NCBI GenBank assembly: GCA_017428115.1 | Contig: JAFRRK010000085.1 | Location: forward strand, 1 to 35,941 | DNA from: Bacteroidales bacterium | Lineage (GTDB): Bacteria; Bacteroidota; Bacteroidia; Bacteroidales; P3 | Direction: 5' to 3' | DNA: 35,941 bases | Shown: piece by piece, positions 1 through 35,941 of the stretch | Position numbering within the stretch: the first letter of the stretch is position 1 | Layout: each line of letters opens with the position of its first letter | Translations under genes and position numbers: made by a program | Notes under the pieces: model-generated | Database searches by the model: none | Told to the model about the DNA's origin: nothing | The model's input: the letters and a program-made list of their open reading frames with translations, nothing else

Positions 1-342
1 ATCATCATCATCATCATCTTCTTCTTGCCCATCATTGTCAACCTCGAAATATCTACCACATTGACAACAATGGTATCTTATCGTCTCATCAGTTTCTCTT
101 ACAATTTCAAGCCCTTGTGAACCGCAATTAGGACATTCTACAACCTCTTCTTCACAGACTTCCTCATAATCTTCGTCATCTTGTTGATTATGGTCTAATT
201 CGTTCAACCAGGCTCTTTCTTCATCAGATAAACCAACGAATACTGTTGGGGATTCGTACCCACAGCAATAGCAAGTATATCTGTAAAACCCCAATCCATA
301 TCCTTTTCTATATTCTTTTGAATTACACTCTGGACATCTCAT
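1..342 (-). CDS. double zinc-ribbon protein, truncated at window edge
   Basis: An ATG at 342 opens a minus-strand frame with no stop to base 1, giving 114 codons. The 3' end lies outside the window. The translation starts MRCPEC and holds two cysteine-pair sets. The first is CPEC (residues 3-6) with CYCC about 20 residues later. The second is CPNC near residue 71 with CCQC about 20 residues later. Each set looks like a zinc ribbon. Between them lies an acidic linker, and the visible part ends in a run of seven Asp codons. Such proteins may bind nucleic acid or a protein partner, but I do not recognise a family. No clear TAnnTTTG promoter was found upstream. Base composition is AT-rich compared with the genes from 1662 onward. 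The reading frame is well supported by its cysteine pattern; the function is unknown. Confidence 0.7.
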   Translation of the reverse strand, partial: MRCPECNSKEYRKGYGLGFYRYTCYCCGYESPTVFVGLSDEERAWLNELDHNQQDDEDYEEVCEEEVVECPNCGSQGLEIVRETDETIRYHCCQCGRYFEVDNDGQEEDDDDDD

Positions 343-409
343 TTTTTTAGTTTTTAAGTTTTATCAGTGCGATGTTATTTGTTTTGTAACTATCCTAATT
401 GATAGACAT

Positions 410-451
410 AAAAAAAGCGCGGGAATCTGCTACTTTGCTTATCCCGCTCTG
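410..451 (-). terminator. intrinsic terminator of the candidate ncRNA
   Basis: On the minus strand AGAGCGGGAT (441-450) pairs with ATTCCCGCGCT (416-426), allowing one mismatch. Seven T follow. This sets the 3' end of the RNA near 410. Confidence 0.8.
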
Positions 452-677
452 TTAGGCCTTCGCATTGCCCTTTGGTACAGAATAAGCAATGCCGAAGCCC
501 ACGCGTAACGTATATAGTATAAAGCCTATATACAACCATGGACGTAGTACATTGCGTTATTACGGTACCTAATGAAGTTGCGAAGTTCAACAGAGCCGCA
601 GATAAAACGCCGTTACAACGTCTTTCTTATATGTCCTGTCGCACACCCCTTACCATTGCGGACTTCGGGATGTTTGA
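410..677 (-). ncRNA. candidate structured small RNA, family unknown
   Basis: A minus-strand unit of about 268 nt is framed by a consensus promoter (683-714) and an intrinsic terminator (410-451). Inside, read 5' to 3' on the minus strand, there are several stems: a 5' hairpin closed by AACGTC/GACGTT, a perfect 8-bp stem GTATATAG/CTATATAC (510-533), and a long imperfect hairpin around 455-500 pairing GGCTTCGGCATTGC with GCAATGCGAAGGCC. No convincing protein frame exists. I could not match it to tmRNA (no tag sequence), RNase P RNA or SRP RNA. A 6S-like RNA is possible but not shown. The unit sits between a toxin-antitoxin pair and a zinc-ribbon gene, both on the same strand. The ends are estimates from the -7 box and the T-run. 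Confidence 0.6.
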
Positions 678-682
678 CGTTG

Positions 683-714
683 CAAAATTACATTTTTTTT
701 CCAAACTGGACAAA
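683..714 (-). promoter_or_regulatory. Bacteroidetes-type promoter of the candidate ncRNA
   Basis: On the minus strand TTTG (711-714), 20 nt, then TAATTTTG (683-690), an exact fit to TTTG-N19-21-TAnnTTTG. The -33 box overlaps the T-run of the hepT terminator, so transcription starts right after the upstream unit ends. Confidence 0.8.
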
Positions 715-752
715 AAAAAGTTTGCCTTTGCCCAGAATATAGGCAAAGGCAA
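712..752 (-). terminator. intrinsic terminator after hepT
   Basis: On the minus strand a perfect 11-bp stem (TTGCCTTTGCC at 742-752 with its complement at 722-732) is followed by ACTTTTTTTTG. It lies about 90 nt past the hepT stop. Confidence 0.85.
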
Positions 753-840
753 TCAAGATATTTTCACTCTTCGTCTAGTTGAATACAAGGAGTTCGCCCA
801 AGGTAATTCCCTTCTCAATGGGACGATTATTGCATCTTTG

Positions 841-1194
841 TTATTCTATTTTATTTTCTTCTGCCAAACGTTGCAACAAGGGTTTTATACTTGGTATATC
901 CTCGGTTACTACATCCCACACGGCCTCTGGAACAATGTTGTAATAGTCATGCACTAACACATGGCGCATCTTCTCCATGAGTGACCATGGCAATTCTGGA
1001 TGGGCTGCTTTATATTCCTTGGTCAATTTATACGAGGCTTCGCCCAATATTTGGATGTTATAGATGGTTGCATAAAGGGTACGCTTGTCTACTACAAACT
1101 GTTCATAGGTCATATCGCGGGTAAATTCCTCAATAAGTCCTATGGCCATCAGGATATGTTCCAGTCTGCCTGCGTCACGTAAGGCTTCTCTCAT
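841..1194 (-). CDS. hepT: HepT-like HEPN ribonuclease toxin (DUF86)
   Basis: A 117-residue all-helical protein with the HEPN motif R-x4-H-x-Y: Arg77, His82 and Tyr84 in RHVLVHDYY. In characterised HepT toxins the Arg and His form the RNase site at the dimer interface, and the Tyr is the residue that the partner MntA modifies with AMP to neutralise the toxin. The length is typical of DUF86 proteins. The gene starts inside the 3' end of the upstream mntA frame (20-nt overlap), so the two are translated as one operon. A strong terminator follows at 712-752. Role by family: toxin of a type VII toxin-antitoxin pair that cleaves RNA when free of its antitoxin. All catalytic residues are present, so the toxin appears intact. 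Confidence 0.85.
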   Translation of the reverse strand: MREALRDAGRLEHILMAIGLIEEFTRDMTYEQFVVDKRTLYATIYNIQILGEASYKLTKEYKAAHPELPWSLMEKMRHVLVHDYYNIVPEAVWDVVTEDIPSIKPLLQRLAEENKIE

Positions 1195-1477
1195 AAATCA
1201 GTTTCTTATCTTTGTTGGCGGTGCGTTCGGCAAAAGGAAGCAGTGCGCCCTCTTCTACTAAATCCACCTGACGGTTGAGCAATTTCTCTAAGTCGAGAAT
1301 GATAGCTGCATACTTGAATAGCCCCACTTTCGCATTCTCTCGGTCGAACTGCACAATCAGGTCTATATCACTATCCTCACGTTCCTCTCCACGAGCAAAC
1401 GAACCAAACACCCACGCCTTCAGAACCGGCTGGGTGGCAAAGTAGTCGCTTATCTGTTTGTATATTTGCCCGTTCAT
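1175..1477 (-). CDS. mntA: MntA-type minimal nucleotidyltransferase antitoxin
   Basis: A 100-residue protein with the polymerase-beta-like nucleotidyltransferase signature GS-x10-D-x-D: Gly25-Ser26, then Asp37 and Asp39, with a likely third carboxylate at Asp72 (QVDLV). In the family this enzyme transfers AMP from ATP to a tyrosine of the HepT toxin. It lies first in the operon and overlaps hepT by 20 nt. The ATG at 1477 is the first start after a promoter whose -7 box is at 1499-1506, leaving a leader of about 15 nt. The active-site pattern is complete, so a working antitoxin is likely. A stand-alone nucleotidyltransferase is the alternative, but the coupled HEPN gene makes the pair assignment strong. 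Confidence 0.85.
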   Translation of the reverse strand: MNGQIYKQISDYFATQPVLKAWVFGSFARGEEREDSDIDLIVQFDRENAKVGLFKYAAIILDLEKLLNRQVDLVEEGALLPFAERTANKDKKLIYERSLT

Positions 1478-1498
1478 CTTCTTACCTTATTTCGTTTG

Positions 1499-1506
1499 CA
1501 AAAATA
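1499..1506 (-). promoter_or_regulatory. -7 box of the mntA-hepT promoter
   Basis: Minus-strand TATTTTTG fits TAnnTTTG. An A-rich spacer ending GTTG precedes it. No exact TTTG is seen at -33. The 19 bases just upstream are identical to those before the cstA -7 box. Confidence 0.6.
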
Positions 1507-1595
1507 CAACTTTTTTCTGAATCACACGGAAAAAAGTGATGGGATGCTGTAACTTTGGGGTTGGCAGACTGACTCCAACATAATCTAAAACAGAA

Positions 1596-1654
1596 CCAGC
1601 CCCGCCGGAGGGCGGGGCTGGAGTCACCAAAAGAAAAAAGATATTCCATCTTTT
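1596..1654 (-). terminator. two hairpins downstream of the 1662-2237 gene
   Basis: Next to the stop codon an AT-rich hairpin (AAAAGAT/ATCTTTT, 1636-1654) is followed on the minus strand by a T-rich stretch. Further on, a perfect 11-bp GC-rich stem (1596-1606 with 1611-1621, loop of 4) is followed by TTCTGTTTTA. The first looks like the main terminator; the second may be a backup or a repeat-type hairpin. Confidence 0.55.
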
Positions 1655-1661
1655 ATTTTTC

Positions 1662-2237
1662 CTACTTTTTATCGGCCAGGGCTGTCAGATTCAGGCTGAT
1701 GCCACCATAGATTGAACGTGCGGTGTACACGCCATATAACTCAATGTATCTGAAGGGCTGGAGGAAGAGTCCTGCACCGTAGTTGAACTCGTGGAAACGC
1801 TTCTGCGGATAGTAGTCGTGATAGATGCTACCGCGACGCCCGCTCGTATTAATATGAACGTTCACCGTGCTCATATCGGTGAGGCCGTAGTTGGTCTGGC
1901 AATAACCAATGATAGGGGCTACGCGCAGCCATGGGAGAACGGGAATCTGATAGCCCACATTGATGGTGAAAGCCTCATCGTCCTGCCAAAGGATATTGTT
2001 GACATGTTTGTCATTCTGGTGCTGGGGGCCGGCAATCAGAAAATCGAGATATACACCTACCAACGATGCACTGACACCCCAGGCGAATCCACCATAATCT
2101 GTGTTCACTCCGGCACTACCGAGTTGGAAACCTACTGTAAGACGATCTTTGTTACTTGCCAAGTCGAACAACTGGGCATTTGCGCTATTGCCGACGAAAG
2201 CCAACAATACAGCGAAAAGGATAATCTTTGTTTTCAT
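1662..2237 (-). CDS. secreted outer-membrane beta-barrel-like protein
   Basis: A 191-residue protein with a signal peptide (residues 1-21, ending NSANA before QLFD). The mature part has alternating aromatic and glycine-rich segments (GFQLGSAG, AWGVSASLVGVYLDF, NVGYQIPVLPWLRVAPIIGY, YGAGLFLQP), and the C-terminus ends in a strand-like segment (SIYGGISLNLTAL). This pattern fits a small outer-membrane barrel of 8-10 strands. I do not recognise a named family. It has its own promoter (2309-2338) and terminator (1636-1654), so it is a single-gene unit. Its neighbour at 2406-3266 is a second, larger barrel-like protein on the same strand. Confidence 0.65.
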   Translation of the reverse strand: MKTKIILFAVLLAFVGNSANAQLFDLASNKDRLTVGFQLGSAGVNTDYGGFAWGVSASLVGVYLDFLIAGPQHQNDKHVNNILWQDDEAFTINVGYQIPVLPWLRVAPIIGYCQTNYGLTDMSTVNVHINTSGRRGSIYHDYYPQKRFHEFNYGAGLFLQPFRYIELYGVYTARSIYGGISLNLTALADKK

Positions 2238-2308
2238 AGTGATAACTATTTGTTGTTAATAATGTTATTATCCGTGGCATTTATGATAACCCACATGAAT
2301 TCACTATG

Positions 2309-2338
2309 CAAAGATAACAAAAACAATCGAATTGGCAA
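2309..2338 (-). promoter_or_regulatory. promoter of the 1662-2237 gene
   Basis: Minus-strand TTG (2336-2338), 19 nt, then TATCTTTG (2309-2316), matching the Bacteroidetes consensus. The leader is about 65 nt. Confidence 0.7.
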
Positions 2339-2339
2339 C

Positions 2340-2371
2340 AAAAAATCTTCTACTCTGACGGGTAGAAGATT
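2340..2371 (-). terminator. intrinsic terminator after the 2406-3266 gene
   Basis: Minus-strand stem AATCTTCTAC (2362-2371) with GTAGAAGATT (2344-2353), an 8-nt loop, then a run of T. Confidence 0.8.
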
Positions 2372-2405
2372 ATTTTATCAGTCTCTTCGCGACGTCTGGA
2401 TACGG

Positions 2406-3266
2406 CTACTTAATCATCCAGCCGACGCCTGCAAGGAGATTGGTCTCGAATGTAGACTTATCGAATCCCATCCCGGAGCCGCCCGACAAACCGCCCTGCA
2501 ACGTCAGCTGCAGATTGGGTGTGGCAAGATAGCGCACTTCAAAAACTCCCTTGAAGATTTCCGCCCAGCCAGGTGTGCTGAAGCCGGCGCTGAGCAGCAA
2601 GCGGTCGGTGGCTAACCAGCGGGCAAAGACAGAAAGGCTTGCCGGGTAATAGTCTTGACGCGGAAAATGCCTGTTCCAAGAGAAATCAAGGGTGTAGTCA
2701 AGCATCCAGCCTTTGCCCAGGTTATTGCGGAAACTCAGCCCGATAGTGGGCTGGACAAGCGTCTCGTCGGCAGTCCATTGGCGACCAATAATTGTGGCCA
2801 GCGCCACGGAGGTGTAGAAAGTCACTTTTGGCAGCCAGGCCCTGCCTTCGTAGAGCAGCAGCCGGGCACCCACCGAGGGTGCGATGCCTGTATTGTTGTC
2901 GAAGAGATACCTGTCGTCTATTACAGTGCCGATGATGTAGTCATAAGAATTACCCTGATAGGAATTGAAGTCGTCATGATATGCCTTGACGCCCAGCGTG
3001 AGCTCTGCCCGACTGCCTATGCCAAAGCGGAGGTCGGTGTTGGCTCCATAGATGTCCTCTTGGAAGATGGTCTTAAAATGGTCCCACTTCAGGGCGGTGT
3101 TCCACTGAATGTGGCCAGCGCCAAGCACATTGGGTCCTGTGGTGGAGATGAGGGGATTGACAGTGTCCTGTGCGTGGGCGGTGGTGGCACCCACGAGGGC
3201 CATAGCCGCAAAGAAAAGCAGGGCAAAGAATGTGGACAGGTTTCTGTGGGTAGGTTGTTTTTTCAT
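2406..3266 (-). CDS. secreted beta-barrel outer-membrane protein
   Basis: A 286-residue protein. Residues 1-33 form a signal peptide (hydrophobic core LLFFAAMALVGA, cleavage near AHA/QDT). The mature chain shows regular amphipathic strands such as ELTLGVKAYHDDF, LPKVTFYTSVALATI and LSLSVFARWL-like segments, with a C-terminal segment ending in an aromatic and hydrophobic strand (LLAGVGWMIK). This resembles the transporter/porin-like proteins in Bacteroidetes genomes annotated as putative outer-membrane transporters of the MetA-pathway phenol degradation type. That name is inference only; no substrate can be read. A terminator follows at 2340-2371. No exact TAnnTTTG box was seen upstream, where a hairpin array begins at 3331. 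Confidence 0.65.
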   Translation of the reverse strand: MKKQPTHRNLSTFFALLFFAAMALVGATTAHAQDTVNPLISTTGPNVLGAGHIQWNTALKWDHFKTIFQEDIYGANTDLRFGIGSRAELTLGVKAYHDDFNSYQGNSYDYIIGTVIDDRYLFDNNTGIAPSVGARLLLYEGRAWLPKVTFYTSVALATIIGRQWTADETLVQPTIGLSFRNNLGKGWMLDYTLDFSWNRHFPRQDYYPASLSVFARWLATDRLLLSAGFSTPGWAEIFKGVFEVRYLATPNLQLTLQGGLSGGSGMGFDKSTFETNLLAGVGWMIK

Positions 3267-3330
3267 TGTGGTATTGTTTTTGATTATTAGTTACTTGTTT
3301 TGTTATAGTGGAATCTTTTTTTTCATTGTC

Positions 3331-3560
3331 GCGTCCCTTCGGGACGCACTTGTTTTTTAAAGTCACCGCACTGCGCCTACGGCATGTACGGTGTTATTAA
3401 GGTGGGTTCTATTTATTCGTTTTTGAGAGCGCGTGCCTTCAGCACGCTGTGATGTATTTGCTTGATATACCCCACACTATTAGTGCGGGGATATTGAAAG
3501 TTTGCCCCTCCGGGGCAATTTATAGAAGTTCCCTTAATAGTCACACCTCTCCAAAGTGAT
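3331..3560. repeat. array of short hairpin repeats between genes
   Basis: Six stem-loops follow each other without a gene. They are: GCGTCCC/GGGACGC (3331-3347); a bulged CACCG...CGGTG element (3364-3393); GCGTGC/GCACGC (3431-3447); CCCCxCAC/GTGxGGGG (3470-3490); a perfect TTGCCCC/GGGGCAA (3502-3518); and TCAC...GTGA (3541-3559). The second and the last element recur side by side at 6362-6425, which marks them as a dispersed repeat family of REP type. They may also end transcripts from either side. No protein frame or promoter was recognised in this stretch. Confidence 0.65.
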
Positions 3561-3574
3561 TTATATAAGTATTC

Positions 3575-4300
3575 TTATAGGAACATGGTGATGCCCGAGG
3601 TGTAGATCTTTTCGCCCGTGGTGGGGTCCTTGTAGGTGGGCAGCAGGTTGGTGAAGAGGCGCACCCCGTGAGTCAAGCCGATGAGGTCGGTGGAGAGGGT
3701 AAACCCTACTTCGACTTTCCAGGGCTGGATGGCGGAAGAGTGGAGGATGTCGTGACTGGCATTTTTATCGTGGATGCTCGGCGATGGTTGGTTCCTGATG
3801 ACAATGTAGCGCGTCACCGCATATCCGGCGAAGAGGTCGAGCGAGAGGCACAGCACCTTCTTGTTCTGCGCCACAGGGTACCACTTCAACTCGAGGGGGA
3901 TGCCTAAGTGGCTGATGTAGGTGTATGCCTTCTGGGTAGTGGTGGTGGGCGTTTGCATAAACTGCAGTCCACGGACGTCGCCGTCATCCCAGGTGCCGGA
4001 AAACGCAACGTTGTAGTAGAGCGGATTCCAGGTGAAATCGTAGCGCAGACCTGTATTGAGCTGCCAGTGGGGGGACATGTTCCAGCGCACCAAGAGCGGA
4101 AGCTGCAGCGAGAATCCATATTTGCTGTAGTATGGCGAGAGTCTGTTGCCAAAGTGCAACGAGGCTCCAGCCGAGATGCCAAGGGTCAGGGAGACATCTG
4201 ACTGGCGCGACTGGCAGGTGTCGGGAAGGGTGTCGCTCTGTTGGGCTTGCCCGCCGAACGTCAAACCAAGGAGGATGAGAATGATTGCAATGCGTTTCAT
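3575..4300 (-). CDS. secreted outer-membrane beta-barrel protein in sigma-factor operon
   Basis: A 241-residue protein with a signal peptide (MKRIAIILILLGLTFGGQAQ, cleavage near residue 19). The mature chain has barrel-type strands (DVSLTLGISAGASLHFG, LNTGLRYDF, YISHLGIPLELKWYPV, LCLSLDLFAGYAVTRYIVI, VGFTLSTDLIGL). The phrase GIPLELKWYP is typical of the PorT/outer-membrane-barrel group in Bacteroidetes. It is third in an operon: ECF sigma factor, anti-sigma-like membrane protein, then this gene 20 nt downstream. Its position suggests that it is either a target or an envelope sensor partner of that sigma system, but this is inference from order alone. Confidence 0.65.
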   Translation of the reverse strand: MKRIAIILILLGLTFGGQAQQSDTLPDTCQSRQSDVSLTLGISAGASLHFGNRLSPYYSKYGFSLQLPLLVRWNMSPHWQLNTGLRYDFTWNPLYYNVAFSGTWDDGDVRGLQFMQTPTTTTQKAYTYISHLGIPLELKWYPVAQNKKVLCLSLDLFAGYAVTRYIVIRNQPSPSIHDKNASHDILHSSAIQPWKVEVGFTLSTDLIGLTHGVRLFTNLLPTYKDPTTGEKIYTSGITMFL

Positions 4301-4320
4301 GCTATGTAATTATTTGAGGG

Positions 4321-4983
4321 TTATAAGATATTAAAGGCTAACATGGTACCGTCCATCAGGCTGGGCTCGGCACGGAACAGGCTGAAGAAACCTCGGCGCT
4401 CCTGCTTAGGCTTCGGCGTGGGTGAGGATTGTGCCATGACCGCAGGCTCCGTGCTGGTAACGACCGGCTCTTCCTCCTCAACAGTCGGCATGGGTTCTTC
4501 CTGCACGACTGCTTCGGCCATGGTCTCCTCCATGACGGGGAAATCCGGCACAGGCTCCACCGCTGCCGCCTCTACCTCCATAGGCTGTTCTTCTGCCACA
4601 GACACCGAAGCCATTGCCTGCCTCTGGCGGACGGAAACACTCACCGGCTTGTCAGGAGTGGTTTCCGCCTGCCGTAAAGGCACCATCGTAGGCAACGGCA
4701 ACTTCGGAGTACGGACAACCGGAGCCTGCGCCAACTGCACGCCTAGTGAGGGCGAGGGATTGGCTATTCTCCATACCGATGTCACTATAAACAGTGTTAC
4801 GGTGGCAGCTGCTGCCACACGCACTGTCCAGAGGCGGACGCTGCGACGGCGTTTCGAGGCCTCCTCGGCAGCCATGCGCTCAATCATCTCGGCCAGCTGC
4901 TGCTGACGGCGGGCGTCGCGGCCGGCATGCTCTACCGATGCAAGAAGCTGCTCAAGCGTAGGTGTATCGTTATTCTTTTTCAT
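4321..4983 (-). CDS. single-span membrane protein, probable anti-sigma factor
   Basis: A 220-residue protein. Residues 1-49 are a charged cytoplasmic part with a helical stretch rich in Arg, Gln and Glu (ARRQQQLAEMIERMAAEEAS). One membrane span follows at about 51-71 (VRVAAAATVTLFIVTSVW). The rest is a low-complexity periplasmic tail rich in Pro, Glu, Val and Thr, ending in GFFSLFRAEPSLMDGTMLAFNIL. It overlaps the upstream ECF sigma gene by 14 nt, the usual arrangement for a sigma/anti-sigma pair. I see no FecR domain and no zinc-binding anti-sigma motif (HxxxCxxC), so the assignment rests on topology and position. Its tail could be a spacer through the periplasm. Confidence 0.6.
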   Translation of the reverse strand: MKKNNDTPTLEQLLASVEHAGRDARRQQQLAEMIERMAAEEASKRRRSVRLWTVRVAAAATVTLFIVTSVWRIANPSPSLGVQLAQAPVVRTPKLPLPTMVPLRQAETTPDKPVSVSVRQRQAMASVSVAEEQPMEVEAAAVEPVPDFPVMEETMAEAVVQEEPMPTVEEEEPVVTSTEPAVMAQSSPTPKPKQERRGFFSLFRAEPSLMDGTMLAFNIL

Positions 4984-5458
4984 AATCCAGTATCATTTGT
5001 TTCAGTGAACTATATGCACGTGAGAGAATGGTATACACATTCCCCTCACTGATATTCATCGTCTGGGCAATCTGCCGTGTGTCGGCATCGTCGAAATGAC
5101 GCAGACGCACAGCCTGCGCCTGCCGCTGGGGCAGACGGCTGATAAAACGGAGTGCCAACTGCAGCCGTCCATCATCCTCTACAGGCTCTTCGGCAAGATT
5201 TACCACGGAATCAATATCCACTGTGGGGTGTCGGCGGCGCAACACATCGATGCAGCGCCGTTTCACGAGCATGATGCACCACGCCTCGCGGTTGGCCACA
5301 AGGCGCAGCTTTTTGCGGTCGTTCCAGAGGGTGACAAAACAATCCTGCACCACGTCGGCCGCTTCTTGCTCGTCGTGGAGCAGACTCTCGGCCATGCGCT
5401 GCATGGCGGGCTGCAAAGGCAGATAGTCGGATTCGAATTGTTTTGTTTCACTGTTCAT
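4970..5458 (-). CDS. ECF-type RNA polymerase sigma-70 factor
   Basis: A protein of 162 residues from the ATG at 5458. Region 2 is visible as SLLHDEQEAADVVQDCFVTLW, with the acidic DVVQDCF helix that binds the core enzyme. It is followed by the DNA-melting segment with ANREAWCIMLVKRRCIDVLRRR. Region 4 ends the protein, with LPQRQAQAVRLRHFDD and the helix-turn-helix IAQTMNISEGNVYTILSRAYSSLKQ. The Bacteroidetes annotation would be RNA polymerase sigma-70 factor. A frame five codons longer starts at 5473. I prefer 5458 because a weak promoter-like box (TAAGATTTG, 5482-5490) would leave almost no leader for the longer form. It leads the operon with the anti-sigma (14-nt overlap) and a beta-barrel gene. 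Confidence 0.85.
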   Translation of the reverse strand: MNSETKQFESDYLPLQPAMQRMAESLLHDEQEAADVVQDCFVTLWNDRKKLRLVANREAWCIMLVKRRCIDVLRRRHPTVDIDSVVNLAEEPVEDDGRLQLALRFISRLPQRQAQAVRLRHFDDADTRQIAQTMNISEGNVYTILSRAYSSLKQMILDYEKE

Positions 5459-5524
5459 GCCTTGTAGTCGCAAAAGGGTGCCAAATCTTACACGCCTTTC
5501 GAAAAAAAAGTGAGAAAAGGAAGC

Positions 5525-5959
5525 CTACCTGCCGAGAAGAGACTCGGCAGCAAAGCGGTAGCCTTCCAAGCCGAGACCGCATATCACCCCCTTGCACACA
5601 TCGCTGAGGAGGGAATGGCGGCGGTATTCCTCGCGGGCAAAGATATTGCTGATGTGCACCTCGATGACGGGCGAGGTGATGGCGGCGATGGCATCGTGGA
5701 TGGCCACGCTGGTGTGGCTGTAGCCACCCGCATTAAGCACTATGCCGTCGGCCGAGAAACCCACCTCGTGCAGACGGTTGATAATCTCACCCTCCACATT
5801 GCTTTGGTAATAGCCTATTTCCGCCTGCGGGAAACGCTCGCGGAGGCCGGCCACCATCTGTTCCATGGTGACGGTGCCGTAAATCTCAGGCTGGCGCTGC
5901 CCTGTCAAGTTCAAATTCGGCCCGTTTATTATTTCTATTCTTTTATTCATATTCCTCAA
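5525..5959 (-). CDS. aroQ: type II 3-dehydroquinate dehydratase
   Basis: A 144-residue protein, the usual size for the dodecameric type II enzyme. It removes water from 3-dehydroquinate to give 3-dehydroshikimate, the third step of the shikimate pathway, in the cytoplasm. Family blocks in order: NGPNLNL (residues 12-18), the lid with Arg22 and the catalytic Tyr27 (QPEIYG), QSNVEGE (52-58), Asn76 and His82 in LNAGGYSHTS, the catalytic His102 in VIEVHISN, and Arg109/Arg113 in FAREEYRRHS. All known active-site residues are present. LTGQRQ replaces the more common LLGxRE before IYG, a mild change. A second ATG three codons in (5950) is an alternative start. A small membrane-protein gene lies 47 nt upstream on the same strand. 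Confidence 0.93.
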   Translation of the reverse strand: MRNMNKRIEIINGPNLNLTGQRQPEIYGTVTMEQMVAGLRERFPQAEIGYYQSNVEGEIINRLHEVGFSADGIVLNAGGYSHTSVAIHDAIAAITSPVIEVHISNIFAREEYRRHSLLSDVCKGVICGLGLEGYRFAAESLLGR

Positions 5960-6006
5960 TCATTTGTCATCATTTTAAATCCAATCCATTGCCCAATCTA
6001 CGGTTA

Positions 6007-6174
6007 TCAACCGAACAGCGGCATACAACACCATATCCATCCTTTCTTCACAATCGAGAACAGCAGCAACAGCAGCACCAGCCCTGCCCCGATACGGAGC
6101 AACACCCTCCATTGCCGCCCCCTGCGCAGCATCCTCCGCTGGCGCTCCTCTTCTCTATTCTCTTCTTTCTTCAT
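6007..6174 (-). CDS. small single-span membrane protein, 55 residues
   Basis: ATG at 6174 to TGA at 6007, 55 residues. The N-terminus is highly charged (KKEENREEERQRR and several Arg), followed by one hydrophobic span (about residues 24-42, GAGLVLLLLLFSIV) and a short tail with WIWCCMPLFG. The positive-inside rule puts the N-terminus in the cytoplasm. It lies on the same strand as aroQ, 47 nt upstream, so the two may share a transcript. I do not recognise a family. A run of 55 codons can arise by chance, but the orderly topology favours a real gene. Confidence 0.5.
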   Translation of the reverse strand: MKKEENREEERQRRMLRRGRQWRVLLRIGAGLVLLLLLFSIVKKGWIWCCMPLFG

Positions 6175-6361
6175 GGTATATTTTCTTAAACAGGTGCATC
6201 ACACAGAAACAGCAATAGCCCTCAGCAAGTCCCTCTGCCACGTGCTTATGCCCATTCATAACACGTAATGATAACGCCTATTTACACATATTATTGTTGT
6301 TACATGGCAAAAGGCAACCATATAGATTCATTTTTGACGAATAAGAATAGCACGAACCATC

Positions 6362-6425
6362 ACCGCACTGTGTCTTACGGCTTGTAGGGTGTTATTGAGG
6401 GTCACACCTCTCCGAGGTGATTTAT
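6362..6425. repeat. second copy of the hairpin repeat modules
   Basis: The bulged element beginning CACCGCACTG and ending in GGTGTTATTGAGG, then the element GTCACACCTCTCCGAGGTGA, lie side by side. The same two modules occur at 3364-3400 and 3541-3560, there separated by other hairpins. The sequence differs at several stem positions but keeps the pairing. Confidence 0.6.
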
Positions 6426-6477
6426 CGATTATTGGAGGTGACCATAAATACTATTTTACTATTCAAAAAAATCATCG

Positions 6478-6485
6478 TATCTTTG
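6478..6485 (+). promoter_or_regulatory. -7 box before the ATP-grasp gene
   Basis: TATCTTTG fits TAnnTTTG. Its position just after the hairpin repeat and 20 nt before the ATG at 6506 decides that start against a longer frame beginning at 6389, which would place the promoter inside the gene. Confidence 0.7.
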
Positions 6486-6505
6486 CACCACGAAACAATC
6501 GGTCT

Positions 6506-7489
6506 ATGCACCCCTATATCCTACTCTACAAGACACTGATGCCCGGCAAGTACCGCCATTACATGCAACTGGCACAGGGAAACGTGGACAAATGCCACGA
6601 GACGCTGCTTCACGGCACCTTTTACGAGGAGTACGACCTCTACCACTTTGCCGCCCTCAGCGAACCCGAACGCCGCACCTATCTCACCGATGCCGTGCGC
6701 AACAAGATTTGCCGCCACGTGAACAGTCGCAACGGTGAGCGCATCGTCCACAACAAATGGCTGACCTATCAATGCCTGAAGCCATTCTACCACCGCATGG
6801 TGTGGCGACTCTCCTCCGTTGACAATATCACGGACATCCTGCACAGCGGTGCCGACACCCGTCAGCTGGTGGCGAAGCCCACCAACCAATGTGGCGGACG
6901 AGGCATACGCCTGCTCGTCTCATGCGACGCGACTGAATGCCGCCACACCCTCGAGACCCTCCTGCACAGCGAGAGCGGACAACACCCCGAATGGATTATC
7001 GAGCAACGTATTGTGCAGGATGAGCGGCTGGCACTATGGAACCCCGACTCGGTCAACACCATCCGCGTCAACACCTTCAACCACAACGGGACGATACGTC
7101 ATTTCACCTCCTTCATCCGCACCGGTCGCAAAGGCAGCTTTGTCGACAACGGGGCGCAAGGCGGCCTCTTCGCCTCCATCGACGACACCACGGGCGTCAT
7201 CTTCACCGACGGCTACGACGAACGCGGCCAGCGTCATCCCTCCCACCCCGACAGCCAGGTGCCTTTCCTCGGGCAATCCATCCCCCGTTGGGACGAACTG
7301 CTGCGCCTCACCGAGGCCATGGCACTGCGCATGCCCTCCATGACCTACATCGGTTGGGACCTCGCCCTTACCCACGACGGATGGGAACCCGTGGAAGCCA
7401 ACCGAGGCGAGTTCGTGGCACAACAAATGACGCAAGGCCGCGGACTCCGCAAAGAGTTTGAGAAGATGTGCGGCCTTGGCAAGGAATAG
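6506..7489 (+). CDS. sugar-transfer-associated ATP-grasp protein
   Basis: A protein of 327 residues from the ATG at 6506. The ATP-grasp fold is suggested by a Lys-led strand before a Gly-rich loop (VAKPTNQCGGRGIRLLV), the EWIIEQRIVQDE strand that contacts the base, NTIRVNTF, and the metal-binding end (YIGWDLALTHDGWEPVEANRGEF, with Asp, Glu and Asn). This order matches the sugar-transfer-associated ATP-grasp family found near polysaccharide genes. Family members are thought to join an acyl or amino-acid group to a sugar or lipid-linked partner; the substrate here is unknown. It is a single-gene unit, convergent with the nucleoside hydrolase gene 36 nt away. Base composition is GC-rich, like its neighbours. 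Confidence 0.7.
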   Translation: MHPYILLYKTLMPGKYRHYMQLAQGNVDKCHETLLHGTFYEEYDLYHFAALSEPERRTYLTDAVRNKICRHVNSRNGERIVHNKWLTYQCLKPFYHRMVWRLSSVDNITDILHSGADTRQLVAKPTNQCGGRGIRLLVSCDATECRHTLETLLHSESGQHPEWIIEQRIVQDERLALWNPDSVNTIRVNTFNHNGTIRHFTSFIRTGRKGSFVDNGAQGGLFASIDDTTGVIFTDGYDERGQRHPSHPDSQVPFLGQSIPRWDELLRLTEAMALRMPSMTYIGWDLALTHDGWEPVEANRGEFVAQQMTQGRGLRKEFEKMCGLGKE

Positions 7490-7525
7490 TTATTCTAATG
7501 GCACTTCGCCAGCCGATGTTAAGGG

Positions 7526-8566
7526 CTAGAGCATCATCACAGATTTTCTGATACGCCACAGCATATCGACATTCCACACACTGTCGCCAGGCAGCTGATA
7601 ACGGCAGTTGCCCTGGGAATTGGCAGTGAAAATCGTCTCGCCATTGGGCGTAAGACGCACCTCCCCTCTCTCGGAGAGTTTGAAGAGCTCGTCGCCCAAC
7701 ACAGCCTGTATCACTGCCAGGGGATCCCACATCTTTTGCCCCGTGTCGCAGTTGCATTTCATATACACCTGCTTTATCGGGTGGACATTGGTCCACGATA
7801 TATCTCCAATAACTGTCTCGGGCTTGTATTCAATGGCATCGCCCACCTCACCGGGCGAGAAAACCATATCCACATCCTTAGGCCAGAGGCGGAAGAACCT
7901 AAGACTGAAATCTATCGCCTGCATGAAGTTATAATCGGGTTCCACCTCTTCACTAAACACACCGCCCATCACATAGGCGCACTTCACCTTCTGCCGCACC
8001 AGTTCCACGCCATTCAAAGGCGAATACCCATCGCCTTCCGACTCCAACAACTGGGCCAGAGCCGTGACGAAACCTGTCGACACAATACTCACCGAATGGT
8101 CGGGCTGTTCCGCCAACAACTTACGATACAGCTTCCACCCGTCGGGCAGCGTGCTGTAATCGGACAGCGTCCGTCCGAACATCCTTGTGCCGTCGGCATT
8201 CCTATAGTCCGGAAGCCCAGAATAGTCAATCCACACTTGGGGATTGGCAACACCGCTGCGCTCCAGCCCAATGGGGATAGAGGGGTGGCCGAAATAAGTG
8301 TTCATCACATCGGCTATTTCAGCATTGTTTTCACCCATTCGATCCACCACAACTCCCAACAGTTTGCAACGCCCCTTATCATGATAGCGATACAACATCT
8401 GCATGGAGAAAAGGTCATCGGTCGACGAACCCAAATCGGTATCCAGTATCACAAGCGGAGCACCTGTATATCCCAATGGCCTGATATTCTCACCTGTGCA
8501 CGATGAAAACAATGTCATAAAGAATGCTGCAATGCATGCCAACATCAAGCATTTAATCCTTTTCAT
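7526..8566 (-). CDS. nucleoside hydrolase-like lipoprotein
   Basis: A 346-residue protein from the ATG at 8566, three codons after a longer frame start. A lipoprotein signal is seen (hydrophobic core, then LFSSC with Cys23), so it should be tethered to the membrane outside the cytoplasm. The inosine-uridine hydrolase fold is marked by VILDTDLGSSTDD (Asp42, Asp44, Asp50, Asp51), which would bind the catalytic calcium, by ADVMNTYFG, by YVMGGVF, and by the late motif MWDPLAVIQAV. In the common DTDxGxDxDD variant a further Asp stands where this protein has Ser48. The enzyme family splits nucleosides to base and ribose. A 5'-nucleotidase (23453) and a nucleoside transporter (22019) elsewhere in the window fit a shared salvage role. 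Confidence 0.82.
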   Translation of the reverse strand: MKRIKCLMLACIAAFFMTLFSSCTGENIRPLGYTGAPLVILDTDLGSSTDDLFSMQMLYRYHDKGRCKLLGVVVDRMGENNAEIADVMNTYFGHPSIPIGLERSGVANPQVWIDYSGLPDYRNADGTRMFGRTLSDYSTLPDGWKLYRKLLAEQPDHSVSIVSTGFVTALAQLLESEGDGYSPLNGVELVRQKVKCAYVMGGVFSEEVEPDYNFMQAIDFSLRFFRLWPKDVDMVFSPGEVGDAIEYKPETVIGDISWTNVHPIKQVYMKCNCDTGQKMWDPLAVIQAVLGDELFKLSERGEVRLTPNGETIFTANSQGNCRYQLPGDSVWNVDMLWRIRKSVMML

Positions 8567-8732
8567 ATTATACAATTATAAATAGTTCGATTTTTCTTTC
8601 ACTCTTTATAACGACTATGTACGTTGATTATTGTTGTGGTGGAATAAAAACATACGGCATTAATTAAATAATAACACATATCTAATTGGCGTTATTTAGA
8701 GGACAGATATTATTACAAAGAAACATTTCCTC

Positions 8733-9227
8733 ATGCTCACAAAACCAGTTAAAATATACAAATCCACCATCAGTTGTGTGATGTACGTATTGCTATTCTC
8801 GGCCGGCATTGCATTCTGCATTTGGGTTGTTATCTCCAATTTCAACAATGACGCCCCCTCATGGATAATGGTATTAGCCTTGGGGGGCATGGCAGTGGCA
8901 TGCGTCTATCAAATGATATACTACATCCGCTGCCGCCACGAAAGGATTGTCATTACCGAGCAACTCCTTACCATATCCCAATGCGTCAAACAGACAAAGA
9001 GCGGAGACTGGGCACAGGTAAAGAATGTCAAACTACAGTGGAGAGACATCAATCACATCAAGGCCCAATGGGAAAGACCCACCAGCAAGAGCATACGCAA
9101 GAATGTACTTGTCAGTGCAGGGAAGAAAGACGTCTACCTGATTGACCCGGACATATACGATGTCCTCTTTCTGGAAAAGAAACTACAGAAGTATCAACGC
9201 CAATACGGGAGTACCAACAGGAGATAG
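8733..9227 (+). CDS. small membrane protein with PH-like domain
   Basis: A 164-residue protein with two membrane spans, about residues 13-35 (ISCVMYVLLFSAGIAFCIWV) and 43-64 (WIMVLALGGMAVACVYQMIYYI). A soluble part follows with beta-rich segments (ERIVITEQLLTISQ, KNVKLQWRDINHIKAQW, KNVLVSAGKKDVYLIDPDIY). This layout matches the STM3941-like or bacterial PH-domain membrane proteins found widely in gut Bacteroidales. The function is unknown. It diverges from the nucleoside hydrolase gene across a 166-nt AT-rich gap where I see no exact promoter. A hairpin at 9265-9290 follows the stop. Confidence 0.6.
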   Translation: MLTKPVKIYKSTISCVMYVLLFSAGIAFCIWVVISNFNNDAPSWIMVLALGGMAVACVYQMIYYIRCRHERIVITEQLLTISQCVKQTKSGDWAQVKNVKLQWRDINHIKAQWERPTSKSIRKNVLVSAGKKDVYLIDPDIYDVLFLEKKLQKYQRQYGSTNRR

Positions 9228-9258
9228 GGAAAACTCATCCAACCACTCAACATGACAC

Positions 9259-9290
9259 AAAAAACAGAGCCACCTGCATGGGTGGCTCTG
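9259..9290 (-). terminator. intrinsic terminator after gdhA
   Basis: A perfect 10-bp stem (CAGAGCCACC 9265-9274 with GGTGGCTCTG 9281-9290). On the minus strand it is followed by TTTTTTG, so it ends gdhA. On the plus strand it also follows the 8733-9227 gene but lacks a clean T-run. Confidence 0.88.
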
Positions 9291-9313
9291 CTATTAAATA
9301 GAGTTGGAATCAA

Positions 9314-10657
9314 TTAGATGATACCCTGGGCAACCATAGCCTTGGCAACACGCATGAAACCGGCGATGTTAGCACCCTTCACGTAGTTGATGTGGCCATC
9401 AGCCTCGCGACCGTGCTCAACGCACATGTCGTAGATGTTGTTCATGATGGTGTGGAGGTTCTTGTCAACCTCTTCAGCGGTCCAGTTGCGGTGCTCAGCG
9501 TTCTGGCAGATTTCGAGACCAGAGGTGGCAACACCACCGGCGTTGACAGCCTTACCGGGGCCGAAGGGAACCTTAGCGGCCTGGATAGCGGCGATAGCGG
9601 CGGGCTGGCAACCCATGTTGGAGACCTCAGCAACATACTTCACGCCATTGGCGAGCAGCATCTTGGCATCTTCCTCAGCGAGCTCGTTCTGGAAAGCGCA
9701 GGGCATAGCGATGTCGCACTTCACAATCCAAGCCTTCTTGCCGGCGGTGAACTTAGCCTGGCCGGGGAACTTGGTGGCCATATCCTCAACCTTGTTGCGG
9801 TTGCTGGCACGCATATCGAGCATGTAGTCGATCATCTCCTTGGTGATACCGTCGGGAATCTCGCAGACACCGTCGGGGCCGCTGATGGCGACAACCTTGG
9901 CACCCAGCTCAACAGCCTTGGTTGCAGCACCCCAAGCAACGTTACCGAAGCCGGAGAGAGCAATGCGCTTGCCTTCCATCTTGTCGCCTTTTTCCTTCAC
10001 CATGCGCTCGACATAGTAGATAGCACCGAAACCGGTAGCCTCGGGACGGATCAGAGAACCACCCCAGCCATAGCTCTTACCAGTGAGGGCACCAGTGCTG
10101 TGCTCGCGGGCCAGTTTCTTGTAAGCTCCATATAGGTAGCCAATCTCGCGGCCGCCAACGCCTACGTCACCAGCGGGGCTGTCCTGATCGGGACCGATGT
10201 TGCGCCACAGCTCATACATGAAGGCCTGGCAGAAACGCATGATTTCAGCGTCGCTCTTTCCAACGGGGTCGAAATCGGCACCACCCTTACCACCACCGAG
10301 GGGCAGGTTGGTGAGGCTGTTCTTGAAGATCTGCTCGAAACCGAGGAACTTCAGCATGGAAACGTTCACTTTCGGGTGGAAGCGGAGACCGCCTTTATAA
10401 GCACCGAGGGCAGCATTGAACTGGACACGATAGCCGAGGTTGGTCTGCACCTGACCCTTATCGTCAACCCAGGTCACGCGGAAAGTGAAGATACGGTCGG
10501 GCTCAACAATGCGCTCGACAATCTTAGCAGCCTCAAATTCGGGATGCTTGTTGTATTCTTCCTCGATGGTCTCTAAAACCTCGCGAACTGCCTGTAAGTA
10601 CTCGTTTTCACCCGGATGTTTGGCTTCCAGGTTAGCCATAATTTCGTTTACTTTCAT
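9314..10657 (-). CDS. gdhA: NADP-type hexameric glutamate dehydrogenase
   Basis: A 447-residue protein, the standard length of the small hexameric enzyme. It makes glutamate from 2-oxoglutarate and ammonium with NAD(P)H and is a main route of ammonium uptake in gut Bacteroidales. Key features: substrate-binding KGGLRFHP (88-95), the catalytic lysine Lys124 in PLGGGKGGADFDP, Asp164 in PAGDVGVGGREIG, and the Rossmann loop GFGNVAWG (236-243). The C-terminal helix region (MNNIYDMCVEHG, GANIAGFMRVAKAM) is intact. It is a single-gene unit with a consensus promoter (10703-10734) and a strong terminator (9259-9290). Cofactor choice between NADP and NAD cannot be settled by eye. Confidence 0.96.
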   Translation of the reverse strand: MKVNEIMANLEAKHPGENEYLQAVREVLETIEEEYNKHPEFEAAKIVERIVEPDRIFTFRVTWVDDKGQVQTNLGYRVQFNAALGAYKGGLRFHPKVNVSMLKFLGFEQIFKNSLTNLPLGGGKGGADFDPVGKSDAEIMRFCQAFMYELWRNIGPDQDSPAGDVGVGGREIGYLYGAYKKLAREHSTGALTGKSYGWGGSLIRPEATGFGAIYYVERMVKEKGDKMEGKRIALSGFGNVAWGAATKAVELGAKVVAISGPDGVCEIPDGITKEMIDYMLDMRASNRNKVEDMATKFPGQAKFTAGKKAWIVKCDIAMPCAFQNELAEEDAKMLLANGVKYVAEVSNMGCQPAAIAAIQAAKVPFGPGKAVNAGGVATSGLEICQNAEHRNWTAEEVDKNLHTIMNNIYDMCVEHGREADGHINYVKGANIAGFMRVAKAMVAQGII

Positions 10658-10702
10658 GGTATTTAATTATTTATATTAAACAATGTGTTATTTTTGAGAT
10701 AA

Positions 10703-10734
10703 CAAATATACAACCTTTTTTTGATATAAAACAA
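10703..10734 (-). promoter_or_regulatory. gdhA promoter
   Basis: Minus-strand TTG (10732-10734), 21 nt, then TATATTTG (10703-10710). The leader is about 40 nt and AT-rich. Confidence 0.75.
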
Positions 10735-10836
10735 TTATTTTGTTAATTTTTTCACACAGAATCCCCAAGACAATACCAACCAGCTGCTTACACGCACCAA
10801 CCACCCACCAAAAACAAATCGCCGGAACCACACCTG

Positions 10837-11596
10837 TCACTTCACATCACGCACCAACCGGACCGATTGTCGGAAGCAACGCTGATTGACCACAGAGGCA
10901 TAAGCTCGGCCTTCATAAAAATACATAAAATAGGCCTCCTTGTCGCCTTTGGGAGTGGCTGTCCAATACAGCCCTGCCATCCCTGGCTGCGGCGGATTAT
11001 TAGCCCATACATAGTCAGATGCAGGGAGGAATACGGCTCCGGACTTTTGCATCTGTTCCCATTGTGCCCGAGAGAGTTTGTTATCATTCCAGCTGATACA
11101 ACCCGGACAGAAAACAATGCCCTTTGGGTTCTGCCACCTGTCGGGCAATAATATCAACCCATGTATCCCATTAACCGTACCTGTCCCCCGTTTCAACTCA
11201 GCGTCTTTCCTATACACCAGCACAAAGTCCCACTCGCCGAAGCTCAATGTACGCCATCCAGAATCGGCGCTACACAAATAATTGCCCCAATCACAGAAGG
11301 AAGCATAATTTCTATTATCCAATGAATTGATCTCAGGCTTGTCTCCTGTCCCCCCACGCAAAATAACCGCCGTAATCCCATGGATTAAGCACAAAAGTGC
11401 GACCATGTGCGTCAAGATTTCCCGGCGCAAAATACACCTTTTTCAAATAACTCACCGTAAAAGTGCATGTGCTTGTATCACATTCTGCCTCCTGGGAATT
11501 ACCCTCAGTCAACTCCTTATGGCATGCTGCCAAACACAAAACCATTACCCCTGCATACAGCAGTGGGACGACTTTGTTTCTATGGATTGTAATCAT
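10837..11596 (-). pseudogene. frameshifted lipoprotein with C-terminal SVRLV-type domain
   Basis: Two minus-strand frames form one gene. The first (11596-11333) starts MITIHRNKVVPLL, has a lipobox (LAAC), and reads to NPWDYGGYFAWG before stopping. The second frame (ending 10837) carries on with TGDKPEINSLDNRNYASF and ends FRQSVRLVRDV. Removing one G from the six-G run (C6 at 11350-11355 on the plus strand) joins them as YFAWGTGDKPEI, about 253 residues in all. Family phrases include VYFAPGNL, GWRTLSFGEWDFVL, HGLILLPDRW, AVFLPASDY and GLYWTATP, which match the FISUMP/major-paralogous-domain surface proteins common in Prevotella and Bacteroides. The frameshift may be a true lesion, a phase-variable tract or a read error. 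Confidence 0.75.
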
Positions 11597-11680
11597 ATCG
11601 GGTAAGTGTTTTCAAACCAAAAGCAAAAACGCTCATCCTGCCTACTCACTGCCGGTTCTGCACCGGCACATGCTCACACC

Positions 11681-12496
11681 CTACAGATAGCAGGTGTTGA
11701 CAAAGTTCTGAATGCGGGGACGGACATAGTCGCGTTCCTCGATATGAGCCATGTGTGCCACATTGTCGAGCAGCAAGACCTCGGCATGACGAGCCACCAT
11801 CGCTTGGGCCAAAGCCACCTCGAGCGATATACGGGGGTCGTTTTTGCCATAGACGAACAGGGTGGGCACTTCCAGCTGCTGCAACACATGCAGCCGCGAG
11901 GGACGATCAGCCATACCCCGCTGGGCAGCGATGATACTTTCCTCCTTAGTCTCAAGGCATTGGTCTTGAATATCCTTTATCTCTTGGTTCATTACCTCGC
12001 GCTTGGAGATGTCGAATAGCGAAGGCACAAAGCTGACGATATAGCTGGCACGGTTCTTAGCCACCTGGTCGCAAGTAGCCATACGGCGTTCGATAATCTC
12101 ATCGGTGTCGGGCAGAGCATGCGAGTGGAGCAGCCCCAATCCACGAAGGCGGTGGGGAAACAGGTCGGCAAAAGCCAGTGCCACATAACCACCCATGGAA
12201 TGCCCCACCATCACACACTGTTCCACATGGGCGTCGTCAAGCACCGCCTTGACGGCACGGGCCATGAAATCCATCGAGTGCACCTCGTAGAAACATTCGC
12301 TATAGCCATGGCCAGGAAGGTCGATGGTGATGACGTGCATGGAACGCATAAAGGAGAGGACATACGAACTCCATATATCGAGATTTTGAAGATAGCCATG
12401 AAGCAGAACTAATGTCTGTTCGTGCTCTCGGCCCTCATCTCGATAGTGCAATGTATGTTCTTCATAAACAATAGTCTTGTGCTGTTCCATTGCCAA
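11681..12496 (-). CDS. alpha/beta-fold hydrolase
   Basis: A 271-residue protein with the complete hydrolase triad: the nucleophile Ser in VMVGHSMGGYVAL, Asp in FVYGKNDPRIS, and His in NVAHMAHIEE. The oxyanion motif HGYLQN lies near residue 34. The length and motif spacing fit the MhpC/BioH-like esterase group, but the substrate cannot be read. It is a single-gene unit with a textbook promoter (12521-12551); the ATG at 12490 two codons further is an equal choice of start. No signal peptide is seen, so it should be cytoplasmic. Confidence 0.88.
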   Translation of the reverse strand: MAMEQHKTIVYEEHTLHYRDEGREHEQTLVLLHGYLQNLDIWSSYVLSFMRSMHVITIDLPGHGYSECFYEVHSMDFMARAVKAVLDDAHVEQCVMVGHSMGGYVALAFADLFPHRLRGLGLLHSHALPDTDEIIERRMATCDQVAKNRASYIVSFVPSLFDISKREVMNQEIKDIQDQCLETKEESIIAAQRGMADRPSRLHVLQQLEVPTLFVYGKNDPRISLEVALAQAMVARHAEVLLLDNVAHMAHIEERDYVRPRIQNFVNTCYL

Positions 12497-12520
12497 CTAT
12501 TTATTACCAGTTACGAATGG

Positions 12521-12551
12521 CAAAATTACACTTTTTTTTTGAACTAGCAAA
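12521..12551 (-). promoter_or_regulatory. promoter of the alpha/beta hydrolase gene
   Basis: Minus-strand TTTG (12548-12551), 19 nt with an A9 tract, then TAATTTTG (12521-12528). Exact fit to the group consensus. Confidence 0.82.
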
Positions 12552-12605
12552 AATAAAATCCAAAAAATAGATAGAAAGCGCCGCAACCACCTATCCACCA
12601 ATGCG

Positions 12606-15374
12606 TCATAGGAAGCGCACAGTCACAGGAGCCACCCTCCTCCCCTGTTTGTAGGCCACATTGCCGTAGGCGGAGAGATGGACACGGTCGGCACTGATGC
12701 CACAAGCCACAATATAATTGCGCACAGCAGTAGCCCGCAGCAGCGACAAGTTGTAGGCCAGCTGGTCGTCAGAACCTTCAACATTAAGCTCCAGCTCTAT
12801 CTGGCAGCTGGCATGCTGCTGCATGAATTGGGCAAGGACCTTTAGCTCCTGAAGAGCTGTCGGCTGCATCTGCGCCGTGCCGCCATAGAAAATGGTCAGA
12901 GGCAGCGGCAGGGGCTCAGGCAAAGCCCTGAGCTGTTCGAGGGTATAACCGTCTATTGCCACGCTGTCCTGTTTACCACCGACAACAATAATGGTAGGCA
13001 CATAAAGCCAGTCGGCCTCAGCAAGCAAAGCGTATGGCTTGCCACGATAGATGGAGAAGAGTGCGAGCGTGTCGAGCTGCCTATCCACTAAGCTGCCCAG
13101 TGTATGTTGGCGCCACACCTCCACCATATCCACCTGCCTCAGCACATCAGCAACCTCTTCCATGTCCACCACCAGACGGCAGTGGGCACTGGAGGTGTCG
13201 TGGCGTGTGGCAAAACTATAGCATGCACTCTTGCCATGAGGTTTGGTTTCGGACAAGTAATAAACACGGCTCTCCCCCCTGCCAAAACTGAGTGAAGACT
13301 CGCCGAAGGCTCCGTTCACGCCACGTCCCATATTGACAGGCCGCGACCACTTGGTCCAATTGTCAATATCGTTTCGCGTCACACAATATATGTCGCCATA
13401 GCCCAACCCCCGGGCATCAGTGACATAATAGAGTGTGCGCATATTGTGACTGAGAATGGGACTATGCTCGCAATAAGGGGTATTCACTCCCAACCCAAGA
13501 TTCAGTGCTTCGCCTGTGGACTGGCTGGAGGAGAAGGGTATGTAATAGATATCAAATGCGGGAGCATGGTCACCATGATAATAGCTACCGGTTTTTTGCA
13601 CATTGAGCCCCCCTGGCCGGTCAGAAACAAGCAGCATCCCGCTTCCATCCTCCAGCATATAGGCATCTTGCTCTATGTAGGGTGTGTTAACAGGGAAGCC
13701 AAAATGGTCTTGCAGCTGCCAAACACTGTCAGACAGCACCTCGGCCGACCATATATCGCCTGCGATACCCAACAGCACCATGCGCCCACCATCGTAGAAG
13801 TTGTATGGCACCACTTCAGTGGTGCATCCTTCCACCTCCACATCTCCTCTTTTCTGCCATCTGGCATTCTTGCCTACGCCCTGACGAGCATAGCCGATGG
13901 CGGTATGTCCATTGCGGATATAGTTAAAACAAAGATAATTGTCCGAAGGATGCGCCAGCAGATGCGAAATGCTGTCGGCCGACAGCTCCAAACGCGACAC
14001 AGTGGACACATTGTCGGCCAGCAGTGACGACAGCTCGGCATATTCTTTGCTGCACACATCTTCGAAACAAAGGTCGAACTTCTGCATCCTTGTCCGTGCC
14101 GCAGCCCACTCCTTGCGCACTATTTGAGGCTGCAGAATACGCTGCAACGCCACAAAGGAGGCCTTGCGTCCCATAAGCAGACGAACGTTGGTCTCCATCT
14201 GCTCGTAATTGGCCTCTTGGGTGGGTTGGGTAAGGTCGATAGAGTCGACAACTGAGGCACGTTCCAAATCAGCACTTATCGACATGCGGTAGGGATAGTC
14301 CGGATGTGCCGACTGGAACGAACGTATTGGTTCTCCATTCCCCTCCTCGGCATACCATTCATAATAATGCCTATACACTTCTGAATACTTCTCATCGAGC
14401 GAGAATTTAGAGAGGTATATCTGAGCCGCACGCTGGCTGCGCTCTTGAGTAACCATATTACGCAAACGCGCCAGGGCGCTGTCGGCCAAAGGAGAATCGC
14501 CATGCTTGAGGACATAATCTGCCAGCTCCTCAGGGGTGGAGAGGGTGCCGTAAGTATCGCTGTGCAACTGTTGCAGACGGTCAAGAGCCTCAAGGTAATA
14601 GTCGCCACGAGGATAGCGTTCCAAATAGCGCCTATATGACTCTTCGCTATCGATATTGCGGGCACGGAGGTAGGCTATGCGGCTTTTTTGTCGCATCGCC
14701 GCCAGCTGCAACGCAGCACTTGCAGGATAAAGTGCCACAGCCGAGTCGATGGCATCCTCGGTATCAAACTGGGACACATAGCGTGGTGCCAGCCGGGCTA
14801 ATGCAGCCTCGGCAGAGTCGGCCTCACTGGTATGGGGGTGAGACAGCATGAATAGGTAATAGCCCTCCATGGTGTTCTCATTGCATATCTCCTGATAGTC
14901 GTCTGAAAGCATCTTGGCGCGAAGCCGTTTCACCATCTCGGCATTGTCAGGAAAGGCATTGATAAAGGAGATAGCCTCAGCCTCATCAATCAGAGGAACA
15001 TGCGAACGCACATATAGCACCGCCTGTGCCTCTATCTCTTTGCGTAGCTGGCGTATTACCGGAATAGTTATCCCTTTACGGATAAGCTTCTGCACTTCCC
15101 GGTAACGACCTTTGTCCTGCACCCATGCCGTATACAGCACCTCGGCCCGCTGGGCATAGCCCGCTGCCAGCGTTAGGCTATAATACGGATTCTCCGGAGC
15201 AGAGTAGAACGACGCCATCTCCATCAGGTTGGCCACATTGTCGGGCGACTGGGCATACACTTTCGCCATCCGCACATACTGCTCTTCGTATCTTGCGGCC
15301 AACGAATCGTCCTGACCCATCGCCACACTGCATGCGGCCACTACCAACAACAACAAAGACAACAGTCTTCTCAT
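12606..15374 (-). CDS. OmpA-family envelope protein with TPR-like and propeller parts
   Basis: A 922-residue exported protein. The ATG at 15374 is chosen because AGGTGG lies 8-9 nt ahead; an upstream GTG at 15386 is less likely. The signal sequence (MRRLLSLLLLVVAACSVAMG) has a possible lipobox ending at Cys15. The first 400 residues are helical with repeat-like blocks (AEALYxA, LARLAPRYV, SYRRYLERYPRGDYYLEALDRL), typical of TPR-type segments. The middle contains beta-propeller PD40 phrases (GMLLVSDRPGG, DIYYIPFS, TLYYVTDARGLGYGDIYCV). The last 100 residues are an OmpA-like peptidoglycan-binding domain (LSLLRATAVRNYIVACGISADRVHLSAYG), with the usual GHTD replaced by NVEG. The layout recalls PorE of the type IX secretion system but is larger; that link is inference. 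Last gene of a packed set with a 13-nt gap. Confidence 0.72.
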   Translation of the reverse strand: MRRLLSLLLLVVAACSVAMGQDDSLAARYEEQYVRMAKVYAQSPDNVANLMEMASFYSAPENPYYSLTLAAGYAQRAEVLYTAWVQDKGRYREVQKLIRKGITIPVIRQLRKEIEAQAVLYVRSHVPLIDEAEAISFINAFPDNAEMVKRLRAKMLSDDYQEICNENTMEGYYLFMLSHPHTSEADSAEAALARLAPRYVSQFDTEDAIDSAVALYPASAALQLAAMRQKSRIAYLRARNIDSEESYRRYLERYPRGDYYLEALDRLQQLHSDTYGTLSTPEELADYVLKHGDSPLADSALARLRNMVTQERSQRAAQIYLSKFSLDEKYSEVYRHYYEWYAEEGNGEPIRSFQSAHPDYPYRMSISADLERASVVDSIDLTQPTQEANYEQMETNVRLLMGRKASFVALQRILQPQIVRKEWAAARTRMQKFDLCFEDVCSKEYAELSSLLADNVSTVSRLELSADSISHLLAHPSDNYLCFNYIRNGHTAIGYARQGVGKNARWQKRGDVEVEGCTTEVVPYNFYDGGRMVLLGIAGDIWSAEVLSDSVWQLQDHFGFPVNTPYIEQDAYMLEDGSGMLLVSDRPGGLNVQKTGSYYHGDHAPAFDIYYIPFSSSQSTGEALNLGLGVNTPYCEHSPILSHNMRTLYYVTDARGLGYGDIYCVTRNDIDNWTKWSRPVNMGRGVNGAFGESSLSFGRGESRVYYLSETKPHGKSACYSFATRHDTSSAHCRLVVDMEEVADVLRQVDMVEVWRQHTLGSLVDRQLDTLALFSIYRGKPYALLAEADWLYVPTIIVVGGKQDSVAIDGYTLEQLRALPEPLPLPLTIFYGGTAQMQPTALQELKVLAQFMQQHASCQIELELNVEGSDDQLAYNLSLLRATAVRNYIVACGISADRVHLSAYGNVAYKQGRRVAPVTVRFL

Positions 15375-15387
15375 AGCTTCTACCACC

Positions 15388-15945
15388 TTAGAATGTCAAA
15401 CTCTTTAATATGTTGACAAACTCCTTCTCCATCATCGGATAGGTGGCGCGAGTGGTCTCTAAGCGAAACTCCACCACCGTATTCTGCACCTTAAAGTATA
15501 CCATCCTAAACTGATAGTCTTTCTTATCCTGCACGTTAGTGTAGGCACCCACATAACCCATGCCTCCGGTCTTGGGCAGCCCCACCCCCTCGGTATAGTC
15601 GCTTAACGACTGATAAGGTTCCTTGCTATAGCGTTCGAACACAAAGTCAAACAGCGAAGCGGTATAATTTTTACGCACATAGATACGCAAGAAGGGCAGA
15701 GTGGTGTCGCCCTTTGAGGCAACCACTTGGTCGGTATAATAATATAGATACCGCAGAGTATTGGCATCCACCTTCTCAGTGTTTAAATATTTCCACTTGC
15801 TTGGGAAATTGAATTTCACCTTTGTGCCAGGGATCGACACCTGAGCCTGCGCGACGGCTCCAAATACCACTACAAACAAAGCCACGGTAAGCAGCCTACG
15901 GAGGTCACTCTTGTGAGAAAAAAGGGAACGGAAAATGTTTTTCAT
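15388..15945 (-). CDS. secreted small protein of unknown function
   Basis: A 185-residue protein with an N-terminal signal (residues 18-35, LLTVALFVVVFGAVAQAQ). The mature part starts VSIPGTKVKFNFPSKWKYL and has a mixed alpha/beta pattern (RYLYYYTDQVV, LPFLRIYVRKNY, RMVYFKVQNTVVEFRLETTRATY), ending in a helix (EKEFVNILKSLTF). The phrase FNFPSKWKY and the size recall PsbP/DUF1795-like folds, which is a weak guess. It sits 2 nt after the glycosyltransferase gene and 13 nt before the OmpA gene, so the three are very probably translated from one message. No motif gives a reaction. Confidence 0.6.
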   Translation of the reverse strand: MKNIFRSLFSHKSDLRRLLTVALFVVVFGAVAQAQVSIPGTKVKFNFPSKWKYLNTEKVDANTLRYLYYYTDQVVASKGDTTLPFLRIYVRKNYTASLFDFVFERYSKEPYQSLSDYTEGVGLPKTGGMGYVGAYTNVQDKKDYQFRMVYFKVQNTVVEFRLETTRATYPMMEKEFVNILKSLTF

Positions 15946-15947
15946 AT

Positions 15948-17147
15948 CTAATCGCGATTTACTATCTGGTTATAAAAATCGAGCAACTGTCGTGTCAGTT
16001 GTTCGTTGCCATACTGCTCAACAATCATTTGGGCGGCATTGGCACCTATTTGGCGGCGAAACTCAGGGTCGTTAACACATCTCTGCAATTGCTCGACAAA
16101 TTGTTGTGGAGTGTCGGCAATAAGCACATTCTTGCCATCGGTGCAGCCAATGCCTTCGGCTCCAATGCTGGTGGTGACAACCACCTTGCCTGCCGACATG
16201 GCCTCTATTATCTTCACCCGTATGCCACTTCCGCTCAACAAAGGCACCACGTTAATCTGTTTGCTGGCAATAAAGTACATTGCATCAGGCACCTCCCCAA
16301 CCACCTTCACACCTTCCTGCTGTAGGCGCATCAGGTCGTCGGGCATCTTACGCCCCGCCAAATAGAGGGTCAGCTGAGGCATGCTCTGATGAATCAAGGG
16401 CCACACCTGTTTCAAAAACCAGCGCACCCCCTCTTGGTTAGGCATCCAATCCATCGAGCCCAAGTGGAACAGCGAGTCGGGTTCCTCATCCACCTGCACA
16501 TCGGTCTCAGGAGTAATGCCAAAGGGAATTGACAACATAGGGCGGCGGCAACCCATCTCACGCATCTTCTGCGCATCGTTGTTGGTGATGCTTACTACGG
16601 CATCATAGTCGTTGAGATGCTCACGCTCATATGCCGCAAGAGTCAACGACAGATGTTTCAGATACCACTTCTTGAATGGATTACGCTCACTTTGCGCCAC
16701 CCGCTGCCATATAGTGTGCTCCACATTGTGTGCCCTCAACACCACCTTGGCATCGCTATGCCTACGGATAATCGGCACATAGGGGGTGAGAAACACACTC
16801 TCCACATGCACCACATCAAAACATTCCTCCTCCAACACCTGCATCAGACGGGTGGCAAACGCTTTGCTAATAAAACGCTTCACATGGTACGACTCGCCAC
16901 ATAGCACAGCCACTCCCGCATCGATGGGGTGAATACCCAAGTCTATCTTCACTGCCTCAAAACGAGTGGCCTTGAGATAGGTTTCCGTCATACTGCTCTC
17001 CAACACCGGATGCTTGTCACTGCAAAGTGAAAGCACTCTTACCTCACACCCCTCGGACAGCAAGCCCTGCGTGATGCTGTTCATCGCCAGTGTGCCACCA
17101 TCAACAGGTGGGTAAGGCGGTTTGTTGCAAAGCTGTAAGACCTTCAT
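15948..17147 (-). CDS. family 4-type glycosyltransferase
   Basis: A 399-residue GT-B fold protein. The N-terminal half opens with MKVLQLCNKPPYPPVDGGTLAM, the usual acceptor-side start of GT4 enzymes, followed by VVHVESVFLTPYVPIIRRH and VVLRAHNVEHTIW. The C-terminal half has the donor-binding pattern GSMDWMPNQEGVRWFL, LTLYLAGRKMP, VKVVGEVPDAMYFIASKQINVVPLLSGSGIRVKIIEAMSAGKVVVTTSIGAEGI, with the EAMSAGKVVV block that binds the sugar nucleotide. Likely role: adds a hexose during surface polysaccharide or glycoprotein assembly, at the inner face of the membrane. It is followed closely by a secreted protein and an OmpA protein, an unusual partnership. Its ATG overlaps a TGA of a short unnamed frame. 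Confidence 0.85.
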   Translation of the reverse strand: MKVLQLCNKPPYPPVDGGTLAMNSITQGLLSEGCEVRVLSLCSDKHPVLESSMTETYLKATRFEAVKIDLGIHPIDAGVAVLCGESYHVKRFISKAFATRLMQVLEEECFDVVHVESVFLTPYVPIIRRHSDAKVVLRAHNVEHTIWQRVAQSERNPFKKWYLKHLSLTLAAYEREHLNDYDAVVSITNNDAQKMREMGCRRPMLSIPFGITPETDVQVDEEPDSLFHLGSMDWMPNQEGVRWFLKQVWPLIHQSMPQLTLYLAGRKMPDDLMRLQQEGVKVVGEVPDAMYFIASKQINVVPLLSGSGIRVKIIEAMSAGKVVVTTSIGAEGIGCTDGKNVLIADTPQQFVEQLQRCVNDPEFRRQIGANAAQMIVEQYGNEQLTRQLLDFYNQIVNRD

Positions 17148-17227
17148 ATAGAAAAAAGTAGAAAAGGAAGATACGCCAATGCGATCAATGCCAGACGCAG
17201 ATACCTTTCAGCGTTTAGTATTAAGCC

Positions 17228-18175
17228 CTACTCCTCAACAGGAAGGGCCTTGAAACCCTTGCCCATAATCTCTGAACTCTCTATCACATTCACGAATGCC
17301 GAGGGGTCGAGACGGCGCAGATTGGCACGCAGCTTCACAAAGTCGGCACGCTCCATGGTCACATAAATCATCTTACGCTCAGTACCGTTATAAAGGCCCT
17401 CGCCCGTGATGCAGGTACCGCCACGGTGCATCTCGTTGAGAATATAGTCTTTCACCTCATCCAACTTGTCGGTAACAATGAAAGCGGTCTTGTAGCTCTT
17501 CGTACCTTCCACCACCAAGTCAATAACCTTACTCTCCACAAAGATGAGGATGATTGAATAGATGGGCAGACGGATGTCGCCAACGGCAATCAAGGTTGTC
17601 AGCGTGATGCAGCTGTCGACAATCAGCACCAGCGTGCCAAGCGAAATCTTGGTATACTTATGCAGAATCATCGATATAATGTCGCTGCCGCCCGAAGTAG
17701 CGCCACTACGGAATATCATACCGATAGCCACACCATAAATCAGTCCGGCAACAATCGTGTTCAAGAAATAGTCAGGCACAAACCAGCCCCCACCGTCAGT
17801 AATAGGCACCATCGAAAAACCCTCAATAGGCTGTGCCACAATAGGGCCGTCGTGTATCACAGGGTTATATCCCCACACATTCTCAAACAGTAAGGTAAAC
17901 AAAAAAATCAAAATGGTCGAAATCACCGTCTTCACACCAAACTTTGGCCCCAAAATCAAAGTGCCGATAATCAGCAGGGGCACATCCATACAAATAGCAT
18001 AGAAGGCAATCCTCCATGGCCACAAAGTGTTCAGCACATTCGACAATCCGTATGTACCTCCTGGGGCCATAATATACGGGTTCACAAACATTACGTCGCC
18101 AGCAGCAAATAGGGCACTGCCCACCACCAGCAGCAGATAGGCTACAAACTGCTGCTTAAACTCTTTTTTCTCCAT
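17228..18175 (-). CDS. YitT-family membrane protein
   Basis: A 315-residue protein with five to six membrane spans in the first 220 residues (for example YLLLVVGSALFAAGDVMFV, FYAICMDVPLLIIGTLIL, VISTILIFLFTLLF, TIVAGLIYGVAIGMIF). It ends in a C-terminal soluble DUF2179-type domain (KTAFIVTDKLDEVKDYILNEMHRGGTCITGEGLYNGTERKMIYVTMERADFVKLR). The FRSGATSGGSDIISMILHKYTKISLG block is characteristic of the YitT family. Function is not settled for the family; transport of a small solute is suspected. A full promoter lies at 18252-18284. The glycosyltransferase gene follows 80 nt later on the same strand and may be co-transcribed. Confidence 0.88.
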   Translation of the reverse strand: MEKKEFKQQFVAYLLLVVGSALFAAGDVMFVNPYIMAPGGTYGLSNVLNTLWPWRIAFYAICMDVPLLIIGTLILGPKFGVKTVISTILIFLFTLLFENVWGYNPVIHDGPIVAQPIEGFSMVPITDGGGWFVPDYFLNTIVAGLIYGVAIGMIFRSGATSGGSDIISMILHKYTKISLGTLVLIVDSCITLTTLIAVGDIRLPIYSIILIFVESKVIDLVVEGTKSYKTAFIVTDKLDEVKDYILNEMHRGGTCITGEGLYNGTERKMIYVTMERADFVKLRANLRRLDPSAFVNVIESSEIMGKGFKALPVEE

Positions 18176-18251
18176 TTAACTCTACTTCTTTTTTATACAT
18201 TGATTTGTGTAAAAACACATTGCGCCAACCCTTGGCACAACCTTAAAAATG

Positions 18252-18284
18252 CAAAGGTACAAAATTATTTTCATTCTCCACAAA
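18252..18284 (-). promoter_or_regulatory. promoter of the YitT-family gene
   Basis: Minus-strand TTTG (18281-18284), 21 nt, then TACCTTTG (18252-18259). A second box-like TAATTTTG lies immediately before it. The leader is about 70 nt. Confidence 0.78.
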
Positions 18285-18526
18285 AATAAGTCTTCTCTCA
18301 CTCAACCGACACGTCAAAGTAGTAGCCGACCCTTGCCTGAGATACCGCAACCAGCCAGCTCTTCTCCCCGAACACCGATTTCATTCTTCGCTATGCCAAT
18401 ACTGCCTTCCATACACGACCTTTTGGCTGTGGCTAGTGCGACACGAGTTTGCCGTTCTAATTATCGGACAACATACGGCAAACAAGCGGGAAGCAAACGG
18501 CAAAGTGTTGTAGCCACTTATACACT
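18285..18526. other. intergenic stretch without a recognised gene
   Basis: This gap between the YitT promoter and the 27-bp tandem repeat holds no convincing protein frame. It contains an inverted pair TTTGCCGT/ACGGCAAA with a loop of about 20 nt (near 18450-18487) and a further AACGGCAAAG copy near 18496. No promoter or terminator signal was recognised. Confidence 0.4.
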
Positions 18527-18580
18527 TATAAAAGAAGAAAAACCGATGTCATCTATAAAAGAAGAAAACCCGATGTCATC
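18527..18580. repeat. 27-bp tandem duplication
   Basis: Two adjoining 27-bp units, each beginning TATAAAAGAAGAAAA and ending GATGTCATC, differ at one base. The second unit provides one arm of the terminator for the TonB-dependent receptor gene, so the duplication has copied half of the terminator. Confidence 0.8.
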
Positions 18581-18593
18581 ACGACACCGGGTT
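18567..18593 (-). terminator. intrinsic terminator after the TonB-dependent receptor gene
   Basis: Minus-strand AACCCGGTGTC, loop GTGAT, GACATCGGGTT (one mismatch), then TTCTTCTTTT. It lies about 60 nt past the stop at 18652. Confidence 0.75.
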
Positions 18594-18651
18594 CACCTAT
18601 AATAAAATACATATGAAACGGCCCTGTGAAGGGTCTGAATCATCTAATTTA

Positions 18652-21600
18652 CTAGAACGAGTAACGGACATGCAGCAACGCGCTCCAAGTGGAGAGGAAG
18701 TTGCTGTAGCTATGCCAGTTGGGCTCGGTGAAGGTGTAGTTGCCATTTTTGTACTGCAGGATTGTCTCGCTGCTGAGCTGTTTGAGACAACCCCAGTTGC
18801 TGTTGAGCATGTTGGCAATGTTGTTGATGTCGGCACCGACTTGAAGGGTGGTCTTGCGGCCGCCTACGTTGAAGTAGAACTCTTGGTCGATACGGAAGTT
18901 GACGCGATTGGTCCAGGGGCATAGGGCACCATTGCGCACAGAGTATTCGCCACGGTGGGCACTGAGGTAGCTGTCGTTCTGGATGAAGGAGGCAAAAGCA
19001 TCGCGGTTGGCATCGTCGGCAAAGGGCATATTGGCAAGGTCATCCTCTGTGGGGACATACAGGAGCTGGGCAGTATTGATGCCGGTATTCTGGTCGGTGG
19101 TCATCAAGTAGGAATGGCGAGCCTGATTGTAGCTGCCCACATAGCCAATATTGTAGCCTTCGTAGAAGAGGCCGAGCTTGGTGGAGGTGTAGGGGCCTTC
19201 GTAGATTGAGTAGCTGGCACTGGCAATAAGACGGTTGGGAGTCACATAGTAAGAGTAGCCGAGTTCAGGGCTGTTATCGCCATTGCGACGATAGAGCTGT
19301 GCGATGTTGTACACCTGGTCGCCTGCACCATCGGTAACAGACATGCTGAAGCTGTGGGTATAGGCAGCCATGAGGTCGAGACCCCAGGCAAAGTTCTTCT
19401 CCAACTGTGCGGTGAGGGAGAAATACTGGCCATGGAGGTCGGAAGCGTTATATAGGTAGTAGCCGCTCATCTTGCCGTTGGCACTGTTGCGGATATTCTC
19501 GCTGGTGTAGGTGGGGCGCTTCTCAGGCTCACCGGGGAGCTGGATGCTGTCGCCCAATTTGTAGCCAAGGGTGGTGGCTACAACTTCGTTGAAGTTGTAG
19601 GAATAGATGCCTTCGAGTGTACCCTTGATGCCGAAGGGCAGGCGGGCATCGACGGCGAGCGAGGTCTTCCAGCTGGTGGGCATGCGGAGATCCTTAGCCA
19701 GGATGGTGGTGCTGGTAGGAGCGGCCAAATCCTGCTGTTGGAATGCGTTGCCTGCGTATATGCTATTGATGATGTCGGTGCGGTCGGGAGCGAAGGGGAA
19801 TACCTGCTGACCAGTCTGTAGGTTGGCGATGTACTGATATTGGAGCACATTGGCGTTGCCGGCAGCGCTAACCAGCCACACATTGGGGATACGGCCGGTG
19901 AAGAGGCCGGTACCACCACGGAGGACAACCTTGTGGTCCTTGGTGACATCCCAGTTGAAGCCTACGCGGGGCGACACATTGACGGTGAGGCCGGGAAGGT
20001 CGGCAGTGCTGAGACCGGCGAAGGAACTTTCGGGATAGGCGGCAGCAATGTCGGAGAACTCCTTGTTGAGGTTATTGTTGGGGAAGTTGACGATGGGCAT
20101 CTCCAAGCGCAGACCTGCAGTGAGTTTGAAGTATTTGCTGAACTCCATCTCGTCCTGTGCGTAGAGGGAGGCCTGGTTGTAGTCGAAGGTGGGATAGACT
20201 GTGGCGGTGGGATTGTCGAGGTTGGCGTGGGTAATCATCATCGACAGTGGCAATCCACCAGTTTTGAAGGTCTCCCATGAGTCGAAGATATACCAGCCTG
20301 CGCCACCCTGCATGAAGCCGTTGACCACACGGTTGGTCTCATACTGAATACCACCGATGATGTTGTGGATACCGGTGGTGTAGGTAACCTCATCGGTGAA
20401 ATTATAGGTGTTCACACGACGGGTATTCATATAGGTGAAGGGGTCGATACCGAAGGTGGTATAGAAAGCATATTGGGTTTCGCCGTTGTCATCGGTATAG
20501 GGCTCAAGAATATCAACTGTGGGGAACAGGTCGCCATCGAACGAGCGGGGTTCGTTCTGATAAGACCAAGTGGCACGGAGGGTGTTGGTACCCTTGCCCT
20601 TGAAAATGCGGCTGTTTAATTCAGCTGCCAGAGAGGTGAAGTTCTGCTCCTGATAGTAGCGAGCCGACTTGAAATATAGCGAATACTCCGACTGACGACC
20701 TTGGCTGTTGCGGTTGAAGGTATAGTCGGTGCCGCCGATATTGACGGTGGTGTTGGTGCCACCTATGGGGCTCATTGAAGAGGAGGGCTGGTTAGAGCCG
20801 TGGGTATGGGTGTGGTTGAAACGGATGTTGAAGTTGTTGTTGGCATTGATGTTCCAGTCCAAACGAGCCAGCACCTTATAGTCGGGGGTGCTCAGCGAGT
20901 AGTCTTGATAAGGACCAGGGTTGTAGCCGTATCGCTCCTGTAGGAAGGAGGATATCTCATCCATACGGGCCACTGTGGGACGGTTGTAGGTGCTGCTGCC
21001 GCCCCACTCGTCAGTCTCGCTTTCACGGGCACGGCGGGTTGAGCCGGGCACATCATCCATTGTGTATTCGGCATTGACAAAGAAGAAGAGTTTGTCCTTA
21101 ACGATGGGACCGCTGAGGGTCAAACCCATGACATTGTTAAGAAACTCGCTATTGGGCAATTCGTTGTCCTCGACCATGATGCCGCGGAGGGCTTGGCTGG
21201 TGTAATAGTCGTAAACCGAGGCATGCCACTCGTTGCTGCCGTGCTTGGTAACCACGTTGATGGCGCCACCCTGGAAACCGCTCTGACGCACATCGAAGGG
21301 GGTAAGGTTGATCGAAATCTGCTCGATAGCATCGATAGAGATGGGGCTGCCGCCTGCGGGCAGGTTGGAGCCGATGCCGAAGGCATTGTTGAACGAGGCA
21401 CCGTCGACTGTGACAGATGAACCACGGTAGTTGCCGCCACCTGCGGCAAAGCCGCCACCTACCACAGAGGCCTGCGGGGTGAGCTTCATGATGTCGTTCA
21501 TGCTACGGCTGGTGGTGGGGATTTTGGCGATGGTGCGGCTGTCGATCATGGTGTTGGCACCCGAGTTCTGGATGTCCATGTTGCTGCTCACACCTTCGGC

Positions 21601-21966
21601 GGTCACGGTCACGGCTTCCAGAGTGGTGGAAGAGACCTTGAGAGAGAAGTCGAGCACCAGGGTACCACTCAGAGGAGCATACACATTGGTGACGGCATAG
21701 GGCTGATGGCCCATCATCTCAGCCTTAATGGTGTAAGGGCCGCCGGCAACAACACCGTTGATTCGGTACGAGCCGTCGCGGTTGGAGAAGGCATGATAGG
21801 TGATTCCCGTGGGTTTGTAAATCGCGGTAATCATCGCATCCTGCAGGTTTCCATTGGCATCGGTGACATGGCCGGCAATGGAAGCTGTTGTCGACTGCGC
21901 ATAAGCCGTTGTGGAGAACAGCACGGCAAAGAGGACAACTAGCAAACTTTTAATTGTCTTACTCAT
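18652..21966 (-). CDS. Oar-like TonB-dependent outer-membrane receptor
   Basis: A 1104-residue protein. Signal peptide at residues 1-23 (ending AYAQ). A carboxypeptidase-regulatory-like (CnaB/DUF4480-type) domain covers about 27-113 (ASIAGHVTDANGNLQDAMI, GSYRINGVVAGGPYTIKAEMMGHQPY). The plug starts near 115-260 (TLEAVTVTAEG, RSMNDIMKLTPQASVVGGGFAAGGGNYRGSSVTVDGASF, IDAIEQISINLTPFDVRQSGFQGGAINVVTKHGSNEWHAS). The rest is a beta-barrel, ending WSALLHVRYSF with the aromatic last residue. This matches the Oar subgroup of Bacteroidetes receptors, which lack a paired SusD; no susD-like gene is present here either. Ligand is unknown; oligopeptide or large-molecule uptake is usual for the group. No exact TAnnTTTG upstream; a variant spacing near 22010 is possible. 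Confidence 0.9.
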   Translation of the reverse strand: MSKTIKSLLVVLFAVLFSTTAYAQSTTASIAGHVTDANGNLQDAMITAIYKPTGITYHAFSNRDGSYRINGVVAGGPYTIKAEMMGHQPYAVTNVYAPLSGTLVLDFSLKVSSTTLEAVTVTAEGVSSNMDIQNSGANTMIDSRTIAKIPTTSRSMNDIMKLTPQASVVGGGFAAGGGNYRGSSVTVDGASFNNAFGIGSNLPAGGSPISIDAIEQISINLTPFDVRQSGFQGGAINVVTKHGSNEWHASVYDYYTSQALRGIMVEDNELPNSEFLNNVMGLTLSGPIVKDKLFFFVNAEYTMDDVPGSTRRARESETDEWGGSSTYNRPTVARMDEISSFLQERYGYNPGPYQDYSLSTPDYKVLARLDWNINANNNFNIRFNHTHTHGSNQPSSSMSPIGGTNTTVNIGGTDYTFNRNSQGRQSEYSLYFKSARYYQEQNFTSLAAELNSRIFKGKGTNTLRATWSYQNEPRSFDGDLFPTVDILEPYTDDNGETQYAFYTTFGIDPFTYMNTRRVNTYNFTDEVTYTTGIHNIIGGIQYETNRVVNGFMQGGAGWYIFDSWETFKTGGLPLSMMITHANLDNPTATVYPTFDYNQASLYAQDEMEFSKYFKLTAGLRLEMPIVNFPNNNLNKEFSDIAAAYPESSFAGLSTADLPGLTVNVSPRVGFNWDVTKDHKVVLRGGTGLFTGRIPNVWLVSAAGNANVLQYQYIANLQTGQQVFPFAPDRTDIINSIYAGNAFQQQDLAAPTSTTILAKDLRMPTSWKTSLAVDARLPFGIKGTLEGIYSYNFNEVVATTLGYKLGDSIQLPGEPEKRPTYTSENIRNSANGKMSGYYLYNASDLHGQYFSLTAQLEKNFAWGLDLMAAYTHSFSMSVTDGAGDQVYNIAQLYRRNGDNSPELGYSYYVTPNRLIASASYSIYEGPYTSTKLGLFYEGYNIGYVGSYNQARHSYLMTTDQNTGINTAQLLYVPTEDDLANMPFADDANRDAFASFIQNDSYLSAHRGEYSVRNGALCPWTNRVNFRIDQEFYFNVGGRKTTLQVGADINNIANMLNSNWGCLKQLSSETILQYKNGNYTFTEPNWHSYSNFLSTWSALLHVRYSF

Positions 21967-22018
21967 GACTTGATTTTTTAATGAATATAAAAGGGTTAAT
22001 TAACATTTATTCAAATTA

Positions 22019-23296
22019 CTATCTTTTATTTGTCACAGGAAACTTCTCGTCCTTAAAACAGATGGCAAAGAGCACGGCCACCAGCAGCGCATATCCGGCA
22101 AACACATACCACGCCATGCTCCAATTAGGCTCGGCCGCATAAACCACATAGTGGTCTACCACCTTGCCTGCCGCCCAGGTGCCCAGGGTTGCGCCCAACC
22201 CGTTAGTCATCAGCATAAACAGCCCTTGGGCAGACGAACGTATATCGTCCGACGTGGCATACTCAACATATAGTGAGCCTGAGATATTGAAGAAGTCGAA
22301 TGCCACCCCATACACTATGCAGCTGAGTATGAGCATCCACACTCCGCTGCCCGTGTCGCCCGCACCAAATAGGCCAAATCTCAGCACCCATGCAACCATC
22401 GATATAAGCATCACCTTCTTGATGCCAAACTTGCGTAGGCAGAAAGGTATAAGCAGTATACACAGTGTCTCCGACAGCTGGCTCAACGAAATGAGCGCAT
22501 TGGCATTGTGTGCCCCCCACGTGTTGGCAAATTCTGGCACCGACTGGAAATGGGTGATAAAGGTGTTGGCGTAGCCGTTGGTAATCTGCAGCGAGGCCCC
22601 CAAGAACATCGAGAAGAGGAAGAAAATGGCAAACTTGGGCTCTTTAAACAGTCGGAAAGCACTAAGACCCGACACTTCGGCAAACGAGCGCGACGGACGC
22701 TCCTTCCCCAAGCAGGGGCAAGGAGTGAGCGTAAGTGCATACACACTGAGCACCAGGCTCAATGCACCCGACAGCAGAAATTGCTCGTGCGAGTGTTGGA
22801 ACTGCACACCCTGTCCATTTTTTATAAAATTCACCGCCAGCATACAGCAAATGAAGCCTATGGTGCCAAAAACCCTAATGGGCGGGAAGTGCTTAACTGA
22901 GTCGAGCCCTGCCTTATCCAGTCCCGTATAGGCCACCGAATTGGCAATGGCTATTGTGGGCATAAAGAATGCCACACTTATAGTATACAACGCAAAGAAT
23001 GGCCCAAACTGAAGTGCTTCGGCATTCATCATGGCATACACACCCGCCGCCACCATAAAGAGCCCCGCAATACCATGACACAGCGACAACACCTTCTGCG
23101 CCTGTATCCACTTGTCGGCCACAATGCCCATCACTGCAGGCATAAATATCGACACTATGCCCTGCACGGCAAAGAAAAGCCATATCTTGCCCACAAGCCC
23201 CACCTGGGCCAAATACCCACCCATAGAGGTGAGGTAGGCACCCCAGACAGCAAACTCGAGGAAATTCATTATTATCAGACGCAGCTTGATATTCAT
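22019..23296 (-). CDS. NupG-type MFS nucleoside transporter
   Basis: A protein of 425 residues with about 12 membrane spans. The start at 23296 (MNIKLRLIIMNFLEFAVWGAYLTSMGGYL) is chosen because the promoter at 23333-23365 lies inside the longer frame that begins at 23449. The opening block NFLEFAVWGAYLTSMGGYL and the later PPIRVFGTIGFI, FVTQFQ-like and GVAFDFFNISGSLYVE blocks match the nucleoside:proton symporter group of the major facilitator superfamily. It would bring nucleosides across the inner membrane. The next gene upstream, a periplasmic-type 5'-nucleotidase on the same strand, would make its substrate. The TGTxAG-like positions cannot settle specificity. Confidence 0.82.
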   Translation of the reverse strand: MNIKLRLIIMNFLEFAVWGAYLTSMGGYLAQVGLVGKIWLFFAVQGIVSIFMPAVMGIVADKWIQAQKVLSLCHGIAGLFMVAAGVYAMMNAEALQFGPFFALYTISVAFFMPTIAIANSVAYTGLDKAGLDSVKHFPPIRVFGTIGFICCMLAVNFIKNGQGVQFQHSHEQFLLSGALSLVLSVYALTLTPCPCLGKERPSRSFAEVSGLSAFRLFKEPKFAIFFLFSMFLGASLQITNGYANTFITHFQSVPEFANTWGAHNANALISLSQLSETLCILLIPFCLRKFGIKKVMLISMVAWVLRFGLFGAGDTGSGVWMLILSCIVYGVAFDFFNISGSLYVEYATSDDIRSSAQGLFMLMTNGLGATLGTWAAGKVVDHYVVYAAEPNWSMAWYVFAGYALLVAVLFAICFKDEKFPVTNKR

Positions 23297-23332
23297 GGCA
23301 ATATTACATAATGATATAATACAATTGAAATG

Positions 23333-23365
23333 CAAAAATACAAAAAATATCCTAAACAGCACAAA
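23333..23365 (-). promoter_or_regulatory. promoter of the nucleoside transporter gene
   Basis: Minus-strand TTTG (23362-23365), 21 nt, then TATTTTTG (23333-23340). The leader is about 30 nt. It fixes the true start of the transporter at 23296. Confidence 0.78.
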
Positions 23366-23452
23366 GGAGAGGCACAATAATTGCAAAATTAACATTTTGG
23401 GGGTACAAAACAACCTCCACCTCCCCTGCCCTGGCGACATGCCAGCCAAGGG

Positions 23453-25042
23453 CTATCTAACTCTTATCCTGCCTTGTGAGTGGGCATATTTCGAAGCCTC
23501 CACCACACCACCGCAAAAGTCACGCAGGTATCTCTCCAGAGCTTCGGCATAGGGACATACGGCCGCGTCTACAACCCTCGCCCCCGGGAAACGATGGCCG
23601 TCGCCCTGATGCATCAGCGTATAATCGCAGCCCGCCACACGATAGATGCGCCAAGGGTCTAGAGGCACCCAACGACCGAGGAAAGAATCATACACTGCCA
23701 CATTCTTCACCCTTCGCGCACCTTTCACACCCACAAACATGCCATTGTCGTCACACACCACCCCACTCGGCTGGTTGGTATCAATCTCATATCTTACACC
23801 CGACACCTGAAGAAAACCGCCCCCAGTTTTAGGGAAAGTGCGGCAACCCATCTCCAGCGCATCAAGCAAAACCTGGCCACTCATTTCCACCACACAGAGC
23901 TTATTGTCGAATGGGGCGGCTGCATAAAGGTCGCCAAACAGCATCTCTCCGGCAGCAATGTCGGCGCGCATGCCGCCAGAGTTCATCAATGCCAATTCCG
24001 TCCCTTCATGCCTAGTCAATGCCAAAAAGGCATCGCAGAAGAAGTTACCCAACGGCGCGTCATAGTAATTGCCCGTATACTCTTTGCGCCACATTTTCGC
24101 CTGGCTATACCCCACCCTACGGTTGGCGACAGAGTCGAAAGCCTGCTGTATCGCCCTCAGCGTATCGCTTACGTCGTTTATGTATGACGGCATCGCTGCT
24201 GTGGGCAGCAGCTCGCTGCTCACCTCGCCGTGAGGCTTGATGACCAGGCGGCCAATATTCTTGAAGTTGCTCCCTGTCGAAGTCCATAACACTTTTCCGC
24301 CAAGGCGATTGGCCAATTGGCGGTGGGGTATCACACTGTGGGAATGGCCGTCGAGCACCACATCAATGCCTGTGGTGGCCGCCACCAATGGCGGGAGGTC
24401 GTTGTCGCCCAGATGCGACAGCAGCACTACATAGTCGGCCCCCTGCCGGCGCACCTCGTCCACACATTGTTGCACCACCGAGTCAAGCATATGAGGATAG
24501 AACGTGTATATCCACCTGCCCGCAGTGTCTTGAAAAAAAAGTGGTGTGCTGGTAGTGGCAGCCTGGGGTGTGGTCACTCCCACATAGCCCACCCTCACGC
24601 TGCCAAACTGTTGCATGGCACTGCAAGCATAAATGCTTTGGCCATCTGCTATATGTGAAAAATTGGCACAAAGCACCGCGGCCGTCAGCTCCTTCATACG
24701 TTGACGCAGTGTATCCACCCCAAAGTCAAACTCATGGTTACCCAACGTCACAAAATCATACCCCACCGCATTCATCATCCTCACCAGATACCTGCCCCGC
24801 GACACCGAGCCTAGCGGCGTGCCTGAGAGGTAGTCGCCACACGACACCACAGCCACATAAGGCGTGATAGCCCGCATCTGGTCGCGCACAGCCGACATAA
24901 GCGGGTAGCCTTCTATCGCACCATGCACATCATTCTCATAAAGTATGACTATGTCGCCACTGCCTACCGAAGATGGCTGCCCCACAACCATTGGCAGCAG
25001 CCAACATAAAGCGACAACCATGCAAAAACGCTTCATATTCAT
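23453..25042 (-). CDS. secreted 5'-nucleotidase (UshA-like metallophosphatase)
   Basis: A 529-residue exported protein (signal MKRFCMVVALCWLLPMVVGQ; ATG at 25036 is an alternative start). The two-metal phosphatase motifs appear in order: YENDVHGAI, SCGDYLSGTP, TLGNHEFDFG, VLLSHLGDND and LDGHSHS, supplying the Asp, His and Asn metal ligands. The C-terminal substrate-binding domain shows LMNSGGMRADI and AAPFDNKL, typical of UshA/5'-nucleotidases. It would remove phosphate from extracellular nucleotides in the periplasm or at the surface. The gene is followed by the nucleoside transporter (156 nt away), and a nucleoside hydrolase is encoded elsewhere in the window. The terminator at 25058-25092 separates it from the SIMPL gene, so its promoter must lie in a very short gap. 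Confidence 0.88.
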   Translation of the reverse strand: MNMKRFCMVVALCWLLPMVVGQPSSVGSGDIVILYENDVHGAIEGYPLMSAVRDQMRAITPYVAVVSCGDYLSGTPLGSVSRGRYLVRMMNAVGYDFVTLGNHEFDFGVDTLRQRMKELTAAVLCANFSHIADGQSIYACSAMQQFGSVRVGYVGVTTPQAATTSTPLFFQDTAGRWIYTFYPHMLDSVVQQCVDEVRRQGADYVVLLSHLGDNDLPPLVAATTGIDVVLDGHSHSVIPHRQLANRLGGKVLWTSTGSNFKNIGRLVIKPHGEVSSELLPTAAMPSYINDVSDTLRAIQQAFDSVANRRVGYSQAKMWRKEYTGNYYDAPLGNFFCDAFLALTRHEGTELALMNSGGMRADIAAGEMLFGDLYAAAPFDNKLCVVEMSGQVLLDALEMGCRTFPKTGGGFLQVSGVRYEIDTNQPSGVVCDDNGMFVGVKGARRVKNVAVYDSFLGRWVPLDPWRIYRVAGCDYTLMHQGDGHRFPGARVVDAAVCPYAEALERYLRDFCGGVVEASKYAHSQGRIRVR

Positions 25043-25057
25043 AGTTCAAAGGGGTAT

Positions 25058-25092
25058 AAAAAAGACGTGTCACCCCAAGAGAATGGCACGTC
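25058..25092 (-). terminator. intrinsic terminator after the SIMPL-domain gene
   Basis: Minus-strand GACGTG (25087-25092) pairs with CACGTC (25064-25069) across a large loop that can pair further, followed by TTTTTT. Confidence 0.65.
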
Positions 25093-25120
25093 AATAATGA
25101 TAATTGCAAGCACCTAGGTG

Positions 25121-25861
25121 CTAGCGCACATAGTAAGTCAGACGCATATTGATGCTGGCACGTTTCTTCTTTGACGAAGTGTTGAAAGTGCCACCCCACG
25201 AGTAATCCTCGTCGGCAGAATTGGGTGCCGTGATTTGAAACACGCCCATATTGGCTGTCTGCAGACCTCCCAAGCGCGCGCCGGCACTCTTGGCAATAGT
25301 CTGTGCACGGTTGCGGGCATTGTCCGTAGCCTCGGCCAACATCTCTATCTTCAGGTCCGAGAGCTTCGTATAATAGTAGCTGAGATTGTTGTAATCGAGT
25401 TCGATACCCTTGTCAAGGAGCTCGCTGATGTTGCGCGAAATCTGTTCCACCTTGTCCACATTGCCGCTCTCGATTTTGATGGTCTGGCTAAGCCTATAGC
25501 CAGCGAAGGTGCTGTAGCCGCGCTGCGACTGGGCGTCCCAGTGGTATTCGGTCTCTTTGTTGCAGTCGATGGCCATAAAGTCCATCTCAGTGTCGTCTAT
25601 ACCTTTGCTCTTAAGGTATTCGCGCACAGTGTTGTTGATATCCTTAATCTCGGTGTAGCCCTGCTTCATGTCGTAGTTGAGCACACCATAGGAGAGCTGC
25701 CACACGATGAGGTCGGAGGTGAAGTCGCGCTCAGCCATACCCACCACCGAGACAGTTTTGGCATGGCCGCGGGCCTTGTTGAGATAATGGCCGCCAATCC
25801 ACACGGCACCTATGATGGCCGCACTGAAGATGATGGCGACAATGACTTTGGTACGTTTCAT
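25121..25861 (-). CDS. SIMPL-domain (DUF541) envelope protein
   Basis: A protein of 246 residues from MKRTKVIVAIIFSAAIIGAV; a longer frame with 17 extra codons lacks support. One N-terminal span or signal anchor (8-27) is followed by the SIMPL fold: KTVSVVGMAERDFTSDLIVWQLSYGV, TVREYLKSKGI, YRLSQTIKIESGNVDKV, LKIEMLAEATDNARNRAQTIAKSAGARLGGL. It ends in a strand RASINMRLTYYVR. The family is found in the periplasm across bacteria; no reaction is known. It is a single-gene unit with its own terminator. Confidence 0.85.
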   Translation of the reverse strand: MKRTKVIVAIIFSAAIIGAVWIGGHYLNKARGHAKTVSVVGMAERDFTSDLIVWQLSYGVLNYDMKQGYTEIKDINNTVREYLKSKGIDDTEMDFMAIDCNKETEYHWDAQSQRGYSTFAGYRLSQTIKIESGNVDKVEQISRNISELLDKGIELDYNNLSYYYTKLSDLKIEMLAEATDNARNRAQTIAKSAGARLGGLQTANMGVFQITAPNSADEDYSWGGTFNTSSKKKRASINMRLTYYVR

Positions 25862-26009
25862 ATTTCTTACTGTAGGCATTGGGAGATAATTATTATAAGT
25901 GATGAAAAACAATTATTCTGTTCAAAAAAAGCGAAGTCATAAAGGGCTATTCAACAATCACTCAAACCATCAATGGCGGGCTATTTTTAGCCTCCACCTT
26001 TTAGCTTAA

Positions 26010-26840
26010 TCAATAGGCCGGGAAAGCTATCTCGCGCTCTATCACCTGGTAGGCCACGTTGTTACGATAGATTGTCTGGCGCACCCAGTTGTCGTCCTCG
26101 TCATATTCAAACACATAGCTGTGCTTCCAATTCAAGTGCTCGTCATAGTTGAACGACGAGAGCTCTATCAGGTTGTCATGGTCGTCATAATAGTAGGTTG
26201 TCAGGGCCACCAGGAAGTCATCGGCATCGTAGAAACGCCACTCTATGCGGTTGCCGTGGCTGTCATACTTATAGAGATAGCGCTGCGTCAGCTCGCCGTC
26301 GCGGTCGTAAAACTCCATCTCTGTATTGTTGCCGGCGGCATCATACAGATACACACGCTTCTCTGTCATCGTGCCGTCGGGTGCGAAGCTCTGTTCCTCC
26401 ACCAGGCGGTTGTTCTCATAGCGCGAGGTTTCCTTCTTGGTCATGTGCTCGCCCATAAACACGGTGCGCTCTATCCTGTTGCCATTCTTATCGTTCAGAT
26501 AGGCAGTGCGGCCCGTCAGCTCCTTGGCGCGGTTATATTCGTTCCAACCCAAGGCATAGCCATGCACGTCAAAATAATACGAATACCAAGTATATTCGCC
26601 ATCCTTGGTGCGATATTTGTCTTGGAAGTTGCCACGCTTGTCGAAAGTGATAGAGTCGATACACACCAGCTGACGACCACCATTGCGACCACCGTGGATG
26701 TCGTAGGTATACTCAATCACATAGACGGCATTGCCGTTGATACCCATTTCTTGGCGTGACGACTTGCGGGGCTTGTTGCCGGCAAAAGCACTTCCCACCA
26801 TGAGAAGCGTCAGGGCAAAGGTAATGATTCTTGTCTTCAT
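26010..26840 (-). CDS. secreted YD-repeat-like protein
   Basis: A protein of 276 residues from MKTRIITFALTLLMVGSAFAG; the longer frame with ten extra residues (start 26870) would hide the signal peptide. The mature chain consists of about ten short beta units of the type xYxYDxxGNxxExxxYD (YLYDAAGNNTEMEFYDRDG, YLYKYDSHGNRIEWRFYD, YYYDDHDNLIELSSFNYDE, YVFEYDEDDNWVRQTIY). This spacing fits YD/RHS-like or sugar-binding beta strands, as seen in many small Bacteroidetes surface proteins. No C-terminal toxin domain is present, so it is not an RHS toxin. Role unknown. Confidence 0.65.
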   Translation of the reverse strand: MKTRIITFALTLLMVGSAFAGNKPRKSSRQEMGINGNAVYVIEYTYDIHGGRNGGRQLVCIDSITFDKRGNFQDKYRTKDGEYTWYSYYFDVHGYALGWNEYNRAKELTGRTAYLNDKNGNRIERTVFMGEHMTKKETSRYENNRLVEEQSFAPDGTMTEKRVYLYDAAGNNTEMEFYDRDGELTQRYLYKYDSHGNRIEWRFYDADDFLVALTTYYYDDHDNLIELSSFNYDEHLNWKHSYVFEYDEDDNWVRQTIYRNNVAYQVIEREIAFPAY

Positions 26841-26901
26841 TATTTTTGATGATATTATTTTTCTAACCAATGTTAACGCGACTGAATTGCTTTTATTGTA
26901 T

Positions 26902-28368
26902 TTAGGCTATATTTTTTTTATTCCTGCGGCGCATGGCTGCAAAGAACACTACCGTAATCGCCACGGTCACAACTCCTCCAAGGCAGTATCCCAGCCATCT
27001 AGGGATAAAGGAACCCAGTCCTTCGCGCTCAGCCACAAAGAGGAAGCTGCTCGTCACCATGGTCATAAACATGGCGGGCAGCAGAGTGATGATATAGGGC
27101 TTATGCTTCTGGTACAGGAAAACCGTTATTGTCCACAGTGTCACCATGGCAAGCACCTGGTTGCTCCACGCAAAATAGCGCCATATCACATCAAAGCCGG
27201 CCGGGTTGGCCAACGAGAACACCAGCAGCCCTGCCGCCAGCAAGAAGACAGGCAGCGCCACCAGCAGACGCTTGGGTATAGGCTTCTGGTCCACATGCAT
27301 AAAGTCGGCCACTATCAGACGTGCCGAGCGCAGCGCCGTGTCGCCGCTAGTCACCGCAGCACTAATCACACCCAGTATGCATATAGTGGCAATCAACGGC
27401 GTAAACCATTCGTTGGCTATCACACCCACCATGGCGTTGCCGCCCAACGGCTGCCCCTCGGGGCTGATGGTCTTGGCCGCCAACACAGGGTCGTGATAAA
27501 ACACCGTCGCCGCCGCCGCCCATATCAGCGCCACCACCCCCTCGGTAATCATCGCACCGTAGAAGATAGGGCGTGCCTGACGCTCGTTCACCATGCAGCG
27601 AGCCATCAAAGGGCTCTGTGTGGCGTGGAAACCGCTGATGGCCCCGCAGGCTATCGATATAAACATCATCGGGAATATGGGGTTGTGCGGCGCGTTGGGA
27701 TGCTTGTTGCCCAAACCCTGCCACACCTCCGGTATCTCGGGACGGTAGATGACAAACGCCACCACTATCGCCACCGCCATCGCCAGCAGCAGCAAACCAA
27801 ACACTGGGTATATCTTACCAATCAGCTTGTCTATAGGCAGCAGCGTGGCCACCAGATAGTAGGCAAAGATAATGCCCACCCAGATAAAGATATTCCACTC
27901 AGGAGTGAAATTGTTGTTCAACAGCACCGCAGGCGTATTCACAAACACCGCACCCACCAATATCATCAGCAGCACCGTAAAGCCGCGCATCAGCTGCTTC
28001 ATGCCGTTGCCCAAATACCGGCCGTGTATCTCAGGCAGCGACGCCCCGTCCTGCCGCAGGCTGATAAAACCCGCAACAAAGTCGTGCACAGCCCCGGCAA
28101 AAATGCTGCCCAGCACAATCCACAAGAACGACGCCGTGCCAAACTGCGCGCCCATAATCGCGCCGCAGATAGGCCCCACGCCCGCTATGTTCAAAAATTG
28201 GATTAAGAAGATGCGCCACGGCTTCATCGGCACATAATCCACCCCGTCGGGGTGCTCCACTGCAGGAGTGATCCTCTTTGGGTCCACCTCCACCACGCGC
28301 TCCACCACCTTCGAATATATCAGGTAGCCAAGCACTAACAGCACTAATGCTATAATGAATGATACCAT
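26902..28368 (-). CDS. cstA: CstA-family carbon starvation transporter
   Basis: A 488-residue membrane protein. The ATG at 28368 (MVSFIIALVLLVLGYLIYSK) fits both the usual CstA N-terminus and the promoter at 28392-28399; a longer frame to 28419 would run across that promoter. Many spans are visible, with family blocks GVGPICGAIMGAQFGTASFLWIVLGSIFAGAVHDF, SLPEIHGRYLG, ISIACGAISGFHATQSPLMARCM and SAAVTSGDTALRSARLIVAD. CstA proteins take up pyruvate or peptides in enteric bacteria; the substrate here is not known. Members of this short type lack the C-terminal extension of the 700-residue E. coli protein. Divergent from the 28467-29204 gene through a shared 98-nt region. Confidence 0.9.
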   Translation of the reverse strand: MVSFIIALVLLVLGYLIYSKVVERVVEVDPKRITPAVEHPDGVDYVPMKPWRIFLIQFLNIAGVGPICGAIMGAQFGTASFLWIVLGSIFAGAVHDFVAGFISLRQDGASLPEIHGRYLGNGMKQLMRGFTVLLMILVGAVFVNTPAVLLNNNFTPEWNIFIWVGIIFAYYLVATLLPIDKLIGKIYPVFGLLLLAMAVAIVVAFVIYRPEIPEVWQGLGNKHPNAPHNPIFPMMFISIACGAISGFHATQSPLMARCMVNERQARPIFYGAMITEGVVALIWAAAATVFYHDPVLAAKTISPEGQPLGGNAMVGVIANEWFTPLIATICILGVISAAVTSGDTALRSARLIVADFMHVDQKPIPKRLLVALPVFLLAAGLLVFSLANPAGFDVIWRYFAWSNQVLAMVTLWTITVFLYQKHKPYIITLLPAMFMTMVTSSFLFVAEREGLGSFIPRWLGYCLGGVVTVAITVVFFAAMRRRNKKNIA

Positions 28369-28391
28369 AACAAACACTATTTTTCGGGGTG

Positions 28392-28399
28392 CAAAATTA
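28392..28399 (-). promoter_or_regulatory. -7 box of the cstA promoter
   Basis: Minus-strand TAATTTTG, preceded by an A-tract spacer and a TTTG 17 nt upstream, slightly closer than usual. It settles the cstA start at 28368. Confidence 0.7.
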
Positions 28400-28429
28400 C
28401 AACTTTTTTCTGAATCCAAAAAAGTTTAT

Positions 28430-28437
28430 TATCTTTG
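28430..28437 (+). promoter_or_regulatory. -7 box of the 28467-29204 gene
   Basis: Plus-strand TATCTTTG, 29 nt before the ATG. A T-rich stretch at 28404-28409 stands about where -33 should be. Back to back with the cstA promoter. Confidence 0.7.
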
Positions 28438-28466
28438 CATTTTATAACATTTAAAAACTCACACCT

Positions 28467-29204
28467 ATGAAGAAGGCCTTTTCAATTGCACTACTGACAG
28501 TTATCCTAGCCGCCTCCGCCACGGCCCAAGAGAGCAACAGCCATTTCACCTTCAACACCCGCGCCTGGACCACCAACTACTGGACCGACATCTTATTCAA
28601 CATTGCACAAGGCGCCGTTGTCCACTGGGCGTGCGACGACGACCCCATTGCCGACGCCATCATCCCCGACGCCGACCTCGTCTTCCCTGTCGGCATCGCC
28701 CGTGAGGGCTTAGTAGGCCCCTACGACATTTACGGCCCCTACCACCGAGCCTTCAGCAACCCCTTCAAGCAGCTTGGCGACTATGCCATAGGCCTCGACG
28801 CCTCATGGAAACACACCGGCATCGGACTCTATGCCGGCGTCTACTACAAAAGTCAGGAACTCTGCTTCATACAGGACAACCAGACCCTCCGCGGCAACTA
28901 CTTCCAGCCGCGTGCAGGCCTCATCCTGGGCAAAGGACGCAAAGCACTCGAGGTAGGTCTCTTCTACGATCAGGTGGTAAGCTGTGGCGGCACCTGGAAC
29001 AACCCCAACAAAGAGATGCTGCAAAACGGTTTCGGCCTCGACTTCGCCCTCTCACTCACCAATCGCGACGGCAACCAGAAAAACCTCCTCACCTTCTCCC
29101 TGCCACTCCACAACTTCCTCAACGAAGCCTATGCCGGCGGCCTCCTACAAGGCATGAACCGCCGTGTAGGATACATCATGCTCACCCACCGCGTAGTGTT
29201 CTAA
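28467..29204 (+). CDS. secreted outer-membrane-type protein of unknown function
   Basis: A 245-residue protein with a signal peptide (MKKAFSIALLTVILAASATAQ). The mature part has strand-like segments that fit a barrel (YAIGLDASWKHTGIGLYAGVYYKSQEL, FQPRAGLILGKGRKALEVGLFYDQVVSCGG, NGFGLDFALSL, NLLTFSLPLHNFLNEAYAGG) and ends RVGYIMLTHRVVF with a terminal Phe, the mark of outer-membrane proteins. It has its own promoter (28430) and a terminator (29229-29260), so it is a single-gene unit just before the CRISPR locus. I do not recognise a family. Confidence 0.65.
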   Translation: MKKAFSIALLTVILAASATAQESNSHFTFNTRAWTTNYWTDILFNIAQGAVVHWACDDDPIADAIIPDADLVFPVGIAREGLVGPYDIYGPYHRAFSNPFKQLGDYAIGLDASWKHTGIGLYAGVYYKSQELCFIQDNQTLRGNYFQPRAGLILGKGRKALEVGLFYDQVVSCGGTWNNPNKEMLQNGFGLDFALSLTNRDGNQKNLLTFSLPLHNFLNEAYAGGLLQGMNRRVGYIMLTHRVVF

Positions 29205-29228
29205 CCCATAGAAGTCACCCCTTTACAG

Positions 29229-29260
29229 CAGGCGGGCGCAGTGCGTCCGCCTGATTTTTT
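29229..29260 (+). terminator. intrinsic terminator after the 28467-29204 gene
   Basis: CAGGCGG (29229-29235) pairs with CCGCCTG (29246-29252); the stem continues inward as GCGCA/TGCGT-type pairs. ATTTTTT follows. It separates the flanking gene from the CRISPR locus. Confidence 0.85.
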
Positions 29261-29330
29261 AAGGCTGCCCACGCCCGATTTACTAACCACTCTGTATAAG
29301 ATGCTCCGGCAATCGTAATCAACCGTCATT

Positions 29331-29414
29331 CCACTTCCCTCCTCCCTCCCCCCACCCTACCTCCTCCCTTCGCCTCAATAAGCGAAGGCACAACGAAGGC
29401 ACGACGAAGGCATA
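29331..29414. repeat. pyrimidine tract, hairpin and 11-bp tandem repeat
   Basis: In the gene-free stretch 29261-29540 the plus strand has a C/T-only run of low complexity (from 29331), a hairpin CCTTCGC/GCGAAGG (29367-29388), then three 11-bp units built on CGAAGGCA (29382-29414). No gene, promoter or known element was recognised elsewhere in the stretch. Confidence 0.55.
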
Positions 29415-29540
29415 GCGAGCGCTATAAGCCGTGCGTCAATGTCCTTCCGCTATAATTGATCCACATGTCGAAAAAGAAATCAAAACAGCCATCACCCACA
29501 AGAAAAAGCCGCCCAAAAACGCCCCAAACCGCCTTAATTT

Positions 29541-29571
29541 TTTTAGAAATTGAAAAAAAAATGTAATTTTG
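29541..29571 (+). promoter_or_regulatory. probable cas9 promoter
   Basis: TTTT (29541-29544), 19 nt with an A9 tract, then TAATTTTG (29564-29571). The same A-tract/TGTAATTTTGCA block stands before the ncRNA at 683. Transcription would start near 29578, giving a cas9 leader of about 155 nt that runs across the tracrRNA gene in antisense. Confidence 0.6.
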
Positions 29572-29613
29572 CACTTCAAATAAAAAGAAAACAAAACTCT
29601 TTTTGAGCCATAC

Positions 29614-29695
29614 AGAAAAAAGTGAAACCCACGTAAATCGCAGGTTTCCAGAAATCTTCGGCTTATAGCCTTATTGTGAAAAGCTTAAAAAGATG
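29614..29695 (-). ncRNA. tracrRNA of the II-C CRISPR system
   Basis: Read on the minus strand, the RNA starts with an anti-repeat (29673-29692). It pairs with the first 20 nt of the CRISPR repeat (GTTGTGAATTGCTTAAAAAG) except for a U-U/U-U internal loop; the outermost pair is G-U. Next comes a short hairpin GGCTATAAGCC (29660-29670), in the place of the nexus, then AAGATTTCTG, then a 10-bp terminator stem GAAACCTGCG/CGTGGGTTTC (29624-29648, two G-U pairs) and six U. The size is about 80 nt. It guides crRNA maturation by RNase III and binds Cas9. It lies between cas9 and the flanking gene, divergent from cas9, and its 5' end is inferred from the -7 box at 29699. Confidence 0.85.
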
Positions 29696-29698
29696 TTG

Positions 29699-29706
29699 CA
29701 AAGATA
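29699..29706 (-). promoter_or_regulatory. -7 box of the tracrRNA promoter
   Basis: Minus-strand TATCTTTG, exact TAnnTTTG, a few nt before the anti-repeat. The -33 region, which falls around the cas9 start codon, is a poor match. Confidence 0.65.
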
Positions 29707-29732
29707 ATAATAATTATTGAAATAACTGCTCT

Positions 29733-30704
29733 ATGAGTCAAAAAATTTTAGGCATCGACCTTGGCACTAACTCTTTAGGCATTGCATTAAGAGACCCCGA
29801 CTTGGGAGGGAACATCTCTGAACAACTAGAATACTACACCTCTATCATCTTTCAAGCAGGGGTTGGAACAGGAAAAAGCGGAGAATTCTCTTTCGCTGCC
29901 GAAAGGAGGAAATATCGTTCTACCCGAAGACTATATCAGGCACGAAAATATAGAATCTGGGCTACCCTAGAGCTTCTCATTGAGCACAATTGCTGTCCTT
30001 TGACCATCGATGAGCTTGACCGCTGGCGCAAATATGATAAAACCAAAGGATTAAAACGGCAATATCCGACTGATGCTACAATATTTGAGCAATGGGTTCG
30101 GCTGGACTTTAACAATGATGGCATACCCGAATATTCAAGTCCTTATGCGCTTCGAGCCGAACTAATGGAAAGGCCTCTTGACTGGGGGAACCAAACCGAC
30201 CGTTACAAATTTGGCCGTGCAATGTACCATATTGCCCAACGAAGAGGTTTTAAAAGCAGCAAAGGGGAAACGCTTAAAGATGCTAAGGAAGGCGAGGACC
30301 TCTCTTCTATTGACATAAACACTGCCATGAAAAAATCGGAAGAGAAAAAATCCAGAGACCTTACTACATACATGCAAACACACAATCTTGAAACAGTAGG
30401 CTGTGCCTATGCCCTATTGGAAAAAGAAGGCATACGTATTAGAAACAGTGAATACCAAGCCGTACAGTCACAATACATTGATGAGGTGGATAAAATATGC
30501 AAGTATCAACATGTAGACATTATTGACCCTGAGCTACACCACAGGTTGATAAGCACTAAAAAGAATGAAGGTACTATTTTTTACCGCCGACCTCTTCGGT
30601 CCCAAAAGAGCCTAGTAGGCAAATGCACACTAGAACCAAGCAAACGCCGATGCCCTGTGAGCCATCCCGACTTTGAAGAATTTCGGGCTCTCTCATATCA
30701 ATAA
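29733..30704 (+). CDS. cas9: Cas9 N-terminal fragment (RuvC-I, bridge helix, first recognition part)
   Basis: This frame gives 323 residues. RuvC-I is ILGIDLGTNSLGIALRD, with the catalytic Asp9. The Arg-rich bridge helix spans about residues 57-74 (ERRKYRSTRRLYQARKYR). The helical recognition lobe begins after this with GRAMYHIAQRRGFKSSKG, a phrase conserved in II-C proteins. The family mark RRPLRSQKSLVGKCTLEPSKRRCPVSHP stands just before the break. The last two residues before the stop, Tyr-Gln, include one false residue. The ATG at 29733 follows an AT-rich leader without a Shine-Dalgarno site, as usual in this group. Confidence 0.85.
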   Translation: MSQKILGIDLGTNSLGIALRDPDLGGNISEQLEYYTSIIFQAGVGTGKSGEFSFAAERRKYRSTRRLYQARKYRIWATLELLIEHNCCPLTIDELDRWRKYDKTKGLKRQYPTDATIFEQWVRLDFNNDGIPEYSSPYALRAELMERPLDWGNQTDRYKFGRAMYHIAQRRGFKSSKGETLKDAKEGEDLSSIDINTAMKKSEEKKSRDLTTYMQTHNLETVGCAYALLEKEGIRIRNSEYQAVQSQYIDEVDKICKYQHVDIIDPELHHRLISTKKNEGTIFYRRPLRSQKSLVGKCTLEPSKRRCPVSHPDFEEFRALSYQ

Positions 30705-33700
30705 CATTAAATTCCGTTTTGAATCTAACAGCCCTTGGCAATCTCTATCCGAAAATGTACGTGCCGAACTATTTGAAGAATGCTTCACCCGCACCAAAAC
30801 CACATTTAAATTTGAAGATATTCGCAAATGGCTTGAAAAGAAATATCCTGGCCACAGTTTCGATTACAGCAACCGCACCATTAATTATCACGACCACACC
30901 ACCGTGGCTGGCTGTTCCATAATCAGCCGACTAAAGAAAATAATAGGTGACGACTGGCAAACACGTCTCATTGAATCCGATAAGACACGAACCAATTGTA
31001 ATACCGGGGAGATACATGCCATCAAATACAATTATGAAGACATTTGGCATCTAGCATACAACAGTGATGACTATGAAGGACTGTCTGAATTGGCAACAAA
31101 AAAAATGGCATTAACCCCGAAACAGGCAGGAGAACTGATAAAGCTATGGAGTGCAATACAAGATGGCTACACATCCCTGAGCTTAAAGGCAATCCGCAAT
31201 ATCCTTCCCTTTTTGCGCGAGGGTATGATTTACAGCAAAGCGGTAGCTTACGCCAAGATTCCTGACATTATTGGGAATGAACGTTGGAGCAACAAACAGA
31301 ATGAACTATTGAATGAACTGGAAAGCCTCACAGAAAAAAACGAATACGACCGTCGCATCATCGGCATCGCCAACACACTGATTGCTAACTATAAATCTAA
31401 ATCATTAAACGACCAGCAAGGCTATCGCAATACGAACTACAAACTTGACCAAAGCGATCGGAAAGAAATACACCGCTGCATACTTGACACGCTGAGCGAG
31501 AAGCGTTGGAATCAGCTGAGTGAAAATGAACAAAAGAAAATTCAAAAAGATGTAGAAGAATTGTACCAGAACTTTTTTGCCTCTTCTAAGGGTGATTATT
31601 ACGACCTACCTCGACAAAGCGACATTCTGAAGGAACATTTGGCAACAACATTCCCCGACATTCCTGAGAAACAATGGGAAAGGCTCTATCACCACTCACA
31701 GATTAGCATCTTTCCTCAGCAGAAGCCACAAATAATTGAAGCGAATGACAGAATCATGTCTGTGCCACAATTAGGCACCCCCGACATCGGTTCAATAAAA
31801 AATCCCGTTGCACTGCGAGCTCTCCACGTACTCAGGCGTACAATCAACCAGCTACTCTTGAACGGTATGATTGACAACGAAGACACTCGCATCGTCATCG
31901 AAACAGCTCGTGAACTGAACGATGCCAACTGGCGAAAGGCCATTGAACGTTACCAGAAAGAACGCAACAAGGAAAACGATGCCATCATCGAAATCATCAA
32001 GGAGTTTCGCCCAAACTATTCTCAAGAAGACATAGAAAAAGGACGTTTACTCTTCGAACAAATTGAGACCGGCAATAGCGATGACGAAAAGCTGAACACG
32101 ATCGCACACACTTCACGCAACGAGAAAGAAAAGGCAGCACGGTTTGCCATTGACATGCAAAAATATAAGCTTTGGAAGGAACAGAAATTCAGGTGTCTGT
32201 ATACAGGCAAACAAATCAGCCTTTCCGACCTATTTGATGATAACAAAGTTGATATCGAACACACCATCCCTCGAAGCTTATCCTTCGACAACTCATTGAA
32301 GAATCGAACTGTTTGCAATGCACACTACAACCGATTCACCAAACAAAACCGAATCCCCTCGGAACTATCCGAATACAACGACATAATAGACCGCATCAAA
32401 CCATGGGAAGAAAAGGTGGCTCATATAAAAAATCAGATAGAGCTTTGGAAAGGAAATGCAAAAATCGCACCAACCATTGAGCGCAAAAACGAATGCCTAC
32501 AACAGAGACACATGTGGGAGCTTGAACTTGACTATTGGAAAGCCAAAGTATCTACATTCAGGATTCAGAAAGATGAATTAGACCTTGGTTTTCGCAATAG
32601 TCAACTGGTCGACACTCGCATTATCACTAAATATGCTTTTCACTATCTTAAATCCGTTTTTTCTCGTGTAGACGTTCAAAAGGGCAACGTCACCTCCGAC
32701 TTCAGGAAAATCCTAGGCGTACAGAGCGTTGACGAAAAGAAAGATCGCGACAAACATTCACACCACGCCATCGATGCCACCATACTCACAATGATACCCA
32801 CCGCAGCCAAACGCGACAGGATGATTGAACTCTTCTATCATATTCAGGAAGCCTGCGATGAAGAGAAGGCAGCATATCAATTGAAACTAGATAATGAGAT
32901 AAAAAGCTGCAACATTGGGCCTATTGGCAACTTAGTGAGTACCATTGAACAGAACATACTAGTCAATCATATCACAAAAGACCAAACACTAAGCCCCGCC
33001 AAAAAAAGAAGACATGCTAAATCCAAAAACAAAGGAGAAAAGCAGATGTGGATGCAAGGCGACTCCATTCGTGGAAGCCTGCATCAAGACACCTTCTATG
33101 GTGCCATAGTCGACAACGACAATAACAAACGTATGGTTGTTCGCAAACCTTTGAAATTGCTAAAGGAAAACGACCTAGAATCCATTGTAGACACCGCGCT
33201 ACGTAATGCTATCGAAACTCAAGTGCATCAGTTCATGGCAGAGCAGAACATAACCTTTGCAAAGGCTATTGAACGACCCATTTATATGACCAACCGAAAG
33301 GGCGAACCCATCTGTCATACCAAGAACGGAAAACCGATATCACCCATCAGGCATGTCAGATGCTTCGCAAAAGCAGGAAGAGGCGAATTAAAATATGACA
33401 CCGTACTGAAAATCAAACAGCAAACATACCTTTCAAAAAAAGACTATAAAAATACATATTACGCTCAAAACGACGACAACTATCTTTGCTTACTATATGA
33501 AGGTATCGCCAAAGGGAAACACTCTAAAGAATTTAGGTTGATTAATTATTTTGACATTGCACAATTAGGCCTAACCAATACTGATGCCATGTTCAATGAA
33601 CCTGAATTTGCTTACTTTAAGGGTAACCCAAACATGCCTCTAAAGGCTATTATCAAGAAAGGTTTTCGAGTGCTATTATACGTTAATCATCCTGACGAAG

Positions 33701-33960
33701 TAAGAGAAATGGATAGCGATAAACTAAGTGAACGGCTATACATCGTAAACAAATTCAATCTAATATCATCTATTTATGTCTATTTACAACATCATCTAGA
33801 CTCACGAAAGGAAACAGACATCGATTCTTCTGAGAAGGGAACTGCTTTCTCATCTTCAAGGAGAATGGCTTATATAAAGTGTACACCTGCTAATTTTAAA
33901 GCATTAATCGAGCATATTGACTTTGAGATTGACCCACTTGGAAACATACATTTCTTATAA
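30697..33960 (+). CDS. cas9: Cas9 C-terminal part (recognition lobe, RuvC-II/III, HNH, PAM-interacting)
   Basis: Starts in the other frame at INNIKFR; an open frame reaches back to a TTG at 30673, which could allow weak independent translation. In restored numbering RuvC-II has Glu724 in RIVIETARELND. HNH has VDIEHTIPRSLSFDNSLKNRTVCNAHYN with the catalytic His844, and an upstream CLYTGKQIS. RuvC-III has HSHHAIDATILTM with His1011/His1012 and Asp1015. The last 350 residues form the wedge and PAM-interacting part, ending EIDPLGNIHFL. Base composition is AT-rich: the line at 31381 has 21 G+C in 60. All nuclease residues are present, so the lesion is only the frame break. Confidence 0.85.
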   Translation: MNNIKFRFESNSPWQSLSENVRAELFEECFTRTKTTFKFEDIRKWLEKKYPGHSFDYSNRTINYHDHTTVAGCSIISRLKKIIGDDWQTRLIESDKTRTNCNTGEIHAIKYNYEDIWHLAYNSDDYEGLSELATKKMALTPKQAGELIKLWSAIQDGYTSLSLKAIRNILPFLREGMIYSKAVAYAKIPDIIGNERWSNKQNELLNELESLTEKNEYDRRIIGIANTLIANYKSKSLNDQQGYRNTNYKLDQSDRKEIHRCILDTLSEKRWNQLSENEQKKIQKDVEELYQNFFASSKGDYYDLPRQSDILKEHLATTFPDIPEKQWERLYHHSQISIFPQQKPQIIEANDRIMSVPQLGTPDIGSIKNPVALRALHVLRRTINQLLLNGMIDNEDTRIVIETARELNDANWRKAIERYQKERNKENDAIIEIIKEFRPNYSQEDIEKGRLLFEQIETGNSDDEKLNTIAHTSRNEKEKAARFAIDMQKYKLWKEQKFRCLYTGKQISLSDLFDDNKVDIEHTIPRSLSFDNSLKNRTVCNAHYNRFTKQNRIPSELSEYNDIIDRIKPWEEKVAHIKNQIELWKGNAKIAPTIERKNECLQQRHMWELELDYWKAKVSTFRIQKDELDLGFRNSQLVDTRIITKYAFHYLKSVFSRVDVQKGNVTSDFRKILGVQSVDEKKDRDKHSHHAIDATILTMIPTAAKRDRMIELFYHIQEACDEEKAAYQLKLDNEIKSCNIGPIGNLVSTIEQNILVNHITKDQTLSPAKKRRHAKSKNKGEKQMWMQGDSIRGSLHQDTFYGAIVDNDNNKRMVVRKPLKLLKENDLESIVDTALRNAIETQVHQFMAEQNITFAKAIERPIYMTNRKGEPICHTKNGKPISPIRHVRCFAKAGRGELKYDTVLKIKQQTYLSKKDYKNTYYAQNDDNYLCLLYEGIAKGKHSKEFRLINYFDIAQLGLTNTDAMFNEPEFAYFKGNPNMPLKAIIKKGFRVLLYVNHPDEVREMDSDKLSERLYIVNKFNLISSIYVYLQHHLDSRKETDIDSSEKGTAFSSSRRMAYIKCTPANFKALIEHIDFEIDPLGNIHFL

Positions 33961-33968
33961 TTATAATT

Positions 33969-34877
33969 ATGATTAAGCGCACACTCTGTTTCTCCAACCC
34001 TGCCTACCTCTCCATGAAGAATAGGCAGCTGGTGGCTCAGCTGGAAAAGCAAGGCGACCAACCCCCACGGACAGCCACTGTCCCAATTGAGGATATCGGC
34101 ATCGTGGTGCTCGACTGCCAACAGATTACCATCACCCACGGGCTTATGGCTGCCCTTCTCGACAACAACGCCTCTGTTATCACCTGCGACGAGAAGCACA
34201 TGCCCGTGGGGCTTATGCTACCACTCGAAGGACACACCGTGCAAAGCGAACGCTTCCAAGACCAACTATCCTCCTCCCTGCCCTTACGCAAACAGCTATG
34301 GCAGCAAACGGTGCAGCAGAAAATACTCAATCAGGCCGCCCTGCTGCGCGAGCTCCACAACATCGAAACAGGCAACATGACCCAATGGGCTGCCGACGTG
34401 CATTCTGGCGACAGCACCAACCTGGAAGGCCGTGCAGCCGCATTCTATTGGAGCCACCTGCTCCCCGACATCGATAACTTTACACGCGACCGCGACGGCG
34501 ACTATCCCAACAGCCTCTTCAACTACTGCTACGCCATTCTCCGGGCCGTCATAGCCCGCGCCCTCGTCAGTAGCGGCCTCCTCCCCACCCTAGGCATTCA
34601 TCACCACAACCGCTACAACGCCTACTGCCTTGCCGACGACATCATGGAGCCCTACCGCCCCTATGCCGACCGCCTCGTCATCCGAACCATGCACAAATAC
34701 CCCGGCATCGAGGAACTGAACACCGACCTCAAACGCGCCCTCCTCACCATCCCCACCCTCGAAGTGCGCATCAACGGCCAGCGCAGCCCCCTCATGGTGG
34801 CTGCCAGCCAAACCACAGCCTCATTGGCACGCTGCTTTGCTGGCGAAAGTCGCAAACTCACCTACCCCGAAATGTGA
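33969..34877 (+). CDS. cas1: Cas1 integrase, type II
   Basis: A 302-residue protein. It joins new spacers to the array as a complex with Cas2. The metal-binding residues are in place: Glu153 in STNLEGRAAAFYW, the His cluster 211-213 in LGIHHHNRYNAY, and Glu227 with Asp223/224 in LADDIMEPYRPYADRLV. The opening MIKRTLCFSNPAYLSMKNRQLV and EDIGIVVLDCQQITITHGLMAALLDNNASVI are typical of type II Cas1. It starts 8 nt after cas9 and overlaps cas2 by one base, so the three form an operon. The gene is clearly GC-rich (40 of 60 bases in the line at 34381), unlike cas9. No csn2 or cas4 is present, which with the Cas9 type makes this II-C. Confidence 0.96.
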   Translation: MIKRTLCFSNPAYLSMKNRQLVAQLEKQGDQPPRTATVPIEDIGIVVLDCQQITITHGLMAALLDNNASVITCDEKHMPVGLMLPLEGHTVQSERFQDQLSSSLPLRKQLWQQTVQQKILNQAALLRELHNIETGNMTQWAADVHSGDSTNLEGRAAAFYWSHLLPDIDNFTRDRDGDYPNSLFNYCYAILRAVIARALVSSGLLPTLGIHHHNRYNAYCLADDIMEPYRPYADRLVIRTMHKYPGIEELNTDLKRALLTIPTLEVRINGQRSPLMVAASQTTASLARCFAGESRKLTYPEM

Positions 34878-35209
34878 TGGACCGTTTCTCCGAATACCGC
34901 ATCATGTGGCTGCTAGTATTCTTCGACCTACCCACCGACACCAAGAAAGAACGCAAGGCCGCTTCCGACTTTCGCAAAAACCTGCTAGCCGATGGGTTCA
35001 CCATGTTCCAATTCTCCATCTACGTACGCCACTGCGCCAGCCGCGAAAACGCCAACGTACACCTACACCGAGTACGTGCCATGCTGCCTCAATATGGGCA
35101 AGTAGGTTGTCTCACCATCACCGACAAACAATTTGCCGACATCGAACTATACATCTGCAAAAAGGAAGTACAACCCAACGCACCCGGACAACAATTAGAA
35201 CTATTCTGA
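34877..35209 (+). CDS. cas2: Cas2, type II
   Basis: A 110-residue protein from the ATG at 34877, which overlaps the cas1 stop (TGATG); a GTG one codon earlier is less likely. The ferredoxin-like fold opens YRIMWLLVFFDLPTDTKKERK, with the conserved Asp17. It goes on with ASDFRKNLLADGFTMFQFSIYVRHCASRENANVHLHRV and GQVGCLTITDKQFADIELYI, and ends LELF. Cas2 bridges two Cas1 dimers in the spacer-adding complex; nuclease activity is not needed for that. It is the last gene of the cas operon. A terminator follows 260 nt later, before the CRISPR array. Confidence 0.95.
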   Translation: MDRFSEYRIMWLLVFFDLPTDTKKERKAASDFRKNLLADGFTMFQFSIYVRHCASRENANVHLHRVRAMLPQYGQVGCLTITDKQFADIELYICKKEVQPNAPGQQLELF

Positions 35210-35468
35210 TATCATTTACTAAAGATTGACAAGCAAGATAAAGCCAAGAAACACCCCTAGCACAATATTCACTATTCATTTGGTATCTGCCTATTCGCTG
35301 TTTATTACCCGAATTATCATCGCAGAACAAGTGTCTGTCAAATAGCAAAACAATTGACATTCAATAAAGTAAAATAGCAAAAACAAAGAAGGTAGGATGT
35401 GGTTTTTGAAGACAACGAACTGTCAAACCATAGTCATATATAGAAATAGAAAAAACGCCCATAGAAAC
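35210..35468. other. intergenic stretch between cas2 and terminator
   Basis: This AT-rich stretch holds no protein frame of note. AAATAGCAAAA occurs twice (near 35340 and 35371). No second anti-repeat or repeat remnant was found, so it does not hold another tracrRNA. Confidence 0.5.
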
Positions 35469-35502
35469 AAAAAATCCCGCCCCTTAGAGCGGGATTTTTT
35501 TA
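35469..35502. terminator. bidirectional terminator between cas operon and CRISPR array
   Basis: ATCCCGC (35474-35480) pairs with GCGGGAT (35489-35495), with A on one side and T on the other (six and seven bases). It has a T-run in both directions and can end cas transcripts on the plus strand and array transcripts on the minus strand. Confidence 0.88.
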
Positions 35503-35552
35503 GTCTTTGACACATCTTGAAACACTGTGTCTCTTATCGTTACTAACATTGT

Positions 35553-35803
35553 GATGTCAAAGAGCTATTATCGTGTTTCCTTTTTAAGCAATTCACAACG
35601 GGTGGGTTCGTGCAACATTTTACCTTTTGATGTCAAAGAGCTATTATCGTGTTTCCTTTTTAAGCAATTCACAACTCAAGCTGATGACTCTTTAAAAAGT
35701 GCGGAGATGTCAAAGAGCTATTATCGTGTTTCCTTTTTAAGCAATTCACAACCAAAAGAAAAAACAACAAAAGACAAGTTACGATGTCAAAGAGCTATTA
35801 TCG
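35553..35803 (-). CRISPR. CRISPR array, II-C, three repeats plus truncated fourth
   Basis: Three identical 47-bp repeats (35553-35599, 35629-35675, 35706-35752) and three spacers of 29, 30 and 30 nt (35600-35628, 35676-35705, 35753-35782). A fourth repeat matches only for 21 bp (35783-35803). Read on the minus strand, the repeat begins GTTGTGAATTGCTTAAAAAG, the orientation that pairs with the tracrRNA, so the array is transcribed from right to left toward the terminator at 35469. The repeat length and start are usual for Bacteroidetes II-C systems. The broken repeat is at the promoter-proximal end. A box-like TAGCTCTTTG lies near the repeat 3' end on the transcribed strand; repeat-internal promoters are known from other II-C arrays. 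Confidence 0.95.
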
Positions 35804-35941
35804 GGGCAAATTGAAAAGTGATGTGATGGAGTACTAAAAAATGTTCAGATCCGTTAAAGTAAAAAAAACCGGAAATGGACAACAAGATAATGCAACAGAT
35901 ATTGGGTATACTGATACCCGAAGAGATATTAGAGGACTTTG
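35804..35941 (+). mobile_element. probable left end of an insertion sequence in the array
   Basis: Similarity to the CRISPR repeat stops after 35803, and unrelated sequence starting GGGCAAATTGAAAAG leads within 70 nt to a transposase-like start. The right end lies outside the window, so inverted repeats and target duplication cannot be checked. The first G may belong to either side of the junction. Confidence 0.55.
35875..35941 (+). CDS. transposase N-terminus, truncated by window edge
   Basis: ATG at 35875 opens a frame of 22 codons reading MDNKIMQQILGILIPEEILEDF to the window end. The block LGILIPEEILEDF looks like the first helix of the ISAon1-type transposase N-terminal proteins of Bacteroidetes, whose C-terminal half is a DDE transposase in a second frame. 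The match is short, so the family is tentative; the position right next to a broken CRISPR repeat supports a mobile element. GGAAATGG around the start offers a weak ribosome site. Confidence 0.45.
   Translation, partial: MDNKIMQQILGILIPEEILEDF

Follow-up and report, generated by a model that had tools for sequence, protein, structure and literature searches.

What does it mean for Cas9 when the tracrRNA that it needs is encoded antisense directly upstream of its own gene, and when the only recognisable cas9 promoter lies on the far side of that tracrRNA gene? This question is raised by a CRISPR locus on a stretch of 35,941 nucleotides from a Bacteroidales bacterium (contig JAFRRK010000085.1 of assembly GCA_017428115.1), which was analysed as a whole and is called the window below. 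To our knowledge, the control of Cas9 amounts has been worked out mainly for type II-A systems. A tracrRNA and its position upstream of cas9 are in themselves known type II-C biology, as the accessible parts of two reports describe (PMC5006608, PMC10309648). The Riemerella II-C locus likewise holds cas9, cas1, cas2 and an array with 47-nt repeats, together with a 16-nt anti-repeat upstream of cas9 (PMC5006608), and in Flavobacterium psychrophilum CN46 the tracrRNA also lies beside cas9, which has a TAnnTTTG promoter (PMC10309648). Unlike the present locus, neither system is described, in those parts of the two papers, as having a cas9 leader antisense to the tracrRNA (PMC5006608, PMC10309648), and no description of such a leader was found in the literature searched, the coverage of which was partial.

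The CRISPR-Cas locus and its tracrRNA

The genome that contains the window comprises 103 contigs, is 80% complete and was assigned to the Bacteroidota type from its relatives. By its gene content of cas9, cas1, cas2 and then a short array, with no csn2 or cas4 apparent, the locus is of type II-C (Table 1); between cas2 and the array, the list of open reading frames of at least 80 amino acids gives only an 80-residue minus-strand frame that overlaps cas2. A functional II-C Cas9 would be encoded in one open frame; the window has two overlapping frames that match two parts of TIGR01865, with the frame change at 30673-30704. A single open frame of 1387-1436 codons is present in the eight closest relatives of the genus (52-65% identity). 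The break may reflect real decay or else an error of sequencing or assembly, and because of it the circuit considered below may be dead in the window itself.

Table 1. Features of the CRISPR-Cas locus, in window coordinates
Feature	Position	Strand	Remarks
Predicted cas9 promoter	29541..29572	+	-33 TTTT, -7 TAATTTTGC; predicted start 29576
Predicted cas9 mRNA leader, 157 nt	29576..29732	+	holds a full antisense copy of the tracrRNA; start from -7 box position
tracrRNA	29616..29694	-	predicted start 29694, end at U run near 29616
Intrinsic terminator, six U	29616..29648	-	10-bp stem, 7 pairs changed on both sides
Nexus hairpin GGCTATAAGCC	29660..29670	-	four pairs identical in 75/75 aligned loci
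Anti-repeat	29673..29694	-	18 bp with array repeat; plus strand here repeat-like
tracrRNA promoter, -7 box TATCTTTG	29699..29706	-	minus-strand promoter here in 69/78 loci
cas9, first part (frame ends early)	29733..30704	+	TIGR01865, E 1e-40; ORF list
cas9, second part, other frame	30673..33960	+	TIGR01865, E 3.4e-79
cas1	33969..34877	+	TIGR03639 (type II Cas1), E 2.3e-90
cas2	34874..35209	+	TIGR01573, E 2.7e-20
CRISPR array	35553..35803	-	three full 47-nt repeats, a fourth truncated to 21 nt; three spacers

Pairing with the anti-repeat places the crRNA strand of the array on the minus strand as well. In this orientation the last repeat (35783-35803) has kept only the 21 nt of its 3' end, which is the part that holds a promoter box in some relatives. 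An inverted repeat at 35460-35509, in the gap between cas2 and the array, carries T or A runs at its outer ends and could terminate transcripts. Self-control through the spacers is not supported: when the three spacers were compared with window positions 1-35500, the best local score was 27 of a possible 58-60. An Rfam search of the window at the gathering score returned no match, and the viral contigs that were scanned contained no relative.

The region of the tracrRNA and promoter lies between an upstream neighbour gene (28467-29204) and cas9. Here the first-pass annotation, made from the sequence alone, had recognised a minus-strand tracrRNA with an anti-repeat, a nexus-like hairpin and a terminator with six U, and direct reading, pairing with the repeat and conservation all bear this out: just upstream of cas9, the window carries what is by these features a type II-C tracrRNA of about 79 nt. 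The anti-repeat is predicted to pair with the locus' own array repeat in two helices, of 8 and 10 bp, that flank a 2x2 internal loop (-22.2 kcal/mol), the nexus hairpin follows, and the intrinsic terminator has on the minus strand a GAAACC/GGTTTC stem and then six T, corresponding to plus-strand A at 29616-29621. The covariation among relatives of the same layout, which the annotation had proposed as a check, was found over 75 loci in the terminator stem, where 110 cells are changed on both sides against 28.4 +/- 4.0 after shuffling and 93% of all cells are paired, a share that falls to 34-46% when the partners are slid by one to three columns; the nexus pairs are invariant.

The matrix used to recognise promoters was trained on 59 tracrRNA promoter sites from the compared loci, that of the window included, so that its counts for the minus strand are circular to some degree; its plus-strand readings are independent of the training. 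The many loci in which it finds nothing need not lack a promoter. Taken alone, the tracrRNA promoter of the window scores 12.5, which is reached by 248 of 3000 shuffles, and it is credible because of its position, at which an over-threshold site occurs in most of the loci compared (Table 1).

Conservation of the antisense layout

Cas9 proteins from ten loci were aligned, genome contigs were then scanned, and the best 80 of 238 relatives were kept. Five loci were dropped before counting, namely L090, which has no N-terminus, L043, in which the start is unplaced, and L018, L044 and L045, which are partial or masked. A placed cas9 start was available in 92 loci, of which 79 came from the scan and 12 from the genus and family, the last being the window. 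In 91 of the 92 loci of this Cas9 clade, the window included, a tracrRNA is encoded antisense directly upstream of cas9, and in the sole exception (L087) the contig end leaves just 66 nt before cas9. The tracrRNA core motif that served in these comparisons was composed after the loci had been inspected. Removal of 13 duplicates left 78 loci. Two of them with a misplaced cas9 start, L089 and L104, belong to both the 91 and the 78 and stand outside the alignment and the tree; the tracrRNA alignment, from which L113 (a near copy of L086) was also left out, comprises 75 of the 78 loci, and the tree (FastTree) 76 of the 78 as clade rows with 19 rows of a sister clade.

The layout extends down to 32% Cas9 identity. 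Record titles place most of the loci in the Bacteroidota (Bacteroidales, Flavobacteriales, Cytophagales and Chitinophagales), and those titled otherwise are L085 (Bacillales), L120 (Melioribacter) and L112 (an unclassified bacterium). Loci whose records carry an organism name include Prevotella denticola (L128), Hoylesella nanceiensis (L079), Bacteroides caecigallinarum (L113) and Algoriphagus (L102). As judged from these sequences, the gene order in which the tracrRNA stands antisense upstream of cas9 is old and conserved.

The predicted cas9 promoter and leader of the window

On the plus strand, the promoter-like block that the first-pass annotation had marked at 29541-29571 emerges as a strong candidate promoter of the Bacteroidota type, with TTTT around 29541-29544 and TAATTTTGC at 29564-29572 ahead of the cas9 ATG at 29733. 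Lying beyond the tracrRNA terminator, it scores 15.9, which 2 of 3000 shuffled stretches of 326 nt attain, and between 29520 and 29725 no second plus-strand site scores 3 or more. Promoter-like stretches elsewhere in the same genome lend it weak support: of the six that were checked, two precede an ORF, at distances of 27 and 124 nt, and two fall within one.

Both start sites were predicted from the position of the -7 box as known from F. psychrophilum, where, according to the available part of the source, it occupies -12 to -5. The predicted tracrRNA and cas9 starts are then about 118 bp apart and head-on. The annotation had held that a cas9 leader of roughly 155 nt is fully complementary to the tracrRNA; as worded this does not stand, and the relation holds the other way round, since it is the tracrRNA that is complementary over its whole length of about 79 nt to a central part of the leader, which extends beyond the paired part by about 40 nt on the 5' side and 38 nt on the 3' side.

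Promoter position across the clade

For the plus strand a threshold was used that is passed once per 1000 positions of shuffled sequence. The interval 41-140 nt ahead of the tracrRNA core contains 43 plus-strand sites against 7.8 expected, and the interval from -40 to +19 around the core contains none. An upstream plus-strand promoter is recognised in 34 of 76 loci, compared with 8.3 +/- 2.6 in 100 shuffles (maximum 16), and between the tracrRNA start and the ATG a plus-strand site occurs in 6 of 73 loci, compared with 2.5 +/- 1.5 in shuffled sequence. The predicted tracrRNA start is a median of 50 nt from the ATG, and in 51 of 59 loci the distance does not exceed 60 nt, which leaves little space for a further promoter. 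Of the 76 rows of the tree set, 29 carry a candidate upstream alone and 6 carry one on each side of the core; in 9 the sole candidate falls within the anti-repeat or closer to the ATG, and in 32 neither place holds a recognised promoter. The after-core candidates (15/76 rows) lie at +38 to +43, that is inside the anti-repeat, in nine cases and further on in six.

These distributions bear on the possibility that cas9 starts downstream of the tracrRNA, so that the two RNAs do not overlap. By sequence, such a start is likely in the sister clade described below and in L069, L076 and L098, where a promoter lies 115-118 nt beyond the start of the core and the ATG is still far off; L086 and L113 moreover have a very strong plus-strand candidate (19.5) inside the anti-repeat, and L079 has a candidate there as well. 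For the window itself a downstream start is unlikely. The annotation had named a cas9 start downstream of 29700 as the finding that would speak against overlap, and this has no sequence support, since no plus-strand site down to a score of 3 lies between the tracrRNA and the ATG. Nor is there any over-threshold plus-strand site in that interval in the ten rows of the nearest subclade, window included, one of which (L011) has a bare TAnnTTTG there. The overlap that the annotation had supposed is supported by promoter position, the sole recognised plus-strand promoter of the window being upstream of the tracrRNA, as it is in 8 of these 10 rows.

In L086, L113, L040 and L062, the plus strand of the anti-repeat carries a strong candidate promoter that resembles the one in the repeats and could fire toward cas9 across the tracrRNA promoter.

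A conserved gene order may also be explained by compact packing without regulation, whereby the cassette opens with the tracrRNA terminator and transcription of cas9 simply has to enter from outside and cross the tracrRNA gene. The tracrRNA would then be protected by Cas9 at once, and the leader duplex would seldom form. We consider this a serious possibility, although somewhat short of an even chance. It agrees with the behaviour of the upstream-promoter label on the Cas9 tree, which requires 20 changes against a shuffle mean of 25.0 (7 of 500 shuffles as low) and whose clustering thus appears modest, and with the leader before the tracrRNA, which by eye is unconserved among relatives. Against it stands the antisense placement itself, which has been kept in nearly all loci down to the most distant Cas9 proteins of the set (91/92, 32% identity) although tracrRNA genes can move, as the sister loci demonstrate.

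A sister clade and probable traces of cassette exchange

Twenty loci of other Cas9 proteins were taken from the genus and family of the window, and 19 were used, the start of L141 being unplaceable. They split from the window's clade with full support (FastTree), and their tracrRNA has another nexus, GGATTATTCC. It lies antisense upstream of cas9 in 9 of the 19 loci, sense upstream in two and about 7 kb downstream in two, and in the remaining six it was not found within the fetched stretch. In 8 of the 9 loci with the antisense layout, a candidate cas9 promoter lies between the tracrRNA and the start codon, from which its -7 box is about 30 nt away; overall, promoters at no more than 75 nt from the ATG are found in 13 of 19 sister loci, against 15 of 78 loci of the window's clade. 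Both clades have the antisense layout and the sister promoter comes after the tracrRNA, so that overlap of the messages would characterise the window's clade, though not uniformly. The two Cas9 clades are both found in one genus and, in some genomes, next to the same gene; they differ in a simple anatomical trait, and the pair offers a natural comparison of overlapping with non-overlapping cas9 messages.

Several loci hint at the origin of the overlap. The nearest relative of the window's Cas9 (L056, 68% identity) matches the upstream region of a sister locus, L147, at 97.8% over 313 nt, and the match covers the promoter and short leader and runs past the ATG into the first few bases of the sister cas9; the tracrRNA of L056 itself comes next. 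The overlap in L056 has likely arisen by cassette exchange at a shared site, in which the old cas9 promoter was kept. In L104, around 5840-5925, 21 initial cas9 codons and a stop stand directly before the tracrRNA terminator as a second, independent scar of a foreign cas9; a Cas9 start motif before the tracrRNA was found in L104 alone among the 78 loci, the L056 scar being too short for the motif. In both L056 and L104 the overlap looks like a by-product of the exchange, which favours packing without regulation. Promoter capture, well supported in L056, is suggested for L010, which resembles sister L144 at 79% over 392 nt and L138 at 84% over 64 nt of promoter, and for L016, which resembles L138 at 85% over 65 nt.

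The upstream neighbour gene of the window is the same as at the sister loci L138, L144, L145 and L146 (69-70% over 680-761 nt), from which it follows that both kinds of cassette occupy one chromosomal site. The window's promoter region has no match in the sister clade, and among 119 genomes of the genus it matched, besides itself, only G079 (86% over 47 nt); that cassette exchange also produced the overlap in the window is a guess.

The scar of L056 (L056:200-445) leaves a six-codon reading frame in the leader. In L042, L105, L123, L071 and L088, stretches nearly identical to the sister tracrRNA region, of 24 nt and more and many of them at 92-100%, stand upstream of the locus' own tracrRNA, either as remnants or as a second, tandem tracrRNA.

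A possible antisense control of Cas9

From the two genes, their orientation, their promoters as recognised by sequence and their conservation we infer a chain of events that begins with the two RNAs and their start sites and ends with an effect on Cas9 amounts. Transcription of cas9 would start at the upstream promoter and run head-on against that from the tracrRNA promoter, RNA polymerase on its way to cas9 would traverse the tracrRNA gene together with its promoter, and the resulting leader would include the whole tracrRNA in antisense. Any free tracrRNA could then pair with the leader over about 79 bp, and RNase III, for which such a duplex is a substrate, would by cutting it remove the 5' end of the cas9 mRNA and use up the tracrRNA. 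We put the probability at about one half that this II-C tracrRNA, ordinary in itself but unusual in its setting, doubles in this manner as a cis-encoded antisense RNA of the cas9 leader, with mutual damping as the likeliest result.

The predicted energies are compatible with this reading. Net pairing of leader and tracrRNA is predicted at -105 kcal/mol, against -17 kcal/mol for repeat and tracrRNA, and for the anti-repeat alone the leader, which forms no 2x2 loop, is predicted to reach -27.4 kcal/mol against -22.2 kcal/mol for the repeat. The genome contains a gene for RNase III, and this, together with the stable predicted duplex, makes mutual damping of both RNAs possible. Regulation by pairing of leader and tracrRNA, as the annotation had supposed, is plausible and unproven; full complementarity comes with antisense overlap of whatever kind and does not indicate that regulation has been selected for.

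An obligate role is less easily reconciled with the data. The overlap is not obligatory, because 15 of 76 clade rows have a promoter candidate inside the anti-repeat or nearer the ATG (9 of them only there) and 8 of 9 sister loci have the promoter after the tracrRNA, and this natural non-overlap, with the 32 of 76 rows that have no recognised promoter, weighs against such a role. F. psychrophilum CN46 differs from the window in that IS982 parts its tracrRNA from cas9 and supplies the cas9 promoter, and in this strain cas9 is transcribed and interference is active, according to the accessible part of the report (PMC10309648). This counts against an obligate role perhaps, and only if the tracrRNA strand layout is the same.

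A wider form of the antisense reading can be put forward tentatively, and we think it rather improbable as a whole: that throughout a widespread II-C clade the tracrRNA is a cis-antisense regulator and the leader a crRNA-like decoy that sets Cas9 against the supply of guide RNA, from which the sister clade and some members have escaped. If so, tracrRNA not taken up by crRNA and Cas9 would capture and cut the cas9 mRNA, the decoy leader would balance Cas9 against guide RNA by pairing perfectly with the anti-repeat, and escape in the sister clade and in some members would consist in the placing of the cas9 promoter after the tracrRNA.

Relation to known systems

In Streptococcus pyogenes the tracrRNA stands opposite cas9. 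There, in a type II-A system, the tracrRNA is also tied to cas9 control, in that a longer form, tracr-L, represses the cas promoter, as the available part of the report states (PMC11417352). The long tracrRNA guides Cas9 on promoter DNA, whereas the window would employ antisense RNA or a collision of transcription. Repression of the tracr-L kind, with a long tracrRNA self-guiding Cas9 to the cas9 promoter, is very improbable here, as in none of the 78 loci does the minus strand 5' of the anti-repeat hold repeat-like sequence at the level of 2 in 200 shuffles or fewer (the window stands at 115 of 200). A natural single guide of this type, which would need both a repeat-like and a guide part at that place, is accordingly not supported.

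The noncanonical crRNAs of Campylobacter jejuni offer another comparison: the cas9 leader of the window holds a segment like theirs, perfectly complementary to the anti-repeat. They derive from mRNAs elsewhere in the genome, whereas here the segment is cis-encoded and the whole tracrRNA is covered. A study of RNase III processing reportedly concerns another pair of C. jejuni RNAs, CJnc190/CJnc180. These two are, like the tracrRNA and the leader, encoded mutually antisense (PMC3656092), and RNase III processing of a cis-antisense sRNA pair is on record (PMC8687705), both as far as the accessible text goes. Neither of the two is a tracrRNA, and what is experimental for them is predicted here.

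Possible repeat-encoded promoters and degenerate repeat copies

An exact TAnnTTTG box occupies repeat position 22-27, in crRNA orientation, in 15 of the 45 loci with a readable repeat, and the boxed repeats have TTG at the 5' end (for example in L068, L071, L086 and L128), so that each repeat could start its own crRNA. The exact box is absent from the repeat of the window. Repeat-encoded promoters, named by a TTG element, have been reported in Flavobacterium, in the portion of the literature available.

After the tracrRNA terminator, at 29597-29615, the window contains a degenerate repeat copy (3 of 200 shuffles as high), and L011 has one at the same place (0 of 200). Copies at 2 of 200 shuffles or fewer occur in two of the 78 loci, L011 and L084. 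Within the leader RNA of the window, predicted pairing of the degenerate copy with the repeat-like segment might shield the latter from the tracrRNA.
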